Positions 1-64,000 of a DNA stretch of 64,000 nucleotides are shown here, one piece after another. A program made the translations under genes and the position numbers. Position 1 is the stretch's first letter; every line of letters starts with the position of its first letter. Below the pieces are notes generated by a model. It was not told where the DNA came from and did not search any database. It saw nothing but the letters and a program-made list of their open reading frames with translations. The stretch comes from an archaeon (GTDB taxonomy: Archaea; EX4484-52; WAPT01): contig JAPDKB010000009.1 in assembly GCA_029258795.1 (NCBI GenBank), forward strand, positions 40,677 through 104,676. Direction: 5' to 3'.

Positions 1-423
1 ATCCATTCTTATCATTTTCGGATACTCCTCGAGAACAGAGGCGAGATAGTATGATAGCGGATATATATCATCGGTTCTTCTGATCATTCCCTCAATTTTC
101 TTCAGCTTTTCCTCAAAATCCCTGAACTCCCTCTCAGAAATTTCAACTGCTTTTATTGCTGTGTAATTCTTCCTCATTTTTTCCATGGTTTCCTCAGCAT
201 ACTCTCTGAGCATCCCCCTATAATCGGGAGAGTTCAGAATTTCGAATATTCTGGAGAGGTGAACCTCTATCTTATTCAGAGCCATTTCAGTTTCCTTAGA
301 TCTTCTTGCAGATTTCATATACCCAAGTCTGAATATCTCTGTGGGATACTCTCCCATTTTCTCTTTTAGCAAAGGCCTGTAAGCAAGAATCGAAGCAATT
401 GCAACTTCTTGAACTTTCATCAT
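1..423 (-). CDS. Unknown helical protein, N-terminal part (runs off the left edge)
   Basis: An open frame of 141 codons starts with two consecutive ATG codons (423 and 420) and continues without a stop to base 1, so the C-terminus lies outside the window. The protein is rich in Lys, Glu and Arg and looks entirely alpha-helical, with no signal peptide, membrane segment or metal-binding motif visible. I do not recognise the family. A TATA-like box at 445-454 lies 22-31 nt before the first ATG and there is no Shine-Dalgarno sequence, which fits a leaderless transcript and supports this start. It lies downstream of an integrase remnant and a tRNA gene, so it may sit at the edge of an old integration site, but its composition gives no strong sign of transfer. 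Confidence 0.6.
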   Translation of the reverse strand, partial: MMKVQEVAIASILAYRPLLKEKMGEYPTEIFRLGYMKSARRSKETEMALNKIEVHLSRIFEILNSPDYRGMLREYAEETMEKMRKNYTAIKAVEISEREFRDFEEKLKKIEGMIRRTDDIYPLSYYLASVLEEYPKMIRMD

Positions 424-444
424 GAATATTGTTAGGAACAAAAG

Positions 445-454
445 TAATATATAT
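445..454 (-). promoter_or_regulatory. TATA-like box for the left-edge gene
   Basis: Read on the minus strand this is ATATATATTA, placed 22-31 nt upstream of the paired ATG codons at 423/420. This spacing is what an archaeal leaderless promoter would show. The remaining stretch to 628 holds no gene I can support. Confidence 0.45.
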
Positions 455-628
455 GTATTTGGCAAATCCAAATTCTTGCTCTCATCGAAGAAGTTTATAA
501 TGTTTGGCATTTCTCGGTGGGAGGTCGAGCTACCATCATATAACTTCTTAATACCCTTCAATTTATCCTGAGTACGGTGTGTTCATACCACCAAATCCAA
601 AAACCTTTCCAAATAAATTATTATATTG

Positions 629-793
629 TTAGAACTCTCTATCATGAAAAAAGCGTTCTTTTGAGCAAGGAAGAAATTTTATCTCCAGAATTTCTCCTAT
701 GAGCTGTTTGTTTCTTTCAGAAATGTTCGAACCCCTCAGAAGCTTGAGAGCATGTTCGTATCTTCTCCCGTATCCGTGAATGTCCTCGTTCAT
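629..793 (-). pseudogene. Remnant of an archaeal tyrosine recombinase (N-terminal domain only)
   Basis: From the ATG at 793 the frame encodes 54 residues. The segment H-G-Y-G-R-R-Y-E-H-A-L and then I-S-E-R-N-K-Q-L-I matches the typical N-terminal SAM-like DNA-binding start of archaeal XerA/integrase proteins (commonly xYxxRLExAL...ISExNKxLI). Similarity stops after about residue 35, and the frame ends 20 residues later without any catalytic R...HxxR...Y domain. No continuation is visible in the other minus-strand frames down to 424. The same frame is open upstream into the 3' half of the adjacent tRNA-Ser, the arrangement expected when an integrase gene overlaps its tRNA attachment site. I infer the scar of an old integration. 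Family assignment rests on a short match and is moderately sure. Confidence 0.5.
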
Positions 794-849
794 ACATAAT
801 GGAGTTTCCCTGGTCATAGATTGGGGGAGGCTCCGCTGGTTGCAATTGG

Positions 850-967
850 CGCCGCGGGCAGGATTTTCAGATGCGGGAAAATCAAAGTCCCACAACCTTC
901 GAACCTGCGCGCCCTTACGGGCACCGGCTCTCAAGGCCGGCGCACTACCAGGCTATGCGACCGCGGC
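850..967 (-). tRNA. tRNA-Ser(UGA) with an intron in the T-loop
   Basis: On the minus strand, acceptor arms GCCGCGG (961-967) and CCGCGGC (851-857) pair perfectly. A 3-bp D-stem, a 5-bp anticodon stem (CCGGC/GCCGG) with loop CTTGAGA (anticodon TGA) and a long variable arm (GCCC-GTAA-GGGC) identify a serine tRNA. The T-stem GCAGG (904-908) and CCTGC (858-862) are separated by 41 nt instead of 7, because an intron of about 34 nt (roughly 865-898) interrupts the T-loop after TTCGA. The intron forms a 6-bp hairpin (888-893 with 873-878, one G-U). The spliced tRNA would be 84 nt with a normal T-loop. G is the discriminator and CCA is encoded at 847-849. Confidence 0.9.
865..898 (-). other. tRNA-Ser intron in the T-loop (about position 58/59)
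   Basis: About 34 nt must be removed to give a 7-nt T-loop (TTCGAAT). Repeated A residues at both ends leave the exact boundary uncertain by one or two bases. The GTGGGA/TCCCGC helix flanked by short unpaired stretches is compatible with an archaeal bulge-helix-bulge splicing substrate. Confidence 0.75.
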
Positions 968-990
968 GCGGAAAAGACATGCTTGGCAGA

Positions 991-1020
991 GTTAAAAATA
1001 GCGCGAGAGCTTTTAAATTT
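991..1020 (-). promoter_or_regulatory. Candidate tRNA-Ser promoter
   Basis: Two AT-rich boxes on the minus strand lie upstream of the tRNA: TATTTTTAAC (991-1000), 24-33 nt before the mature 5' end, and AAATTTAAAA (1011-1020), 44-53 nt before it. Either could be the TATA box. The second would leave a short 5' leader for RNase P to remove. Confidence 0.4.
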
Positions 1021-1021
1021 T

Positions 1022-1627
1022 TTAGCCGAAGGGAGAATGCCTTAAATCCTTCTCTTTATATCCTAACCGTTTACCCACCTCGTTGGCTATAATCTCACCG
1101 CAAATGGTGGCTTTGAATTCGAAAGATGATCCCATGGACTTGTAGATTGGCGATTCTCCACTGTTGTTGTATTTATCGGAATGAGCTTTAAGCAAGAGAT
1201 AAATGTCGGATAGCTCAGCCACAGGCGAATCAGGATTGCCCACTATGGAAGAGACGTAAATGTCGTGTTCTTTTGCTATGCGAATATCTTCCACAACCTT
1301 CCTCGTTTTCCCGCTTCCTGAAACAGCCAGCATCACATCATTATCGCTCACTGGCGGATGGGTGTAAGTGTTATCCGATGTGACAACAACTCTCTTACCC
1401 ATCTGAGCTAAGCGCATACCACTATACTTACTACTTTCCAAACTTCTTCCCGTGGCGTTGAGCCAGATTGTATTTGCTTCATACATTTTATCCACAATCC
1501 TTCCAAAAACATCTGCCTGCCCTTCCAGTTCATGCTGCAGTTCATCTAGAATTTTTTTGTAAAAATTAATAGGTCCTGCTATGTCAATTTTACAAGAAAT
1601 CAGCGACTCTCTATTTAATAAGGGCAT
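1022..1627 (-). CDS. SIS-domain sugar-phosphate isomerase, 6-phospho-3-hexuloisomerase-like
   Basis: This 201-residue protein is a single SIS domain, as in archaeal 6-phospho-3-hexuloisomerase (PHI/HxlB, the MJ1247 family), which interconverts 3-hexulose 6-phosphate and fructose 6-phosphate in archaeal pentose synthesis. Visible family features are G-R-S near residue 59, the conserved S-G-S-G-K-T phosphate-binding loop near residue 104, the following helix, and the length, which is typical. The ATG at 1627 follows an AGGGTGG-type ribosome-binding site. It lies 51 nt after the Trm112-like gene on the same strand and is the last gene of the large ribosomal operon or its own short unit. No HxlA (hexulose-phosphate synthase) is present here, so the exact substrate is inferred; other SIS isomerases remain possible. 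Confidence 0.75.
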   Translation of the reverse strand: MPLLNRESLISCKIDIAGPINFYKKILDELQHELEGQADVFGRIVDKMYEANTIWLNATGRSLESSKYSGMRLAQMGKRVVVTSDNTYTHPPVSDNDVMLAVSGSGKTRKVVEDIRIAKEHDIYVSSIVGNPDSPVAELSDIYLLLKAHSDKYNNSGESPIYKSMGSSFEFKATICGEIIANEVGKRLGYKEKDLRHSPFG

Positions 1628-1678
1628 GATGCCCTACCACCCTCTAAAAAAAATTAGTACTCAAAATTTAAATTTCCT

Positions 1679-1885
1679 TCAAAGCTTGAGATTATGTTTA
1701 AAGTTGGCTTTTTCGGCTTTTTCCAGCTCCCATGCATCCTCAAGCAGCATATCAGGAACATCACCATCAAGCACCGGAAATGCAAGCCTGCAGTTCTCGC
1801 AAACTATGAACATGCCCTTCTCAACAACATCTCCCTTGCATTTGGGGCAAGCCAAAATTTCCAGCAGCTTTTTATCCACACCCAT
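1679..1885 (-). CDS. Trm112-like zinc-ribbon protein
   Basis: This small protein of 68 residues belongs to the Trm112/UPF0434 family, whose eukaryotic and archaeal members bind and activate several SAM-dependent methyltransferases acting on tRNA, rRNA and release factor. It shows [12 protein letters not shown], a later C-E-N-C pair, and then A-F-P-V-x-D-G-x-P, the family signature. The four cysteines would bind zinc or help fold the domain. The ATG at 1885 is preferred over the GTG at 1894 because the GTG lies inside the TGAGGTG ribosome-binding site. It follows cbf5 by 36 nt, a link between rRNA pseudouridylation and methylation that fits a ribosome-biogenesis operon. No partner methyltransferase is encoded nearby. 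Confidence 0.85.
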
Positions 1886-1921
1886 GTGCCGCACCTCAAA
1901 CTTTCATTCTTTCAAGGATTT

Positions 1922-2884
1922 TTATTTCTTTTTCTTCCAGAGCTTCGGATAAACGCCCTTTTCCATGACCACTCTGTTTATCGTGCATGCAACACCGCTC
2001 CTTCTTCCAGCCATCTCTTCAGCATTCATTTCTGCCCTGCCCAAGGCAACGAGCTCGCCCTTCAAGCTCAGGATTGCCACAACGTCACCTTTCTTTACAC
2101 TCTTTTCCACCTTGGAAATCCCGCCCACATGAAGCTGCGCACCATAACAAATTGCTGAGATAGCACTGTCTTTCACCAAAACCTTCTTCACATCTTTGAG
2201 CAGGTATTCCACAGGCAGCACAACCTCCCTGAGCTTCGCATCTTTCCCTTCCTCTTTCCATATTGCATAAGCGTCAACAACATCTTGAAGGTAGCATGCT
2301 TTATCCTCAGTTATGCTGCCCACAGCGGTCCTCCTCAGCTCCTGAAGATGGGCATTCACACCCATGGCTCTACCCATATCCACACACAGCTTTCTTATGT
2401 AGGTGCCTGCTTCACATCTAACGCGGAAGAGCACATATCTCCCCTCAATCTCCAACACCTCGATGGAATAAATCTTCCTTTTTCTCGGCTTTCTCGCAAC
2501 AGCACTCCTCAAGGGTGGAACCTGCGTTATCGTGCCCTCAAAATTCTTCATCACTTCCCTTATCCTGCTTTCCTCAACATCCCCATGCAACTTCATTAAC
2601 GCAACATATTCCTTATCGCTTCTCGCAAGAAGCTGGGTAAGCTTGGTGGCGTGGTTCAATAGGATGACAAGCACACCGGTGGCATTCGGGTCAAGCGTTC
2701 CGGTCTGACCCGCTTTCCTCACTTCCAGAATATCTTTAAGCCATGCCACCACCTGGTGACTTGTTGGGCCGCGCGGCTTATCAACGATAACAGCGCCATA
2801 CTTCAAAAGCTCTTCCACGGGTCTTTCGTGAGGATAATACCCATGTTCTGGAGAAGTTTCTGCCTCCTCTCTCACAATCCACAT
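1922..2884 (-). CDS. cbf5: Cbf5/TruB-type pseudouridine synthase
   Basis: Cbf5 is the catalytic pseudouridine synthase of archaeal box H/ACA ribonucleoproteins and can also make pseudouridine 55 in tRNA. The protein has 320 residues, as usual. The catalytic motif G-T-L-D-P-N-A-T-G-V-L, with the essential Asp, lies near residue 60. The TruB core runs to about residue 220, with C-E-A-G-T-Y-I-R-K-L-C in the middle. A C-terminal PUA domain spans roughly 235-305 (G-A-Q-L-H-V-G-G-I). Placement at the distal end of the L30-L15-SecY-L34e-L14e block is common in archaea and links rRNA modification to ribosomal-protein synthesis. cmk and adk, often found in this stretch, are absent. Confidence 0.93.
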   Translation of the reverse strand: MWIVREEAETSPEHGYYPHERPVEELLKYGAVIVDKPRGPTSHQVVAWLKDILEVRKAGQTGTLDPNATGVLVILLNHATKLTQLLARSDKEYVALMKLHGDVEESRIREVMKNFEGTITQVPPLRSAVARKPRKRKIYSIEVLEIEGRYVLFRVRCEAGTYIRKLCVDMGRAMGVNAHLQELRRTAVGSITEDKACYLQDVVDAYAIWKEEGKDAKLREVVLPVEYLLKDVKKVLVKDSAISAICYGAQLHVGGISKVEKSVKKGDVVAILSLKGELVALGRAEMNAEEMAGRRSGVACTINRVVMEKGVYPKLWKKKK

Positions 2885-2920
2885 GGAAGAAAAAGTATGG
2901 GGGAGCTTTTAATAATCTTT

Positions 2921-3196
2921 TTACAGCTGAATTCCTACCCTCTTGCTCATAACCTCTTCAAGCTTGGCTTCCTTAATCGCATTGAGAACTTCCTCATCGC
3001 TGGCATTCTTCTTTATCTTCACCTTGTGAGGTGTTGGCTCCAGGTGCTTAATGTTGCATTTTTTCCTCCTTGCTCCTGTCAAAGATTTTGGCCCGGTGAC
3101 CATCACGAAATTGTCATCCAGCACATCTATCACAACACAAAAGCATCCTGCATCTCTTCCAGCATTTTTCACGCAGACCCTACCAACTTCAAGCAT
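2921..3196 (-). CDS. rpl14e: 50S ribosomal protein L14e
   Basis: L14e is an archaeal/eukaryotic large-subunit protein with an SH3-like fold that binds rRNA. The protein of about 91 residues shows the expected start E-V-G-R-V-C-V-K-x-A-G-R-D-A-G and the T-G-P-K-S-L-T-G-A-R-R-K-K-C-N motif. The ATG at 3196 sits 6 nt after a GGGGTGA ribosome-binding site; GTG codons at 3199 and 3205 lie too close to that site. It lies between rpl34e and cbf5 in the expected archaeal order. Its C-terminal charged helix is slightly longer than usual. Confidence 0.93.
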   Translation of the reverse strand: MLEVGRVCVKNAGRDAGCFCVVIDVLDDNFVMVTGPKSLTGARRKKCNIKHLEPTPHKVKIKKNASDEEVLNAIKEAKLEEVMSKRVGIQL

Positions 3197-3215
3197 CACG
3201 CTCACCCCTTTACCA

Positions 3216-3482
3216 TCACTGCTTCATTTTCACCACAGCTTCTGCTATCTTTTTCCTCAAACATGAAGGGCAGAGCACACCACCATACATCCTTTCAGGC
3301 CTTTTCTTTGTCTTCGCCATACTTTTAAGCTTGTAAGCTTTAACTCTGGGAACTCCAGCCAGTGGGGTTCCACACACTCCACACTTTGCAAAGTTGACTT
3401 TCTTCTCAACTTTATGGATAACAAGTTTGCCTCCCGGCGTTCTGACGCGCTTCCACTTCTTACCTCGCAACGATGGTCTCAT
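3216..3482 (-). CDS. rpl34e: 50S ribosomal protein L34e
   Basis: L34e is a zinc-binding large-subunit protein of archaea and eukaryotes. The 88-residue product starts M-R-P-S-L-R-G-K-K-W-K-R, has a first C-G-V-C pair near residue 35 and a second C-P-S-C pair near residue 72, and ends with a basic helix. I prefer the ATG at 3482 to the upstream start at 3503 because a GAGGTGA ribosome-binding site lies 5 nt before it, and the longer start would overlap the DUF106 stop codon. Confidence 0.93.
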   Translation of the reverse strand: MRPSLRGKKWKRVRTPGGKLVIHKVEKKVNFAKCGVCGTPLAGVPRVKAYKLKSMAKTKKRPERMYGGVLCPSCLRKKIAEAVVKMKQ

Positions 3483-3492
3483 ACTCGTCACC

Positions 3493-3948
3493 TCAATCAA
3501 CACGAAGCAGCTTCCTGAAAAAGATGGAAGCCGGAATGGAAATTATTATGTACAGGCCTATTATGCCAACGGTATCGCCAACAAAAGGCAATGGGAAGGG
3601 CAGCTTGAAAGTTGCGCCGTTGTAAAGCTTTTTGAGCAGCGGGAACATGATAAGGATTATGAGCATGGTGTAGATGAGCTGCTTCTGGGTTAGGGTCATC
3701 TGCTCCTTCAGCAGGTGCATATTCTTTTCCCATAAATCTTTTAATTCTTTCTCATCCCCTCGCTTTCTCGCATCGTCCATCCTTTTCTTGTATTCCTTCG
3801 CTTTTCTCCTGAGATGCTTGGCTTTCTCCACATCTATGGTGATGAGGTAAACCAGCGGGAAAAGGAATGCCATGAGGATTGAAAAAAGGGTCACACCTAT
3901 CAGCGGATCAAGATTTGCGAGCATTTCAACAACCATGACTCCCACCAT
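3493..3948 (-). CDS. DUF106/EMC3-like membrane insertase homologue
   Basis: The protein has 151 residues, an N-terminal membrane segment, a charged coiled-coil hairpin (about residues 42-85) and two more membrane segments. This is the layout of archaeal DUF106 proteins, which belong to the Oxa1/YidC/EMC3/Get1 superfamily of membrane-protein insertases. It follows secY by one base, the usual archaeal location, which fits a shared role in placing proteins in the membrane. Starts at 3948, 3936 or 3924 are possible; a GGTGGGAG stretch lies before 3936. The family is clear, but activity in archaea is inferred from homologues. Confidence 0.85.
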   Translation of the reverse strand: MVGVMVVEMLANLDPLIGVTLFSILMAFLFPLVYLITIDVEKAKHLRRKAKEYKKRMDDARKRGDEKELKDLWEKNMHLLKEQMTLTQKQLIYTMLIILIMFPLLKKLYNGATFKLPFPLPFVGDTVGIIGLYIIISIPASIFFRKLLRVD

Positions 3949-3949
3949 A

Positions 3950-5332
3950 TCATCCTTTCATCTTACCCATGAGCTTCCTTACCATCGGATGCGCGTCCTC
4001 CAGCTGCTGTACTGCCAGCATCTCGTACATATTATATATGATCATCACCGCCAGAAGTATGGCTGTACCTCTAACCAACGCTCCCAGCAAATCGGCAAGA
4101 GCCGCAAGCAATCCTACAAAAGCCCCACCCATAATTGCAAGAGGAGTTATGTACCTCTCCAGTACCTTCTCAATGACACGCGGGTCCTTTCTGAATCCCG
4201 GAATTTGCAGGCTTGCTGACTGAATCTGTCTTGCAACGCTCTTGGCATCCATGCCTGCAGTTGTTACCCAGAAGAGGGAGAATATGGCTGTGCCCACAAC
4301 CATCACTATCAGATAAGTTATGGCTCTCACCACCTCCCTTCCTGTGAGTCCTCCATAGAGCAAATAGTAGATGAAAGATCTTGGCGGGGTCATGTAGTAA
4401 ACCAACCCGCTTTTGGGTCTGCCATCCGCGTCAAAACAACCAAGCACTCCACATTTAAGGTTGGTATCCACATCATGAGCTACCATCCTTCCTGCCATTT
4501 CTATGTTTATGATGAGGGCCGTCACCAAAATCACGGGGATGACGTTTGTGTAGATAAAGCGGAGAGGCCATTTTCTGCCGAAGCCGCGCAACGTTCCAAA
4601 AGCAAGAGGTATCTCAACACGCATCGATTGAGCATAAACAGCTATCACAAATATCACAATTGTGGTGATGATTGGTACGAGCATTTTCACATCTGGAGTG
4701 CCGTCCAAAACCGTTTGAATGAAAGCCAGCAACCTGCCAGCATAGTATTCTCCCGCTGTCTGGAAGTTGAAAAGCTGGATGAATATCTGCCTTGAGATTC
4801 CAGCAACTATGAACAGCGAGATGCCGCTACCAAAACCCCACTTGCTCACAACTTCATCCATGAAGATGACAAGCCACCCTCCAATACAGAGCTGAAGCAC
4901 CACGATGGCAACGTTGAAAAAAGAATAGGTAGCGGGCTGTATCGGACCAAAAAGAACCCATGCAACTGCCTGCACAAAAGTTATAACAAACGCAAGGAAT
5001 TTTTGAGCGCCCTGAAACATTATTCTGCCGTGCCTCGTGTTAAGATCCCAGTTTATTATTCTTGCACCCACAAGCATCTGCAGGATGATGGATGCGGTGA
5101 CTATCGGACCTATACCCAGCGTCATCAAGCTGCCGGTTTTTGCTCCCAGAAGCATTTCCCATTCAGCAAATCTGGCCGCAACCTCCTCCTTTATCCCGTA
5201 AACCCGTATCTCGGTCAAAATGTAATATAGAATCAGAATTATTCCCGTCCACTTCAACCTCTCATTTAGTGTTAGCCTTCTCTTTGGAGCTTCCACACCC
5301 GGCAGAAGCTCGAAAAACTTTTCCAGGTTCAT
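3950..5332 (-). CDS. secY: Preprotein translocase subunit SecY
   Basis: SecY is the channel subunit of the general secretion translocon in the cytoplasmic membrane. The 460-residue product has ten hydrophobic segments, the conserved L-T-L-N-E-R-L-K-W-T-G start of the first membrane helix, G-I-G-P-I-V-T-A-S-I-I-L-Q plug-region sequence near residue 90, and the cytoplasmic loop with F-G-S-G-I-S-L-F. An upstream in-frame start at 5386 would overlap rpl15 by more than 50 nt; the ATG at 5332 lies 2 nt after the rpl15 stop and matches the family N-terminus. Many secreted proteins at 36-64 kb would depend on this channel. Confidence 0.96.
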   Translation of the reverse strand: MNLEKFFELLPGVEAPKRRLTLNERLKWTGIILILYYILTEIRVYGIKEEVAARFAEWEMLLGAKTGSLMTLGIGPIVTASIILQMLVGARIINWDLNTRHGRIMFQGAQKFLAFVITFVQAVAWVLFGPIQPATYSFFNVAIVVLQLCIGGWLVIFMDEVVSKWGFGSGISLFIVAGISRQIFIQLFNFQTAGEYYAGRLLAFIQTVLDGTPDVKMLVPIITTIVIFVIAVYAQSMRVEIPLAFGTLRGFGRKWPLRFIYTNVIPVILVTALIINIEMAGRMVAHDVDTNLKCGVLGCFDADGRPKSGLVYYMTPPRSFIYYLLYGGLTGREVVRAITYLIVMVVGTAIFSLFWVTTAGMDAKSVARQIQSASLQIPGFRKDPRVIEKVLERYITPLAIMGGAFVGLLAALADLLGALVRGTAILLAVMIIYNMYEMLAVQQLEDAHPMVRKLMGKMKG

Positions 5333-5333
5333 T

Positions 5334-5816
5334 TTAACTGCCCTCCTCCGCTGCTGCAGCAGCCAAAACAACCTTTCCGCCAGCACTCTCTATCTTTTCA
5401 ATTGCCTTTTGGGTGGCTTCAGCAACTCTAACCTCCACAGGCAGGTTTATTTTTCCGGCACCGAGCAGCTTATCGTAGCCGGCCTTCTCAAGATCAACAA
5501 CGTAAGGCTTATCTTTCTTTTCCGCCACCCCCATCGCAACCCATCTTTCAATATAACGCTCAATATCTCCAACATTTATGCAATTTTTCTCTCTCACTAT
5601 TGATTTGTGTCTTTTGAAACCCTTCCTTCCCCTTCCAAGAGGAAGTTTGCCTTCAGCATAAAGCATCGTTAGCTTCTGCTGTCCTCTCTTACCCATTCCT
5701 GCTTTACCCTTTCCACCTTTCGAACCCTTACCTCTGTGCTTCTTCTTAGAACCCCATCCGTAGGTTTTCGAACCCCTGAGCTTGTTGACTTTCCTCTTCC
5801 TCTTTCTTACGACCAT
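5334..5816 (-). CDS. rpl15: 50S ribosomal protein L15
   Basis: L15 (uL15) is a late-assembling large-subunit protein. The 160-residue product has the basic N-terminus with K-L-R-G-S-K-T-Y-G-W-G, a glycine-lysine-rich stretch H-R-G-K-G-S-K-G-G-K-G-K-A-G, and a C-terminal alpha/beta domain with A-G-G-K-V. It ends in an alanine/glutamate-rich tail, unusual in length but like the tails seen on other proteins of this operon. It lies between rpl30 and secY, the normal order. Confidence 0.95.
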   Translation of the reverse strand: MVVRKRKRKVNKLRGSKTYGWGSKKKHRGKGSKGGKGKAGMGKRGQQKLTMLYAEGKLPLGRGRKGFKRHKSIVREKNCINVGDIERYIERWVAMGVAEKKDKPYVVDLEKAGYDKLLGAGKINLPVEVRVAEATQKAIEKIESAGGKVVLAAAAAEEGS

Positions 5817-5827
5817 GACCTACACCT

Positions 5828-6259
5828 TCATATCATTCTTTTTATGAGGTCGTTGATCTTCTCTCCCCTGTAACCGAGTGCTCCTCCAACCGTGAAGTGC
5901 TTCTTTATACCTTTTCTCTCATAACCCTTTCTCGGAGGAGCAAGCCGAAACACGGGCTTCAATCCGGCTTTTTTAAGCCCCACTTCCTTGATTTTCTTCA
6001 CATACTCATCGACTTTCTCTGCTGGTATTTTTCCACCACCTTCAAGCTCCCCTCTTTTTTCCACAAGAAGCTTGAGGACTTCATCACTAACCTCTCCCCA
6101 CGTAACATAATCCTTGACCTTGAAAATCATACCCTTGTATGAGTCATTTTCAGGCACAACCGTGCAGTGGTGTGGCTTGTTCAGATTCAGAAGTTTAAGT
6201 GTTCTTTCAACTTCCTCCCTTACACCAACAGTACCTCTTACTCTCACCACCGCGTACAT
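5828..6259 (-). CDS. rpl30: 50S ribosomal protein L30
   Basis: The archaeal/eukaryotic-length L30 (uL30/L7) has 143 residues from the ATG at 6259. It shows the V-R-V-R-G-x-V-G-V start, L-x-L-L-N-L-N-K-P-H-H-C-T-V-V, then the inserted archaeal domain with G-E-V and the C-terminal H-F-T-V-G-G-A-L-G-Y-R-G. The ATG shares its A with the last base of the rps5 stop (TGATG), so translation of the two genes is probably coupled. A GTG three bases upstream is the alternative. Confidence 0.95.
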   Translation of the reverse strand: MYAVVRVRGTVGVREEVERTLKLLNLNKPHHCTVVPENDSYKGMIFKVKDYVTWGEVSDEVLKLLVEKRGELEGGGKIPAEKVDEYVKKIKEVGLKKAGLKPVFRLAPPRKGYERKGIKKHFTVGGALGYRGEKINDLIKRMI

Positions 6260-6960
6260 CACACAGCACCCTGAACCATACCAGTTCTCTTGATTTCTTC
6301 CTCGCCAACCTTCATTTTGTTGAGGTTTCTGAAAGCATCAATGGCCGCTCCCACAAAATTAAGTCGGGTTCTCGTGTCTCCAAAGGACTGAGACCACACA
6401 TCCTTAATACCAGCCAGCCTCATAACTTTCTTTAGTTCCTCTCCAACCACGAGTCCCACTCCTTTCGGAGCGGGCATCAGCACAACTCTGACGCTACCCA
6501 TCTTACCCATGACTCTGAAAGGTATGGAGTGATGACCCCTGCATCCACACTCCCAGGATCCACACCCTCTCCTTATGGGGAATATGTTCAGTTTGGCTTT
6601 TCTTATTGCTTTCTCTATAACCTCTCTGGCACTCTTACCTCTTGCCACACCAAATCCTATCAGCCCGTTCTCGTTTCCAACGATAGCAGCAGCATGAAGG
6701 GTCCTTCTCCTTCCTGACTTGTGCATCCTCACGGTGGATCTTATGGGTACTCTTCTCTTACCACCACCCTTACCGCTCACACCACCTATGTTTATGAGCT
6801 CTTCCTTCAAATCGGGCACGAGATAATCAACTATTTCCGGCTCTTTTATAACATAACCTCTAGCAAAAATCTCCTCTATTGACTTTATCTCTCCTTCTTT
6901 AACCATCCTTCCGAGTTCCGTCCTCGGTACCCAATCCTCCAGTGAGGTTTTCACGGCCAT
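6259..6960 (-). CDS. rps5: 30S ribosomal protein S5
   Basis: S5 (uS5) is a small-subunit protein near the decoding site. The product of 233 residues has the archaeal N-terminal extension (W-V-P-R-T-E-L-G), the double-stranded RNA-binding-like domain with R-x-R-T-L-H-A-A-A-I-V-G-N-E-N-G-L-I-G-F-G, and the C-terminal G-S-V-R-V-V-L-M-P-A-P-K-G-V-G-L. A GTG at 6969 overlapping the rpl18 stop is an equally plausible start; the ATG at 6960 gives the more typical N-terminus. Confidence 0.95.
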   Translation of the reverse strand: MAVKTSLEDWVPRTELGRMVKEGEIKSIEEIFARGYVIKEPEIVDYLVPDLKEELINIGGVSGKGGGKRRVPIRSTVRMHKSGRRRTLHAAAIVGNENGLIGFGVARGKSAREVIEKAIRKAKLNIFPIRRGCGSWECGCRGHHSIPFRVMGKMGSVRVVLMPAPKGVGLVVGEELKKVMRLAGIKDVWSQSFGDTRTRLNFVGAAIDAFRNLNKMKVGEEEIKRTGMVQGAV

Positions 6961-6965
6961 GTTAA

Positions 6966-7526
6966 TCACTCATCATGGGATTTCTTCTTTTTACCGGATT
7001 TTTTGGATTCGCCACTTTTAGCAGAGAACACCTTATCAATATTTTCCTTAACCTTTTTGAAGGTTTCCACAACCTTCCTGCTTATGTGCTCACCCATTAT
7101 CCTACTCTCATCCGGAACCTTGTCTGGAGAGTGAGGGATGTTCAATCCAGCATCCACCGCTCCTTTGAGCACAGCGAATATTCTGGCTCCTTTGGTTGAA
7201 GTGTGTCTCCCTATGTCGAGTATGGCTTCATTTATACCTTCTTTCAAGGCCATCTTGCCGATGAGGTATCCGGTTAGGTAAGCTGCGGGCGTGTTTTTGA
7301 AGGATGTGATATCCCATCCATACTCCGCAAGCTTTTTGGAAGTAACCATGACTTTAGTAACATCTCCCTTAGGGTTGAACTCTCTTATGTGGGCTATTAT
7401 CTGCGTGTTCGTCCTTCTGACAGTAAGTATTGGCTTGCCGCTCTTAACAAGAGCCAGCCTTTTCTTGTAATCAGTTTTTCCTTCCCTTCTCCTCCTGAAT
7501 TTCATTAAGTAACCGCGTTTCCCCAT
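6966..7526 (-). CDS. rpl18: 50S ribosomal protein L18
   Basis: L18 (uL18) binds 5S rRNA together with L5. The product has the R-R-R-E-G-K-T-D-Y-K-K-R-L start, L-T-V-R-R-T-N-T-Q-I-I-A, and A-Y-L-T-G-Y-L-I-G in the middle. At 186 residues it carries a short lysine/serine-rich C-terminal tail after residue 165. An ATG at 7505 (M-K-F-R-R-R-R) is an alternative start giving the more usual N-terminus. It overlaps the start of rps5. Confidence 0.94.
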   Translation of the reverse strand: MGKRGYLMKFRRRREGKTDYKKRLALVKSGKPILTVRRTNTQIIAHIREFNPKGDVTKVMVTSKKLAEYGWDITSFKNTPAAYLTGYLIGKMALKEGINEAILDIGRHTSTKGARIFAVLKGAVDAGLNIPHSPDKVPDESRIMGEHISRKVVETFKKVKENIDKVFSAKSGESKKSGKKKKSHDE

Positions 7527-7532
7527 AATTCA

Positions 7533-7997
7533 TCACGTTTCTGCCTGTTTTTCTCTCATTTCCTTTAGCTTTTCAACCCTCTGAAGGAGGTGGGCTTTCG
7601 TTCTGAACATACCTCCTTTTGCATGAGCATAAAGCATTCTGTATTCTGTTTGAGTAATCTCTCCCTTATCACGCAGCTCTCTGAGCAGCTTTCGCAGAGC
7701 CCTTATCCTTATCATCCATGCAAGTTTCCTTGGCATCCTTGCCGTCTTTTTACCCTTCCTTGAGCCGTGGCCCTTTCTCCTTCCCTTCTTCTTCTGCATC
7801 TTTATGTGCTTGGCTCTCGCGGTGCTCACCCCAACCTTCGGGAGTACCGCTATCTTACCCTCCCTAATCAGCCTCCTTATATCCTCCCTGGTTATGGCTT
7901 GAGCTACCTCATCAACATGAGCAGGATCTATCCACACTCTGTGAACTCCGCATTTCAGTATCTGTGCGGCCATCCTTTTCTGGGTTCTTAAATTCAT
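7533..7997 (-). CDS. rpl19e: 50S ribosomal protein L19e
   Basis: L19e is an archaeal/eukaryotic large-subunit protein involved in inter-subunit bridges. The 154-residue product shows L-R-T-Q-K-R-M-A-A-Q-I-L-K-C-G, V-W-I-D-P, R-L-I-R-E-G-K-I and the basic G-R-R-K-G-H-G-S-R-K-G motif, followed by a long C-terminal helix. A GGTGATGG ribosome-binding site precedes the ATG at 7997. It is separated from rpl32e by the small zinc-ribbon gene described next, whereas these two are normally neighbours. Confidence 0.95.
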   Translation of the reverse strand: MNLRTQKRMAAQILKCGVHRVWIDPAHVDEVAQAITREDIRRLIREGKIAVLPKVGVSTARAKHIKMQKKKGRRKGHGSRKGKKTARMPRKLAWMIRIRALRKLLRELRDKGEITQTEYRMLYAHAKGGMFRTKAHLLQRVEKLKEMREKQAET

Positions 7998-8009
7998 ATC
8001 CCATCACCG

Positions 8010-8192
8010 TTAATTGTTTGCAGGCAGTATCTCTTTTTGATGAGCTACGACCACAACCTCTCTGGTGTATTTCATTCCACACCTTTTACAGGAATAAACT
8101 TTTATGCCCTGCACCTTCATGGTTTCGGCGCGAGCCCCGCACGCAGGGCATATTTCCTCATGAAAGTGAACAAATGGAACATCGATGAACAT
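8010..8192 (-). CDS. Small zinc-ribbon protein inserted in the ribosomal operon
   Basis: A 60-residue protein with C-P-A-C near residue 15 and C-K-R-C near residue 34, a typical four-cysteine zinc ribbon with 14 residues between the pairs, between predicted beta strands. It has its own strong ribosome-binding site (AAGGTGGATGAGTT) before the ATG at 8192, is 12 nt after rpl32e and 12 nt before rpl19e, and is on the same strand, so it is very probably translated as part of the operon. I do not recognise it as a named ribosomal protein; rpl32e and rpl19e are normally adjacent in archaea. Possible roles are a lineage-specific ribosomal or ribosome-associated protein, or a translation/transcription zinc ribbon. 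Confidence 0.75.
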   Translation of the reverse strand: MFIDVPFVHFHEEICPACGARAETMKVQGIKVYSCKRCGMKYTREVVVVAHQKEILPANN

Positions 8193-8204
8193 AACTCATC
8201 CACC

Positions 8205-8897
8205 TTACTTTTTGCTTTTGGTGGTTGATTTTTTGGTGGTCTTGGAAGAGCTCTTACTTTTTGCTTTTGAACTGCCTGTGGCTTTTTTGGTTTTACCTTC
8301 CACTTTTTCCTTTTTCTTAACCTCTTTCTTCCTCTCATCACCCTTCTTCTCAGCCGTCTTCTTTTCCGCTTTTTTGGCTTTCTCCTTTACAGCTTTCTTC
8401 TCCTCAGCTTCCTCCTCTTCCTTTGTTTCCTCAACCTTCTTCTCTTCCTTCGCCTTTTCCTCCTTCTCTTTCTTTTTCTTCTCCTCTCTTGCCTTCAATT
8501 CAAGATATGAACGCCTCTTTATCCTTGGATTGAGCACTTTGATGCCAAGTTCTTCAGCTTTCTTCAGGATTTCAAGCTTCTTCTTTGTGCCCACACATGA
8601 AGCAACTCTAACAGCTTCCTCTTCCCTGTTAACCCTTTCAAGATCGGTAGGGTTGTAAACAATCACCTCCCTATAACCAGAAGGATGAAGGTGTCTCGCT
8701 TCTTTAGGACCGCCATATCCGGAGCAAGGCATTTTTGGCTTTCCGAATATTCTTTTCCTCATTTTGTTGTGAATTCCCTTCGGTTTTCTGTAGCCACTCC
8801 TGCTTATCTTCTTTATTCTATCTCCTAAATACCTCCTGAATTTGGGCTTCCTCTTCTTTACTTCCTCTCTGAGCTTTACAAGCTCCTTCATTGCCAT
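8205..8897 (-). CDS. rpl32e: 50S ribosomal protein L32e with a long lysine-rich tail
   Basis: Residues 1-130 are a normal L32e: K-P-K-F-R-R-Y, W-less G-Y-R-K-P-K-G-I-H-N-K-M-R, G-Y-G-G-P-K-E-A-R-H-L-H-P-S-G. The rest, about 95 residues, is a low-complexity Lys/Glu/Ala then Lys/Ser/Thr tail that ordinary archaeal L32e proteins (about 130 aa) lack. The tail DNA at 8311-8406 is nearly the same as the DNA for the rps3 tail at 13585-13680, so it was copied between the two genes. The tail is probably disordered and could bind rRNA or another polyanion. The start at 8897 overlaps the rpl6 stop by 10 nt; an in-frame ATG at 8891 is the alternative. Confidence 0.94.
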   Translation of the reverse strand: MAMKELVKLREEVKKRKPKFRRYLGDRIKKISRSGYRKPKGIHNKMRKRIFGKPKMPCSGYGGPKEARHLHPSGYREVIVYNPTDLERVNREEEAVRVASCVGTKKKLEILKKAEELGIKVLNPRIKRRSYLELKAREEKKKKEKEEKAKEEKKVEETKEEEEAEEKKAVKEKAKKAEKKTAEKKGDERKKEVKKKEKVEGKTKKATGSSKAKSKSSSKTTKKSTTKSKK

Positions 8898-9463
8898 AGA
8901 TCCTCACTCCTCTTCGGCTTCTTGTAAATATAAATACCATCGAAGAATATTCGCGGATCTCTTCCTGCACGATATTTGCATGCTTGCTCCATGTTGGCTG
9001 CCGTTTGCCCCACATCTTCGATGTTTATGCCTTCCACCACAATCTCTTCCTTATCTATCTTGACCTTGACATCTCCCACTATCTTTGCCTTTCTAGCACC
9101 CTTCTCTCCCATGAAATTGCTTATGACTATGTAATCTCCTTCCTGCTTCACAGTCATCGGGAAGTGGGTGTAAACTATCTTTAACCGGGCTTCAAAGCCC
9201 CTGGCAACACCATACATCATGTTTTTGATGTGAGACACCCATGTACCGACTATGGCTTTATCCTTTCTCTTTTTGGACTCGGTCCTGACTTTAACAACAC
9301 CATCATCAACCATAACCTTCACGCGGGGGTGGGAGAACATTCTTCTTAACTCTCCCTTCTCTCCTTTAACAATGAGAGTATCGCCTTCCAAGCTTACCTC
9401 TATTCCTTCCGGAATCTTTACTTCCCTTTCAATCACCGTTTGCATCTGCTCTTGCTGGCTCAT
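8888..9463 (-). CDS. rpl6: 50S ribosomal protein L6
   Basis: L6 (uL6) sits near the sarcin-ricin loop. The 191-residue product carries two related alpha/beta domains: I-P-E-G-I-E-V, V-K-G-E-K-G-E-L-R-R near residue 35, and V-G-T-W-V-S-H-I-K-N-M-M-Y-G-V near 75, with the second domain ending D-P-R-I-F-x-D-G-I-Y-I-Y. It lies between rps8 and rpl32e, the normal order. Confidence 0.95.
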   Translation of the reverse strand: MSQQEQMQTVIEREVKIPEGIEVSLEGDTLIVKGEKGELRRMFSHPRVKVMVDDGVVKVRTESKKRKDKAIVGTWVSHIKNMMYGVARGFEARLKIVYTHFPMTVKQEGDYIVISNFMGEKGARKAKIVGDVKVKIDKEEIVVEGINIEDVGQTAANMEQACKYRAGRDPRIFFDGIYIYKKPKRSEDLWQ

Positions 9464-9491
9464 CTCATCTCACCATCAAAAATCACGCAGT

Positions 9492-9875
9492 TCAGTAAAC
9501 ATAAGCAAGCAAAGCCCCACCCTTTCTTCCCTTAACTTTCGTGTGTGCGACCACACCTTCGTCGGTGGTGATTATGAGCAATCCGACTCCTGCTGCAGGC
9601 AAATACTGCTTCTCCCACTCATCAAACTCATCCTTTTTAACATAAAATCTTGGCCTTATGGCGTTGCAGTTATTGATTCTGCCTTTAAGTTCTATTCTGA
9701 ATTTTCCGCCCTTACCATCATCGATGTACTCGAAGTTTCCTATGTATCCGTACTCCTGCATAACCTTGAGCACATCCCTGACTAACCTTGAGGCGGGAAC
9801 AACACACTCCTTCTTTCCAACCTTCTCAGCGTTCTTGATGATTGACATGACATCTGACAGCAAATCGTGCCTCAT
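9492..9875 (-). CDS. rps8: 30S ribosomal protein S8
   Basis: S8 (uS8) binds the central domain of 16S rRNA. The 127-residue product shows D-x-L-S-D-V-M-S-I-I-K-N-A-E, V-P-A-S-R-L-V-R-D-V-L-K-V-M, G-Y-I-G, and the C-terminal L-I-I-T-T-D-E-G-V-V-A-H signature. Length and order (rps14 before it, rpl6 after it) are normal. Confidence 0.96.
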   Translation of the reverse strand: MRHDLLSDVMSIIKNAEKVGKKECVVPASRLVRDVLKVMQEYGYIGNFEYIDDGKGGKFRIELKGRINNCNAIRPRFYVKKDEFDEWEKQYLPAAGVGLLIITTDEGVVAHTKVKGRKGGALLAYVY

Positions 9876-9886
9876 GATTCACACCT

Positions 9887-10114
9887 TTATTCCAGCTTTT
9901 TCCACCCCATCTCTTTGGCTACCTCCCTGAAGCATCTTCTGCAGATGTTGAGATCATATTTCCTTATCAAGCTCCTGCCCATGTTGCCGCATCTTATGCA
10001 TCTAACCTTTCCATATCCGGTCGTTCTCTCCTTCCTTGTATTGTGTTTTAACACCTTCTTCATCTTTCCCGGCTTGTTCTGGTATATTTTCAGGGATTTT
10101 CTGAAGTCACCCAT
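9887..10114 (-). CDS. rps14: 30S ribosomal protein S14, zinc type
   Basis: S14 (uS14) is a small zinc-binding protein of the 30S head. The four-cysteine motif C-I-R-C...C-R-R-C near residues 39 and 58 and R-K-Y-D-L-N-I-C-R identify it. The N-terminus carries about 20 extra residues compared with the usual 50-56 aa archaeal protein. The ATG at 10114 follows AAGGGTGAT; a start overlapping the rpl5 stop (10120-10123) is also possible. Confidence 0.93.
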   Translation of the reverse strand: MGDFRKSLKIYQNKPGKMKKVLKHNTRKERTTGYGKVRCIRCGNMGRSLIRKYDLNICRRCFREVAKEMGWKKLE

Positions 10115-10119
10115 AACCA

Positions 10120-10677
10120 TCACCCTTCCACAACCTCAACACCAAATTTCTCTTTCATGAATTGGATTGCCTCTTCTCTTTTTATTCTGTGGCTCCTGCC
10201 CACCTTCGTTTTTCTTAGCTTCCTTCTTTTGACCCTAAAACCGGGTCTTTCCAGTTGAATTGCCACATCCATACCAAAAATACCAATGCTGGGATCATAT
10301 TTTATGCCGGGAATGTCCAGATATTCCTTTATTCCAAAATTGACGTTACCTTCATTATCAAAACAGCTCATTCTTAACTTCTTATCCACTGCCTGCAACA
10401 GCTTCTCGGCAAGCTCTTCAGCATCCTTGCCACGCAGAGTAACTTTAACACCGATCGGCAATCCTCGCCTTATACCAAAAGTTCTGGCCTTTCGTGTGGC
10501 TTTCGTCTTCACCGGCTTTTTACCTGTGAGCTTTTCAAGCAATCTGTATGCTTTTTCCACTTCAGCAACAGGATCCTTCGTGCCTATATTCAGGACTAGC
10601 TTACCTATTCTTATTTCCCTCATGGGATTTGTCTTCGCTTCCTTACCTTTCTGAGCTTGAGTTGTGTTCTCGGCCAT
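10120..10677 (-). CDS. rpl5: 50S ribosomal protein L5
   Basis: L5 (uL5) binds 5S rRNA and contacts the P-site tRNA. The core shows M-R-E-I-R-I-G-K-L-V-L-N-I-G, T-K-A-T-R-K-A-R-T-F-G-I-R-R-G, and D-I-P-G-I-K-Y-D-P-S-I-G-I-F-G-M-D-V. A lysine-containing N-terminal extension of about 19 residues precedes the core. The ATG at 10677 is favoured by a GGTGAG site 8 nt upstream; a GTG at 10683 is less likely. Confidence 0.95.
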   Translation of the reverse strand: MAENTTQAQKGKEAKTNPMREIRIGKLVLNIGTKDPVAEVEKAYRLLEKLTGKKPVKTKATRKARTFGIRRGLPIGVKVTLRGKDAEELAEKLLQAVDKKLRMSCFDNEGNVNFGIKEYLDIPGIKYDPSIGIFGMDVAIQLERPGFRVKRRKLRKTKVGRSHRIKREEAIQFMKEKFGVEVVEG

Positions 10678-10702
10678 CCACACTCACCATCAAAAAGCAT
10701 GA

Positions 10703-11425
10703 CTAATGTACGGTTATTTCGGGCGCGTCATCGCCCACCACAAAAACATAATCAGCAAGCGTAGTAACTTTCTTATCACCTACCTTCAGAGTTATTCTGT
10801 TGGGGTCAAAACCCTTTATTATCTCAATCTGCTCCACCTTACCGAGTTCGCCAGCCAACTTACCTCTGTAAATCTGTGCAACCTTTCCAACTTCCATCTT
10901 TATGTGCTTGAGGATCTTCTGATCAGGCAAGCTTATGAGCAGGGAGTCCATGGTTTTGTAAACATCCTCCTTCGGATTGCAGGGATCCTTAACCTTGATA
11001 AGTATGTTCCTGCCATCGTGAAGGTTGAGCTGGATGTGACCGCCCTTAACCACGGTCTTGTTCATTATCCTGCAGAGCTTCATGTTCGCTTCCTTTTCCG
11101 GGATTTCGACCAGCACAAACCTCTCCTTCTTTGGAACGACTCTGTAGTGCTTGCCAGCATCAGGTAGGGATATGACATCCATCACTCCGACTCCAAAGCG
11201 GTCATCCTTGCGCACAACACCATCCACAACAACCTTTCCGGCAGCCACAATTTTCTTGGCTTCTCTTGCGTTTCTTGCGTAACCGAGCATGTCTCGCAAC
11301 ACTATTCTTAAAGGTATTGCTCTATCATGCGGATGTCCGCCCCCCTTCACAACAGGAGCAAATTTGCTAACCTTGACTGGTATGCTGTAAACCTTTGGTG
11401 CAGCATATCTTTTTAGATGTGCCAT
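10703..11425 (-). CDS. rps4e: 30S ribosomal protein S4e
   Basis: S4e is an archaeal/eukaryotic small-subunit protein. The 240-residue product has the L-K-R-Y-A-A-P start, an S4-like RNA-binding segment (A-x-K-I-V-A-A-G-K-V-V-V-D-G, about 60-75), a central S4e domain, and a C-terminal KOW-like region. Its ATG overlaps the rpl24 stop (TGATG), so translation is probably coupled. Confidence 0.95.
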   Translation of the reverse strand: MAHLKRYAAPKVYSIPVKVSKFAPVVKGGGHPHDRAIPLRIVLRDMLGYARNAREAKKIVAAGKVVVDGVVRKDDRFGVGVMDVISLPDAGKHYRVVPKKERFVLVEIPEKEANMKLCRIMNKTVVKGGHIQLNLHDGRNILIKVKDPCNPKEDVYKTMDSLLISLPDQKILKHIKMEVGKVAQIYRGKLAGELGKVEQIEIIKGFDPNRITLKVGDKKVTTLADYVFVVGDDAPEITVH

Positions 11426-11838
11426 CAGCTGCTCACCTCTTCTTTAGCAGATTCACCACTTTTTCTTGCAATCTTTTTAATTCTTTTCTCATCTTCCGTG
11501 TTCAACTCCACGATCTGAAGGTTGGATGGGTGGAGGGGTACAAGCACCTCACTACCATCCGTCTTCTTCCTCTTGACATTTTCAACATAAACGCGTCCTT
11601 TCTTTAGATTAACTCTTGTAACCTTACCCTCAACACCCTTAAATGAACCCCTCAACACCCGTACGACATCTCCTGTTCTTACAACAACATTTCTCCTTCC
11701 GTATTTCTTTCGTAGCTCTTTTGAGAGGTTGACTGAGAGGAATTTCCTCCTTATGTGGAGAGGAGCATTAGCTATGTATTTCCTCTGTTTTCTCGGGCTT
11801 TTGCTGCGCACCCAGTTCCTTGAAAACTTGACCTTCAT
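11425..11838 (-). CDS. rpl24: 50S ribosomal protein L24
   Basis: L24 (uL24) starts large-subunit assembly. The KOW motif [15 protein letters not shown] lies near residues 58-72, preceded by the archaeal N-terminal helix (S-P-R-K-Q-R-K). The ATG at 11838 follows GGGGTGA; an in-frame ATG lies two codons upstream. The C-terminus carries a short charged tail. Confidence 0.95.
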
Positions 11839-11852
11839 AACCATTCACCCCT

Positions 11853-12251
11853 TCACATCACTATGCTTGCTATTTTACCCACAGCCGGAAACCTTTCCAC
11901 CGCCTCTTTTGCTACAACACCCTTTATTTCCCTTCCTCTTGGCTCCATCCTTTCATTTATGAGCACCGCAGCATTATCCTCAAAACAGACAAACATACCG
12001 TTTCTTCTCCTGTATTTTCTTCTCTGCCTGACCACCACCGCATGCACAACTTCATTCCTTATCTTTTCATTACCCTTTATAACGGTGCAGATCACAACAT
12101 CTCCCACTCCTGCTCTTGCAATCCTCCTTCTCGTGCCTTTGTAACCCTTGACACCTATCACTTTGAGTAGCTTAGCTCCAGTATTATCTATACATTTCAG
12201 TACTGTACCTATCTGCACGGCTTTTATCGGTTTGACGCTTATGGCTTTCAT
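11853..12251 (-). CDS. rpl14: 50S ribosomal protein L14
   Basis: L14 (uL14) lies at the subunit interface. The product of 132 residues shows A-V-Q-I-G-T, C-I-D-N-T-G-A-K-L-L-K-V-I-G-V-K-G, and the signature F-x-D-N-A-A-V-L-I-N. The ATG at 12251 follows a GGGTG site; the upstream GTG at 12260 is part of that site. Confidence 0.95.
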   Translation of the reverse strand: MKAISVKPIKAVQIGTVLKCIDNTGAKLLKVIGVKGYKGTRRRIARAGVGDVVICTVIKGNEKIRNEVVHAVVVRQRRKYRRRNGMFVCFEDNAAVLINERMEPRGREIKGVVAKEAVERFPAVGKIASIVM

Positions 12252-12263
12252 ATGCGGCACCCG

Positions 12264-12680
12264 TTACGCTTCTTTCACCACTTCTATCACAACAAAGCTC
12301 TTGGTTTTGCTTAGCGGCTTACACTCCGCAATTCTAACGATATCTCCTTCTTTAGCGTTTATGCATGGCGGGTTGTGTGCAGCCACTTTCGTTCTGCAGC
12401 GCATGTATCTCTTCAGCTTTTTGATTTTTCTCAAGTATTCCCAACCAACAACAACTGTCTTATCCATTTTGGCTGAAAGCACCACACCCTGAAAAATCTT
12501 ACCCCTTATCTTGAGGTGACCATGATAAGGACATTTTTCATCATTACAAACCTTCTTTGGCGGGTTTTTAACCTCAATACCTATATCCCTTATTTTTATT
12601 TTCACTTCTTTTTTCTTCTCAGCAGTCTTCTTACCACTACTTTCGCTCTTCTTTCCTTTTTGGGCTGTTTTCTCAGCCAT
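12264..12680 (-). CDS. rps17: 30S ribosomal protein S17
   Basis: S17 (uS17) is an early-binding 30S protein with an OB fold: K-I-R-D-I-G-I-E-V, C-P-Y-H-G-H-L-K-I-R-G, V-V-x-S-A-K-M-D-K-T-V-V-V. The first 25 residues are a lysine/serine-rich extension containing G-K-K-T-A-E-K-K-K, whose DNA resembles the tails of rpl32e and rps3. It overlaps the Rpp29 gene by 8 nt. Confidence 0.95.
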   Translation of the reverse strand: MAEKTAQKGKKSESSGKKTAEKKKEVKIKIRDIGIEVKNPPKKVCNDEKCPYHGHLKIRGKIFQGVVLSAKMDKTVVVGWEYLRKIKKLKRYMRCRTKVAAHNPPCINAKEGDIVRIAECKPLSKTKSFVVIEVVKEA

Positions 12681-12978
12681 TCAATCCACCCCATATTTTT
12701 CGTGGAAACCTTTTCTTTATCCTATCTTCGGGCCTGCCCTGAATCACCTTACCATCCACTTCCACCACGCTCCCATCCGGAAGCGTGAAGTGGAACACAC
12801 AGTTCTTCTTTTCAACCCTGATCTCCCTGCCATCTCGCTTTCTTATCACAAGCGTGTTTTTCGTTTCATTTATGACTTGCCCTTCAACCCCCACAAGCGT
12901 GGGGTCACTGCTTTTTACTATTTTAACATCGAGGCCTATGAGCTCATGCCTGACGAGGTTCTCTGGCTTTATTGGCAT
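12673..12978 (-). CDS. rnp1: Ribonuclease P protein component 1 (Rpp29/Pop4)
   Basis: This 101-residue Sm-like beta-barrel protein is the archaeal Rpp29 subunit of RNase P, which trims tRNA 5' ends. Visible features are the start with H-E-L-I-G-L-D-V-K-I-V, S-x-x-P-T-L-V-G-V-E-G-Q-V-I-N-E-T-K-N-T-L-V-I and the C-terminal R-P-E-D-R. It occupies its usual archaeal slot between SUI1 and S17. Confidence 0.93.
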   Translation of the reverse strand: MPIKPENLVRHELIGLDVKIVKSSDPTLVGVEGQVINETKNTLVIRKRDGREIRVEKKNCVFHFTLPDGSVVEVDGKVIQGRPEDRIKKRFPRKIWGGLNG

Positions 12979-12982
12979 CGGC

Positions 12983-13288
12983 TCACTCCACTATCGAGCT
13001 TTCCGGAAAGCCCTCCTCGATGAGCATCTTTTTGACCTTCAGGCGATGATCTCCCTGCAGTTCTATCTTACCGTCCTTGTAGGTACCACCACATGCAAGT
13101 TTTTTCTTGAACTTCTTGAGCAGTGATTTGATGTCTATGCTCTTTTCATCAAGCCCTTCTATAATCGTTATGGTTTTGCCGAATTTCCTCTTTTCCACAT
13201 AAATTTTAATTTTCTGCTTTTCCCTCGCTATGGTTTCGCAGATGCACAGGTCTTTTGGAAGACCACAAACATTACATATCTCCGTCAT
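12983..13288 (-). CDS. Translation initiation factor SUI1/aIF1 homologue
   Basis: aIF1/SUI1 helps select the correct start codon on the small subunit. The 101-residue protein has C-x-x-C and C-I-C near the N-terminus (residues 5-18), then the SUI1 fold with [21 protein letters not shown] and I-E-L-Q-G-D-H. It overlaps the rpl29 stop by 4 nt (ATGA). This gene order is standard in archaea. Confidence 0.93.
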
Positions 13289-13503
13289 TTCTTACTAAGC
13301 ACCTCTTTTTCCCTTTTTATGGTCAATATCCTTGCTATAGTTCTTTTTATCTCTCTGACCTTACCTGGATTGTCCGGCACGCCTCCCACCTTTGCCTTTG
13401 CTCTTTCTTTCATCAGCTCCATTCTCAAATCTGCGAGTTTCTTCTCAAGTTCTTCGTCACTCATGTCTCTTATCTGTGTTGCCTTGAGTATTGCCATGAT
13501 CAT
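13285..13503 (-). CDS. rpl29: 50S ribosomal protein L29
   Basis: L29 (uL29) is a small two-helix protein at the peptide exit tunnel, where it helps dock nascent-chain factors. The 72-residue product has [13 protein letters not shown] and the [14 protein letters not shown] signature. The first ATG overlaps the rps3 stop (ATGA); a second ATG two codons later is possible. Confidence 0.95.
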
Positions 13504-14390
13504 TCACCACTTTTCTTTTCCTCATTTTTCTTCACAGAGCCCGAAGCATCAGCATCGGATTTCTTTCCCTTATCCATACCTTCCTTTTTCTTGACCTCTT
13601 TCTTCCTCTCATCACCCTTCTTCTCAGCCGTCTTCTTTTCCGCTTTTTTTGCCTTCTCCTTTACAGCGTTCTTCTCATCACTCCCTTCCTTTGTTTCCTC
13701 AACCTTTTCCTCCTCCTTCTCAGCTTCCTCCTCTTCCTTATCCTCTTCTTTCTTTACCGCGAACTTCTTAATGATGTCCTCACTTATTTCTACTTCTCCC
13801 CGCGCAACTCTCTTTTCAAGTTCCATCTCAGGAGGCATAAAAGGCATTATTTCGACCTTTACTCCGATAACTCCCGGCTTGAGCACGGCTTGTTCCTTCG
13901 CAACATCCACGTATTCCTGAGCTGGATGTCCGCATTTCATGACATAACCAGCAACATACTTTTCTGTTCTGTGTCTCTCTCCCGTGAGCTTCCCGCTTAC
14001 ATCTATTTCAACACCAACCGCTCCAGCTTCCATGATCCTGTTGAGATACATGGTGACTACGCGCTTATAGTGCAAGCCCCTTTCAAGAGCGAATTTTATG
14101 CGTTTGGCAACCACCTTTGCATCAAGATAAGGATTATCAACACCTTTAACCTCTATCTGCGGGTTCTCTATGCCAAACTCCTCCTTCATTTTTTCCTGAA
14201 TCTTGGCTATTCTTTCTCCACCCCTACCTATGACAAGTGCGGGTCTTCCAGCATATATAACTATTCTGGTTGCCAGAGGAGTCCTCTTAATCTCACACCG
14301 GCTGTACTCCGCTCTATCCAGCTCTTTATCCAAAAATTCAGCTATCTTCATGTTCACTATTCCTTCCTGAACGAACTTTCTCTCTATCAT
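13500..14390 (-). CDS. rps3: 30S ribosomal protein S3 with a lysine-rich tail
   Basis: S3 (uS3) lines the mRNA entry channel. The KH domain is seen with [15 protein letters not shown] near residue 50, and the C-terminal domain with [10 protein letters not shown]-x-R near 125. From about residue 205 to 296 the protein continues as an acidic then lysine/alanine-rich low-complexity tail. Part of this tail is nearly the same DNA as in rpl32e (see repeats). Archaeal S3 is usually 210-230 aa, so the tail adds about 70-90 residues. Confidence 0.95.
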
Positions 14391-14397
14391 CCTTCCT

Positions 14398-14829
14398 TCA
14401 CCTTTGCTCCAAAACTACTGAGATGTGCACGCTCTTTCTTTTCTGCCCTCTGAGGGGTGAGCGCCTTGGCCTGTAAAATGTGGGGGCTTTCATCACCAAA
14501 AATGATTTGATGAAGAGCTTTGAAACATCAAGTCCCTGATTCTCAGCGTTTTTCACAGCACTGTTGATGAGATCAAGTATTTCCTTTGCAGCGTTAACTG
14601 GATACCTTCCAGCCCCGATACCTGGCTTGTGAGCCACATCTCTGTTGAACCTGCCGAATGGCACAGCTCTCTTCATCTCAATGACATCCTGAAGGAAGCG
14701 CCTTGCTTTCTCAACGTTCATTCCCTTTATAGCTTTTCCTATTTCCACAGAGGCTTTCCATGAAATCCTTACATACCTTTTGCATGCTCTTGCCATTCTT
14801 GAAGGATCGTAATCCTGCACGTTATACAT
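14398..14829 (-). CDS. rpl22: 50S ribosomal protein L22
   Basis: L22 (uL22) lines the exit tunnel. The 143-residue product shows K-A-S-V-E-I-G-K-A-I-K-G-M, the loop with G-R-Y-P-V-N-A-A-K-E-I, and the C-terminal Y-R-P-R-R-S-P-L-R-G-Q-K-R-K-S-V-H-I signature. Order and length are normal. Confidence 0.96.
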   Translation of the reverse strand: MYNVQDYDPSRMARACKRYVRISWKASVEIGKAIKGMNVEKARRFLQDVIEMKRAVPFGRFNRDVAHKPGIGAGRYPVNAAKEILDLINSAVKNAENQGLDVSKLFIKSFLVMKAPTFYRPRRSPLRGQKRKSVHISVVLEQR

Positions 14830-14841
14830 CTCGGCTCACCT

Positions 14842-15231
14842 TCACTTCCTACCTACGTGCTTTGTTGATTTGGATGCACCTATACCTGGACCGCTGTGCT
14901 GCACGGGCTTTCTGGTTAGAGCAAATTCTCCCAACCTGTGCCCTATCATTTCAGCGGTTATGGTGACGGGCACAAACTCTTTACCATTGTGGACGCCTAT
15001 AGTGCGCCCCACCATTTCGGGCAGGATGATCATGTCTCTGCAGTGAGTTTTTATGAACTTGTCCTTGGAGGTTTTCCTTATTTTTTGAAGCAGCTTCTTC
15101 TCAGCTTCAGTGAGCCCTCTCTTCAAGTGTCTCCTAGCCCTTGCTGTCAGTAATTCAGCTAACTCTTCCAAGCTCATCTTCTGCAATTCTTCAAGCGTGT
15201 AACCTCTGAACCTGAACTCCTTTCGAGCCAT
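14842..15231 (-). CDS. rps19: 30S ribosomal protein S19
   Basis: S19 (uS19) is a 30S head protein. The product of 129 residues has the archaeal N-terminal helix [11 protein letters not shown] and the signature with [23 protein letters not shown]. It lies between rpl2 and rpl22 as expected. Confidence 0.96.
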
Positions 15232-15238
15232 TTACCAT

Positions 15239-15952
15239 TCACCTCTTCCTTCTACCGGTTCTTCTCGCGGCTATGCTACCCACCTTTCTGCCGGGCGGTG
15301 CACGCCTGCTAACAGTTTTGGGCACACCAAAGCTCTTACCACCGAACTTGTGATCACATGCGTTCATGGCTTTAGCCCTCGTTCTCGGGTACTTCTTACC
15401 TCTCGCATGCATCGCGTGCCACTTATTGCCAGCTTTCACAAATGGCTTTTTCGGCCTCTCTCCACCTGCAACTATACCTATTGTGGCTCTGCAGTTCGGA
15501 TTGAGCCCCTTGGTTTTTCTTGATGGGAATTGCACTGTGACTTTATCAACATCTCTTGAAAGGACTATGGCATAACCACCGCTTGCCCTCACGAGCTTTC
15601 CACCATCGCCAGGAACAACCTCTATGTTAAACACGGGTGTACCTTCAGGTATGTCTTTAAGGGGCAGCACATTCCCTATCTTTAGCTGTGCTCCCTCTCC
15701 AACTTCCACAACGTCTCCCGTCTTCACACCTTCACTTGCAATGAAATACCATTTCTCACTCGTGCCATCGAATTTAACGAGTGCAAGAGGAGCTGTTCTG
15801 CCTGGATCATCCACTATATCTATTATCTTACCTTTAAGGTTGCCCTTCTGAAGGGGAGGATATTTAACATCAGCAACGTAGTTGAAGCTTGGCACTAAGT
15901 AGGTTTTGGATACGCCCCTTCCACGGCGCTGAGCGATTATTCTTGTACCCAT
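15239..15952 (-). CDS. rpl2: 50S ribosomal protein L2
   Basis: L2 (uL2) lies close to the peptidyl-transferase centre. The 237-residue product has an OB-like domain (G-x-I-I-D-I-V-D-D-P-G-R-T-A-P-L-A), an SH3-like domain, and the conserved tail region with A-M-N-A-C-D-H-K-F-G-G where most L2 proteins carry V-D-H-P-H-G-G. Length is normal for archaea. Confidence 0.96.
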   Translation of the reverse strand: MGTRIIAQRRGRGVSKTYLVPSFNYVADVKYPPLQKGNLKGKIIDIVDDPGRTAPLALVKFDGTSEKWYFIASEGVKTGDVVEVGEGAQLKIGNVLPLKDIPEGTPVFNIEVVPGDGGKLVRASGGYAIVLSRDVDKVTVQFPSRKTKGLNPNCRATIGIVAGGERPKKPFVKAGNKWHAMHARGKKYPRTRAKAMNACDHKFGGKSFGVPKTVSRRAPPGRKVGSIAARRTGRRKR

Positions 15953-15967
15953 ACATCACCACCATCA

Positions 15968-16246
15968 TCAGATTATGCCTAATTTAGCAGCTATGTCTGT
16001 AGCATTGTAATCCTTGCTTACGGCTATGTATGCCTTCTTCCTGCCCTTCGCATCTATCAACGTTCTAACCTTTCTGACCTTAACCTTAAACATGTTTTCA
16101 AAAGCTTTCTTTATCTTTTCCTTGTTAGCTCTTCTATCCACTATAAATGTTATGGTGTTCTCCCTCTCTATGAGAGAGATTGCCTTTTCTGTAAGCACGG
16201 GATAAAGCAACACTTCAAATGGGTCGTTAACCTTAACTTCAGCCAT
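15968..16246 (-). CDS. rpl23: 50S ribosomal protein L23
   Basis: L23 (uL23) is a docking site for SRP at the exit tunnel. The 92-residue product shows P-V-L-T-E-K-A, F-I-V-D-R-R-A-N-K-E-K-I-K-K-A-F-E-x-M-F and V-R-T-L. It starts one base after the rpl4 stop codon. Confidence 0.95.
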   Translation of the reverse strand: MAEVKVNDPFEVLLYPVLTEKAISLIERENTITFIVDRRANKEKIKKAFENMFKVKVRKVRTLIDAKGRKKAYIAVSKDYNATDIAAKLGII

Positions 16247-16247
16247 T

Positions 16248-17075
16248 TCAGCTCACCGCGAAAAGCTTTTTCTCCTCCAGCTCTTTTATGGCATTCTCAC
16301 TCCAGATGCTCAACCTTCCTGCATGACCACCCGGAGCCAGCATCTCCACGTTGAGATCCTTCACAAGGCAGACATCAACACCGGGTATGTTTCTTGCTGC
16401 CTTGAATATTCCATCATCCTTACTCACCACTATGAGGGGGCCTTTCCTCTTCTTGTATCTCCTTCCTCTCATCTTACCCTTTCCGGCCCTGTATCTTTTC
16501 TCGCGCACCCTTTCCAGCTCTTCCTCCAGACCCAGCTTTTTGAGCAGGTTTTCAAGCTCTTTTGTCTTCTTCACACTTTCAAGCTCGCTAACAACGACTA
16601 TTGGTAGCTTTTCAACTTTATCCGCTCTGTGTCCTCTCTTAAGCACGAGGGTTTTCCTTGCAAGAGCGGCTATGGCAGCAAGTATAGCTTTCCTCCTCTC
16701 CTTCTTGTTTATCTTCTGCTCCCACTTCTTCTCAGCTTTTGGTGGATGAGCTTTCCTACCCTTGACAGCATGTGGCACAAACCTCACAACTCCGGTCATG
16801 TGGCCTGAACCAACTCTTATGCGTGGCAGCCTCGCTATACCTCTGTTTATCCAGGCCCCGTAAGCGCCTCTTCTTCCTCTGTAATCAGCACTAGTTCTCT
16901 TTCCTGCCAGAGGATCAGCTCCATAGGGCTGCCTCCTGTGGCTCATGATGGCAAGGAAAGCTCTGATTATGAGATCATGCCTTACCTCCTCGCTGAAGTG
17001 CTCGGGGAGAGTGATCTCGCCCTTCTTGCTTCCGTCCAGACCATAAACAGGAACTTTCAACTCAGCCATAGCCAT
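16248..17075 (-). CDS. rpl4: 50S ribosomal protein L4
   Basis: The archaeal L4 (uL4/L4e) binds 23S rRNA and reaches into the exit tunnel. The 275-residue product has the loop region R-R-Q-P-Y-G-A-D-P-L-A-G-K-R-T-S-A-D-Y-R-G and the C-terminal D-V-C-L-V-K-D-L-N-V-E-M-L-A-P-G-G-H-A-G-R-L. It starts one base after the rpl3 stop. Confidence 0.96.
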   Translation of the reverse strand: MAMAELKVPVYGLDGSKKGEITLPEHFSEEVRHDLIIRAFLAIMSHRRQPYGADPLAGKRTSADYRGRRGAYGAWINRGIARLPRIRVGSGHMTGVVRFVPHAVKGRKAHPPKAEKKWEQKINKKERRKAILAAIAALARKTLVLKRGHRADKVEKLPIVVVSELESVKKTKELENLLKKLGLEEELERVREKRYRAGKGKMRGRRYKKRKGPLIVVSKDDGIFKAARNIPGVDVCLVKDLNVEMLAPGGHAGRLSIWSENAIKELEEKKLFAVS

Positions 17076-17076
17076 T

Positions 17077-18084
17077 TCACCATATCAGCTGCTTGATCTC
17101 GGGAGGTTCTGTTGGGGGCTCATGAGACCTTATAGCATATCTTATCCTCACCAATCTCTTTGATGGCCCAGGAACAGAACCATGGATAATTATATAATCT
17201 GATTTCACAACACCATAGTGTTTCCAGCCACCGGGTCTTGCAACACGGGAAGCGTCATTTCCAACCTCCATAATCCACTTGTTGTACTCGGTCCTTGTGT
17301 GATACCCCATCTGACCCATCTGAGGAACGGTCCACATAGTTCTTGCAGGGTGCCATGGACCGAGAGTTCCAGCTTTTCTCCTTACCTTCCTTGCCTTGTG
17401 GTGCAGAAGCTTCACACCAAATCTCTTTACGGAGCCCTGGAATCCCTTACCCTTGGTAACGGCCGTGACATCAACAAAAACACCGGGAGAAAAGACATCG
17501 GAAATGCGAAGTTCCTTGCCGAGAAGGGAGGAAACCTCATCGAGAACAGCAGAAAGGGAATCAGAAGCAGAATCGGAAGAAGCGTCGTTTACCCAGTTTG
17601 TGGGGAAATAGTGAATCTCAAAGATCTCAGGTGTCTTCTTTCCTATTCCTGCAAGCTTCGGCTGCGTTGCAACAATCAGCTTAACCTTATCAAAACCATT
17701 TTTGACCTTATCAAGCACAGCATTTTTATCCTTGTTCGGCTTTATTCCGGTTATTTTTCGTGCAACCTCCTTGTCTATCTTCTCACTCCACAGTTCTGTT
17801 ATTGCTTCGTATCCATATGGTGTCTTTTTATAGAAGCGAGCAGCAAGAACCTTGAGAGGTGGTGTTTCTATCAGGGTTGCGGGCTCCACAATTTCCTTGT
17901 TCTTGAACATACCCTCCCTTTTTTCTATGTAATCAACCTGAAGCATCCCTACTTTGTATCCGGCAAATTCCACCACATTCTTGCCATCAACAGCAGGAAC
18001 ATGCCTGACTCTAGCATAAATGCGCTTAGCCCTAACTCTGGGGGAAAACTGCAATGATCCTCTCCTCGGGTGGTAATAGCTCAT
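17077..18084 (-). CDS. rpl3: 50S ribosomal protein L3
   Basis: L3 (uL3) is the first gene of the supercluster. The product of 335 residues has the start with H-H-x-R-R-G-S-L-Q-F-S-P-R-less R-A-K-R-I, G-M-L-Q-V-D-Y, and D-V-T-A-V-T-K-G-K-G-F-Q-G. Around residues 160-190 there is a serine-rich insertion (S-S-D-S-A-S-D-S-L-S) not usual in archaeal L3. The ATG at 18084 is preferred to the GTG at 18090, which lies against the GGTGTG site. Confidence 0.95.
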   Translation of the reverse strand: MSYYHPRRGSLQFSPRVRAKRIYARVRHVPAVDGKNVVEFAGYKVGMLQVDYIEKREGMFKNKEIVEPATLIETPPLKVLAARFYKKTPYGYEAITELWSEKIDKEVARKITGIKPNKDKNAVLDKVKNGFDKVKLIVATQPKLAGIGKKTPEIFEIHYFPTNWVNDASSDSASDSLSAVLDEVSSLLGKELRISDVFSPGVFVDVTAVTKGKGFQGSVKRFGVKLLHHKARKVRRKAGTLGPWHPARTMWTVPQMGQMGYHTRTEYNKWIMEVGNDASRVARPGGWKHYGVVKSDYIIIHGSVPGPSKRLVRIRYAIRSHEPPTEPPEIKQLIW

Positions 18085-18156
18085 TTCCACACACCACGCA
18101 GCATATTCATGGCTCGTAGCTTGTGTTCACAAGATTTGTAATCATGAAAATGATAA

Positions 18157-18170
18157 CATTTAAATATTTT
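18157..18170 (-). promoter_or_regulatory. Promoter of the ribosomal-protein operon
   Basis: On the minus strand AAAATATTTAAATG is preceded by ACC, a plausible BRE/TATA combination. It would start transcription near 18135 and give an untranslated leader of about 50 nt before the rpl3 ATG. No other box of similar quality stands upstream of rpl3. Confidence 0.5.
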
Positions 18171-18291
18171 GGTGATATCTGGCTGGAGGCAACAACCTAT
18201 ACATACCCTCATACAAAAAAAGCGACAGCTTTTAATCAAACACCAAAATTTTTAAACGTTGTTATTCTCGCCTTCACGACTTTAAAGAAAA

Positions 18292-18304
18292 AATATTTTT
18301 AAAG
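18292..18304 (+). promoter_or_regulatory. TATA-like box of the membrane-protein gene at 18328
   Basis: AATATTTTTAAAG is centred about 30 nt before the ATG at 18328, and no ribosome-binding site is present, which fits a leaderless or very short-leader transcript. A second AT-rich box (TTTTTAAACG) lies at 18249-18258. Confidence 0.45.
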
Positions 18305-18327
18305 TAGCGTCGGCAATAAAATACCCA

Positions 18328-18927
18328 ATGACTGAAAAACTCAGCGAAAAGGTGAAGAAATTCCTTGTAGTGAAAAAGAAAGTAAAACTGGAGGAAATAT
18401 CCAGCTATAAAACTCAGATTCTCATAATAGGGTCAACGATTTCCTTCCTTCTCGGAGGTTTTGACCTCTTACTTCCTTTTCTTCTTGCATGGTTTTCATA
18501 CTTTATATTTGAGAGTTACGCATGGGAATTTGGTTTGGATAATCTTGGGGTGGAGCTCATAACACTGGCATGTGTGCTCGTGGGGATGAAATTCGAACCA
18601 GCATTTTCCTTCATTTACGCGTATGTTACAATAGGCACAATGTCATCCATAGCAAAGTTTGTTGATCCCGACTCCGATGAGATATCAAATCCATTCGGAA
18701 GCTATGCTTTTGGGTATGGTGTTGCTGCGCTTTCAGCATCTTATCTAGCAGGCAACCTACCTTTCCCAGAACTTCTGGTTGCTTCTGCCATACTTGCCAA
18801 TCTCGCGAGATTTGCTTTTGACCTCTTGGTTTACAGAAGTATTGATGATATTATATGGAGGGTGGGTAATATTTTCTTTAACTGCATTATTGCAATGTTC
18901 TTTTCATTTCTCAGCATGGTTATCTAG
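18328..18927 (+). CDS. Unknown multi-pass membrane protein
   Basis: The 199-residue product has a basic, charged N-terminal segment of about 28 residues (K-K-x-x-V-V-K-K-K-V-K) followed by five or six hydrophobic segments, so it is an integral membrane protein with its N-terminus probably in the cytoplasm. An acidic loop with D-P-D-S-D-E near residue 113 separates two halves. I do not recognise a family. It is alone on the plus strand, divergent from the ribosomal operon, and its last 24 bases overlap the convergent acetyltransferase gene. Confidence 0.75.
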   Translation: MTEKLSEKVKKFLVVKKKVKLEEISSYKTQILIIGSTISFLLGGFDLLLPFLLAWFSYFIFESYAWEFGLDNLGVELITLACVLVGMKFEPAFSFIYAYVTIGTMSSIAKFVDPDSDEISNPFGSYAFGYGVAALSASYLAGNLPFPELLVASAILANLARFAFDLLVYRSIDDIIWRVGNIFFNCIIAMFFSFLSMVI

Positions 18928-19404
18928 GGTTTTTCGCAATCTTGTGTAGATGGGCGTGTATTTTCGTTTCTCGTAAAATCTGATCGAGTTGTGATTTCCA
19001 ACGTAAGCGTCAAGCTCAACAATTTTGATGTCCATCTCATGCGCTTTCTTCTCGGCTGCTGAAAGCAATGCACTCCCCACCCCTTTGGAACGCCACTCTT
19101 CAACCACATAGATATTATCTACATACAACACCTTTTCCCGCCTATAGATTCCAGCATAAGTTATGACTCTCCCGCTCACCACACCGATAATCTTCCCATC
19201 CTCACTCTCAGCCACGAGCAACAATTTCGTACCCTTTTTCATACCTCTAATACAAGAGTTAACGTAGTTCTTCAGGCTACCCTCACAATCATCTCCACTT
19301 TTGAGAAGGGGATCGTAATACCTCTCCTCTTCCTGCATCAGCTTGAAAAGTCGCAGTATATGGTCCGAGTCATCATCTTCGGCTTCCCTTATTTCCGCAT
19401 GCAT
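18904..19404 (-). CDS. GNAT-family N-acetyltransferase
   Basis: The 166-residue protein has the GNAT fold: I-R-E-A start strand, G-V-V-S-G-R-V strand 4, and the acetyl-CoA-binding motif V-x-x-x-W-R-S-K-G-V-G-S-A-L-L near residue 108 (consensus Q/R-x-x-G-x-G/A), then the C-terminal N-x-x-S-I-R-F-Y-E-K-R-K-Y typical of the family. The acceptor cannot be told from sequence; such proteins in archaea acetylate protein N-termini, ribosomal proteins or small molecules. It is convergent with the membrane-protein gene, overlapping by 24 bp. Confidence 0.88.
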   Translation of the reverse strand: MHAEIREAEDDDSDHILRLFKLMQEEERYYDPLLKSGDDCEGSLKNYVNSCIRGMKKGTKLLLVAESEDGKIIGVVSGRVITYAGIYRREKVLYVDNIYVVEEWRSKGVGSALLSAAEKKAHEMDIKIVELDAYVGNHNSIRFYEKRKYTPIYTRLRKTLDNHAEK

Positions 19405-19434
19405 GAAGGGATCACACCATCAAACAAAAATCTA

Positions 19435-19552
19435 TGGGCCGGCCAGGATTTTCAGCTGCGGAGTTCCAGCATATTCAGCTTTGCTCCGCAGCAATCGAAC
19501 CTGGGACCTCTCCCGCGTCAGGGGAGCGTCATAACCCCTAGACCACCGGCCC
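19435..19552 (-). tRNA. tRNA-Val(GAC) with an intron in the T-loop
   Basis: Minus-strand acceptor arms GGGCCGG (19546-19552) and CCGGCCC (19436-19442) pair perfectly. The anticodon stem CTCCC/GGGAG with loop CTGACGC gives anticodon GAC (valine). The T-stem CCAGG (19500-19504)/CCTGG (19443-19447) is split by 52 nt instead of 7: about 45 nt (around 19450-19494) interrupt the T-loop after TTCGA, exactly where the tRNA-Ser of this window is interrupted. The intron folds into a perfect 9-bp hairpin (19484-19492 with 19455-19463). Spliced length is 73 nt, normal for tRNA-Val. CCA is not encoded. Confidence 0.9.
19450..19494 (-). other. tRNA-Val intron in the T-loop (about position 58/59)
   Basis: Removal of about 45 nt restores a 7-nt T-loop TTCGAAT. 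The intron contains the arms GCTGCGGAG and CTCCGCAGC around a 20-nt loop. Its 3' end reads CTGAA before exon bases AAT, the same 3' sequence as in the tRNA-Ser intron, which suggests a common splicing substrate or common origin. Confidence 0.75.
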
Positions 19553-19578
19553 GTGAAATGCAAAAATGATTGGTGGAA

Positions 19579-19590
19579 TAATTTTTTAAC
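19579..19590 (-). promoter_or_regulatory. TATA-like box of tRNA-Val
   Basis: Minus-strand GTTAAAAAATTA lies 27-38 nt upstream of the tRNA 5' end, the usual position for an archaeal tRNA promoter. Confidence 0.5.
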
Positions 19591-19722
19591 TTTTTGGAGC
19601 TGCACGGAATTGAAAGAAATATGTGAAAATAATAAGGTTGTATTTCGAAATTTCATTACTTCGATCTAATTAATCATCATGTGATGATAAAATTTAAAAA
19701 ATTAAAGTATAAATATAATTGC

Positions 19723-20385
19723 ATGACATATTATTCTTGGATCGGATATAATCGAAAGTTTGAAAAGGTATCGAAAAGCATAAATAGAACGTTAGAAATT
19801 TGGAATTTTATAGAAAAATTGGAAAAATCTGGTGTTTCATCTGAAGAAATTAGAGAAATTAAGGAGTTAGCCAAACTATATGAAGAAATTGAAACTGAAG
19901 CCGAGGAACTTAGAACTAAATTTTATGAGACTGTGGAGGAGTGGGGCTTATATTTGGGAGGTATCCGCTATATTCCTTCATATGATTCCTTGTGGTTTGA
20001 GATTTGGTCAGAACAAAACGCACACAACCCCAGTACGTTGGTTCCTCTGTATGACGTTTTAAGGCAAAAGGAATTATACCATGATGAGGAAACAGGTGTC
20101 AGGAAAGGTTTGGGTCATGTGAATCCCATTAGCGATGGTTATCTAGGATGGTGGAAATTCATACACGAAGTGATAAGGAATGGATACGATGGTAACAAAA
20201 AGGACATAGAAATTGTGAGAGAATTTTTCCAAAAAAATCCAGATTTCAATGAAAAATTCAAAACACAAAGATATGGGAGCGGGTGGAGCCCACATACTTC
20301 GTTCATATTTGACTTACCTTTGGAGTTAGAGGAACCTGTGAAGAATCATTTTGAGAGTGTAGATAAGTATCTCGAGAAATCTTAA
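19723..20385 (+). CDS. Unknown AT-rich orphan protein next to tRNA-Val
   Basis: From the ATG at 19723 the product has 220 residues. The N-terminal third is charged and helical with a probable coiled coil (E-K-L-E-K-S-G to E-E-L-R-T-K, about residues 33-73); the remainder is rich in Trp, Tyr and Phe (G-W-W-K-F-I-H, S-G-W-S-P-H-T-S-F) and looks globular. No known motif or membrane segment is visible and I do not recognise it. A TATA-like AAATTTAAAA at 19690-19699 is about 25-30 nt before this ATG, so I prefer it to the in-frame ATG codons at 19681 and 19684. The gene is more AT-rich than its neighbours and adjoins a tRNA, which hints at horizontal arrival. Confidence 0.7.
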   Translation: MTYYSWIGYNRKFEKVSKSINRTLEIWNFIEKLEKSGVSSEEIREIKELAKLYEEIETEAEELRTKFYETVEEWGLYLGGIRYIPSYDSLWFEIWSEQNAHNPSTLVPLYDVLRQKELYHDEETGVRKGLGHVNPISDGYLGWWKFIHEVIRNGYDGNKKDIEIVREFFQKNPDFNEKFKTQRYGSGWSPHTSFIFDLPLELEEPVKNHFESVDKYLEKS

Positions 20386-20419
20386 ACACAATTTAAATTT
20401 TTGAAAAATTTCCTTTCTA

Positions 20420-22039
20420 TCAGAACAGCTCAACCTTCTCAATCTTTCTTAGAAGGATCTCAGGTCTCTTTATTTCATGTCCCTCCTCCAGCTTTCTTCC
20501 ACACAGTTTCCAGCTAATCTCGTTTATGTTCATGATGTCAAGCGCTTTTCCACATGTGTGGGGTATAACTGGGTAGAGCATCAGGCATATGTCCTTAGCG
20601 AGGTTTAGAGAGTGAGATAGCACCTTATGTGCCATCTTTTTATCTTCCTTCACGAGCTTCCACGGCTCGTGCTGCTGGAAGTAGGAGTTACCTATTGAAG
20701 CCAGCTTATCTATGGTCTCTACAGCACCTTTAATGTTCCACTTTTCATAACTTTCCCTCGCTTTTTCAATAAGTCCCATTACTTCCCTGAACTCCTCCTG
20801 TTCGTACGTCTCCACTCCTATCGTTTTACCCTCAAAATTCTTGTGAAGGAAGCTCAACACACGATAAACGAAGTTAATCATGTTACCCACAAGCACGTTG
20901 TTTATGGCAGCCATGAAAGCTTCCCTGCTCAGATCTATGTCCGTTATGTTATTTGATGTGTGGTAAGCAAAATAAAACCTCAGATATTCCGGATTCCCAA
21001 CCTTTTCCAGATAATCCTTGGCGGTTATGAAGGTGCCCCTGCTTTTACTCATCTTTTCTCCTTCAACCGTAAGGAAACCGTGAGTGTGAAGGTAATCTGG
21101 CAGTCTAAAGCCAGATGCCATCAGCATGGCAGGCCAGAAGAGGTAATGGAAATAGATTATATCCTTTCCTATCACATGCACAATTGAATGGCTTTCACCT
21201 TTCCATATTTTTTTCCAATCACACCCAGCTTTTTTGCAGTAGTTTGCGGTTGAGGCAATGTATCCTATTGGCGCGTCCCACCACACGTAAAAATACTTGT
21301 TTTCCTCCTCCGGAATCTTGAATCCGAAGTAAGGTCCATCTCTCGATATGCACCAGTCCTCAAGCCCCTTTTCCAACCATTCCTTGATGTAGTTCTTGAC
21401 CTCTTCTTGGAGGGGGGCTTCCTCCATCCAGTGCTTTAGCTTCTCCTCAAACGCGCTGAGCTTGAAGAAATAATGCTTGCTTTTTTTCACCACAGGCATG
21501 CTTCCACATATTGCGCATCTCGGGTTTTTGAGGTTGAAGGGCGTGTATGTTGCACCACACTTTTCACACACATCCCCGTACTGGTCTTCTGCTCCACACT
21601 TAGGACATGTGCCCTTAACATACCTGTCCGGCAGAAATCTCTCGCATTTCTCACAGTAAAGAAGCTCTACTTCCTTCGTGTAAATGTATCCCTTTTCCCT
21701 TGCATTTTCAAACATCTCTACCGCTATCTTTTCATTCTCATCGCTGTGTGTGATGTGGTAGTTGTCAACGCTTATCATGAACTCGTCCAGCACCTTTTTG
21801 AACTTCTCATGGTTTTCCATCACGAAGCTCAGCGGGTCTTTTCCCGCTTTTCTCGCGTTGATTTCTATGGGGGTGCCGTGCGCATCTGTAGCACAAACAT
21901 AAATGACGCGCTTCCCAACCATTCTGTAGAACCTAGCTATTATGTCTGTTATTATGAACTCGTACAAGTGACCGAAGTGCGGTTCGCCATTTCCGTAGGG
22001 AAGAGCCGATGTCATGAGCAAGTTTTCTTTGAGTTTCAT
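20420..22039 (-). CDS. metG: Methionyl-tRNA synthetase
   Basis: MetRS charges tRNA-Met. The 539-residue enzyme has the class I HIGH-like motif H-F-G-H-L near residue 22, a connective-peptide zinc region with four Cys pairs (C-E-K-C, C-P-K-C, C-E-K-C, C-A-I-C, about 128-180), and the K-M-S-K-S loop near residue 330, followed by the helical anticodon-binding domain. The C-terminal EMAPII-like tRNA-binding domain found in many homologues is absent. Two adjacent starts (GTG 22042, ATG 22039) overlap the end of the DUF1704 gene by about 107 bases. MetRS is the last gene of a minus-strand run beginning with the retropepsin-like gene. Confidence 0.95.
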   Translation of the reverse strand: MKLKENLLMTSALPYGNGEPHFGHLYEFIITDIIARFYRMVGKRVIYVCATDAHGTPIEINARKAGKDPLSFVMENHEKFKKVLDEFMISVDNYHITHSDENEKIAVEMFENAREKGYIYTKEVELLYCEKCERFLPDRYVKGTCPKCGAEDQYGDVCEKCGATYTPFNLKNPRCAICGSMPVVKKSKHYFFKLSAFEEKLKHWMEEAPLQEEVKNYIKEWLEKGLEDWCISRDGPYFGFKIPEEENKYFYVWWDAPIGYIASTANYCKKAGCDWKKIWKGESHSIVHVIGKDIIYFHYLFWPAMLMASGFRLPDYLHTHGFLTVEGEKMSKSRGTFITAKDYLEKVGNPEYLRFYFAYHTSNNITDIDLSREAFMAAINNVLVGNMINFVYRVLSFLHKNFEGKTIGVETYEQEEFREVMGLIEKARESYEKWNIKGAVETIDKLASIGNSYFQQHEPWKLVKEDKKMAHKVLSHSLNLAKDICLMLYPVIPHTCGKALDIMNINEISWKLCGRKLEEGHEIKRPEILLRKIEKVELF

Positions 22040-23204
22040 CACCCTTCACCAGAGTTTTTCTTGTGGTTGTGGCAACATCTTTTATGAATGATTCGGCACT
22101 TTTTAATATGTTTTCTACCTTGTTCAGGGAGCGCACACCCTTTGGCAGGAAAGATGGTTTGTTTATCTCCCCGTTTTCCATCAACATCTTCACCACTTCA
22201 AAATATTGGTGCGTGACTCTTCCGGCATAAAGCACGTGTAATGATTTCCCTTTCTTTGCAACTTTTTGAATCTCCATGAAACCCTTGAGGTAAAGGTAAT
22301 CTTTGGTGAATCCGCCCCCTCTGAAGCTCCTGAAGGTTAGAGTCCATGCCATCTCATCATCAAACCCCCATTCCTTCATTTTATGAAAAACTTCGGAAAA
22401 ACTCAGCCCTTCAAGCATGTAATGGATGCTCAGAACACGACCGGCATAATCTCTCAGCTTGTCGCTCTCTAACATACCCGTGAGCTTTTCCATGTACACA
22501 GCCAGACCCTCTTCCGTTTCTGTGTTGCGCGGAAATCCGGAAAGAAATATATCAAGTGGTTGGGTATGGCCATTCTGCGCTCTTAAGACATGCACACCTA
22601 TTTCATGCACAACAAGCCGTTTCATTTCATTCCTGCTAAATGTTCTGTTGGCAGGAACCAGAATTTTCCTTTCGATGGGCATGACTGTGGTCAGAGTTTT
22701 GGTGGAATATTCAACCACCCATCCCTTTATACCATAGCTTTCCAGCGCCTTTTCAAACACGGCTTTTGCTTCACGCTCCGTCATTCCCGCAACTTGTGTT
22801 TTTCTTTTGCTTCCCTTATAGCGTTTGAGGATTCTTTCCGCTTCACCGATCAAGCTTGAGGATGGTCTTCCATAAACTTTCAAACTGTACTCGATCACCT
22901 CATCTTTTCCTCTGTTGGCTATTATGTGCGCAATGTTTGCAAGCTCTTCAACCTTCTGGTGGTAGAGATCATAAAGCTCGCCTTCAGGAATTTGGAGGGA
23001 TGCAAGACTTTTCGCAATCTCCTTTGGGCTGAAAAAAACCACAGGGTAACGAAATTTCGGTTCCTTACCTTCACGAAAGAACCTTTCCTTCTCTTCTTTT
23101 AAATTGACAGGTTCTATTGCTCGAAGCACACCCACACTCAATTTTCTGTGTTCCTTCAATGCCAAATCAACCGCCCTGTACTTCTCAACCACACTGCCCT
23201 TCAT
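21933..23204 (-). CDS. DUF1704 metallopeptidase (QEGLA-motif/MATCAP-like family)
   Basis: The 423-residue protein carries the HExxxH motif H-E-I-G-V-H near residues 200-205 and the downstream glutamate motif T-E-E-G-L-A near 231, the hallmark of the DUF1704 family. Bacterial members are annotated as flavohemoglobin-expression-modulating QEGLA proteins; the eukaryotic members MATCAP1/2 are zinc carboxypeptidases that remove C-terminal tyrosine from tubulin. I infer a zinc carboxypeptidase acting on protein tails or peptides. It starts 1 nt after the DUF72 stop, in an operon with a RimK-like ligase. The last 36 codons overlap metG in another frame, an unusually long overlap; this C-terminal tail may result from loss of an earlier stop. 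Confidence 0.85.
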   Translation of the reverse strand: MKGSVVEKYRAVDLALKEHRKLSVGVLRAIEPVNLKEEKERFFREGKEPKFRYPVVFFSPKEIAKSLASLQIPEGELYDLYHQKVEELANIAHIIANRGKDEVIEYSLKVYGRPSSSLIGEAERILKRYKGSKRKTQVAGMTEREAKAVFEKALESYGIKGWVVEYSTKTLTTVMPIERKILVPANRTFSRNEMKRLVVHEIGVHVLRAQNGHTQPLDIFLSGFPRNTETEEGLAVYMEKLTGMLESDKLRDYAGRVLSIHYMLEGLSFSEVFHKMKEWGFDDEMAWTLTFRSFRGGGFTKDYLYLKGFMEIQKVAKKGKSLHVLYAGRVTHQYFEVVKMLMENGEINKPSFLPKGVRSLNKVENILKSAESFIKDVATTTRKTLVKGDETQRKLAHDIGSSLRKWRTALRSLVRVHNNRHNS

Positions 23205-23205
23205 T

Positions 23206-23940
23206 CTACTCCCTCACAATTTTCATGAACCTTAGCGCGTCATCATACATCTCGTAGTTGTTGAACATAACGTACGCGCTTTTATCCCCCTTAATTTTCT
23301 CCATAACCTTTTCTTTTAGAATTGCCAGCTCATCATCACTGAACTTGTAGTCGTACATTCTTTTACCAAGCCCGTGAAGCCGGTAATAAATTAGGGCAGT
23401 ATTGTGATAGCTCTCCTGACGGAAAGGGTCTACCGCGTGCTCAACTTTAATATTGGAGAACAAATTTTTTACCACATCTTCTGTCCACACGTTCTGCCAT
23501 CTCACCTCCCACACAAAAATAAAATCATTTCTTTCCACCTCCTCAAAAAACTCCACAACCCTCCTTAGATTTTCCTCCGTCGGTTTGAAGCTTGCAGGCG
23601 TCTGAAACACAATGACCTTTGCTTCAAGAGCTTCCGCCACCTCTTTCACCCTCTCAAAAACATCCAAGCTTTCCCTTCCGAATTTGAGCTTGTGCGTTAT
23701 GTCCTGATGTGTTTTGACCGTGAACTCAAAATCTTCATTGACCTCTCTCGCCTCTTCCTTCCATTTTTCAGCCGTGCTCACCTTTGGTATGCGATAAAAG
23801 GTGGAGTTGACCTCCACAACATCAAAAAGCGAAGCATACGCCTGCAGCGTGCTCTTATATCTCTCCTTCCAGTTCTCATCAACAAACCTCTTGGGGTTAA
23901 AGAATCCCCAGCCACAACATCCTACTTTAATTTTCCCCAT
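23206..23940 (-). CDS. DUF72 family protein
   Basis: The 244-residue product matches the DUF72 TIM-barrel-like family: G-C-C-G-W-G at the N-terminus, V-E-V-N-S-T-F-Y-R-I-P near residue 45, K-T-H-Q-D-I-T-H, and Y-Y-R-L-H-G-L-G near 190. DUF72 proteins are widespread but have no firmly established reaction; remote similarity to TIM-barrel nucleases/isomerases has been noted. Here it lies in tight series between the RimK-like ligase (42 nt) and DUF1704 (1 nt), so it may serve the same process. Confidence 0.88.
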   Translation of the reverse strand: MGKIKVGCCGWGFFNPKRFVDENWKERYKSTLQAYASLFDVVEVNSTFYRIPKVSTAEKWKEEAREVNEDFEFTVKTHQDITHKLKFGRESLDVFERVKEVAEALEAKVIVFQTPASFKPTEENLRRVVEFFEEVERNDFIFVWEVRWQNVWTEDVVKNLFSNIKVEHAVDPFRQESYHNTALIYYRLHGLGKRMYDYKFSDDELAILKEKVMEKIKGDKSAYVMFNNYEMYDDALRFMKIVRE

Positions 23941-23982
23941 AAGAATTGGAAGAGAATCCGAGGTTAAAATAATTTTCCCGAG

Positions 23983-24864
23983 TTAATTTTTGATTTCCCG
24001 TTCAACAAATTCAGCAAGCATTTTGGCTATGTTTTTGTCTGTGGCTTTCATCAAACCTCTTATACCTGGGTTTACATTCACCTCGATGACGTAAGGTGTG
24101 CCTTCATCATCCACTATGATGTCAACGGCCAGAATTCTTGCCTCAAGCGCTTCCGCAGTTTTTATGGCAAGCTCCTTCACATCCTCACTTGGATCATGCG
24201 CTACAGCTCTTCCTCCACTCGAAACGTTTGCCCTTTTTTCCCCTTCCGCTGCCAGCCTTTTCATTGCCGCAGCAACCTCGTAGCCGAGGAGAAGAACTCT
24301 CATGTCCTCTCCTTTGTTTGGTATGAATTCCTGCACCACTATCTCCTGTTTCAACGATTCCATCGAGCTGACCATGGCTTTGAGCTCCTCCTCAGTATTG
24401 GCGAACATCACACCCTTGCCTCCCGAGCCGGATACCAGCTTCACCACCACAGGAAACTCGAGCTTGTTTGTGAGCTTCTCTATGTTTTTGGAGGATTTGA
24501 GAGCGTAAGTGGTGGGCACATTTATGCCATTAGAGCCGAGAACTGTGGTTGTGAGGAATTTATCATGCGCTATTTTAAGCGTCTCAGCGGGGTATGGGTG
24601 TTTTATGCCTAGCACATCAAAAGCTTTAACCACATTATAACCGTGGAGCATGCGCTTTCCATCTATTCTGGGTAGAAAGTAATCAAAGTCGTGCAATAGC
24701 TCTCCGTTTGTTCTGACCTCAACGCCATCAGAGGATGCACACACGATTATGTCATCAAGAGGTACATTCACAACATCGAAAATCTTGTTCATTTCTTCCA
24801 AAATCAACTCAGTGGTTCTGGATTTAGCTCTGGGATGTGTTATCAGAACCTTTCTCTTGCTCAT
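23983..24864 (-). CDS. RimK-like ATP-grasp amino-acid ligase
   Basis: The 293-residue protein is a complete ATP-grasp ligase of the RimK/LysX/CofF/MptN group, enzymes that join glutamate or other amino acids to a carboxyl end of a protein or small molecule using ATP. It shows the glycine-rich loop S-G-S-G-G-K-G-V near residues 145-152, the nucleotide-binding strand E-I-V-V-Q-E-F-I near 175, and the metal-binding V-I-E-V-N-V-N-P-G-I-R-G near 262. The ATG lies 41 bases inside the end of the upstream degenerate paralogue, implying coupled translation. A retropepsin-like gene in the same operon recalls bacterial RimK-RimB pairs; the substrate is unknown. Confidence 0.87.
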   Translation of the reverse strand: MSKRKVLITHPRAKSRTTELILEEMNKIFDVVNVPLDDIIVCASSDGVEVRTNGELLHDFDYFLPRIDGKRMLHGYNVVKAFDVLGIKHPYPAETLKIAHDKFLTTTVLGSNGINVPTTYALKSSKNIEKLTNKLEFPVVVKLVSGSGGKGVMFANTEEELKAMVSSMESLKQEIVVQEFIPNKGEDMRVLLLGYEVAAAMKRLAAEGEKRANVSSGGRAVAHDPSEDVKELAIKTAEALEARILAVDIIVDDEGTPYVIEVNVNPGIRGLMKATDKNIAKMLAEFVEREIKN

Positions 24865-25783
24865 ATTTCCTCTTACCCCCGAGAGTGTATGCTTTAGCCA
24901 CGCTCTTAAACGTGTCCACCATTCTATCTATTAAATTAAGCAGCGTATACCTCCTGTAATGCTCACTGCAACCTTTGTGCAGATAATTTATTAACTCTTG
25001 GGTTATATCCTTGCCGAAATGTTCCTCAAACTTATCAACACGCAGCGATGTCTTTAATTTCTTTATAAGGATGGTGCTGTTTTCAACACTGAGCGATGCC
25101 TGGAAAACACTTGTGTGGAGAGCACTGGAAATTTTTGTCACAACCTCTTTAACTTTATTGGGAGTTTTTCTAAGTGGCTTTCCATTTTTGATGGAGTGAA
25201 TGCGCGTGCCTATGACAAGAACATCAATGTCTTCCACATTTTTTCCTATTTCTTCAATCATTATTGGCTGAGAGAACAGTTCCATCGTGTCCAGAAATGT
25301 TTTGAGTGAGCTCTCAGATTCAAATATTGCGCTCCCTCCCTTTTTCATTTCAGGCATGTAAACCCTGACCGGATACCGAAGCTTCGGAAGCACAGCGTTT
25401 AACGCATCCCTTGATGTTGAAAGATAAATTCCAGAAGGGCTTTCAATTTCCATAATTTCAGCATTCAGCAAAAACGTCATGAACGGGTTTGAAGCATAAC
25501 TTAAATACAAGCTGCTAACGGGCGTGAAAATCCTGTATTTTTCCAGAATGGTGCTGATTGTGTAACCGAAGTTGAGAAGCCTTGGCGGAACCATCAAAAA
25601 CACCACATCAAAATCGAGGAGAGATGCAGATTTATAGTAGGGTAGGAAGTCATCACCATTCTTTTCTATCCTCACCCCTGAAAGTGGGGCATAGAGTACT
25701 TTACCAAACTTGTACTTAGATATCTCGATAAGACGTAGATGGAAATCCTTTTTCTTTTCTGGGCCAAGAATGCAAAGCTTCAT
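24824..25783 (-). CDS. Degenerate ATP-grasp paralogue of the RimK-like ligase
   Basis: The 319-residue protein aligns in layout with the neighbouring RimK-like enzyme: similar start (a K-L-x-I-L-G-P strand), R-Y-P-V-R-V-Y with K-K-G-G-S-A in place of the glycine-rich ATP loop, and I-M-I-E-E-I-G-K near residue 175 in place of the E-x-x-x-Q-E-F strand. The metal-binding E-V-N-x-N-P-G segment is missing; its C-terminal 90 residues are instead a charged helical extension. I infer a non-catalytic or altered ligase that may act as a regulatory or substrate-binding partner of the downstream enzyme. It follows the retropepsin-like gene by 12 nt. Confidence 0.65.
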   Translation of the reverse strand: MKLCILGPEKKKDFHLRLIEISKYKFGKVLYAPLSGVRIEKNGDDFLPYYKSASLLDFDVVFLMVPPRLLNFGYTISTILEKYRIFTPVSSLYLSYASNPFMTFLLNAEIMEIESPSGIYLSTSRDALNAVLPKLRYPVRVYMPEMKKGGSAIFESESSLKTFLDTMELFSQPIMIEEIGKNVEDIDVLVIGTRIHSIKNGKPLRKTPNKVKEVVTKISSALHTSVFQASLSVENSTILIKKLKTSLRVDKFEEHFGKDITQELINYLHKGCSEHYRRYTLLNLIDRMVDTFKSVAKAYTLGGKRKYEQEKGSDNTSQS

Positions 25784-25795
25784 ACAACCTCCTCT

Positions 25796-26197
25796 TTACT
25801 TTTTCATATCCTTCAGTTTGTTGGAGAAATGTGTTTTGGTGGTATCTATTATAAAGTTTCCGTGAATTATATCTCTTCCTATCAGCACAGGACACATCAT
25901 GTTGGAACGATCAGCAACGTTGGCATCAACATTGAACTTCCTTCCGTTAATCTCTATTTCAGCAGAATAAATTCCTCGCCTCACATAACCCTGTTCAGTG
26001 GTTTTTGATTTAACCTTAACTTTTTTGTTCTTTTTCTCAAGTCCAAGTTCCTTTGCAATGTTTTTATCTATAGATGTTCTTGTAGCTCCCGTATCGAACA
26101 GTGCAAGAACTTCTTTCTCCCCTTCCCTACCCCTGACCTTGACCTTCGCAACCAGCCCAACTACCTCTTTTTTATGATGTGTATCTTCTTCTTCCAT
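25796..26197 (-). CDS. Retropepsin-like aspartic peptidase (RimB-like)
   Basis: The 133-residue protein has a single retropepsin fold: the catalytic-type motif A-L-F-D-T-G-A-T-R-T-S near residue 31 and a C-terminal V-L-I-G-R-D-I-I-H-G-N-F that matches the G-R-D/flap-proximal end of the family. Single-domain retropepsins of this kind include bacterial RimB, encoded beside RimK and acting on its poly-glutamate product. It is the first gene of the minus-strand operon leading to the two ATP-grasp genes, DUF72, DUF1704 and metG. There is no signal peptide, so it should act in the cytoplasm. A GTG at 26200 is an alternative start. Confidence 0.82.
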   Translation of the reverse strand: MEEEDTHHKKEVVGLVAKVKVRGREGEKEVLALFDTGATRTSIDKNIAKELGLEKKNKKVKVKSKTTEQGYVRRGIYSAEIEINGRKFNVDANVADRSNMMCPVLIGRDIIHGNFIIDTTKTHFSNKLKDMKK

Positions 26198-26259
26198 CAC
26201 CCGTGATATTGTGACATGGAGATATTAATTTTTTTCTTTTGTGTGGCATAAATTTCAGC

Positions 26260-27156
26260 ATGGAGGTGTTGGGGTATTATCTTGCTGTTCGGGATGGGAA
26301 AAAGAAAGCGCGGTTTTTGAGCGCGAATCTGGATGAGAAGGTGGAGGAAGCGTTCAGGTTGTTTGAGAAGTGCGAGTTGTGTGAGCATAAATGCAGAGTT
26401 GACAGGATTAAAGGTCAGCTTGGGGTATGCAGAGCCCCTCCTTACATTTTACTGAGCAGCGAATTTTTACATTACGGGGAGGAGAGCTTTCTCGTGCCAT
26501 CCCACACCATTTTCTTCATGGGATGCAACTTTGCATGCGTTTACTGCCAGAACTACACCATCTCCAACTGGCTGGAGCTTGGAGTCAAGCTGAGCGAGGA
26601 GGAGCTTGCAGATATGATCGTGGCGCGGAAGAAGCAGGGTGCAAAAAACGTTAACTTTGTGGGGGGAGAGCCCACACCTTATTTGCCATTCATTCTGAAG
26701 GTGCTCCGGATTCTTAAGGAAAGGGAAGTTAGCGTTCCCGTTGTCTGGAACTCCAACTTTTATATGAGCAGGAAAGCAATGAATTTGCTTAAGGGTGTGG
26801 TTGATCTCTACCTTCCTGATTTTAAGTATGGAAATGATGAATGTGCCCTGCGCTTATCGAAAGTGAGGAATTATTTTGCAACCGTCACAAGAAACTTGAA
26901 GGAAGCGGCAGGAGATGCTGACGTCTGCATAAGACACCTTGTCCTGCCGAATCATTTTGAATGCTGCACAAAGCCGATACTGGAATGGATTGCAAGCAAC
27001 ATAAACGGGAAGAATGTTGTGGTGAACATCATGCCGCAATACAGGCCGGAGTGGAAAGCGCAGGAATATGAGGAGATAAGCCGTCCGTTAAAGGTGGAGG
27101 AGTGGGAAAAAGCGGTGAGGTATGCTGAGGAGCTTGGATTGAATGTTATGGACTAG
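26260..27156 (+). CDS. Radical-SAM protein, PflA-activase-like (COG1313-type)
   Basis: The product of 298 residues has the radical-SAM cluster motif C-N-F-A-C-V-Y-C near residues 89-96 and V-G-G-E-P-T near 137, with an upstream cysteine-rich segment (C-E-L-C-E-H-K-C then C near 41-60). This pattern is typical of the COG1313 group related to pyruvate-formate-lyase-activating enzymes; the target protein or reaction is not established. The ATG at 26260 gives the natural N-terminus; a TTG at 26239 would extend it by seven residues, but an AT-rich box about 25-35 nt upstream of the ATG fits a leaderless start. The last 4 bases overlap the convergent DUF123 gene. Confidence 0.88.
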   Translation: MEVLGYYLAVRDGKKKARFLSANLDEKVEEAFRLFEKCELCEHKCRVDRIKGQLGVCRAPPYILLSSEFLHYGEESFLVPSHTIFFMGCNFACVYCQNYTISNWLELGVKLSEEELADMIVARKKQGAKNVNFVGGEPTPYLPFILKVLRILKEREVSVPVVWNSNFYMSRKAMNLLKGVVDLYLPDFKYGNDECALRLSKVRNYFATVTRNLKEAAGDADVCIRHLVLPNHFECCTKPILEWIASNINGKNVVVNIMPQYRPEWKAQEYEEISRPLKVEEWEKAVRYAEELGLNVMD

Positions 27157-27539
27157 GTTCCAGTAGGAGGCGTCGGAGGGAGTTCAGAACCCAGATAAAA
27201 CAGATGGCTTTTGCATTTGCAGTCCGAGCACCCAAATTTAGGAATTGATTCAAACCTTTCCGCAAGCTTTCCAGCTATTTCACACTCCTCCTTTTTGTTG
27301 CTTTCCTTGATCAGCACATCCACGACTTCAGCATACTCGCTTGCCAGCAGATAATCTATGTGCCAGAAAAGTTTCTTGCCAGTTTTGCGGAGGTGTCTGC
27401 GTACCCTTGCTTCTATTGAGTTCATGGCCGAGCCGACATAGGCATAGTAGCCGGGTTTGAATTCAAGCGTGCCGAGTTTGCCGACTTTTATTTTTGTGGG
27501 AGTGGTGAGTCTGATAATGAGGATGTAAGAACCTTTCAT
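27153..27539 (-). CDS. DUF123/GIY-YIG-like nuclease-domain protein
   Basis: The 128-residue protein belongs to DUF123, a group related to the GIY-YIG nuclease fold: G-x-Y-A-Y-V-G-S-A-M near residue 31 (the Y-V-G element), then R-V-R-R-H-L-R and W-H-I-D-Y-L-L, followed by C-S-D-C-K-C near the C-terminus. In some archaea this domain is fused to endonuclease III or found near it, so a DNA repair role is plausible. The ATG at 27539 follows GGAGG by 8 nt; the TTG at 27554 is part of that region. It ends in a Pro/Thr-rich tail. Confidence 0.85.
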   Translation of the reverse strand: MKGSYILIIRLTTPTKIKVGKLGTLEFKPGYYAYVGSAMNSIEARVRRHLRKTGKKLFWHIDYLLASEYAEVVDVLIKESNKKEECEIAGKLAERFESIPKFGCSDCKCKSHLFYLGSELPPTPPTGT

Positions 27540-27574
27540 ATCGGATTCCTCCAATAATATCCAAATATTGAATT

Positions 27575-27586
27575 CGTTTTATAAAG
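27575..27586 (-). promoter_or_regulatory. TATA-like box of the DUF123 gene
   Basis: Minus-strand CTTTATAAAACG lies 36-47 nt upstream of the ATG at 27539. With a start site near 27555 this leaves a short leader that includes the GGAGG ribosome-binding site, so the gene has its own promoter and need not be transcribed with the radical-SAM gene before it. Confidence 0.45.
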
Positions 27587-27603
27587 ATAGTTTTTAAAAC
27601 TCA

Positions 27604-28900
27604 TCATCGGTTTGATCGAGGAAAGTCATTCCATTCCCACAGCGCAGTGCAACTTCTACACTCCATTAAGAACGCACACTTCTTACATTTTTCAGGTAAC
27701 GTCTTAAAATTTCTGTGTTTTTGAAGATACGGGTGTTCCTTCCAGATTTTCTCTATGCTATCGTAGAAGATATTTCCAAGGACAACGCGTGAGGAATCAC
27801 ATAATCTTATACTGCCGTCTGGGCCGATCATACACCAGTTTATGCCACCATCACACTTACCTCCATATTTTTTGACAATATCCCTCAAGCTTGTCATACA
27901 GAAAAACACGGGGGAAGCAAAACCAAAATTTAGACCGTATTCGTTTACTTTCTCGTCAATAATGTTAAGTAGCCAGTCTATTTCTTTTGATGAGAGGGAG
28001 AGGTGTTCTAGATTTTTGAAACCCTCCCCTACTGGCATAAATATTGTAGGGGCGCAATTATCCACACCCCGCTTGGCAGCAAATTCTAAGATTTCAGGAT
28101 AGTCACGATAATTAAGTTTGGTAAGTGTTGTGTTTATCCCAACTTTAATGTCACAATCTATGGCATACTTGACATTCTTCAAAACCTTTTCAAGCGCATT
28201 ACTTCCTGTCATAATCTTGTATTTTTCTCTATTCAAGGTGTGGATGGAAAACTGTATTCTCCCGATTCCGTATGATGCCAATTTCTCAACTTTTTCTCCG
28301 TTAAGAAGTGTGCCATTTGTCACCATCCCTGCCCATAGACCTTTCTCCACAAGGATGTAATGTGCTATTTTCATGAAATCATCTCTGAGCGTCGGCTCAC
28401 CCCCGGTTAGATTTACATTGTATATTTCCTCCTCTACAAGCCTATCCACGAGCTCTTTCACTTTGCTAAAAGAAAGTTCAGTAAGGTGTTGAGAACCAGG
28501 ACCTTTCCACACATTATAGCAGAATATACACCTGTGATTGCAGCGGGATGTAAGCTCAATTCCAACAACATACGGTTTTCTTGGAATTACCTCTCTTTTA
28601 TCTTTCACACCAGTTTTTGATGAAATTTCCAAAATCTCCTCAATCGGCTCTAAGCCTTCTATTTCAACTATTCCCGCAAGAGCTAAAAAACGGAAAACTG
28701 GTTTGAAAGTTTTTTCCATTTCTTCTTTAGACATACCTTTTCTCTTAAAGTACTTGAACGTCTCTTTTAGATTTTCTGTCTCGACAAGCTTTTTCCAGAA
28801 CTCGGCATTCAAACCAAAGAGAGATATCCTTTTTCCTCTGAAAAAAAACAACACACCCGAATTCTTCTTCTCTCCACCTAACTTTGGGATTAATTTTCAT
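27604..28900 (-). pseudogene. SPASM radical-SAM peptide maturase, N-terminal RRE domain out of frame
   Basis: The main open frame (27604-28854) has the radical-SAM motif C-N-H-R-C-I-F-C near residue 105, T-G-G-E-P-T-L-R, and a C-terminal SPASM-type cysteine region (C-D-G-G ... C-x-x-C ... C-R-S-C), as in enzymes that crosslink ribosomally made peptides. Its only starts are weak GTG/TTG codons inside a T8 run. In the next frame an ATG at 28900 encodes K-I-N-P-K-V-R-W-R-E-E-E-F-G-C-V-V, the classical start of a PqqD-like precursor-recognition domain, which would continue into the main frame if one T of the T8 run (28841-28848) were absent. So the gene is frameshifted here, by sequencing error, slippage or mutation. 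The upstream gene is its likely peptide substrate. Confidence 0.8.
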
Positions 28901-28935
28901 AACCAACACTTTCACTGTCTTCTAGACACCCAAAT

Positions 28936-29196
28936 CTAATCCTCCAATCCTTCAGAGAAATAATCATCTATTCTACGGTACTTTTTCTCAATTTTTTTAA
29001 GCACTTTTTGTACATCTTCCTTTCCAAAATCAAGATTTATTCCATAAGGGGGAGTGATACAAGCAAGTTTGCAGGAAACTTCATTCTCATGAGTCACACA
29101 AGCAAGTTTGCAAGAGGGTTCAGTAGTATCTATATAAATCGGAGAAAAAATTGAATCGTTCTCTTTATTTTTATTTGGGCTGTCTTTTTCACCCAT
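28936..29196 (-). CDS. Candidate RiPP precursor with duplicated SCKLAC motif
   Basis: An 86-residue peptide with a polar, Asp/Asn/Lys-rich first part, then S-C-K-L-A-C-V-T (about residues 28-35) and S-C-K-L-A-C-I-T (about 41-48), followed by P-P-Y-G-I-N and a charged amphipathic helix of about 30 residues. The repeat is also visible in the DNA. It lies immediately upstream of the SPASM radical-SAM gene on the same strand, has its own TATA box and a clean ATG. Small size, paired Cys motifs and this neighbour suggest a substrate for thioether-type crosslinking (sactipeptide or ranthipeptide class). Unusually, the Cys part is central, with a C-terminal helix that could be a follower. A small metal-binding protein is the alternative. 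Confidence 0.6.
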   Translation of the reverse strand: MGEKDSPNKNKENDSIFSPIYIDTTEPSCKLACVTHENEVSCKLACITPPYGINLDFGKEDVQKVLKKIEKKYRRIDDYFSEGLED

Positions 29197-29216
29197 ATAA
29201 ACTCGTAATTATTGAC

Positions 29217-29230
29217 GAAAATATTTAAAG
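29217..29230 (-). promoter_or_regulatory. TATA-like box of the peptide gene
   Basis: Minus-strand CTTTAAATATTTTC lies 22-34 nt before the ATG at 29196, consistent with a leaderless transcript covering the peptide and the radical-SAM gene. Confidence 0.5.
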
Positions 29231-29282
29231 TTAACTTGCAGTATTTTCACCTCCACGAAATTACACCGATGAGTAGTTTCTA

Positions 29283-29696
29283 TTACATCCTTTCAAACAG
29301 ATCCAGCATTGCCGGCTCGAGATTTCCATGCTCTTTCATTTCAGACAGGCTGAGAAAGATCAGGTTGTTGATTTCGTTTTTCGCTCTTACTTTTAGCTCG
29401 TCTTTGTTCTTAACCTCACACTCAAAATAAAGAATTACACGCGATACCTCAATACCGCTATCTTTGAATTTTATAGTGTCCTGTCCGAAACCAAGGAACC
29501 TTACAATATTAATGTTCAGATTGAGCTCTTCCTTAATTTCTCTTTTCAGCGCATCCTCGACTCTCTCACCGAATCTCAACTTCCCGCCCGGAACGCGGTA
29601 GAATCCGAAGCGAGGATCTTTCACAAGCAAGTATTTATCACCAAATCTGAGAAATGCGGAAACCACAACGACCGGCAACTGTTGGTATTTTCTCAT
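29283..29696 (-). CDS. Nudix hydrolase
   Basis: The 137-residue protein has the Nudix box G-G-K-L-R-F-G-E ... R-E-I-K-E-E-L-N-L (about residues 38-60), which binds metal and hydrolyses nucleoside-diphosphate-linked compounds. The first strand (V-V-V-S-A-F-L-R-F-G) is typical of Nudix domains. The substrate cannot be told. It is divergent from the nucleotidyltransferase gene with which it appears to share a TATA element. Confidence 0.9.
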   Translation of the reverse strand: MRKYQQLPVVVVSAFLRFGDKYLLVKDPRFGFYRVPGGKLRFGERVEDALKREIKEELNLNINIVRFLGFGQDTIKFKDSGIEVSRVILYFECEVKNKDELKVRAKNEINNLIFLSLSEMKEHGNLEPAMLDLFERM

Positions 29697-29716
29697 AAAT
29701 TCAATAGTGCTTCTTT

Positions 29717-29729
29717 AATTTATAAAAGC
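29717..29729. promoter_or_regulatory. Shared divergent TATA element
   Basis: AATTTATAAAAGC contains the near-palindrome TTTATAAA. Its centre is about 26 nt from the Nudix ATG (29696, minus) and about 29 nt from the nucleotidyltransferase ATG (29752, plus). The single element could serve both leaderless genes. Confidence 0.45.
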
Positions 29730-29751
29730 TTCACCCATAAAAATCACAATA

Positions 29752-30039
29752 ATGCTGAAATATCACCGAGAAATTCTAAAGGAATTTGAGCCGATAAAAA
29801 GACGCGCGAAAGTGATACTGTTTGGTTCAGTTGCCCGGGGTGACTACACAACGGATTCAGATATAGATCTTGCGATCATTACGGATGACGAAAAAATAAA
29901 GCGGATGGCCAGAGAGATAGCGGACAAAGTGATGGTTGAGTACGGAAAGGTCGTATCCCTGAAGTTCGTATCTCCTCAGGATTTTGAAAAGAAACAGGAC
30001 CCGTTCCTTAAGGAGATAAAAAGGGGTGTTGAGATATGA
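29752..30039 (+). CDS. MNT-type minimal nucleotidyltransferase
   Basis: The 95-residue protein has the nucleotidyltransferase motif F-G-S-V-A-R-G-D near residue 24 followed by S-D-I-D-L-A near 36 (metal-binding Asp pair). Such minimal nucleotidyltransferases pair with HEPN proteins; in studied HEPN/MNT toxin-antitoxin systems the MNT protein AMPylates and silences the HEPN RNase. It overlaps the downstream HEPN gene by 4 bases. Confidence 0.92.
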   Translation: MLKYHREILKEFEPIKRRAKVILFGSVARGDYTTDSDIDLAIITDDEKIKRMAREIADKVMVEYGKVVSLKFVSPQDFEKKQDPFLKEIKRGVEI

Positions 30040-30431
30040 GTGAAAACTTGAAAGATGTTGTTAGAGAGGAGATCGAATTTGCAAGAAACAGGTTAAAGGC
30101 AGCTAAACTACTCCTGGAGCAAAATTTACTAGCTGATGCCGTAAACAGGGCTTATTATGCAGCATTTTATGCTGCCCGTGCGATGCTGCATGTATCGGGC
30201 CATGATGCGAGAACCCATGCAGGCGTGCTTTCTGAGTTTGGTTTGAAAATTGTTAGGCAAAATCTTGCTCCAGAAAAGTACGCGAAAGTGCTTAGGCGTG
30301 CATTTGAATTAAGGGAAACAAGCGATTACGTGCTGGGTGCGGTTTTTGGGAAGGAAGAAGTCGAGACCTTGATTAGGGAGGTTGAAGATTTTCTGAACTT
30401 TGCCGAAAAATTTGTGCAGGAAAGGTTATAA
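30036..30431 (+). CDS. HEPN-domain protein
   Basis: The 131-residue all-helical protein shows A-V-N-R-A-Y-Y-A-A-F-Y-A-A-R-A, the typical HEPN helix, and A-F-E-L-R-E-T-S-D-Y-V near residue 85-95. The RNase-type R-x4-6-H signature is not evident; R-x-x-x-D-Y stands in its place, so RNase activity is uncertain. It overlaps the MNT gene by 4 bases and the convergent radical-SAM gene by 6. Toxin-antitoxin function is inferred from the pairing. Confidence 0.88.
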   Translation: MSENLKDVVREEIEFARNRLKAAKLLLEQNLLADAVNRAYYAAFYAARAMLHVSGHDARTHAGVLSEFGLKIVRQNLAPEKYAKVLRRAFELRETSDYVLGAVFGKEEVETLIREVEDFLNFAEKFVQERL

Positions 30432-31229
30432 GATGATTTTGAAACCCTCGTGATGTGTTACGATTCCAGCAATGTTAACATGGCTTTTCGCCAGCACTGT
30501 CTTTACATGGTTCACCTGCTTGCGCAGCTCATCACGATTCATCATCTTCTCGTAACATTCAGGAAAGTTATTTTTCAACCATTCAACAAATTTCCGCCCC
30601 GCAGCCCTCAAATTCAGAAATTCGACAAAATAATGGTGTACAAAGCTCTTCGTTTCTTTTACGATAGCTTCCGGATCCACAAGTTCAGGGATGAGGGGCG
30701 AGATGAAAGCGTAGTTTCTAATGCCGCTTTCGTGCAACATCTCGAGAGCATCAATCCGCTTCTCATGTTTCGGAGCCCTCGGTTCTAAAACTTTTCTTAT
30801 TCTTTCATCAAGTCCATTCACGGTCAATCCAACTTCAATACATTCAAATCTCTCGAAAATGTCAATATCTCTCGTGACAAGGTCGGATTTGGTGAGGATT
30901 GAGAGATCTGTTCTTTTATCCATGTTTTCCAGCACTCTCCTCGTGAGCATGAGCTTTTTCTCGACTGGCTGGTAAGCATCGCTTACACTTGACATGCAGA
31001 CTTTACTCCTCACATGTTTCCCTTTCACGAGCTCCGGAGCGTTTTCCTTAACCTCAACCCAGCTCCCCCACCTACCATGATTTTTCCATTTGCACAAGAA
31101 CTTCGCATAACAATAGAGGCAGGCATGCTCGCATCCAACGTAGGGGTTGAGAACAAAGCTGCAAGAAGGAATCTTGGTTTTCGTGAATATGGATTTCGCT
31201 TTGGTGAATATCACACGCACCTTAACCAC
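30426..31229 (-). CDS. Radical-SAM protein, SplB-like (COG1533)
   Basis: The 267-residue protein has the radical-SAM motif C-E-H-A-C-L-Y-C near residues 33-40, preceded by F-V-L-N-P-Y-V-G, the pattern of the SplB/COG1533 family. K-V-C-M-S-S-V-S-D-A-Y-Q-P near 90 and the L-E-P-R-A-P element near 145 also fit. SplB itself repairs spore photoproduct; most archaeal members have no established substrate. The start is a GTG at 31229 (another GTG at 31220). A perfect 11-bp inverted repeat lies between its TATA-like box and its start, so it is a good candidate for repressor control. Confidence 0.88.
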   Translation of the reverse strand: MVKVRVIFTKAKSIFTKTKIPSCSFVLNPYVGCEHACLYCYAKFLCKWKNHGRWGSWVEVKENAPELVKGKHVRSKVCMSSVSDAYQPVEKKLMLTRRVLENMDKRTDLSILTKSDLVTRDIDIFERFECIEVGLTVNGLDERIRKVLEPRAPKHEKRIDALEMLHESGIRNYAFISPLIPELVDPEAIVKETKSFVHHYFVEFLNLRAAGRKFVEWLKNNFPECYEKMMNRDELRKQVNHVKTVLAKSHVNIAGIVTHHEGFKIIL

Positions 31230-31242
31230 TTCTTACATGTTT

Positions 31243-31269
31243 TTGCAAGTTATTTCATATAACTTGCAA
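31243..31269. promoter_or_regulatory. Palindromic operator candidate upstream of the SplB-like gene
   Basis: TTGCAAGTTAT (31243-31253) and its exact complement ATAACTTGCAA (31259-31269) are separated by 5 nt. The element lies directly downstream of the minus-strand TATA-like ATTTAAAGAT (31271-31280) and would cover the transcription start of the gene beginning at 31229. Alternatively it could form an RNA hairpin in the leader. Confidence 0.55.
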
Positions 31270-31270
31270 T

Positions 31271-31280
31271 ATCTTTAAAT
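31271..31280 (-). promoter_or_regulatory. TATA-like box of the SplB-like gene
   Basis: Minus-strand ATTTAAAGAT, 42-51 nt upstream of the GTG start, predicting a start site near 31248 within the palindrome. Confidence 0.4.
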
Positions 31281-31288
31281 GCGAAAAA

Positions 31289-32128
31289 TCACAGTCCCTC
31301 GTAAGTTTCCTTCATTAACAAAGCATCCCCTTCTATGTTCGGGCTTTCGGAGATGACCACGCCCTTAACATTAAACTCCTTCAGGACGCGCAGCAGCTCC
31401 ACATAATCCAGATCGCTTTCCTCCAGATTTAGATGGTTTCTCTCCCCTTTCTCGCCGTAGTTTATTCCGGAAATGTGGATGTGCATGTTGTCCAATGCTT
31501 CCCTACCAAGCCCTTCCTCAATCTTTTCCAGCAGCTCCACCCACTCTTGCCTAGTGTTGTAAGCTCCGTTGTATCTGGCATGGAGATGAGCAAAGTCAAT
31601 GCATGGCAGAACCATCTCAACCTCCTGCGCAAGCTTGATGAGCTCATCAACATCTCCAAATTGCGTTGGCTTTCCTGTCAGCTCAGGCCTGATCCATATC
31701 TCAATCCCATCATTTTGCAGAATTTGCACAATATCTTCAATAGCTTCTTTCACCCTGCTGTAAACCGTCTTTTTTTCCATCCCCATGTAGTAAGCTGCAT
31801 GAAAAACAACGCTCCACGCTCCACAAAGATGTGCTATTCTCGCAGAGTTTATTATGCGAACTTTACTTGCTTCAACCTTTTCTTTCTCCTTCGCATTCAG
31901 GTTTATGAAGTAGGGCGCATGGCAGGTAAGCACAACCGCGTTTCTTTCCGCAACCTCCTTCACGATTGGAGCTTTGTCCTTGCTTACATTTATACTTCTT
32001 ACAAATTCGAGCTCCATCGCATCTAAGTTGAGCTCTCTAACGCGCTCTATACCTCTCTCGGTGGTTGGCTTTTCAGTGCTTAAAGGTATTCCAGCCGTAC
32101 CAAAAAGCAGCTTTCCAATTCGCTTCAT
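31289..32128 (-). CDS. AP endonuclease family 2 (endonuclease IV-like) TIM-barrel protein
   Basis: The 279-residue protein has the Endo IV/xylose-isomerase-like barrel. Metal-site elements are M-E-L-E-F near residue 38, C-H-A-P-Y near 69, V-F-H-A-A-Y near 108, I-R-P-E-L near 150, C-I-D-F-A-H-L-H near 182, H-I-H-I-S near 222, and V-I-S-E-S-P near 262. These match the His/Glu/Asp ligands of zinc endonuclease IV, which cuts DNA at abasic sites. Related sugar isomerases share the fold, so the DNA-repair role is likely but not certain. Confidence 0.85.
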   Translation of the reverse strand: MKRIGKLLFGTAGIPLSTEKPTTERGIERVRELNLDAMELEFVRSINVSKDKAPIVKEVAERNAVVLTCHAPYFINLNAKEKEKVEASKVRIINSARIAHLCGAWSVVFHAAYYMGMEKKTVYSRVKEAIEDIVQILQNDGIEIWIRPELTGKPTQFGDVDELIKLAQEVEMVLPCIDFAHLHARYNGAYNTRQEWVELLEKIEEGLGREALDNMHIHISGINYGEKGERNHLNLEESDLDYVELLRVLKEFNVKGVVISESPNIEGDALLMKETYEGL

Positions 32129-32183
32129 AACTATAAACTTGTCCTGAAAACTTTTTATCTTCCACCATCCACAAAATGAAAAG

Positions 32184-33029
32184 ATGGGGAGAAAAATTCA
32201 GGCGTATGTGGAGATAATCCGGCTGAGTGTTTGCGGGCTTACCTTACTTGCATTTCTTGCAGGAGCAGCAATATCCACAATCTACGAACTAGTTAGCATG
32301 GAAAAGATCATTCTCGGCTTGATAGCAGCGTTTTTAATTTGCGCATCAGGCAATGTGATAAACGATTATTTTGACGTGGAGATGGATAAGATCAACCGTC
32401 CCACCAGACCGATTCCCTCGGGAAGAATAAAACCAAATGAAGCAATGATATTCTATGTTCTTCTGATCATTGTTGGTAACCTTCTTGCCTATTATGCAGG
32501 GACTTATTTCTTCATTCTCGCGGTTTTTAACACTTTCGTAGCATTTATCTATGCTTGGAAGTTGAAAAAGACCGCGCTTGTGGGCAATATGATGGATTCA
32601 TATCTCGCGGCATCGGTCTTCATAGCCCCGCTTTTCCTTCTCGAAAACTTCAGCATTCGTATGCTTGTTGAAAGCCCCGCCTTCATACTTGGCGTCATAG
32701 CGTTTTTTGGCAACATGGGTCGTGAAATCTTAAAGGATGTGGAGGATATGGAAGGTGATAAAAGAGCGGGGGCCAGAACTCTGCCAGTGGTGGCTGGCAC
32801 AAGAAAATCGAAGGCATTTGCTTACATTTTCATTACCACAGGAATTGTAATGGCGTGGTTGCCAGCATTGAGCGGAGTGCTTACCACCCTTTACCTGCCG
32901 TTTTTATTGATTTCCTCACTGCTGGTTGTTGTGAGTTTTATAAAACACAAAAACGTATCTTTAGCTCAAAGAATTCTGAAAATTGTCATGTATTTGGTCA
33001 TTGCGGGTTTCATAGCGGGTAGCGTTTAA
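32184..33029 (+). CDS. UbiA prenyltransferase, DGGGP synthase-like
   Basis: The 281-residue membrane protein belongs to the UbiA superfamily and resembles digeranylgeranylglyceryl phosphate synthase, which adds the second isoprenoid chain in archaeal ether lipids. It has the first Asp-rich motif N-D-Y-F-D-V-E-M-D near residue 59 followed by N-R-P-T-R-P-I-P-S-G, and the second D-V-E-D-M-E-G-D near residue 186, with eight or nine membrane segments. Length fits the family. Confidence 0.92.
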   Translation: MGRKIQAYVEIIRLSVCGLTLLAFLAGAAISTIYELVSMEKIILGLIAAFLICASGNVINDYFDVEMDKINRPTRPIPSGRIKPNEAMIFYVLLIIVGNLLAYYAGTYFFILAVFNTFVAFIYAWKLKKTALVGNMMDSYLAASVFIAPLFLLENFSIRMLVESPAFILGVIAFFGNMGREILKDVEDMEGDKRAGARTLPVVAGTRKSKAFAYIFITTGIVMAWLPALSGVLTTLYLPFLLISSLLVVVSFIKHKNVSLAQRILKIVMYLVIAGFIAGSV

Positions 33030-33070
33030 ACGACAAATAACGAGTTAAATGTTCTGTTTTTAACGAAAAG

Positions 33071-33078
33071 TTTATATA
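33071..33078 (+). promoter_or_regulatory. TATA box of the HD-domain gene
   Basis: TTTATATA lies 26-33 nt before the ATG at 33104 and directly before the alternative GTG at 33080, so it supports the later start and a leaderless transcript. Confidence 0.55.
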
Positions 33079-33103
33079 GGTGAACCACCAATATTTCAGG
33101 TTC

Positions 33104-33931
33104 ATGCAGGGTGAAGAGGAACAATATTTGAATTGTTTGAAAAGAAGTTTCGCAAAAGAAATGAAGAGAAAGGTCAAGGAGATAGTAGATATCAACGATA
33201 GCTATTTACAACTTCTAAAGGCGTGCGGTCAAAAAATAGGAAGCGTCAGTTCAAAAGCGTTTTCTCATGGATTGAGCCACGGAGTCAACACAGCTTACAA
33301 TTTGATTGAGCTGGATGAAAAGTACGATTTGAATATAAGCAACAATGGTTATGATATCATTGCAGCGGCAATTCTGCACGATATAAACAGGCCTTACGAG
33401 GTGCATGAGAACAACGGCATAGTTCCTAACGGGGAGCTTAGTGCTGAAGAAGCTTATCTTTTACTTTCATCCATTTATGGAGAGGAGAAAGCGAAAAATG
33501 TTGCTGAAGTGATAAAGTACCATGATGATCCTTCCTTGGCATCCCATGATGGAGGTCTGATGGAAGCCACCACTATTCTTAGGGCTGCGGATGTCCTTGA
33601 TGCTGATATAACCAGAGTTTTGGCATGCGCTTACGAGTACTCGCAGCTGAAAGGCACTATGCTTTCACCCCGAGAAATAGCGAGAAGATGGAAGAGGAAA
33701 GTGGATTACGATTTGGACGCGTTAAGGGATCTGGATGAGAGAATAATGAAGGAAGTGGAGGAACACTATCGACACACAACAAATCAGCTGGAGCAGATAA
33801 TCGCTCTGGAGGGTTTGGAGGATTTAAGGAATGGAGAGGGATTAAGCCCGTTGGAAATTGCTCTTAAAGATTCGGCTCTTGTAGAAAGAGCAAAAGAAGA
33901 GGCATGCAGAGAAGTTGTTTCACGACTGTAA
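33104..33931 (+). CDS. HD-domain phosphohydrolase
   Basis: The product of 275 residues has HD-type metal-binding elements: H-G-L-S-H-G near residue 55, I-L-H-D-I-N-R near 91, K-Y-H-D near 140, and A-D-V-L-D near 165. HD proteins usually hydrolyse phosphate esters of nucleotides. The substrate is unknown. I chose the ATG at 33104 rather than the GTG at 33080 because a clear TATA box ends at 33078. Confidence 0.85.
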   Translation: MQGEEEQYLNCLKRSFAKEMKRKVKEIVDINDSYLQLLKACGQKIGSVSSKAFSHGLSHGVNTAYNLIELDEKYDLNISNNGYDIIAAAILHDINRPYEVHENNGIVPNGELSAEEAYLLLSSIYGEEKAKNVAEVIKYHDDPSLASHDGGLMEATTILRAADVLDADITRVLACAYEYSQLKGTMLSPREIARRWKRKVDYDLDALRDLDERIMKEVEEHYRHTTNQLEQIIALEGLEDLRNGEGLSPLEIALKDSALVERAKEEACREVVSRL

Positions 33932-33965
33932 AAAATTATGCGGTTATTTTCGTCTTTACACAACA

Positions 33966-33980
33966 GTTATATTTAAATTC
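33966..33980 (+). promoter_or_regulatory. TATA-like box of the E1-like gene
   Basis: GTTATATTTAAATTC lies about 23-37 nt before the ATG at 34003; no ribosome-binding site is seen, so a leaderless transcript is likely. Confidence 0.5.
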
Positions 33981-34002
33981 TGGTTAAACCACAACAATTC
34001 TT

Positions 34003-35295
34003 ATGCATCAGCTCAGCTCATCACCACAGGGAGGGATTGCGGATAGGTATGAGAAACAGATAAAATTCAAGCATATCGGCAAGGAGGAGCAGGAAGAACT
34101 AGCAAGAAAGAAAGTTGCCGTCGTTGGGCTTGGCGGACTCGGAAGCATGGAAGCCCAGCTTCTTGCAAGAGCTGGGGTTGGCACGCTTGTGCTCGTTGAT
34201 CCCGATTATGTGGAGATTACCAATCTTCACAGACAGCTTCTTTATGATGAGGGCGATGTTGACAAGCTCAAAGCTGTTGTGGCTAGAGAAAAGCTGAGCA
34301 GAATAAACTCCTCATGCAAGTATGTGGCACATATAACGCCCATAACTTCAGATAATGTGGATGAGATATTGCACGATGTGGATGTGGTGGTGGATGGTCT
34401 GGATGACATGCATGCCAGATACATTCTGAATGATTATTGTGTGAAAGCTGGAAAACCCCTCGTTCATGCGGCCGTGGCTGGAAGCATAGGAGTGGTGTTC
34501 AACATATTGCCCAGAAGAACGCCTTGCCTGCAGTGCCTCTATCCAAAAGAGCTGGTGGAGAAAGAGCTCCAGACCTATGATATTGATACTGCAGGAGCGC
34601 TCAACATGGCCATAGCCACTGTAGGGGCTATAGCTGCATGCGAAGCTCTGAAAATCCTGCTGAATAAAAACATTTCGGAAGAGTTGATTTATGTTGATTT
34701 GTGGAAGCAGGAGTTCCAGAAGGTGAAGATTGAAAAGGATGCTTCATGCCCTGCATGCAGAGGCAGGTATGTTTTCCTTGAGGAAGGGAGGGGAAGGAGA
34801 GTTGTGAAGCTCAGCAAAAACAAGTTTTTCGTGTTCCATGAGAGGAGCTTTGATTTTGAGAAAGCTATTGACTCGCTCAAAAGCATGGGCTATGCCGTGA
34901 GACACGATAACTTTGTTGCGCACGTTGCGGAGAGCGGAGCCATAGTGTCATTCTTGAGGAATGGAGATGCACTTGTCAAGAATGTTTCGAGTGAGGGGGA
35001 AGCCCTTAGAATATACGAGACCTTGATTGAAAGAGCGAGCTCAAGTGTAATGCATACCCAACCCACTCAACTCCATGATGAGGAAGAAAATAAAGATAAG
35101 CATGAGGATATTCAACTGGAGTTTTTCAGAGATGTTTCTGAAGGAAACGAAACAGAAAGTGATGAAAAGGAATTTGAAAGGCATGAACGTGATGACGCGG
35201 GAAACGAGGAAACAACGTTTTTACCCTCTAAAAATGAGAGTGAAGAAAAGAAGGAAGAAGATGATGACCTATTCTTCCCCAATCCGTTTCAGTAA
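34003..35295 (+). CDS. E1-like adenylyltransferase (MoeB/ThiF/UbaA family) with an acidic tail
   Basis: Residues 20-255 form an E1-like domain: nucleotide loop V-V-G-L-G-G-L-G-S near 38, N-L-H-R-Q-L near 74, D-D-M-H-A-R near 130, and zinc pairs C-L-Q-C (about 174) and C-P-A-C (about 248). Such enzymes adenylate the C-terminal Gly-Gly of small ubiquitin-like proteins for sulfur transfer or conjugation. Residues 270-350 add a small alpha/beta domain, and 355-430 are a disordered acidic tail ending D-D-D-L-F-F-P-N-P-F-Q. The gene is convergent with, and overlaps by 27 bp, an NcsA/TtuA thiolase gene, which in other organisms depends on an E1-like enzyme. No ubiquitin-like gene is in the window. 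Confidence 0.9.
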   Translation: MHQLSSSPQGGIADRYEKQIKFKHIGKEEQEELARKKVAVVGLGGLGSMEAQLLARAGVGTLVLVDPDYVEITNLHRQLLYDEGDVDKLKAVVAREKLSRINSSCKYVAHITPITSDNVDEILHDVDVVVDGLDDMHARYILNDYCVKAGKPLVHAAVAGSIGVVFNILPRRTPCLQCLYPKELVEKELQTYDIDTAGALNMAIATVGAIAACEALKILLNKNISEELIYVDLWKQEFQKVKIEKDASCPACRGRYVFLEEGRGRRVVKLSKNKFFVFHERSFDFEKAIDSLKSMGYAVRHDNFVAHVAESGAIVSFLRNGDALVKNVSSEGEALRIYETLIERASSSVMHTQPTQLHDEEENKDKHEDIQLEFFRDVSEGNETESDEKEFERHERDDAGNEETTFLPSKNESEEKKEEDDDLFFPNPFQ

Positions 35296-36210
35296 TATAC
35301 AAGCTTTACATGTTCTCTGAGAGGTGGGCTCACCACACCTACTGCAACGTCTTATCCTGTCCATCTCCACCAAGCTTCTCAGCGCTGGTTGAATTCTGTC
35401 GAATGTTCTCACTATGCTGTACTTTATGCCAGGATACTTGTCCTCAAGCATGTTTATGATATCTCTCACATCCCCCCTAAACGCATCCGTAACATAGGGA
35501 CATTCTGCCAGCGAAAAAGGGAGCTCAAGCAGCATGGCAGCCAGCGTGGTCTCCTTTTCCGGAATGTCCCTCAATGGCTTGATGCGCACCACGAACTTTT
35601 CATCCTCCACAAAATACGGCACGTATCCTATTCTCACCGCTCTGAGCAAATCACCTCTTAGATAGTTAGCAAGGATGGCCTGTGCTTCATCATCCAGATT
35701 GTGGGCTATTGCAAGCTTATCGGCTCTTAGCTCTCTTGCGCCCTTGTTGAGAAGGTACCTCCTGAAAGTTCCACAATAAGTGCAGGCATGCACCTCGTAT
35801 CCGTACTTTTCCTTTTCAAGTTTCACCATTTCATCCAGAGTTTTGCCAAAGCTCTTCTTGAAGCTGTACTCATAATAAGGAACGTCCAACCGCTCGCACA
35901 GCTCTTTTGCATACTTTTTCGTTTTGTCCCTGTAACCCGCTATCCCCTCATCAATCAGCAATGCTTCCAGCTCGAAATGCCCCTGCTTTTTCTGCTTGTC
36001 TCTCAAAAGTTTGAGGAGGAGAGCAGAGTCCTTTCCCCCGGAAATGCCGACAACAACCCTGTCATTGCGCTTTATCATTCCGTATTTTCGGATGGTTCTG
36101 TTAACTTTAAAACGCACATCCCGTATGAAGTGATGCTTGCAAAGAGCTTTTCCCTCAAATTTCCTGTAAATAACCGCGGGATTACCACATTTGCTGCACT
36201 TCAGTACCAT
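35269..36210 (-). CDS. tRNA thiolase, NcsA/TtuA (CTU1-like) family
   Basis: The 313-residue protein has an N-terminal zinc finger (C-S-K-C near residue 4, later C-K-H-H), the PP-loop V-G-I-S-G-G-K-D-S-A near 53, the C-T-Y-C-G near 142 that holds catalytic or cluster cysteines, and a C-terminal zinc pair region (C-S-R-C ... C-K-A-C). This is the layout of TtuA, which makes 2-thiouridine at tRNA position 54, and of NcsA/CTU1, acting at position 34. It activates the tRNA base with ATP and uses sulfur from a ubiquitin-like carrier. Which position is modified cannot be told here. Confidence 0.92.
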   Translation of the reverse strand: MVLKCSKCGNPAVIYRKFEGKALCKHHFIRDVRFKVNRTIRKYGMIKRNDRVVVGISGGKDSALLLKLLRDKQKKQGHFELEALLIDEGIAGYRDKTKKYAKELCERLDVPYYEYSFKKSFGKTLDEMVKLEKEKYGYEVHACTYCGTFRRYLLNKGARELRADKLAIAHNLDDEAQAILANYLRGDLLRAVRIGYVPYFVEDEKFVVRIKPLRDIPEKETTLAAMLLELPFSLAECPYVTDAFRGDVRDIINMLEDKYPGIKYSIVRTFDRIQPALRSLVEMDRIRRCSRCGEPTSQRTCKACILLKRIGEE

Positions 36211-36288
36211 GAAGCCAGTTTTATGAGGGAGAGTTAAATTTCTTTCACTGGCTTACAAACCGCGCCCTGTTATCCGTGATAGCCATAG

Positions 36289-36302
36289 ATTATTTATATC
36301 TC
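36289..36302 (+). promoter_or_regulatory. TATA-like box of the large secreted protein gene
   Basis: The AT-rich box TTATTTATATC lies about 20-33 nt before the ATG at 36322, consistent with a leaderless transcript. Confidence 0.45.
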
Positions 36303-36321
36303 AATATACCAAAATTGAATC

Positions 36322-39300
36322 ATGCAAAAAGCGCAAAATGCAATTTCAAACATACTCATCATTATATTCTTCTTACTCTTCATTCCAGCCATCGCTCAAG
36401 CCATGGAAATCATGAATGTGACCGATTATCCTGACCCGCTTAAAGCCAATTCCACTTACATAACCATAAAATTCAACGTAACCACAGATATGAATCAAAC
36501 GATAGATAAAGCGCTGATATTTCTCACCGGACCGAATCTGGCTTTCGAGGATGTGCTTGAGCCGGTGTCGAACAAAACGTACACGGTTGTGGTGCAGACC
36601 AATCAAAGCGGAAATCTGACCAACACAACCACCAACATAACCGAATTCACCTTCACCTACTGGCCGGAGATTGAGGGCACATACTGGTACAGGGCTTTTG
36701 TTAACGACACGAACGGAAACTCAACTTACTCATCCTATTACAGCTTTTCAGCATTGCGTTATCCTTTAATTCACGCTGTCCATATAACCACTCCTGTAAA
36801 CTACACTGATGACGTGCTCATCAACATCACCGCCTATATCCTTCCTTGGGACGGTGAAACGATAACAAATGTAACGGCTGAAATAATAAGTCCCAACGGC
36901 ACAGCTTTCAATTTGACCATGAACTTTTCACACTTTGATGGTACCTATTACGTTTACAACGCTTCGTTCCATCCAGATGTCTATGCTATCTATGTTATCG
37001 ACCACTGGGAAAGGGAATACAGAATAAGGGTGTTCGCCACTGATAACACATCAAGCACATCCGTATCTGATTTCTACACGGCAAGAGCGGAGGACTACGT
37101 GCCAGAGGTGGTGGATGTTGCGGCATATCCACCGGCACAGGAATTCTTGGGTGTGGCGTTTTACATACCGACTAACAATACCCTCGTGATAAATATAACA
37201 ACACACGATGTAACGTCAGCCACAAATTTAACGAGCAATATTAACAAATCACAACTCATACTCACAAGCAGTTACCTTGGCTTATATGAGGTGTATAACC
37301 TAACCCTGATCGACTCCAACGAAAGTTACAAGGTCTATAATTGGAGTTTTAATTACACAACCCCCCACATCCTGTATGAGTTCAGGATCTACTTGGAAGA
37401 TACTCACGGAAACAAATATCTTTCACAACCTTACTTCTTCTCAGATGACATCATGACGTACAGGATAGTACCTCTAGAGTTAAATGTCAGTGAAGCTTGC
37501 TGTTTGCTGCCGGTGGTTATAGTCTCCCCGAAGGTCATGTACGAGGGGCAAACGTTCACCATATATACCTATGTGGAGAACTGTGGCAGTGTGCCAGTAA
37601 ATGTGAGCGGAGGTGTGGACATATACAAGATAAGGGGTAAGGATTGGATACATTATGAAACCGTGGCAGAGCAGGATGAATATGCTTTTTACAATCTAAA
37701 ACCGGGGGAAATAGCCGGCACATATTATGTCAGGAGCAGCGCTGACTATGATGAAGGAAACTACAGCGCTGTGCTGGATGTGAACTACTATGCTGATGTG
37801 TGCTTCAACAGAACAAACGGCACGGATTTCTTTGAAATCAAGAAGTTTGGCGGACATGGACCGATGGACTTGATAGTGATAAGGGAAATGCCATCAAGCA
37901 TCACCCAGCCGAAGGAATGCGAAACAAATCCAGACGCGTGTAACACCTTACAGATAAGACTTTTCCTTTACAACAGAGGTGCCCAAAACATAACCAACGT
38001 TACTTTCACAGACACCATCCAGCTGAACATATCATTAGCGCATCCGAATCCAGAGGTGGGCGCTCCTGTAAAGGTGGTGTGTAATTCTACATATGCTTAC
38101 AACTGCAGCGTGAAGATGAAAAAGTACACCCCCTATGATCCAACTGTGGCTATAATTCATGTTAACCTTACCCAACCCATTCTTCCCAGAAACTACGTTA
38201 TGGTAAGTTATAACTTAACACCCGCATCCAACCTTACAGTATATAACGAGACCTATGAAACAAAATACACATTCATAGTCCAAGGTACATTTACCGATTC
38301 TAAGGGTCAGACACAGATATTTTTGGAGAGGATGCCTTATTTCAATCCACCGGAATCCTATACTTTAGAGCTGGTGGATGAGAAATCATTCGACTACAAC
38401 ATTTTCGTTAACAACAATTCGCAGACCAACTTAACGCACCTTCGTTCCTTCTATGCTCTCAAGCCGGCTACACTCGAAATAGTGGCAAAATCAATATCCG
38501 GAGATCACGAAATGAACGGAAATTATTTTGTTAATGTTTCGATTCCGCCCATTTGGAAGATAAATGGTGTGGTGGATTATGGGGATTGCGATGCCATAAC
38601 CTATCAGAATTATGATTTAACGCATGCACAACCATACATATTGTGTAACTCATCCAAACCCCTGAAAAACAACGATGCCATCACATTTTCCGTTAACGTG
38701 ACCAGCTTCATAGATGAAATGTTTTTGCTTCCTGCTGAGGGTACAAATTTCTTTGACCTGAAATCTCCATACATACCCGGTTTCTTCCTTGTAGCAATGC
38801 GCCCCCAGAATGAAACTCCCACACCGAAGCCAGTGCCTCAACCAGTTCCTAAGCCAGTGCCTCAACCAGTACCCCAACCCGTACCTCAACCAACCCCAAA
38901 GCCGAAAATAGAAATAGTGTTAACGCCAATAAAGGACGAGTATACTGCGTATCAAGATCAGTTAATTCCAACATATTTCTCAGTTGAGAACATAGGTAAT
39001 GCCACAGCATACAACATATCCATCGAGCCTGAACTCCCCTCTCCTGAGTGGAGATTCTCACCAACCTACGTGGATGTTCTGAGACCGGGAGAGAAGGTCA
39101 ACAGAACGCTGATGATCGCGCCAGGCATAGATACTCCTCCTGGGCTTTACGTCATACCTGTAAAAGCAGTAGTCGATGGGGAGGTGGCTGATCTCGCCTA
39201 CATAAAGGTTCACGTGCTCTTCGGGAAGCATCTTGCCAAAATAGAAATAGTGGAGGCTCCAACGGAGGTTGAAATAGACGAGTTCTCAAACCTAACAATC

Positions 39301-39771
39301 CCTGTACTCCTAAAAAACATTGGCAGGAAAAAGCTGCACAACGTAACCATGAGGTTGGAAAACGTGGAGGAGTGTATTTCCTTCCAGAATTCAAGCATGC
39401 ATGAACTGGATGTTAATGAAACGGTGAGTGCAACCCTTTTCATCACGGCAAAAGATGCTCCCAAGAAGTGCAGGGCTGTGCTTATAGTCTCTTCAAAGGA
39501 GGAAGCGTATGCCTTTGCACCGGTGCTGATAAAGGTTAATCCCAGACCACCACTCATGCCACTGCAGTGGAAGTGGGCACCCTATCTTGCTTTGGGATGG
39601 ACTGCTATTTTTGTAACATATGGTGTGATAAGAAAAAGAAAGGCGAGAAGGGGTGAAAGACCAAGAACGATATGGCCACGAGTTTTCATTTATACACTTT
39701 TAATGGGAGAGATTTTGATAATTATTTACGTGATGCTCTGGATTTTCGGTTATATCGCTTCGATGATTTAA
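36322..39771 (+). CDS. Large secreted sequon-rich surface protein with C-terminal membrane anchor
   Basis: The 1149-residue protein starts with a signal peptide (hydrophobic core about residues 10-24, cleavage near A-Q-A). The body is a series of Ig-like/NEW3-type beta domains rich in Asn-x-Ser/Thr sites. A Pro-rich linker of P-V-P-Q-P/P-V-P-K-P units spans about residues 832-861 (DNA 38819-38904) and separates the main body from two more beta domains. Two membrane segments (about 1090-1110 and 1121-1148) with a basic loop (R-K-R-K-A-R-R) anchor it. It is probably a glycosylated S-layer-like or cell-surface scaffold. Its 3' end overlaps the convergent HExxH gene by 50 bp. Confidence 0.85.
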   Translation: MQKAQNAISNILIIIFFLLFIPAIAQAMEIMNVTDYPDPLKANSTYITIKFNVTTDMNQTIDKALIFLTGPNLAFEDVLEPVSNKTYTVVVQTNQSGNLTNTTTNITEFTFTYWPEIEGTYWYRAFVNDTNGNSTYSSYYSFSALRYPLIHAVHITTPVNYTDDVLINITAYILPWDGETITNVTAEIISPNGTAFNLTMNFSHFDGTYYVYNASFHPDVYAIYVIDHWEREYRIRVFATDNTSSTSVSDFYTARAEDYVPEVVDVAAYPPAQEFLGVAFYIPTNNTLVINITTHDVTSATNLTSNINKSQLILTSSYLGLYEVYNLTLIDSNESYKVYNWSFNYTTPHILYEFRIYLEDTHGNKYLSQPYFFSDDIMTYRIVPLELNVSEACCLLPVVIVSPKVMYEGQTFTIYTYVENCGSVPVNVSGGVDIYKIRGKDWIHYETVAEQDEYAFYNLKPGEIAGTYYVRSSADYDEGNYSAVLDVNYYADVCFNRTNGTDFFEIKKFGGHGPMDLIVIREMPSSITQPKECETNPDACNTLQIRLFLYNRGAQNITNVTFTDTIQLNISLAHPNPEVGAPVKVVCNSTYAYNCSVKMKKYTPYDPTVAIIHVNLTQPILPRNYVMVSYNLTPASNLTVYNETYETKYTFIVQGTFTDSKGQTQIFLERMPYFNPPESYTLELVDEKSFDYNIFVNNNSQTNLTHLRSFYALKPATLEIVAKSISGDHEMNGNYFVNVSIPPIWKINGVVDYGDCDAITYQNYDLTHAQPYILCNSSKPLKNNDAITFSVNVTSFIDEMFLLPAEGTNFFDLKSPYIPGFFLVAMRPQNETPTPKPVPQPVPKPVPQPVPQPVPQPTPKPKIEIVLTPIKDEYTAYQDQLIPTYFSVENIGNATAYNISIEPELPSPEWRFSPTYVDVLRPGEKVNRTLMIAPGIDTPPGLYVIPVKAVVDGEVADLAYIKVHVLFGKHLAKIEIVEAPTEVEIDEFSNLTIPVLLKNIGRKKLHNVTMRLENVEECISFQNSSMHELDVNETVSATLFITAKDAPKKCRAVLIVSSKEEAYAFAPVLIKVNPRPPLMPLQWKWAPYLALGWTAIFVTYGVIRKRKARRGERPRTIWPRVFIYTLLMGEILIIIYVMLWIFGYIASMI
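38819..38904 (+). repeat. Pro-rich coding minirepeat (PVPQP/PVPKP)
   Basis: About seven 12-nt units, each encoding P-V-P-Q or P-V-P-K, form an extended spacer in the surface protein. Such linkers are commonly used to cross or stand off from cell-surface layers. Confidence 0.8.
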
Positions 39772-40417
39772 ACACAATGTTCTTTATTTTTTCAACATTT
39801 TTTATTAACCATACTGTAAGTTTCTCTTCGGTTTCATGTTCTTCGTACCACTCATCTTTATTTTCTTCCCATTCCAGAATGAAGAGATGCAGATCATGAT
39901 AAAGGCTAATGCCAAGTATTAAGAGCATGAACCCTAGTATGCTTAGACCAGTGAGCTTTACCACCGGCATGAAATTCTGGTCCAACCCTACTGCTTGTAA
40001 GGCATACATGATATCTCCATTATTTTGAAAGAAGTACACAGAAGTATTGAGAAAAAACGACATGGCTAGAGCAACGGAGAGAAGCGCCGCATTAACCCTT
40101 CTTTTTCTCGTCAGCACGATATCAATCACCATCAAGATGAAACCCAATACAAATGTAAGAATCACACCACCAAGATATACTGAAAGTTGCTGAACCTTCG
40201 TAAGTTCACAGACCTCATAAATTTTTCCATAAAAGCTTTTGAGTATTACGATATCCAGATGAGCAACATATTTACAGCCATAATATTTTAACATAAGGAT
40301 GTGTCCCATTTCATGAATCACCGGTGCAATGATGTAAAATCCAAAAAGGAAAAGTAGGGCACCCACTACAATGATGCCGTACTCCTTCGGGTGAGAATTC
40401 AGAGTGTCATCCGTCAT
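39722..40417 (-). CDS. Integral membrane HExxH protein (site-2-protease/M50-like)
   Basis: The 231-residue protein has four or five membrane segments. H-E-M-G-H near residue 35 sits within the first membrane segment, as in membrane-embedded zinc peptidases of the M50 type. The usual second motif (N-x-x-P-x-x-x-L-D-G) is not seen, so it may be a distant or inactive relative. The C-terminal 50 residues are charged and cytoplasmic. It starts 3 nt after the stop of the coiled-coil gene and is probably cotranscribed with it. Confidence 0.7.
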   Translation of the reverse strand: MTDDTLNSHPKEYGIIVVGALLFLFGFYIIAPVIHEMGHILMLKYYGCKYVAHLDIVILKSFYGKIYEVCELTKVQQLSVYLGGVILTFVLGFILMVIDIVLTRKRRVNAALLSVALAMSFFLNTSVYFFQNNGDIMYALQAVGLDQNFMPVVKLTGLSILGFMLLILGISLYHDLHLFILEWEENKDEWYEEHETEEKLTVWLIKNVEKIKNIVFKSSKRYNRKSRASRK

Positions 40418-40420
40418 TCA

Positions 40421-42205
40421 TCACACACCGAAAAATTCGTTTATTTTCTGGAAGAGACTCTTTTTATCTCGTTCTTTTCGTTCAACATTTTCACTCTTTT
40501 TTGACACATTATCTATCGTATTTTTCCCCTCCTTTACCTCCTCATTAGGTGGCTCTTCACTTGCGGTTTTTTGCTCTTCACTTCGAATCTCGCTATACTC
40601 ATCTTCACTTTTTTCTTCAACCTTTTTCTCTTCTTTTTTTCCTTCTTCTTTAGCTACGCTTTTCTTGAGATCAGTGAAAATGAGATGTAATGTATCCTTA
40701 CATCCTTCATACACTTCATGCACATCATCATCACTTATCTTTCCCTGATATTCCTTCGCCATCATCTTCTCAAAGAAAGTGGCGAGCTTCATTTTAGTTT
40801 CAGAATCTATTCTTTCATCACTCTTTATTTTTTCTACAACCTGCGCGTGTGTGAGCTCCTCATTTATACCAAGGATATTCTCTACCTCTCTCTTTACTAA
40901 CAGCACCATCTTAGGGATAGCATCCCTGCCTTCATTTTTAGCGTAAATCTCCTCAAGCTCTTTTATAGCTTGCCTGTATCTGTCATCTTTAACGCTCTTC
41001 TTTTTGGAGAATAATTTTTTGAGTATGGATTCTTTCTCTTCAGTTTTCTCTTTCTTTCTATTGGCAATCTTTTCCTCGTGTTTGGAGAGTTTTTCGAGTT
41101 CATTTTCAGCGTCTTCAATCTCCTTCTTTATGCGATTAAGAAATGAGTTAAGCACAAGCTCTATCTCATCCACCACGAGATCATAGGTGGCAAGTTTATC
41201 TTCAATAATCTTTCTTTTTTTATTGTAAAGTTCCTCGTTAACCACGCCCTGATCATAAAGTTTCTGAAGAGCTTGCAGGTAAAGTTTAAGCTTTTCTTTT
41301 TCCTTTTTTACACCCTCTTCCTCCATGAATTCATCAATGAGTTTACTCATACGTTCTTTAAGTTTGATTATGGTGAGTTTTTGAGCTTCTTTATGTAAGA
41401 GTAAATCTGCAAGTTCCAGCTTCTTTACCAGAAGCTCTCTGCTTTTCTTATAATCTTCATCCTCTATAAAACCAGCTTCCTTCAATTTTTCAAGCGCTTT
41501 TATTCCATCTTCTATTTCCTTTTTCAAAGCCACGTACTTTTTAGTATTATCTCCCGAGATGATAACTGCCTCCCTAAGTTTTTTCTCTTCGCTTTTTTGA
41601 GATTCGGATGTTTCGGGTTCACTGGTATCCGCATCAGCCTCATGGGTCTCCACATTTTCCCTGAATTCTTTTTTATCTTTCTCCTTTTCTTTGCTCTTTT
41701 CCAGTCCTTTTTTGATGGTGTTTTTGAGCTCTTTAATAGCTTTCAATTTCTCCTTCAGAGTATCAGAACTCTCTTCATCTTCTTTTTCTGACACCTCTTT
41801 CTTTCTTTGAGAGGGTGGTGCCGGCGCTACAGTTTTCTCGGCCTCATCGCTCTTTTCGGAAGGAGATTCGTTAAAGAAATGTGAATATTCTTTTCCAACG
41901 CTCGTCGATGTTCCCTGAATCTTTGGCTGGGCGCTTTTCACTTCCTCTGGCTCTGAATTGCGGTAGACGTCCCCTTTTTCTTCCTGAGATTCTTCTTGAG
42001 GTTTTGATGAGGGGGGAGAAGTATTTTTACTTCCACCAAGTATGGATTTGAGCTGGGATATCATTTCCTGTGCTTGCTGGAGGGAATCATTTTCTTCAGT
42101 ATCCTTTTGCGGTAGAATAGCGTTAATATTGTCGTCTGGCTGTTTTTTTTCACTAACTTTTACATTCTCTTGGATCACTTTCTCGGTAATGACACTGTTT
42201 CCCAT
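40421..42205 (-). CDS. Lysine/glutamate-rich coiled-coil protein with SHOCT-like and DUF4129-like segments
   Basis: The 594-residue soluble protein begins with about 200 residues of disordered Ser/Glu/Lys/Pro-rich sequence. Two segments resemble SHOCT motifs: L-K-E-A-G-F-I-E-D-E-D-Y near residue 245 and L-Y-D-Q-G-V-V-N-E-E-L-Y near 315. After long coiled coils (330-400), a helical region (about 415-510; G-I-N-E-E-L-T-H-A-Q-V-V-E-K) is reminiscent of DUF4129, a domain often encoded with MoxR ATPases. The C-terminus is charged and ends F-F-G-V. It is divergent from the MoxR gene 106 nt away. Function unknown; a MoxR-linked adaptor is inferred. Confidence 0.65.
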   Translation of the reverse strand: MGNSVITEKVIQENVKVSEKKQPDDNINAILPQKDTEENDSLQQAQEMISQLKSILGGSKNTSPPSSKPQEESQEEKGDVYRNSEPEEVKSAQPKIQGTSTSVGKEYSHFFNESPSEKSDEAEKTVAPAPPSQRKKEVSEKEDEESSDTLKEKLKAIKELKNTIKKGLEKSKEKEKDKKEFRENVETHEADADTSEPETSESQKSEEKKLREAVIISGDNTKKYVALKKEIEDGIKALEKLKEAGFIEDEDYKKSRELLVKKLELADLLLHKEAQKLTIIKLKERMSKLIDEFMEEEGVKKEKEKLKLYLQALQKLYDQGVVNEELYNKKRKIIEDKLATYDLVVDEIELVLNSFLNRIKKEIEDAENELEKLSKHEEKIANRKKEKTEEKESILKKLFSKKKSVKDDRYRQAIKELEEIYAKNEGRDAIPKMVLLVKREVENILGINEELTHAQVVEKIKSDERIDSETKMKLATFFEKMMAKEYQGKISDDDVHEVYEGCKDTLHLIFTDLKKSVAKEEGKKEEKKVEEKSEDEYSEIRSEEQKTASEEPPNEEVKEGKNTIDNVSKKSENVERKERDKKSLFQKINEFFGV

Positions 42206-42247
42206 GGTGGTGCACCACCCATCCGTCTAAACATTTATTAGGAGATT

Positions 42248-42261
42248 AAACCTATATATAG
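42248..42261. promoter_or_regulatory. Shared divergent TATA element between coiled-coil and MoxR genes
   Basis: AAACCTATATATAG contains the palindrome TATATA, about 50 nt from each start codon (42205 minus, 42311 plus), leaving leaders of about 20-25 nt in both directions. A GGTGGTG site precedes the minus-strand ATG. Confidence 0.4.
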
Positions 42262-42310
42262 ATATTTCGGTGTATTCGTTACGATAACACCCCGTTCAGG
42301 GTAGAAAAAT

Positions 42311-43315
42311 ATGCCCGTAGGTTCAGAAAAAAAGGAACTGGAACTCAGAATAGAGATGTGGAAGGAGAAGATAGAACAGTTCAAAGATGAGGTTAGAAAA
42401 ACCTTTATAGGACAGGATGAAGTTTTGAAAACAGCGATTCTTGGGATACTGTCGAGAGGACATGTGTTGCTGGAAGGTGCGCCCGGACTGGCAAAAACAT
42501 TGCTTGTGATGACTATAGCTAAAACGGTTCGAAACGCCAAGTTCCAGCGTATTCAGTTCACTCCTGATCTGCTACCTAGCGATCTAACTGGCGTGACTGC
42601 TTACGACCCAAAGAGGAGTGAGTTTTATGTAATTAAGGGGCCTGTCTTTGCAAATTTCATTCTGGGAGATGAAATCAACAGAGCCCCGCCAAAAGTTCAG
42701 AGTGCTATGCTCTCGGTCATGCAGGAGAGACAGGTGGTTATAGGTAAGGAGATATATGATCTGGAGGAGCCATTTTTTGTTATGGCAACCCAGAATCCTA
42801 TAGAACAGCAGGGTACTTACCCCTTACCGGAAGCACAGGTGGACAGATTTCTGTTTAAAGTGCTGGTGGACTATCCTAAAAAAGATGAGGAGTTAGCGAT
42901 ACTGGATAGGAACACGATGATAAGAGAGTTTGAGGAAGCAGGTGTGCAGGCTGTGCTCGATAAACAAGAGATTTTGGAGATGCAGGCTGACGTCAAGAGA
43001 GTTTATTCTTCCGAAGAGATCAAAAATTATATAGTGGATATAGTCCTGGCAACCAGAGACCCGGAAGCTTATGAGATAAAGAGTGGAAAGTATATTGCAT
43101 GGGGAGCATCACCAAGAGCATCCATAGCGCTTTACATAGCGTCAAAAGCTCACGCCTTTATAGAAGGAAGAACTTTTGTCATTCCGGAAGATGTCAGAGC
43201 TGTCGCACATGATGTGCTGAGGCACAGGATTATATTGAATTATGAAGGTAAAGCGCTGGAAATAACTACTGATGAGATTATAGACGAAATTTTAAAAAAG
43301 GTGCCCGTACCCTGA
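42311..43315 (+). CDS. MoxR-family AAA+ ATPase
   Basis: The 334-residue protein has the MoxR Walker A variant G-A-P-G-L-A-K-T near residue 56, the F-T-P-D-L-L-P-S-D-L-T-G segment, Walker B L-G-D-E-I-N-R-A-P-P-K near 118, and sensor 1 A-T-Q-N-P-I-E-Q-Q-G-T-Y-P-L-P-E-A-Q near 158. MoxR ATPases act as chaperones for assembly or activation of proteins, commonly with DUF58 and VWA partners; neither is encoded in this window. It is convergent with the following surface-protein gene with no gap. Its setting among secreted proteins suggests a role in envelope assembly. Confidence 0.95.
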   Translation: MPVGSEKKELELRIEMWKEKIEQFKDEVRKTFIGQDEVLKTAILGILSRGHVLLEGAPGLAKTLLVMTIAKTVRNAKFQRIQFTPDLLPSDLTGVTAYDPKRSEFYVIKGPVFANFILGDEINRAPPKVQSAMLSVMQERQVVIGKEIYDLEEPFFVMATQNPIEQQGTYPLPEAQVDRFLFKVLVDYPKKDEELAILDRNTMIREFEEAGVQAVLDKQEILEMQADVKRVYSSEEIKNYIVDIVLATRDPEAYEIKSGKYIAWGASPRASIALYIASKAHAFIEGRTFVIPEDVRAVAHDVLRHRIILNYEGKALEITTDEIIDEILKKVPVP

Positions 43316-45748
43316 TCAAAACCTTCTCTTTCCAAATGGAAGAACTCTGCTTCTCAGCTTCAATTTCTTCCTTTTCTTTACTGATGCTGCCAGAAAGATC
43401 ATGAACACGAAGAAGATGGATAAGTAGAAATTCGTTTTTTCCGCACCTTCCAAAGCAAAGTACCCAGAAATACTATCTATTTCTGGAAGATCAAAGCTCC
43501 AACCTTCGTCAGCACTTTCTGCCTGTTGCTGCGCACTGCTATTGGTCTCTTCAACCTCCTCCTCCAGCTTCAGAGTGAATGAAACGGTATCCTTTGCTTC
43601 TTTACCGCTGAATGTGATCTTCGGGAAATAATATTTCTCACAACGGTCATTTATACAATCTTCTGCAGGTATGTTTATGTACATTTTAATAACTTTACTC
43701 TCTCCGGCTTTGATAACGTTTATGGATTTCGGAACAATTGCAAACCAGTCATAGTTCAGGTTTGTAACATCAACCACAATGTTCGTTACATCAACCTGCC
43801 CTGTGTTTTGGAGCGTTATCTCCACTACCTTACTCTGTCCCGGGACAACACTTACAACATCTGGAGCAATGGATTTCAATTCGATTTTTCTCTCAACATG
43901 AATAACGAATGTCTTCTCAATAGAAATGTACGGGTTTTTTTCGGCTTTGGTCACAATTTCGTAACTGCCGTCTTCTTGAGGCGCGCTTATAACTGCAGAG
44001 AACTTCCCACCCAAATCGGTGGTTGTGGTTGTTGTCGCTTCCATCCCCTTTATGCTCACTGTAATTCGAACATCTTTGACGGGGTCTCCTTTGCTGTTTT
44101 TGACCACTCCGCTCACTTCCACATTCTCTCCAGCATAATAATCTTTCTGTACCTCATCAAGCTCTATTATGAGGGGCTCGCGTTCTCCAACCACGAAAGC
44201 CCCGAGCTTGGTCGTATTTACCTTCACCACATTAGACACTATATTGACTTCCGAGGAAACAGCTTCCCACTCACCCACACACTCCCTCCTCCCAAAATTC
44301 CAGTCAGTACATCTATAAACCTCCAATCCTTTTTCGTTCCTAACGGAAGCATCGTTGTAAGGTATTGTGAGATATGCTGTTTTGAAGAGGGGTGCGAACT
44401 CCAGAACCACGAGTTTTACAGCTTTGAACCCCTCTATCTGTATGTTTTTTATGAATCTATCATACCTTATTCCATTTACCACGGGTTCGTTAATCTCAAC
44501 CTGTTTTATAACTGCGGTTACTTCCGGAAACCGTATCTCGAAATCGTATGTGCCCGAAGGTAATGAGGTTTGGTATCTTCCCAGATTATCGGTTCGCATC
44601 AAAATTTCCTCCGTGTTTTCACCTCTTATCTTTATGATTCCATTCACAACATTACCTGCAGGATCTATCAGCTGACCCGACACAGGTATGACGAAATAAA
44701 CCGGAACCTTGGATGAGACTGCAGGGGTGTAACCATCATATACGACTTTGATATAGAGTTCGTAGGGTTCGTTGGAAGATTCTAATTTGGGTATCTGCAC
44801 AAGCAACTTGTATCTCTGTGTGTTGGCATCATACCAAACATTTAGGATTGGAATTCTCTTATCAATTCCATTACCCTCAATATAAGCTTCGAAATTATCC
44901 ACAGTAAGATCATTTGCGGGCACGCCCTTTTCCAGAACTTGAATGGTTATGTTTTTGTTGGTGGTGTCTGCCAGCCTTATCTCGGTGGATGGGTTGGGAT
45001 CTATCAGCACAGCGACCAGAGCATCATTTATTCTGACAGCATCATAAGCAACATCAATTGCAGTTCTTTTCGACCCGTCCATGGTCAGTGATCCTCTCAC
45101 CTCCAGGTCATAAATGCCCGGTGGCGTGTTCTGGTTGAAAGAAACTACTTGAATGCTCCAGATTTTTGTTCCGGGGTCAAATATGATGCTATCTACATTC
45201 AATGGGATTTTGGTATTACCTTCCTTAATGGACACGGAAAACTCCGGAGCGAGACCCGTGTCTACATACTGGTTATTGATTTTAAATTTCAATTTTACGG
45301 TGAACGATGATCCTGCATATACATCATATAGGCTACCGGTTGCGGGTTCAACTATCTCAATCGTTGGCTTTTTTACAACAAAAGATAGAGTTTCAGTATC
45401 TTTTCCAGAGGAATCCTCGCAAGTTACGGTTGCCTCATAATTTCCGTAGAAAGTTGCAGTGTAATGCGCTTCATACATCCCACTCTCATCCTCTCCAAAA
45501 TTCAGCGGTGCTTCCTTACCATCTGGAAGTGTAACAACTCCAAAGATGGAAGATGAGTTACTACTCTCATTCAAACTGCAATTGAGATGAAACGCGATTT
45601 CAACAGCATTTTGGTCGTAATTCATCCATATGGGGGATGAGGGTTCCATGTAAAGCTCTACTATCTTAGCAGCATTAGTGCAGGAAGGCACTATAACAAT
45701 GCCCATCACCAACAGGTACAGAATTAATATTCTATTTACTGCTTGCAT
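43316..45748 (-). CDS. Secreted multi-domain beta-sandwich protein with C-terminal anchor
   Basis: The product of 810 residues starts with a signal peptide (hydrophobic residues about 5-22). Ig-like domains follow, then a carboxypeptidase-regulatory/PEGA-like segment (G-Q-L-I-D-P-A-G-N-V near 360), another Ig-like domain with V-V-K-N-S-K-G-D-P-V-K-D-V-R near 535, a NEW3/CARDB-like domain (T-L-Q-N-T-G-Q-V-D-V-T near 640) and a C-terminal membrane helix followed by a basic tail. The ATG at 45748 is preferred to the GTG at 45763 because AAGGTGG lies 9-15 nt upstream. It follows the MinD-like gene directly. Confidence 0.82.
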   Translation of the reverse strand: MQAVNRILILYLLVMGIVIVPSCTNAAKIVELYMEPSSPIWMNYDQNAVEIAFHLNCSLNESSNSSSIFGVVTLPDGKEAPLNFGEDESGMYEAHYTATFYGNYEATVTCEDSSGKDTETLSFVVKKPTIEIVEPATGSLYDVYAGSSFTVKLKFKINNQYVDTGLAPEFSVSIKEGNTKIPLNVDSIIFDPGTKIWSIQVVSFNQNTPPGIYDLEVRGSLTMDGSKRTAIDVAYDAVRINDALVAVLIDPNPSTEIRLADTTNKNITIQVLEKGVPANDLTVDNFEAYIEGNGIDKRIPILNVWYDANTQRYKLLVQIPKLESSNEPYELYIKVVYDGYTPAVSSKVPVYFVIPVSGQLIDPAGNVVNGIIKIRGENTEEILMRTDNLGRYQTSLPSGTYDFEIRFPEVTAVIKQVEINEPVVNGIRYDRFIKNIQIEGFKAVKLVVLEFAPLFKTAYLTIPYNDASVRNEKGLEVYRCTDWNFGRRECVGEWEAVSSEVNIVSNVVKVNTTKLGAFVVGEREPLIIELDEVQKDYYAGENVEVSGVVKNSKGDPVKDVRITVSIKGMEATTTTTTDLGGKFSAVISAPQEDGSYEIVTKAEKNPYISIEKTFVIHVERKIELKSIAPDVVSVVPGQSKVVEITLQNTGQVDVTNIVVDVTNLNYDWFAIVPKSINVIKAGESKVIKMYINIPAEDCINDRCEKYYFPKITFSGKEAKDTVSFTLKLEEEVEETNSSAQQQAESADEGWSFDLPEIDSISGYFALEGAEKTNFYLSIFFVFMIFLAASVKKRKKLKLRSRVLPFGKRRF

Positions 45749-45769
45749 TCGCGAAACACCCACCTTCTC

Positions 45770-46519
45770 TCAAATCAAGCCCAGCAATTTTCTTATTCCC
45801 AAAAATCTGGGCGGTTCATAAACCTTTCCTATCAGCTTGGCTGCAAGCTTTTTCATGGCTATGGATGAAGAGGTGTAAGGATCCATCGCAATCACAGGAG
45901 TGCGCTGAAAGACACTCTTTCTGACCTTTTCATCTTCGGGGATGACCTCTATGATGGGAGCTTCACAAATCACCTCAATCTCTTCCGGCTTTAGTTCGTG
46001 TTCATATCCGCTGTATCTGTTAACAACAACACCCAAAATCCTCTTTTTTTGCTCTTCAGCCATCTTTATTACCTTTGCAGCGTTAGCCACAGCCGGAATT
46101 TCAGGAGTGGTCACGGCAAGCACCTCATCACACGCATTGAGCACCTCTCTACCAACAGTGTCCAATCCAGGTGGAGCGTCCACAATCACAATGTTGTAGG
46201 GTAGGGACTTCAATGTTTGCCTTAAATTCTTTGGTTTGACCGTCACGTCGTTTAGGGCTATGGAGCTGGGTATGAAGTTTATTCCTGTGGGATGTGTATG
46301 GATCGCGTGCTCAACCTCACTATCCCCTCTGATTATGCTTTGAAGGGTGTTGGGGAAAGAATAGTGCCCCAAATATATTCCCAAATTGGACGCGGTCATA
46401 TCTGCATCCACAACCACAACCTTCTCCCCAAACTGATGGAGAGCAAGAGCAAGGTTAGCAGCGCAAACGGTTTTACCAACTCCTCCTTTTCCAGAAGCAA
46501 CACATATTACTCGAGGCAA
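45770..46519 (-). CDS. MinD/ParA-family ATPase
   Basis: The 249-residue protein has the deviant Walker A G-K-G-G-V-G-K-T near residue 10, D-A-D-M-T-A-S near 39, and V-D-A-P-P-G-L near 113, the MinD signature. Its C-terminus is R-K-L-L-G-L-I, short and possibly amphipathic. Such ATPases position complexes at the membrane or on DNA. The start is a TTG at 46519 preceded by GGGGTGA. It lies between genes for membrane-anchored surface proteins, so it may position or time assembly of that machinery, an inference from context. Confidence 0.9.
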   Translation of the reverse strand: MPRVICVASGKGGVGKTVCAANLALALHQFGEKVVVVDADMTASNLGIYLGHYSFPNTLQSIIRGDSEVEHAIHTHPTGINFIPSSIALNDVTVKPKNLRQTLKSLPYNIVIVDAPPGLDTVGREVLNACDEVLAVTTPEIPAVANAAKVIKMAEEQKKRILGVVVNRYSGYEHELKPEEIEVICEAPIIEVIPEDEKVRKSVFQRTPVIAMDPYTSSSIAMKKLAAKLIGKVYEPPRFLGIRKLLGLI

Positions 46520-46582
46520 GTGCTCACCCCACAGGTATGCATTTTTAAACTATTTTTGGTGAAATAACATATATAAATATAT

Positions 46583-47479
46583 CTACATCTCACACTTTTT
46601 TGATTTGGGTTGAGTTCTTTTCTTTGATTTTGGGATGTTTTTGTAATCAGAGCCAAGATGCTTCGATAATATGAAGCCAAACACCATACCCACAACCATC
46701 CCGATCAAGAGCACGATTGGTAAACTCGGACGTTTCTCTTCCTCCCTGATTTGAGGTAAAACGTCGAACCTGTAAACCTTACCGCCTGAGCTGTCTATTA
46801 ACACCATAGGAATCTTTTTGGTGGTTAAAACTCCGTAGTCCCAATTAATCTGAAGTTTCAAGACACCATCTTCCAACTCCAGCTCCCGATAACGAGCAGC
46901 ATAAACCTTGTCTCCCGGAGGTATGGTGAGCGGTAGCACCAGAACATCCTTCAGATTGCTACTGGTTGTGTTCACCAGTGTAATCTCAACGTTTATTGTT
47001 GAAGGGTCATTTTCATAAATCCACGAATTCGAAGCCACACGTATTACTGACATATTGGTGTAGTTGGAGCCATTGATTTGAAGGGTTGTTTTATTCAACC
47101 TTTTTATTTCATCGCAAAAGTATAGCGTGGGGATGAGCGTGAAATTTCCAGACAGATTACCGAAAAACCAGTAATTTCTGAAGGTGGCTATTCCTCCCGG
47201 GGCAACGCGCTCCACATTGCTCCACGAGGTGTAAATTATTGACCCATTTGCATCTTCAACATCAATTCTCATGTACGTTTTGCATCCCGCAGAGCCCGTA
47301 TTTTCCCATACAGACACAACCTCAACCACGCTCATATTCTCCAGAATTGAAACATTGCTGTAGGCAAGGGTACCATCAACATCTCCTGCTATGTTAACAA
47401 ATATGGGAACTGATGATGCAAAATTGATGCAGAATGCTATACTGAAACAAACCAGCAAGATCGGAAGCAATCTTTTCAT
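46583..47479 (-). CDS. Membrane-anchored secreted beta-sandwich protein
   Basis: The 298-residue product has a signal peptide (residues 5-23), two Ig-like/NEW3-like domains with several Asn-x-Ser/Thr sites (V-W-E-N-T-G-S-A-G near 55; V-N-T-T-S-S-N near 168), and a C-terminal membrane helix (G-M-V-V-G-M-V-F-G-F) with a basic cytoplasmic tail. I recognise no specific family. It is third in the minus-strand run starting at 49046. Confidence 0.78.
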   Translation of the reverse strand: MKRLLPILLVCFSIAFCINFASSVPIFVNIAGDVDGTLAYSNVSILENMSVVEVVSVWENTGSAGCKTYMRIDVEDANGSIIYTSWSNVERVAPGGIATFRNYWFFGNLSGNFTLIPTLYFCDEIKRLNKTTLQINGSNYTNMSVIRVASNSWIYENDPSTINVEITLVNTTSSNLKDVLVLPLTIPPGDKVYAARYRELELEDGVLKLQINWDYGVLTTKKIPMVLIDSSGGKVYRFDVLPQIREEEKRPSLPIVLLIGMVVGMVFGFILSKHLGSDYKNIPKSKKRTQPKSKKCEM

Positions 47480-47503
47480 ATTGTTTAGAAGGTCAGGAAA
47501 TCT

Positions 47504-48049
47504 TTATATGTCCTTTCTCCAAGCTTCAAACTTATACTCACACAATTCGTTCAGGAATTTTTCCGAGACGCTATAGCGAGGAATACAAATCAGAACATGA
47601 GCCATCCCCGTATAATTCCCCACTTCATTTCCAACAAACTTTATTTTAACATTCATGGCTTCTCCCGGAGAAAGGACGATGTTGTTTCGCTCTATTTCAA
47701 CTTTTTCACTTACGTTCCCTTCTACCACTATCTGAATTTTGGTCTTCATTAGATTTGACGGAGCTTTTAGCTCTATTTCTCGGGTAACGTTTCCCCCCAA
47801 CGGAACGATACCGAACGCAAGCTCATCGGGATCAACGCTCACACCCAGCTTGGTAATGTTTGTCTGACTCATGTTGATTACAAAAGCGCTCGCATTAAAA
47901 CTCACATAGCGAATCATGACTCCGTGTTTGAAAAGGAAAACGATGAACACAAAAAATATGGAGAATGCTACAACAACACTCCAGCTGAATATTCTGGTTA
48001 TCAAACCATAATTTATTTCCTTTCTGAGTTTTGTCCTTTTTCTCTTCAT
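47504..48049 (-). CDS. Membrane-anchored protein with one extracellular Ig-like domain
   Basis: The product of 181 residues has a basic cytoplasmic N-terminus (K-R-K-R-T-K-L-R-K), one membrane helix (about 20-43) and an extracellular domain with G-I-V-P-L-G-G-N-V-T-R-E-I near 80 and L-S-P-G-E-A-M-N-V near 130, an Ig-like fold typical of DUF1573/ASPM-like domains. The ATG at 48049 follows AAGGTGA; the GTG at 48061 is inside that site. Confidence 0.75.
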   Translation of the reverse strand: MKRKRTKLRKEINYGLITRIFSWSVVVAFSIFFVFIVFLFKHGVMIRYVSFNASAFVINMSQTNITKLGVSVDPDELAFGIVPLGGNVTREIELKAPSNLMKTKIQIVVEGNVSEKVEIERNNIVLSPGEAMNVKIKFVGNEVGNYTGMAHVLICIPRYSVSEKFLNELCEYKFEAWRKDI

Positions 48050-48062
48050 GAGAACGCTCACC

Positions 48063-49046
48063 TTACATTTTCCAGTAGACGTAAAGGCCTATCAGCGCGA
48101 GGATGATCATCAGGAACCACCATGGTATTTTTCTTTTTGGACTGGCCCGTTCCTGCACTTTTGCGACTATCTCTGCCGGAATCTTTATCACATCCTCTTT
48201 TGTGACTTGACCTGTGATGTAATCCACCTTCGCTTCCACCCTCACCTTTTCGGAAGGTATCTCTTCAGAGCTGGTCCAGAAACCGTGAAGAACCACAGTA
48301 TCTCCCGGAGCTATACGGGTAGCAGAACCGGCCAGAAGATCGATAACATTGCCTTCATTGTCCTTTATCTGCAGCTCCGAGAGTCTGGCGGTTATGGTGG
48401 TTGTTCCGGTGTTTTTGAAGAGCACATCTATTCTCACGCGGTTTTTGGCTTCCCTTTCAGCTTCAAAATCAATTATGGTTCCTTTTCTTTCAGCCACACC
48501 CGGAACTCTAAAAACGAAAATCAACCTTGTGATTCCCACAGTAGCTACCCCCGCCCCACCACTTGTCTCTACCCTGAGCTTCGGGATGATGTTGATCGCT
48601 CCAGCATGATATCCGGGCTCAGCGTCCTTCGGAACTTTTAGAATAAATGTGGCCTTTCTATTGTACTTTATAGAAGTGCCGTCAGGGAGCGTTATCACCT
48701 TCACATTGTTTGGATCGAGGATGTAGGGGTTTTGGGGAAATTCGATCCAGCTTGAGATGTCTTCTTCAGAGACTTCTGCAGGAATCATAACATATGGATC
48801 TCTCTTTTCTTTAAACAAAACATCTCGGTGCACTGGAACGTAAGATAAGGTTACGGGAAGCGGCTCTCGGGTGTTGGAAATTATGTAAAAACTAACCGCC
48901 ACCTCCTTTCCTCGGGGAACATCTCCGAGGTCTATCACTCCGGGAGACACACCTATACCTAAGGAATATGAGGTTGTGCTCAATAAAATCATCATTGACA
49001 GTGAAATGAACCAAAAACTTACTGGTTTTTTATCAATATTCATCAT
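48063..49046 (-). CDS. Membrane-anchored DUF916-like extracellular protein
   Basis: The 327-residue product has a signal peptide (residues 9-28), then G-V-S-P-G-V-I-D-L-G-D-V-P-R-G and a first beta domain, a second Ig-like domain after I-D-F-E-A near 205, and a C-terminal membrane helix (W-W-F-L-M-I-I-L-A-L-I-G-L-Y). Two beta domains plus one C-terminal helix is the layout of DUF916/DUF3324 proteins, which in Gram-positive bacteria hold WxL surface proteins; sequence similarity is only suggestive. It is divergent from the first of the four paralogous surface proteins, 187 bp apart, so it may anchor or help assemble them. Confidence 0.72.
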   Translation of the reverse strand: MMNIDKKPVSFWFISLSMMILLSTTSYSLGIGVSPGVIDLGDVPRGKEVAVSFYIISNTREPLPVTLSYVPVHRDVLFKEKRDPYVMIPAEVSEEDISSWIEFPQNPYILDPNNVKVITLPDGTSIKYNRKATFILKVPKDAEPGYHAGAINIIPKLRVETSGGAGVATVGITRLIFVFRVPGVAERKGTIIDFEAEREAKNRVRIDVLFKNTGTTTITARLSELQIKDNEGNVIDLLAGSATRIAPGDTVVLHGFWTSSEEIPSEKVRVEAKVDYITGQVTKEDVIKIPAEIVAKVQERASPKRKIPWWFLMIILALIGLYVYWKM

Positions 49047-49146
49047 GTTAAAACATCACCCACTTTCACCTTTAAATTAATATCGACATCCCCACATCTC
49101 AAATTATTTTTTCTCTCGTTATATCGAACTATACACTCAATAAGAG

Positions 49147-49160
49147 AAAAATTTATATAC
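49147..49160 (+). promoter_or_regulatory. TATA-like box of the surface-paralogue cluster
   Basis: AAAATTTATATACT predicts a start near 49180 and a leader of about 55 nt that contains the 9-bp hairpin at 49193-49216 and one arm of the 22-bp inverted repeat. The promoter lies outside the segment bounded by that repeat. Confidence 0.5.
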
Positions 49161-49192
49161 TCCCTCGTATCGGTATTATCTTCACACAGTAT

Positions 49193-49216
49193 CTGAGGGG
49201 CTATTTTGCTCCTCAG
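49193..49216 (+). promoter_or_regulatory. Leader hairpin before the first surface paralogue
   Basis: CTGAGGGGC (49193-49201) pairs with GCTCCTCAG (49208-49216), nine pairs with one G-U and a 6-nt loop, 17 nt upstream of the ATG. It may control translation or RNA stability. Confidence 0.45.
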
Positions 49217-49228
49217 GAAGACGGGGGA
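49207..49228 (+). repeat. 22-bp inverted repeat, left copy
   Basis: The 22 bases (core GCTCCTCAGGAAGACGGGGG) are the exact reverse complement of 53866-53887. The two copies bound the block of four surface paralogues and a winged-helix gene. Confidence 0.85.
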
Positions 49229-49233
49229 TTAGG

Positions 49234-50184
49234 ATGTTGCCCAGTAAGGGGGATAAAACACAGAGTTATTTAGAGCCAGCGACTTTGGGATTTGTAGTGT
49301 TACTTCTATTGCTATCTATAATGAAATTGCCCTCTTTATCGTTTGGTTATGAAGCCAACGATACCATAACCATAAACGTCACCGTGGCTCAGGTGGCGAT
49401 GGTCACCATCGATCCGAGCTCTCTGAGCTGGAGCAATGTTGAACCCGGCAGTGTGGGCGACGAGGATTATGAGGATCATGGTTATGATGGTATATGGATA
49501 GAGAACATAGGTAGTGTAAACATAACTTATGTATGGTTCAACGCTTCTTACCCTCCATCCTCACCTTTTGGAACTGGTGATCCTCAAGCATATGATGCTG
49601 GAAACTTCGTGGTGCTCACGCCAAATGAATCAACAACACCATATCATTTCGTTAACAGGGTGGAGTACAACGATCTTTACAGGACAGGCACCATGTATGT
49701 ATTTCCAGCAGGAACACCATCCTTCTTCGGAAGGTTCAGAAACGCAAGTTACGAATACTTTATTGAGCTTGATGCCACAAATTATGGAAACTGCAGCAGT
49801 GGTAGTCTGTACATTTCAGATACTCCGAAAACAAAGGAAAATAGCGGAGATATATACCTCTCAGATAACACCCCAGTCACCGTCAATCCGGTGAGTTATA
49901 ATGGAAAGACATGGGGTGTTGCAGAGGTTGATATAGACACCCAAAAGTACTGTGTGATTTTTGATTCGGGGTGTAATTACGCTATTTTCAACAGATGGAA
50001 CGCTGATTTGCCGGGAGTCAACTCCACCTATTGTCCAAATGTAAGTGGTTATATGAAAGACGATTCCACACAACCCATCGTTCCCGGAGATGTGTTCAAG
50101 GTGAATATAAGGGTGTATGTCCCTTATGGTGTCCCTTACGGTACTGTTAAGACTGGTACACTCACGGTCTTTGTTAAAGCGTGA
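49234..50184 (+). CDS. Secreted surface paralogue, type A (first copy)
   Basis: The 316-residue protein has a hydrophobic N-terminal segment (residues 18-35) and then the family start A-N-D-T-I-T-I-N-V. Conserved blocks follow: I-W-I-E-N-I-G-S-V-N-I-T near 88, P-F-G-T-G near 110, F-G-R-F-R-N-A-S-Y-E-Y-F near 165, and C-terminal V-P-Y-G-V-P-Y-G-T. Type A differs from type B by S-L-S-W-S-N-V-E-P-G-S in the first strand pair. The x-P-G-(D/S)...N-x-G-S pattern recalls TasA-like and archaeal bundling-pilus subunits; this is a weak structural inference. Several N-glycosylation sites are present. Confidence 0.8.
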   Translation: MLPSKGDKTQSYLEPATLGFVVLLLLLSIMKLPSLSFGYEANDTITINVTVAQVAMVTIDPSSLSWSNVEPGSVGDEDYEDHGYDGIWIENIGSVNITYVWFNASYPPSSPFGTGDPQAYDAGNFVVLTPNESTTPYHFVNRVEYNDLYRTGTMYVFPAGTPSFFGRFRNASYEYFIELDATNYGNCSSGSLYISDTPKTKENSGDIYLSDNTPVTVNPVSYNGKTWGVAEVDIDTQKYCVIFDSGCNYAIFNRWNADLPGVNSTYCPNVSGYMKDDSTQPIVPGDVFKVNIRVYVPYGVPYGTVKTGTLTVFVKA

Positions 50185-50249
50185 TGAGTGGGTAACGTGT
50201 GTATGATGTTCATCCCAATCAATCATATTCAAGACGGAGGTGATACACC

Positions 50250-51281
50250 ATGAAAGGTGAAATAAAGTTTGGTATTGGCGTTGTGATGGCAGCGATTGCA
50301 CTAATTGCGGCGCTTTTTGTAAGCTTTAATCCAAATGTTGAAGCAGCATACAATGCTGAGAACAGCAGCTGGGACAACTCAACGGTGACTGTAAAGATTG
50401 GACCGATAACTATGATTGATGTCACACCAGAGAAGATGGACTTCGGAACAGCGATTCCGGGAGAAATAATCTCGGTGTATAACGTTACGGATACCACCAA
50501 TGATCTGGTGAATCTCACAGCATTCCAGATAGAGAACATAGGCTCCACCAACATCAGCAAGATATGGCTCAACGTCACTAAGCCACGTGAGAATCCATTC
50601 GGTACTGGTAATGCCAGCAAGTACAACCCGGGAAACTGGCTGGCAGTTAGCATACGATTCTATCCGGAGGGTTTGACAGTGCCCACTCAGGACATGAGCT
50701 ACATTCACAGAGTGGAGTTCAACACATCACAGGAGATAGTGTATCTGAAGAAGCCTCAGAATACCGTTTCATACGGAAGGTTCAGGGTCGGAAGCAATGA
50801 GTACTTCTGGGCGCTGACATCATCGGATGGCTCGTGCCCAACAACCACAGGTTCAACTCTGACATTCATCATAGGAAACTACAGCGAGCCGCACACACAG
50901 AATGACACCGGTGACATAGATTTAACAGATGGAGATGAGAGAATAATAACCCTAACGTTGAACACCGATGGATGGTTTGTTCCTGCAACAGGGAGCAGCG
51001 CGTTAGATTTCAATGGTGCCAATGAAAACTATATGGTCATAGTAAACGGAAGCTGTAATGAAGTGCACTTCGTTGCATGGGACAGGGACTTTGCGGAATC
51101 CGTTGCGAAGGCAGACGTGTCCAAACTACCAAACAACGCATCAGTGTTTGATGAAACAATAGCAGGTCAGCCTCTCTATCCAGGTCAGAGCATAGCAATG
51201 AACGTACAGCTCAGAATTCCATATGGAGTCCCAACGGCAAATTACATGGGCTACATGACGGTTGTGGCGTCAAGAGTTTAA
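50250..51281 (+). CDS. Secreted surface paralogue, type B (first copy)
   Basis: The 343-residue protein starts M-K-G-E-I-K-F-G with a hydrophobic segment to about residue 28 and a likely cleavage near V-E-A. Type B features are M-D-F-G-T-A-I-P-G-E near 63, F-Q-I-E-N-I-G-S-T-N-I-S near 92, G-R-F-R-V-G-S-N-E-Y-F-W near 175 and I-P-Y-G-V-P near 328. GGAGGTGAT precedes the ATG closely. It is 65 nt after the type A gene, and a strong hairpin terminator follows it, so the first A-B pair forms one transcription unit. Confidence 0.8.
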   Translation: MKGEIKFGIGVVMAAIALIAALFVSFNPNVEAAYNAENSSWDNSTVTVKIGPITMIDVTPEKMDFGTAIPGEIISVYNVTDTTNDLVNLTAFQIENIGSTNISKIWLNVTKPRENPFGTGNASKYNPGNWLAVSIRFYPEGLTVPTQDMSYIHRVEFNTSQEIVYLKKPQNTVSYGRFRVGSNEYFWALTSSDGSCPTTTGSTLTFIIGNYSEPHTQNDTGDIDLTDGDERIITLTLNTDGWFVPATGSSALDFNGANENYMVIVNGSCNEVHFVAWDRDFAESVAKADVSKLPNNASVFDETIAGQPLYPGQSIAMNVQLRIPYGVPTANYMGYMTVVASRV

Positions 51282-51291
51282 GCTCGACATG

Positions 51292-51317
51292 AACGCCCTT
51301 TAATTTTTTAGGGCGTT
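51292..51317 (+). terminator. Hairpin terminator after the first A-B pair
   Basis: AACGCCCT (51292-51299) and AGGGCGTT (51310-51317) form a perfect 8-bp stem with a T-rich loop, followed by TT and further T-rich sequence. It starts 10 nt after the type B stop codon. Confidence 0.7.
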
Positions 51318-51412
51318 TTACACCTTTTCTTATTCCTAACTCTTTTTCTTGTTCTTAACAAATATACAAATCCGGTCATCTCACGATTACTCATTCTTAA
51401 GTAATCACAAAA

Positions 51413-51423
51413 TCTTTATATAC
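51413..51423 (+). promoter_or_regulatory. TATA-like box of the second transcription unit
   Basis: TCTTTATATAC lies 110-120 nt before the ATG at 51533, so the leader would be about 85 nt and ends in a strong GAGGAGGAGGT ribosome-binding site. Confidence 0.45.
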
Positions 51424-51532
51424 ACCTTTTGCGTTTAAACATCATTAAATCGCAATATCTCGATATAGTGGTGTGTGTACATTTAAAAGTATCTCAGTAT
51501 CGAGCTCAAAAGTTATCGAGAGGAGGAGGTTT

Positions 51533-52588
51533 ATGGAAAAGGGGTTGGCTTTCGGGAGCATTTTGATTTTAATTGTGGTATTGGGGGTCGTTTCCGTTTT
51601 GCTGATTGCCCCACCTATCCATTCTTTATCTTATTCCGCTAACGATACCATAACCATCAACGTAAGTGTAAGGCAGGTAACGCTGGTTGACATAAATCCA
51701 TCGAATCTAACTTGGACTGATGTACCTCCAGGCGGTGTGGGAGATAGCAGCAAAGAAGCCCACAACTACAGTGGCATCTGGATTGAGAATATAGGCAGTG
51801 TGAATATAACAAAAGCTTGGCTTGCAAACACTTATTGGAATGATCCAACAAATAAGGGTCCTTTCGGAACCGGTAATGCTTCCCTTTACGACCCCGCAAA
51901 CATGGTTGTCGTATCTTTGAATGAGACGGATCCAAATCAACCCTTCCAGTTTATTAACAGGGTTGAATACCCCGATAGCAACAGGTACAGTGGAGACTTT
52001 TACATAAGGTTTGATTCAGGTGCTAAGTGGGGAAGATTCAGAAACACATCTTACGAGTACTTCTGGGAGGTGGTTCCCGGAGCTTCTGGAAACTGTTCGA
52101 ATGGAACTCTTGTCATCTCAACGGTACCGCACACTCAGCAACAAACAGGCACAGTCGATCTTACAACCTCTAATCCAGATTGTGTGAATCAACCAACCGG
52201 TTCAACCACTGCACCATGTAGGAAGGTAACATTAACCACTCTCAGCAGTTACAACGGAGACAATTCCACACTACCCTCCGGTGTTTATGGTGTTGCCGAA
52301 ATTTCTATAGGTCAGGGAGATCTCCCCAGATACTGCTTTGCAATAAAGGATGATTGCAACCTAGCAGTATTTGTTAAATGGAACGCCGATTTCGTCGAAG
52401 CTGCTAGAAAGGCGGGTGCGTGCACACTCAATCCATACCTTTTCGATGGCTCTTCCAATCCGGATCAGGTGCTGGTTCCGGGAGAAATATTCCATGCTTT
52501 CGTGCGCGTTTACGTACCATACGGTGTACCATACGGCACGATAGGCAGCGCAACTCCTAGACAGGTTAGAGTGTACGTGAGCGCGTAA
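51533..52588 (+). CDS. Secreted surface paralogue, type A (second copy)
   Basis: From the ATG at 51533 the product has 351 residues. It begins M-E-K-G-L-A-F-G with a hydrophobic segment to about residue 25, then S-A-N-D-T-I-T-I-N-V-S. Shared type A blocks: N-L-T-W-T-D-V-P-P-G-G, I-W-I-E-N-I-G-S-V-N-I-T, G-P-F-G-T-G, W-G-R-F-R-N-T-S-Y-E-Y-F, and V-P-Y-G-V-P-Y-G-T. It is about 35 residues longer than the first copy, mainly in the region after residue 215. The strong ribosome-binding site fixes the start; an upstream in-frame ATG at 51473 lies too far from it. Confidence 0.82.
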   Translation: MEKGLAFGSILILIVVLGVVSVLLIAPPIHSLSYSANDTITINVSVRQVTLVDINPSNLTWTDVPPGGVGDSSKEAHNYSGIWIENIGSVNITKAWLANTYWNDPTNKGPFGTGNASLYDPANMVVVSLNETDPNQPFQFINRVEYPDSNRYSGDFYIRFDSGAKWGRFRNTSYEYFWEVVPGASGNCSNGTLVISTVPHTQQQTGTVDLTTSNPDCVNQPTGSTTAPCRKVTLTTLSSYNGDNSTLPSGVYGVAEISIGQGDLPRYCFAIKDDCNLAVFVKWNADFVEAARKAGACTLNPYLFDGSSNPDQVLVPGEIFHAFVRVYVPYGVPYGTIGSATPRQVRVYVSA

Positions 52589-52601
52589 TTAAGGTGAGGA
52601 G

Positions 52602-52829
52602 ATGACGAGCGGAACAAAAACGGTTGAAGAAGCTGTTATGGAAGTGCTTCGGAAAGCGAAAATGCCCATGACCACTTATCAAATTGCGAAGAAGGTTGGA
52701 GCGTCTTGGGGGTCTGTTAATACTGCGTGTTATAAGCTAAAGGATGCGGGACTGGTGGAGAAGGATGTTATAACTCCCCGTGTGGGAAGCGGGAAAAAAG
52801 TTGTGTGGTGGGCGAAGAAAAAATCATGA
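52602..52829 (+). CDS. Small winged-helix DNA-binding protein
   Basis: The 75-residue protein is a single winged helix: T-T-Y-Q-I-A-K-K-V-G-A-S-W-G-S-V-N-T-A-C-Y-K-L is a clear helix-turn-helix near residues 24-46, followed by a basic wing (R-V-G-S-G-K-K-V-V-W-W). It lies 13 nt after the second type A gene and 22 nt before the second type B gene, so it is cotranscribed with them. It is the only recognisable transcription-factor-like protein among the surface genes and is a natural candidate regulator of the cluster. Confidence 0.85.
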   Translation: MTSGTKTVEEAVMEVLRKAKMPMTTYQIAKKVGASWGSVNTACYKLKDAGLVEKDVITPRVGSGKKVVWWAKKKS

Positions 52830-52851
52830 TCATCTCAAAAGGTGAGGATGT

Positions 52852-53778
52852 ATGAGTAGGAAGGGATTTAAGCTGGTGAGTGCCGCAACCTTGATGATTG
52901 CGGTGATTGCTGCGGCGTTCCTGTTGACGGGCACCAACAACCCTGCCGAAGCAGCGACAGTCAGCAATGCAAGTGTTACAGTAAACATAGGAGCCATAAC
53001 GATAGTAGATATAACTCCACAGGCAATGAATTTTGGAACAGCAAATCCGGGAAGCAGGTTGTACCAGTACACAGACCCCGACAACGGAATAACTCTGAGC
53101 CAGATCCAGATAGAGAATCTGGGTTCAACAACAATAAGTTCAATACACTTCAATGTAACGCAGCCATCAAGCGACCCGTTTGGTAGCGGGGCTGCATCTA
53201 ACTACAACACCGGAAACTGGCTGTTACTGAAGCACACTACAGACACATACTACGCATATGTGGACAGGGTGGAGTGGAACTCTTCATATCCTATAGTTTA
53301 CCTTGAACCAGGACTGCCAACTAACTCCAAAACCTACGGAAAGATCAGGATGGGTAACAGAGAGTACTTCTGGACCATAAACGGAAGCTCAGACTACTGT
53401 AACACAACAGGAAACACACTGGTAATAGGACAGACACCTCACAACGAGAGCCAGACCGGTACGATAAACCTCGAGAGCGGTGACATAGTGGTCGGAAGCA
53501 TTCAGGGAGTTGATGCGAACTGGGGTATCGTTGACGGCATAACAATTGAAGGTGTCAGCTACTGTGTTGCAGTATCTGCAGATTGTAGCACTCTGAGGAT
53601 TTACAAGTGGAACAAGGACGCTCCCGGAGCAGGATCGTGTTCCAGTTACAACGATTTCGCAACCAGCATAGCCCCGGGTGCTTCAGTGGTGGCCGACGTA
53701 GCATTATATGTGCCATACGGAGTTCCACAGGGTACTCCAACCACAGGTTACCTAACCGTGATAGCAGAAGCTGCGTAA
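52852..53778 (+). CDS. Secreted surface paralogue, type B (second copy)
   Basis: The 308-residue protein starts M-S-R-K-G-F-K-L-V with a hydrophobic segment to about residue 26 and a likely cleavage after P-A-E-A. Type B blocks are M-N-F-G-T-A-N-P-G-S, I-Q-I-E-N-L-G-S-T-T-I-S, D-P-F-G-S-G, Y-G-K-I-R-M-G-N-R-E-Y-F-W and V-P-Y-G-V-P-Q-G-T. AGGTGAGG precedes the ATG. It closes the A-B-A-wHTH-B series and is followed by a hairpin terminator. Confidence 0.82.
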   Translation: MSRKGFKLVSAATLMIAVIAAAFLLTGTNNPAEAATVSNASVTVNIGAITIVDITPQAMNFGTANPGSRLYQYTDPDNGITLSQIQIENLGSTTISSIHFNVTQPSSDPFGSGAASNYNTGNWLLLKHTTDTYYAYVDRVEWNSSYPIVYLEPGLPTNSKTYGKIRMGNREYFWTINGSSDYCNTTGNTLVIGQTPHNESQTGTINLESGDIVVGSIQGVDANWGIVDGITIEGVSYCVAVSADCSTLRIYKWNKDAPGAGSCSSYNDFATSIAPGASVVADVALYVPYGVPQGTPTTGYLTVIAEAA

Positions 53779-53811
53779 ATGACTTAAAGATTTAGGCACA
53801 GGACAAGATTG

Positions 53812-53833
53812 AGGCCATTTTATTTTTTGGCCT
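53812..53833 (+). terminator. Hairpin terminator after the surface cluster
   Basis: AGGCCA (53812-53817) and TGGCCT (53828-53833) form a 6-bp stem with a T-rich loop, followed by a pyrimidine-rich run (TCCTTTCCTTT). Confidence 0.5.
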
Positions 53834-53865
53834 TCCTTTCCTTTAACTTTCACCACACATCATGG

Positions 53866-53887
53866 TCCCCCGTCTTCCTGAGGAGCA
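53866..53887 (-). repeat. 22-bp inverted repeat, right copy
   Basis: This is the exact reverse complement of 49207-49228. On the minus strand it is followed two bases later by ATGATG, a start that ends after six codons, so this copy resembles the leader end of a lost gene as well as one arm of an inverted repeat. Confidence 0.85.
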
Positions 53888-53913
53888 GGGCAGCTTTTCA
53901 AAGCTGCTCTGCT
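53884..53913 (+). terminator. Strong 13-bp hairpin upstream of the giant gene
   Basis: AGCAGGGCAGCTT (53884-53896) pairs with AAGCTGCTCTGCT (53901-53913) with one G-U and a 4-nt loop, followed by TCTCTTTAATTTTT. It could end read-through transcription from the surface cluster. It overlaps the right inverted-repeat copy by 4 bases, and the left copy is also overlapped by a hairpin. Confidence 0.5.
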
Positions 53914-53968
53914 TCTCTTTAATTTTTCTGATTCTGATATAATGAGAGGTTAAGATGGCGTTATAATA

Positions 53969-53992
53969 ATATTTAAATATTTTAACTCGACT
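53969..53992 (+). promoter_or_regulatory. AT-rich promoter candidate of the giant gene
   Basis: The stretch TAATAATATTTAAATATTTTAA lies about 40-60 nt before the ATG at 54030 and contains several possible TATA boxes. The predicted leader would be about 20-30 nt. Confidence 0.4.
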
Positions 53993-54029
53993 CATTCTTA
54001 ATCAAGACAGCCTCTGTGGTCGTTGCGAA

Positions 54030-57000
54030 ATGGTTAGTGCCAGCAGGAAAGCAGTATCCGGTATCTTTTTTATTTTTTTGATATCCTTCTTAGGGTTTCT
54101 TCTCTGCTCTCAAAATTCCAGCTCTTATGCGGATAGCAATAAACTGCACATTCAGTCGATCGAGGAGGGAAACACATATTACAACATCACGGTTAAGGGG
54201 CAAGTAGGAGAGACGTTTAATCTGGTGATTACTTCTAAGAGCGACGGGAATACTGTATTTTCAAAGAAATCAATTATACCGGAATCCGGAAGCTATTCTT
54301 TCATAATTTCCAAAACACTTCTTAATGGTGGCGTTGATCAATACAATATGATTGTAACCCCCCTCCAGAAGAACCCTTTGGCTATCCAAACTTCAATTAA
54401 TGAAGAGAGCAAGAAAACCTTTACTAAAAAACCGAGAATAAGGATGGCTGATGCTTACTTAAGAAGTCTTGTTTCAGGTAAAGCTGCCAGAAGGGTAGAT
54501 ATTCCTTCTTTAGTCCTTGAAAATCCTGATTTTGCTGAGATATATGTGCTGGAAGCGGAAGTGGGAAAACCTGTTAAGGTTGCTGCTATTAGAAAATATG
54601 TTCCAAGTCGGAGTAAGAGTAACTCTGACCTATACACACTTGGAACAACCTCCGACTCAATGGAGGTTTTTGAGCTCCCTGCTCCTCAAAAGAAAGAATT
54701 TCCAATAAAGAGAAGCAGAAGAGGTGCAAAACAAGTGGTGATTTCTTATCCAGCACATCTCACCAATGTCAAAGCAAGCACAAGCGTTCCGGAAACACTC
54801 ATAGAGCCACGACTTTATCATGTGATCAACGGAAAATGGGTGGATGTTACTGAAAAGGAGAATGTCACGTTCATGGATACGGACAATGATGGCAGGTACG
54901 ATTACGTGGAATGGATTGTGCCCCACACTTCAGAACAGATTTATGTGGTGGGGGAAGGATCAGGAACTGGGAAAGAAAGCGTGAATGTAAGGAGGGATGT
55001 ACCTTCAGCTGTAGGGACGGGCAAAAACTTCACTGTCACGCTTGTGGTTTACAATGACGGAGACAAACCAGCTTACAATTTAACGATAAATGAAACATTA
55101 AGTAGCGCTGAAGTATGGATTGTGGCTGATTCTGGAGATGGAAGTGTGAGTGGAAACGTCATTAGCTTTTTCCTTGATGTGCTATACCCCGATGAAAGCC
55201 ACACGTTCCGTTATGTGATCACAGCTCCACAAACAGAATCCACACTGCAAATACACTATAACCTCACCTACAATAACGAGAGTGGGGCATTCTTCTCTCT
55301 CAGCGACCCAACACCGTCATCCATAATCTCCAAACAAAAATTCGGAAGGATCCAGATGCTAATGAAAGCTAATCAAACTATTATGAATGGCATTGCAACA
55401 AATTTCAGCGTTATTGTGGTGAATACTGGTAATGGAAAAGTACCAGCAAACACCAAAGTATGGGTTGATATACCCGAACAGTGGGATATGATTGATTATG
55501 GTTCAGCCATATACACAACAATTGTTTTCCCTCAAACCGTAACATCTGACGATCTTGAGCAGAGCTATTTTTACGGCAGGGCCATTGATGACAGGAAGGT
55601 AACGCTTTTCTATGATGATATGGAAAGCGGCTATGTTTTTTATGCTGACGGGACAAACTGTCAATCAGGAGATACATGTGCGAGAGGCTACGGAAAATTT
55701 GACGCATGTGATGATAACAACGGAGATTATATCTTCTGTACGGAGCCCTATGGTGTTAACGGCTCAAGAATGCTGAGAATGGTTGACTGGGACACCTGGG
55801 ATACTTCCAAGGGCTTGATGAAAACTGTTAACACAGCAGGATTCTCCAAGGTTTATTTAGATTTTTATGCTGTAGCCAATTCTCTTGACAGGAATAACGA
55901 GTACTGTCAAATTACGGTACAGGATTCAGACAGCATTGAAATAGCATACACCTTACCCAATAATGATGCTTGTGAGATAGGCACCACGACCCCAACTGAT
56001 TCTGACTGGGCAAATTGCCATCATGTTATTGATCTTACCAGAGTGCCGGGTTTAACGCTGGGAGGTGACATAACCGTCCATGTAGGCGCTGATGAATCTG
56101 GTCTGAGGGATTACTGCCACTATGACGAATTCAAAATAATAGGAGAGAAATTATCCCCAACGCGTGAGCAGAACACTACTATGAAATATTATACTGGTGT
56201 TCTGGACGGTTCTATGGATTATGTCCAGAACATAACGGTCACGGTGGAGATAAGTAAGTACGACCCAACAGGCTCAGTGTATGTTGGCAACAACCGGCCG
56301 GATGTCGAGCTTTACATTGATGACGGCACATCATATAAGCTTTTGGGAACTTTCAACTTACCTTCCTATTACGGGGGAAGTTCAAGCATCACACCAACTA
56401 ATTTCACCATTATCATAGATGATCCCGCAATTCTCTCAGTATGGAAAACAAACACCTCCGCAAGAAACATCGCGCTCAGAATCGTTGATCTGGATTATGA
56501 TACATCATCTTCCTCCTATGATGAGGTTAACCTGACCGGTATGTGGGTGCAACTCAATAGGGACGCCCAGCACACAATTAAAAAGCTGGAGTGGCAGCTG
56601 CCTGTGGACCTCAACGAAAGCTCAAATCACACGTTCTATTTTGTTGCAAAACCAAATCAGGCAGGACTTTATTCAATTAGCATCCATGCCAATCAGAGCT
56701 TCATGCCGAAAGTGCTCGTGGTTGATGATCAGGGAGGTAGTGACGCTGGAGACGGAAGCACTGCATCAGAATTTTCCTCACTCCTCACCCAGCTCGGTTA
56801 TGATGTAACTTTATGTACCTTGCCCGCTAACACGGATTTTGATTGCAGCGAGGGCTATACTCTAAGCTTGAGCTTCCTCCAGACCTTTGATGCTGTTGTC
56901 TGGAGCACCGGAGATTTGTATGGTGATACCATAGGCAACGGGGCTGGCAGTCAGGCAGAGCTGCTCTTGATTGATTACATCAACAACGGAGGAAGGTTGA

Positions 57001-60000
57001 TTCTGGAAGGTGGAGATATAGGATATGATAGAGGCAGCAGCGATCCGAACAACTTCATGAGCAACGTTGCTCATGCAACTTATGTTTCCGACATAACGAG
57101 CGATAATCCGGAAATTCTTGCAAAAGTCAGTGGTAATGAAAATCACCCCGTCATAGCGAACCTACCCTCTACAATTGAGGTGGCTGGAGGTACAGGATCG
57201 TATTATCCAGACAACGTCGATCCTGCCAACGGCGGCATAGCTTTGATGTACTGGCAAACTGATACAAGCAACGGTTTGATAGCTTATGACGGAATAAACG
57301 CAGGAAACAACGACAATGCAAGGGTTGTGTACATGGCCTTCAGTTTTGATGGGCTGGACAGCACGAATCAGGAAATACTGCTGAGGGATGCGATGAAATG
57401 GGTGACAAACATTTATGAGACGGGAGAGGTTGTTGATGAAAACGCATTTGTTAGGGTTTATGGAACGGAGGATGTATCTCTTACACTTGAAGCACCTTCC
57501 ACCATGAAGAGCAACAGCACAGCAATTGTGAATGTGAGCTTGAGTAACAATGGAGAGGAAAGTGTTGTGAAGCTCAATCTAATCATAAACATAACCAACG
57601 AGAGCTGCCCTTACCCGAACCCGGAGTATCAAAGGTTCAGGATAATTTCCGTAAATCAGGGAGATTTCAGGGAGTATGCTTATGATGATGTGAACAACGT
57701 AATCAACCTCAGCGGGCTGGAATTGCAGCCAGCTGAAAGCACAACAGTATCCTTTGAGCTAAGATCCCCAATCTGTTATTCCGAAGTTGTGTTCGGTGAT
57801 GCCGTGGTCGCTGAAGCGAAATACACGCCCGAGCACAACCTATCACTGACAAAGCAAACCAACATGAGCACAACCATAACCGTGCAGGCATTCAACAGGG
57901 GCCACATAAGTGCAAGCTTTGTGGAGAAGGAGATAAGCGTGAATGCTTCAACACTCATCCATCTAAGGTTGGTGAGCGATGGTGATGTGGACGTTACATC
58001 CATAGATTACGTTAACCTGACGCTACCGTTAAGCTATTCTGTTGATCCTGCCTCAATAAGCAACGGAGGAACCTACAACGCAACCACCCACACAATTGAG
58101 TGGCACAACCTTGGAAACCTCTCTCTCGGAAATTCCATAACACTTTACTTTATGGCCAACTCAAGTAGTGAGGGCACCTTCACAATGTACCCGTATGTAG
58201 TTTACAGTGATGCTGTCGGCAGCCAGACATCCACCAATGCGATCCAGCAGAAGGTCATAAAGCTACCTGTATCGCTCTCCCTGAATCCGAGCATCGTTAA
58301 GCCCGGAGGAACAACAACACTCACGGTTGTGGTGCTCAATTCCTACTCCTCTTCCATAACCTCGGTGAAAATAACTCCATCCATCCCTTCCAACTGGAGC
58401 ATATCCCCCTCACAAATTTCATACGATTCCATTCAGAGCGAGAATTCGGAAAGTGCCCAGTTCCTGGTTGAGGTTAGCGATAAGGTGGGCACATACCCAA
58501 TTAACATTGATGTAACCTATTATGACGTGAATAACGTGCTTGTAACAAGAAAGGAAAGTATAGATGTAGAGGTTGCCACGAGACCCGACATAAAAATAAT
58601 AAAGGAAGTTCCAAAAATACTGGGTGCAGGAAGCTCGGCAACAGTCCGCATATTTGTTTATAACGATGGCAATGATGTTGCCAGGAACGTCACTCTCAAG
58701 GAAAGTATAGATCCAAACCTGATTTCAGATGGCGGATCCGTTTCTAATTACGGAAGCGGAACATACAGTTCGGCTGACAGCACCATAACGTGGAGCTTGG
58801 GTGATATAGATGCTGGAGAATACGCATGGGTTAACTACACACTAACCAGCGGTTCAACCCAGTCGATCTACTGGATAAACACAACCGTAACATACCGCGA
58901 TGCCATGGATAACATCAAAAACACAACCAACTTAAAGCAGTTTTCCGTGAACGATTCAGCTGGCTTTGAGTTCAACATCGATTCCAACATAACCAGCATA
59001 CAGATCGATAGAGAGGGTAAGATAAGCGTAACGCTACAGTTCAATTACACGGTTAAGAACGTTGGAACGGTGGCAACCAAACCAAGGGTCCTCGTGGTTG
59101 ATGATCAGGGCGGAACTAATGGTGGAGACGGGAGTTCAGCATCAGAATTTTCCTCACTCCTCACCCAGCTCGGTTATGATGTAACTTTATGTACCTTGCC
59201 CGCTAACACGGATTTTGATTGCAGCGAGGGCTATACTCTAAGCTTGAGCTTCCTCCAGACCTTTGATGCTGTTGTCTGGAGCACCGGAGATTTGTATGGT
59301 GATACCATAGGCAACGGGGCTGGCAGTCAGGCAGAGCTGCTCTTGATTGATTACATCAACAACGGAGGAAGGTTGATTCTGGAAGGTGGAGATATAGGAT
59401 GGGATAGACGTACAAGCGATCCGAACAACTTCATGTTCAAGGTGGCACATGCAAAGTACATATCTGACATAAGCAACCAGAATCCTGAAACCCTTGCAAA
59501 GGTCACCGGAAACGAGAATCATCCTGTTATAGCTAATCTACCTGCAACTGTGGATGTGGCAGATGATCCGGGATCAACCTATCCAGACAACGTCGATCCT
59601 GCCAACGGCGGCATAGCCCTTATGTACTGGCAAACTGATACAAACAACGGTTTGATAGCCTATGACGGAATAAACGCAGGAAACAACGACAATGCAAGGG
59701 TTGTGTACATGGCCTTCAGCTTTGATGGACTTGATGCCACAAACCAAAATACACTTCTGAGGGATGCGATGAAATGGCTCACTGAAGACAAGTACAAAGT
59801 TGCAATTTCCCTGCCATCCAGTTTCAATGTTGAGGGCGGAGATTATGATAATGTGGTGGTATCAGGAGACAGAAAAATAGTTTACTGGTACTATTCGAAA
59901 AACGCTTCCTTCAGCCCCGGAGAGATGAAGAGCTTTGTTTTCAATGCAACAACAGATATGGAAGGATTTTTTGCATTCCAGCCGTTCATCAACACCTCCA

Positions 60001-63000
60001 TACCTTCAGACAAGATTCACTACAGCTATGATGATGGCCTGTTTTTCAAGACGAGAGCTGGAATAGCCAATGTAAGCACAATTCAACCATCACCTTATCA
60101 AGTATTTAGGGAGGGGGATGATTTTCTGATCAGAACAAATGTTACTGCAAGTGGAGGCAACATTTATGGTGTAGATGTCAAAATACTGCTCCCACCATCC
60201 CTTCAGCTCAATAATGCTACCGATACATTCCACATCGATTCCCTGCTTGAAAATCAGCATACCACTGTAATTTGGAATGTAACATCTAACAACATCGGAA
60301 CATTCGACATACTTGTTTACACTATTGCTACAGCAGGCACTCCAACAAACGACAAGACCTATGTGGTAATAAAGCCGGCTCTGAACATAATAGGTATTGA
60401 GGTTGCGCCTGCAGAGCTGGAAGCAGGAGACAGAATGGATTACATAGCGGTTTACATAAACAATACAGCTAATAAACAACACAACATAACAACTAGGGTT
60501 GCAATCTATAATGAAAGCTGGGATGTGCAAAACTTCGGTCCTTCTGCCAGTGAGACCATAACTAACTATTCCGTTGGCTCTGGAGTAATTGCTATAGCAA
60601 ACTTCACCAACAATAGCAATGGCTATATCGTACCCGCCACCCAGCCAAATGGCACGTATTATGTTAAGGCGATCTCAACCCCAGACAATCTGCACAGCGT
60701 TACCAAAAACACTACGTTCAGAATAGTTAAGGTTGTTATGATTCCGGCCCTCAACACCACAACCATAGATGTTAATGAAACCGTACTTCTGAACATAACA
60801 GTATGGAATGACTGGAGCTCGCAGGTAAGCTATGCTCTTTCAAGCATCACAATTCTCAACGAAAGTGGCGCTGACGTGACACCCCGCTGGGAGGTTTCAT
60901 CCTTGCCTTATCAAAAAGCAATAGCTGGCATGAGTCGTGACTATCTTGTGGCCACCGTAACATCTCCGTCTGATCCAACCAAAGTCAGGGCTGGGAACTA
61001 CACCATCATTGCAAGAGTTAACTACACGGATCCAAACGGCAGGCAGAAAAGCAGGGAGGTAAAAGTAAACTTGACAGTGAGAGAACATCCCCAGCTCAGC
61101 GTTCACGTTTCCTCCCCACCAAGATTGCCCATCGGCACCAACAAAACCGTAAATGTTACCATCAAGAATACCGGAAACATAGATCTTTTCAACCTCAACA
61201 TAACTCTCAAAATCTACGATGCAATCTCCAAGCTGGTCAGCTGGATCATCCAGCCCATCTATCAGCTCATAGATCTGCTGGTTGGAGAGGAAAAGACCGT
61301 GAGCTTTCAGCTTACAATACCAAACAACGAAACTCTCGGTGTTTACAACATAACCGCCATAGTAACCCACCAGAAGATAAACGTTTCCAACTACACCCTT
61401 GCGAACGTGACGAAGGATGTTTATATTACTAAAGTTAGCGTGCCTGCTCCTGAGTTCGAGCCCGGGGATGTCATATCTTGGGTTAACGCAACGGTGGTGG
61501 ATTACTCTCCCTACGATGGTTATGATGTAAAGGCCAGAGCTTTCATCTACAACGAGAGCTATGCTTTACAAAGCTTCTTCCCCTACTGGGATGAGGCATC
61601 CTTTGTTATAAACCCGAGCGAGGCAGTGACGGTAAGCTGGAACAACAACAGCAACGGTTATGTTATTCCACAAGATCAGCCAAAAGGCATCTATTATGTT
61701 TACGTCAACATAAGCTATGCTGACAACGTCACCGACAGCAACAGAACTACCTTCCGGATCGTTAAGAACGAGTTCATCTCGCACCTTCAGCCGTTAGTGT
61801 TGCAGTTTGGGGGAAGTGCAATTCACAACATCACAATCTATAACGACTTCTCAAACAACATCTCCGTAAGCACAGAGGTCGAGATTTACAACTCCACCAA
61901 TCACAACGTCACATCTCTGTGGCGCATCCAGCCACTTAATTCCTATGCTTCGTTCAGTTTTGTCCTGCAGGGAAAGAGCTCAATTAACGCAACCTACAAC
62001 ATAACCACACCATTATCCCCTAGAGATGTGAGATCTGGAAACTACACCTTGAGAGACAAAATAATATATACTGATCCGAACAACGTGACCAAGGAAAGGG
62101 TTATCAACACCACTCTAAAAGTTCTGCCTTTTTACAACGCTTCGGTAAATGTGCAAGCTAACGACATGCCTTTGGGCGTGCCCTCTCCGGTTTCAGTGCT
62201 GATAAGGAATGAAGGTAATGATGACCTCAAGAATGTGAATGTGACCATCGAGATTTACAACACCAGCTGGGATAGAATGGAATGGAGTGTAAGCCCACCG
62301 AACACAAGCGTTGATGTGCTGTTTAGAGGTGAGAAAGAAATCGTATTTACGGTTTACGTTCCAGAAAGTGCCCAATTAGGTAAATACTATGTGAAGGCGA
62401 TAGTAAATTATACTCCGACAAACACAACAACGGCCGTAGATGAGTTTAACCTGACAAGAGATATCGCGATGAAAGTCAGCAATTACCCATTTGAAATTGA
62501 AGCAGGAGACAAACTATTGAACATAACGGCGAACGTTACCAATGTTAACAATAACAATAATTACAATGTTACCGTCTGGATAAACATTTATGATCCCGAT
62601 GGCATTCTTCAGGAATGGGGACCAAATGGGACTGAAAAGAAAAAGAACATAACAAACATTGCTCCATCACAGAGCGTACTCCTGTGGTGGGACAACAGCA
62701 GTTATGGTTACGACACTCTACCCAGGCTTAAAACCGGAAATTATACGATAGAGGCTGTTGCAAACGTCACGAACATAAATGCCATAAGGAAAGCTTACAC
62801 AAAAACTCTCAGAGTTGTGGAAGTATACGGAGTTGCAACAGCCACTCCAGAAGTTATAGGAATAAACGAAACCACACACTATAACGTTTCGGTGCACAAT
62901 GGCTTTAGTCAGGGTATAGAGTTCAACATAACCGACGTGAGAATCTATAATGAGAGCGGGTTCGATGTCACACCCTACTGGAAGATAACACCAACTTTCG

Positions 63001-64000
63001 TCAGGCTTTACGTAGGAGGGAAGGAAATCAACCACACGATAATTAACATAACATCCCCATCCAACCCACTACTTGCCAAGCCCGGTAACTATACCATCAA
63101 TGCCACCCTAACATATGTTGATCCCAATGGCAACATAAAGAGCAAGGTAGCCAGCAAAACGATAACCCTCGTCTACCTGAAAGAAGTCAGAGCGATGAAA
63201 ATAAAGCTTGAGATGCGCGATGCGCTCAGCAAAGCGCTGAACAACACAATAGCAGTCAACATCACAAATGTGGGTAACGTTGAATTTGATGCGAACGTCA
63301 CACTCACCGTCATAAACGAGTCATGGCAGACAACACCGGCTTTCAAAATCATCCATATCCCTCTTGGAGGGTACAATACCACGACTTTCATGCTTGAAGT
63401 GCCGGCTAACGCATCGCTGAACACCAGCTACACCCTGCTAGCCAGAGCCTGTACAGACCTGTGCTTCAACACAACGAAAATTTTCACGGTCAAGGATGCG
63501 ATAAATGTGGAGAGTGTCTACACGAATCTGACAGTAAATGAAGCTGAACCGTCAACACCTTTCAAACTCTATGCCGTCATCAATAACTCGCATGAAGCCG
63601 ATGTTCTGGTGAGTTTAACCCCAGAAGTTGTAGGTGAGGAGCCCTTACCCCCTGCTTACTGGAATTTATCAAACATAAGTGTCAGCGTGCCTGCCAACTC
63701 ATCTCTGATAGTTGAATGGAATGCTTTCATCAATTCCACCACATCGCCAGCATCTTACATTATCAGAGTTAATGCGACTTACGGTGAAGGAGGGGTTGAT
63801 GCTGGAAACACAACCCTTAATGTGAGCACCGTCCAGCCAAGCACGAAGATTTCTCCCCCCTCCGTAGATTATAATCAGAATTCCGACATAACCGTTAGCC
63901 TTACGAACTTGTGGTGGAGTCAGAGCTTCAATGTAAACGTGACCCTCTTGGGTATTTTCAACGAAAGCGGAAATGTGACCGCTTACTGGAACGTTTCAAA
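54030..64000 (+). CDS. Giant secreted repeat protein (more than 3,300 aa, runs off the right edge)
   Basis: A single frame is open from the ATG at 54030 to the window end (3,323 codons). It starts with a signal peptide (hydrophobic residues about 9-26). Next are a region with W-V-D-V-T-E and D-T-D-N-D-G-R-Y-D-Y-V-E-W near residues 270-295 (possible calcium-binding D-x-D-x-D-G), many DUF11/CARDB/NEW3-like beta domains, and two nearly equal alpha/beta domains (about residues 895-1130 and 1687-1920; V-L-V-V-D-D-Q-G-G, D-A-V-V-W-S-T-G-D, G-G-R-L-I-L-E-G-G-D-I-G) resembling a flavodoxin/glutamine-amidotransferase fold. From about residue 2120, tandem units of about 345 residues follow. Asn-x-Ser/Thr sites are very dense. 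It is probably a glycosylated cell-surface or adhesion protein. Confidence 0.9.
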   Translation, partial: MVSASRKAVSGIFFIFLISFLGFLLCSQNSSSYADSNKLHIQSIEEGNTYYNITVKGQVGETFNLVITSKSDGNTVFSKKSIIPESGSYSFIISKTLLNGGVDQYNMIVTPLQKNPLAIQTSINEESKKTFTKKPRIRMADAYLRSLVSGKAARRVDIPSLVLENPDFAEIYVLEAEVGKPVKVAAIRKYVPSRSKSNSDLYTLGTTSDSMEVFELPAPQKKEFPIKRSRRGAKQVVISYPAHLTNVKASTSVPETLIEPRLYHVINGKWVDVTEKENVTFMDTDNDGRYDYVEWIVPHTSEQIYVVGEGSGTGKESVNVRRDVPSAVGTGKNFTVTLVVYNDGDKPAYNLTINETLSSAEVWIVADSGDGSVSGNVISFFLDVLYPDESHTFRYVITAPQTESTLQIHYNLTYNNESGAFFSLSDPTPSSIISKQKFGRIQMLMKANQTIMNGIATNFSVIVVNTGNGKVPANTKVWVDIPEQWDMIDYGSAIYTTIVFPQTVTSDDLEQSYFYGRAIDDRKVTLFYDDMESGYVFYADGTNCQSGDTCARGYGKFDACDDNNGDYIFCTEPYGVNGSRMLRMVDWDTWDTSKGLMKTVNTAGFSKVYLDFYAVANSLDRNNEYCQITVQDSDSIEIAYTLPNNDACEIGTTTPTDSDWANCHHVIDLTRVPGLTLGGDITVHVGADESGLRDYCHYDEFKIIGEKLSPTREQNTTMKYYTGVLDGSMDYVQNITVTVEISKYDPTGSVYVGNNRPDVELYIDDGTSYKLLGTFNLPSYYGGSSSITPTNFTIIIDDPAILSVWKTNTSARNIALRIVDLDYDTSSSSYDEVNLTGMWVQLNRDAQHTIKKLEWQLPVDLNESSNHTFYFVAKPNQAGLYSISIHANQSFMPKVLVVDDQGGSDAGDGSTASEFSSLLTQLGYDVTLCTLPANTDFDCSEGYTLSLSFLQTFDAVVWSTGDLYGDTIGNGAGSQAELLLIDYINNGGRLILEGGDIGYDRGSSDPNNFMSNVAHATYVSDITSDNPEILAKVSGNENHPVIANLPSTIEVAGGTGSYYPDNVDPANGGIALMYWQTDTSNGLIAYDGINAGNNDNARVVYMAFSFDGLDSTNQEILLRDAMKWVTNIYETGEVVDENAFVRVYGTEDVSLTLEAPSTMKSNSTAIVNVSLSNNGEESVVKLNLIINITNESCPYPNPEYQRFRIISVNQGDFREYAYDDVNNVINLSGLELQPAESTTVSFELRSPICYSEVVFGDAVVAEAKYTPEHNLSLTKQTNMSTTITVQAFNRGHISASFVEKEISVNASTLIHLRLVSDGDVDVTSIDYVNLTLPLSYSVDPASISNGGTYNATTHTIEWHNLGNLSLGNSITLYFMANSSSEGTFTMYPYVVYSDAVGSQTSTNAIQQKVIKLPVSLSLNPSIVKPGGTTTLTVVVLNSYSSSITSVKITPSIPSNWSISPSQISYDSIQSENSESAQFLVEVSDKVGTYPINIDVTYYDVNNVLVTRKESIDVEVATRPDIKIIKEVPKILGAGSSATVRIFVYNDGNDVARNVTLKESIDPNLISDGGSVSNYGSGTYSSADSTITWSLGDIDAGEYAWVNYTLTSGSTQSIYWINTTVTYRDAMDNIKNTTNLKQFSVNDSAGFEFNIDSNITSIQIDREGKISVTLQFNYTVKNVGTVATKPRVLVVDDQGGTNGGDGSSASEFSSLLTQLGYDVTLCTLPANTDFDCSEGYTLSLSFLQTFDAVVWSTGDLYGDTIGNGAGSQAELLLIDYINNGGRLILEGGDIGWDRRTSDPNNFMFKVAHAKYISDISNQNPETLAKVTGNENHPVIANLPATVDVADDPGSTYPDNVDPANGGIALMYWQTDTNNGLIAYDGINAGNNDNARVVYMAFSFDGLDATNQNTLLRDAMKWLTEDKYKVAISLPSSFNVEGGDYDNVVVSGDRKIVYWYYSKNASFSPGEMKSFVFNATTDMEGFFAFQPFINTSIPSDKIHYSYDDGLFFKTRAGIANVSTIQPSPYQVFREGDDFLIRTNVTASGGNIYGVDVKILLPPSLQLNNATDTFHIDSLLENQHTTVIWNVTSNNIGTFDILVYTIATAGTPTNDKTYVVIKPALNIIGIEVAPAELEAGDRMDYIAVYINNTANKQHNITTRVAIYNESWDVQNFGPSASETITNYSVGSGVIAIANFTNNSNGYIVPATQPNGTYYVKAISTPDNLHSVTKNTTFRIVKVVMIPALNTTTIDVNETVLLNITVWNDWSSQVSYALSSITILNESGADVTPRWEVSSLPYQKAIAGMSRDYLVATVTSPSDPTKVRAGNYTIIARVNYTDPNGRQKSREVKVNLTVREHPQLSVHVSSPPRLPIGTNKTVNVTIKNTGNIDLFNLNITLKIYDAISKLVSWIIQPIYQLIDLLVGEEKTVSFQLTIPNNETLGVYNITAIVTHQKINVSNYTLANVTKDVYITKVSVPAPEFEPGDVISWVNATVVDYSPYDGYDVKARAFIYNESYALQSFFPYWDEASFVINPSEAVTVSWNNNSNGYVIPQDQPKGIYYVYVNISYADNVTDSNRTTFRIVKNEFISHLQPLVLQFGGSAIHNITIYNDFSNNISVSTEVEIYNSTNHNVTSLWRIQPLNSYASFSFVLQGKSSINATYNITTPLSPRDVRSGNYTLRDKIIYTDPNNVTKERVINTTLKVLPFYNASVNVQANDMPLGVPSPVSVLIRNEGNDDLKNVNVTIEIYNTSWDRMEWSVSPPNTSVDVLFRGEKEIVFTVYVPESAQLGKYYVKAIVNYTPTNTTTAVDEFNLTRDIAMKVSNYPFEIEAGDKLLNITANVTNVNNNNNYNVTVWINIYDPDGILQEWGPNGTEKKKNITNIAPSQSVLLWWDNSSYGYDTLPRLKTGNYTIEAVANVTNINAIRKAYTKTLRVVEVYGVATATPEVIGINETTHYNVSVHNGFSQGIEFNITDVRIYNESGFDVTPYWKITPTFVRLYVGGKEINHTIINITSPSNPLLAKPGNYTINATLTYVDPNGNIKSKVASKTITLVYLKEVRAMKIKLEMRDALSKALNNTIAVNITNVGNVEFDANVTLTVINESWQTTPAFKIIHIPLGGYNTTTFMLEVPANASLNTSYTLLARACTDLCFNTTKIFTVKDAINVESVYTNLTVNEAEPSTPFKLYAVINNSHEADVLVSLTPEVVGEEPLPPAYWNLSNISVSVPANSSLIVEWNAFINSTTSPASYIIRVNATYGEGGVDAGNTTLNVSTVQPSTKISPPSVDYNQNSDITVSLTNLWWSQSFNVNVTLLGIFNESGNVTAYWNVS
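56763..57024 (+). repeat. 262-bp perfect direct repeat, copy 1 (inside the giant gene)
   Basis: Identical by eye to 59139-59400, at an offset of 2,376 bp (792 codons, in frame). It encodes the first part of the alpha/beta domain. A second near-identical block follows at 57204 to about 57345 with the same offset, separated by a clearly diverged stretch. Confidence 0.85.
59139..59400 (+). repeat. 262-bp perfect direct repeat, copy 2 (inside the giant gene)
   Basis: Second copy of the block at 56763-57024. The companion block at 59580 to about 59721 matches 57204-57345 with only a few differences. The stretch between them (59401-59579) differs strongly from 57025-57203 in DNA and protein. Confidence 0.85.
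60390..64000 (+). repeat. Tandem units of about 1.03 kb (about 345 aa) in the giant gene
   Basis: Equivalent motifs recur with a period of roughly 1,020-1,050 bp. V-N-E-T-V-L-L-N-I-T-V-W-N-D near 60775, a related I-T-I-Y-N-D near 61830, V-S-V-H-N-G near 62885 and V-S-L-T-N-L near 63895 form one series. R-A-G-N-Y-T-I near 60990, R-S-G-N-Y-T-L near 62032 and K-P-G-N-Y-T-I near 63080 form another. Three full units and part of a fourth lie in the window. The units differ in DNA, so they are old duplications. Confidence 0.7.

What the first reader, a model, noticed from the sequence alone, without database searches (positions are those of the whole stretch)
27604..29196. Candidate archaeal RiPP locus with a duplicated SCKLAC peptide
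An 86-aa peptide carrying S-C-K-L-A-C-V-T and S-C-K-L-A-C-I-T lies directly upstream of a SPASM radical-SAM enzyme with a PqqD-like recognition domain. This resembles sactipeptide/ranthipeptide loci, but the Cys pairs are central and followed by a long charged helix, and I do not recognise the precursor family. It may be a new archaeal class of thioether-crosslinked peptide.
Basis: partly seen in the sequence, partly recalled or inferred. Interest (0 to 1): 0.8.

Follow-up and report, generated by a model that had tools for sequence, protein, structure and literature searches.

The report
Archaeal radical-SAM peptide-modification locus, orphan precursor
An archaeon carries a small cysteine-repeat peptide gene next to an enzyme built like those that cross-link ribosomal peptides; the peptide has no known relative, but following the enzyme led to an uncatalogued family of similar three-gene peptide-maturation cassettes in tiny-genome DPANN archaea.

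Summary
An 86-aa ORF (28936-29196, minus) carries SCKLACVT and SCKLACIT, and lies 81 bp upstream of a radical-SAM/SPASM gene (27604-28854, minus).

The PqqD-like domain is real but broken in the assembly. Its first strands are out of frame (28841-28900), across an 8-base homopolymer. An HMM of stand-alone RRE proteins picks exactly this fragment out of 1,798 six-frame pieces, and no shuffle reaches its score. The frame-joined protein models as a βββ-ααα RRE plus rSAM/SPASM, closest to SkfB and SuiB.

The nearest context-informative relatives (Pacearchaeota bins, Labilibaculum) also pair an rSAM with a small Cys-rich peptide and an RRE, and usually an HExxH protease. I found 15 such cassettes, a family that NCBIfam does not name.

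The window locus differs. Its enzyme is a deep, unplaced branch, its RRE is N-terminal, and no such protease was detected in its genome. The peptide has no significant homologue. Two sister species lack the locus, and its base composition is atypical, so recent acquisition is likely.

Best reading: an rSAM RiPP locus, variant of a known kind. Thioether chemistry (plausibly Cys-x-Thr) is inferred, not shown. A decaying gene cannot be excluded.

The parts
28936..29196 (-). 86-aa candidate precursor peptide
   Evidence: ORF; coding score above its other frames; small Cys-rich ORF also beside homologous rSAM genes
29092..29115 (-). first repeat SCKLACVT
29053..29076 (-). second repeat SCKLACIT, CKLAC codons identical to the first
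28939..29031 (-). C-terminal charged segment (DFGKEDVQKVLKKIEKKYRRIDDYFSEGLED), possible follower
   Evidence: sequence; same layout, not significant similarity, in L020/L024/L023/L036 peptides
29222..29229 (-). TATA-like element TTTAAATA, 25 nt before the peptide ATG; fits a leaderless archaeal promoter
   Evidence: inference
27604..28900 (-). RRE-radical SAM-SPASM enzyme, frame-joined extent (annotated frame alone: 27604-28854)
28678..28900 (-). RRE domain (residues 1-74 of the frame-joined protein): 28841-28900 in one frame, the rest in the rSAM frame
28841..28848 (-). T8 run (A8 on + strand) at which the RRE frame breaks; one of three runs of 8 or more in the window
28519..28542 (-). radical-SAM cluster motif CNHRCIFC (CX3CX2C)
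   Evidence: sequence; invariant in alignment A4
27649..27855 (-). SPASM cysteines; CX2CX5CX2C where relatives have CX2CX5CX3C

Best explanation
The locus encodes a RiPP-type system. The 86-aa peptide is translated first. Its flanking segment is held by the RRE at the N-terminus of the rSAM/SPASM enzyme. The enzyme then uses SAM-derived radicals and auxiliary Fe-S clusters to modify the two SCKLAC(V/I)T repeats, one per repeat. The most economical chemistry is a Cys-to-neighbour thioether; the conserved C-x-T invites a Cys-Thr link like the one reported for CteA. A protease encoded elsewhere would release the product. Shown: the genes, the domains, RRE homology to stand-alone RREs of related cassettes, and the recurring pairing of Cys peptide and rSAM in relatives. 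Inferred: that this peptide is the substrate, the chemistry, that the frame break is a sequencing error or is otherwise bypassed, and the final function.
For: Domains. RRE homology: HMM 15.7 bits for the frame-joined N-terminus and 14.7 for the out-of-frame fragment alone, 0 of 5,000 shuffles reach either, and the fragment is top of 1,798 window pieces (16.2 against 8.1 bits); hhalign P 8.6e-5 frame-joined against 0.69 as annotated. AF2 model with RRE elements bbb-aaa (three strands, three helices). Nearest PDB folds SkfB (Z 28.2) and SuiB (Z 27.9), aligned from residue 23-25 to the end. The best-scoring relatives with informative context carry Cys-rich peptides: 10 of 11 rSAM loci first collected (window included) have one within 1.5 kb, while controls give two unconvincing ORFs in 8 loci. 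Six of seven further loci repeat the pattern. CteA Cys32-Thr34 C-gamma thioether: PMC8326336.
Against: No homologue of the peptide in 61 genomes and no significant similarity to other precursors, so there is no co-evolution evidence for this pair. The window rSAM is a deep branch with weak placement. The RRE frame is broken, the last SPASM cysteine is displaced and the C-terminus is short, so the gene may be decaying. No cassette-type protease was found in the genome, by a search without a positive control. The RRE strands have low pLDDT (35-39).
Confidence: 0.6

Rival explanations
1. A recently acquired RiPP locus that is now decaying: the frame break in the RRE and the truncated SPASM end are real, and the enzyme no longer works.
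For: Frame break at T8; atypical SPASM end; atypical composition, rSAM GC 0.393 and peptide 0.341 against gene mean 0.444 +/- 0.032, codon score second lowest of 37 genes; absent from both sister species searched.
Against: All catalytic CX3CX2C and most SPASM cysteines are kept, a 416-aa frame is open, the peptide ORF is intact with identical repeats, and a TATA-like element is present. A single-base homopolymer indel is also a common sequencing error.
Confidence: 0.2
2. The Cys peptide is not the substrate: it is a small metal- or redox-binding protein, and the rSAM acts on another partner or makes a cofactor.
For: CX3C pairs could bind metal; the best NCBIfam scores are to AhbD/NirJ2 cofactor enzymes; no conserved pair exists to show linkage.
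Against: AhbD and NirJ2 scores (131 and 129 bits) are far below their cut-offs (500); an RRE is expected for peptide, not porphyrin, substrates; related rSAMs recur with Cys peptides.
Confidence: 0.15
3. The peptide is substrate, but the modification is not a thioether (for example Cys oxidation or decarboxylation, epimerisation, or a C-C bond). This overlaps the best explanation, which commits to RiPP-type modification first and thioether second.
For: SPASM RiPP enzymes carry out many reactions; the closest fold by Foldseek, SuiB, makes a C-C bond and not a thioether (SuiB chemistry from general knowledge).
Against: The Cys-centred repeats and the sactipeptide maturase SkfB as the other top fold favour sulfur chemistry.
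Confidence: 0.3

Closest known systems
SuiB (streptide) and SkfB (sporulation killing factor, sactipeptide) RRE-rSAM-SPASM maturases
   Same: Domain order and fold: N-terminal RRE, rSAM barrel, SPASM; Z about 28 over residues 23-425
   Different: About 20% identity; different precursor; archaeal host; atypical last SPASM cysteine
SCIFF/ranthipeptide systems (CteA/CteB, PapA/PapB)
   Same: Cys-rich precursor beside a SPASM rSAM; C-x-T in both repeats, as in the reported CteA Cys32-Thr34 link (PMC8326336)
   Different: No SCIFF six-Cys pattern; PapB-family and other curated models far below cut-off for the relatives and none reached for the window
Mycofactocin MftB RRE
   Same: Weak full-length match of the frame-joined RRE (E 0.068) and weak match of the stand-alone RRE in L036 (E 0.0027)
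   Different: Below the curated cut-off; no MftA/MftC partner
DPANN Cys-peptide / rSAM-RRE / HExxH cassettes found here (L020, L024, L036, L038, L039, L047, L048, L050, L079-L082, L084)
   Same: Cys-rich small peptide, rSAM/SPASM and RRE in one locus; the window RRE is homologous to the stand-alone RREs of L020/L024/L036/L023
   Different: Window RRE is N-terminal; no protease nearby; enzyme not placed in the clade; peptide not demonstrably homologous

Membership tests
rSAM-modified RiPP locus (general) | rSAM plus SPASM/twitch enzyme | tested here: met
   Pfam Radical_SAM 5.8e-31, SPASM 4.6e-9
rSAM-modified RiPP locus (general) | RRE with three strands then three helices (definition in PMC12710340) | tested here: met
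   Met for the frame-joined protein with low-confidence strands; the annotated frame alone lacks the first strands
rSAM-modified RiPP locus (general) | precursor peptide linked to the enzyme across relatives | tested here: inconclusive
   Small Cys peptides recur beside related rSAMs, but no homologue of this peptide was found
Sactipeptide | Cys S to alpha-carbon thioether | not testable with these tools
   Needs MS/MS or NMR
Ranthipeptide | Cys S to beta/gamma-carbon thioether | not testable with these tools
   Needs MS/MS or NMR; C-x-T present in both repeats
[quoted passage not shown]
   Peptide has four Cys in 86 residues
AhbD/NirJ2 haem enzymes | score above curated cut-off (500 bits) | tested here: not met
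   131 and 129 bits
DPANN Cys-peptide/HExxH cassette (described here) | HExxH or other peptidase gene in the cassette | tested here: not met
   None adjacent; none in the genome at E <= 10, but that search had no positive control
DPANN Cys-peptide/HExxH cassette (described here) | rSAM inside the supported clade | tested here: inconclusive
   Window branch deep, support 74/81

The most novel reading that the evidence does not exclude
DPANN and related archaea use an unnamed RiPP class: short Cys-rich precursors matured by an rSAM/SPASM enzyme whose RRE can sit N-terminally, C-terminally or as a separate protein, and released by a dedicated mini-protease. The class has also reached Bacteroidota. 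The window holds a tandem-core, RRE-fused member whose product carries two Cys-Thr thioether rings.
Probability: 0.25. Interest if true: 0.78.

Novelty: new variant of a known kind. Interest (0 to 1): 0.55.

Why it matters
Products of archaeal rSAM RiPP pathways are almost uncharacterised; one survey predicts ranthipeptide/sactipeptide clusters in archaea including DPANN by class only (PMC12144867). This locus, and still more the three-gene DPANN cassettes it led to, gives small, defined gene sets for co-expression. Genomes of 0.4-1.5 Mb, mostly of presumed symbionts, that keep a peptide-maturation pathway would point to a role in cell-cell interaction or metal handling.

Tried and rejected
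Homology of the window peptide to the Pacearchaeota/Labilibaculum precursors: 1.9 bits, reached by 171 of 1,954 shuffles scored; rejected as unproven. A suggestive IF..IDT leader resemblance was dropped for the same reason. Placing the window rSAM inside the DPANN clade: not supported. Close relatives of the enzyme: none in its phylum (34 genomes), none stronger than E 8.8e-39 in 394 mostly archaeal genomes, none in viral contigs. AhbD-like hits L017-L019 and L055-L057, L062: no convincing Cys peptide beside them. L049 and L085: no Cys peptide. MATCAP-type HExxH protein at 21933-23204 as the missing protease: considered, but it sits with RimK/retropepsin genes 4 kb away and is not cassette-like. 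Literature: no paper on DPANN rSAM RiPP families found.

Full report
What is there. On the minus strand an 86-aa ORF (28936-29196) is followed by a 416-aa radical-SAM/SPASM ORF (27604-28854). The peptide holds SCKLACVT and SCKLACIT 13 residues apart. The CKLAC codons are identical between copies, so this is a duplication rather than chance. The peptide frame scores above its other frames, and a TATA-like TTTAAATA lies 25 nt before the ATG. Neighbours are a DUF123/GIY-YIG protein and a Nudix hydrolase; neither looks linked.

A broken RRE. The annotated rSAM frame begins inside a recognition domain. Just upstream, in another frame, lies MKINPKVRWREEEFGCVVFF (28841-28900). The two frames meet at a run of eight T, one of only three such runs in the window. 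An HMM built only from four stand-alone RRE-like proteins in related loci scores the joined N-terminus 15.7 bits and the upstream fragment alone 14.7. No shuffle of 5,000 reaches either, and among 1,798 six-frame pieces of the window this fragment ranks first (16.2 against 8.1 bits). hhalign agrees: P 8.6e-5 joined, 0.69 as annotated. The joined protein models with three strands and three helices, then the rSAM barrel and SPASM; mean pLDDT is 79.5, but only 35-39 in the RRE strands. Closest PDB chains are SkfB and SuiB, both RiPP maturases, aligned from residue 23-25 to the end. Whether the break is a sequencing error, a mutation or recoding cannot be told from the sequence.

Relatives. No sister species has the rSAM or the peptide, and a sample of 394 genomes gave nothing closer than E 8.8e-39. 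The best matches in the genome collection were Pacearchaeota bins, with Labilibaculum also among the eight hits. Beside these enzymes lie small Cys-rich peptides, a separate RRE-like protein and, in the archaea, an HExxH protein weakly matching Peptidase MA. Further searches in the same phylum and orders gave more of them. In all I count 15 loci with peptide plus rSAM: L020, L023, L024, L036, L038, L039, L047, L048, L050, L079-L084. Thirteen have an adjacent HExxH protein (all but L023 and L083), and L083 has a transglutaminase-like protein instead. In one branch the RRE is separate; in the other a C-terminal extension on the rSAM looks like an RRE. Precursors of that branch often begin MVEKLE or MVKTLE and end in a Cys/Gly/Asp-rich tail. 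Control rSAMs lack convincing Cys peptides. No NCBIfam model reaches its cut-off for the proteins tested.

How far the window belongs to them. The RRE is homologous to theirs. The peptide layout, with central Cys and a C-terminal charged segment, matches L020/L024/L036/L023, but the similarity is not significant. The enzyme is a deep branch with weak placement. No cassette-type protease was detected in the genome, by a search without a positive control. I therefore call it similar in design and related through the RRE, but not a proven member.

Origin. The rSAM (GC 0.393) and the peptide (0.341) are AT-rich against window genes (0.444 +/- 0.032), and the rSAM has the second lowest codon score of 37 genes. 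With absence from two sister species, recent horizontal acquisition is likely (inference).

Mechanism. RRE-guided modification of the two repeats by the rSAM/SPASM enzyme is the best reading. A thioether is the likeliest chemistry; both repeats keep C-x-T, and CteA is reported to link Cys32 to Thr34 (PMC8326336). That step is inference. The displaced last SPASM cysteine (CX2CX5CX2C) could alter an auxiliary cluster or mark decay.

Novelty. rSAM RiPPs are known, and DPANN clusters have been predicted at class level (PMC12144867). The window locus is a variant with an orphan precursor. The wider finding is the DPANN cassette family, for which I found no name in NCBIfam or in the held literature; absence from those sources does not prove that it is undescribed.

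Noticed in passing
L020, L024, L036, L038, L039, L047, L048, L050, L079-L082, L084: Recurrent DPANN cassette: Cys-rich small peptide, rSAM/SPASM with separate or C-terminal RRE-like domain, HExxH mini-protease; not named by NCBIfam.
   Followed up: partly
L083:1382-1879(-): A transglutaminase-like (DUF553) protein stands in the place of the HExxH protease of the cassette, as if one protease replaced another.
   Followed up: partly
L023:4712-6262: Labilibaculum euxinus (Bacteroidota) rSAM is 57% identical to the Pacearchaeota enzyme, with peptide and RRE but no protease: likely transfer between domains. It was the only hit in 393 genomes of its order.
   Followed up: partly
L053, L054, L060, L061, L063, L064: Archaeal proteins of 330-455 aa (two tested, no Pfam match) end in SCACVSCACACACVSCACACAGGG-type tails and overlap an rSAM/SPASM gene with an N-terminal extension: a probable Cys-tail maturation system.
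   Followed up: partly
window:21933-26200: Minus-strand run: MATCAP-type metallocarboxypeptidase, DUF72, RimK-like ATP-grasp, an unassigned protein (24824-25783) and a retropepsin/Zn_protease-like protein; resembles a peptide-tagging and untagging set.
   Followed up: partly
window:39722-42205: Two more low-GC minus-strand genes (GC 0.379 and 0.382), one with a T8 run at 42143-42150 near its start; possibly another acquired segment.
   Followed up: no
L049:3271-4592: PqqD-family protein (WgkC-like, E 2.8e-8) directly before an rSAM, no Cys peptide seen; a different RiPP-like locus in the same order.
   Followed up: no
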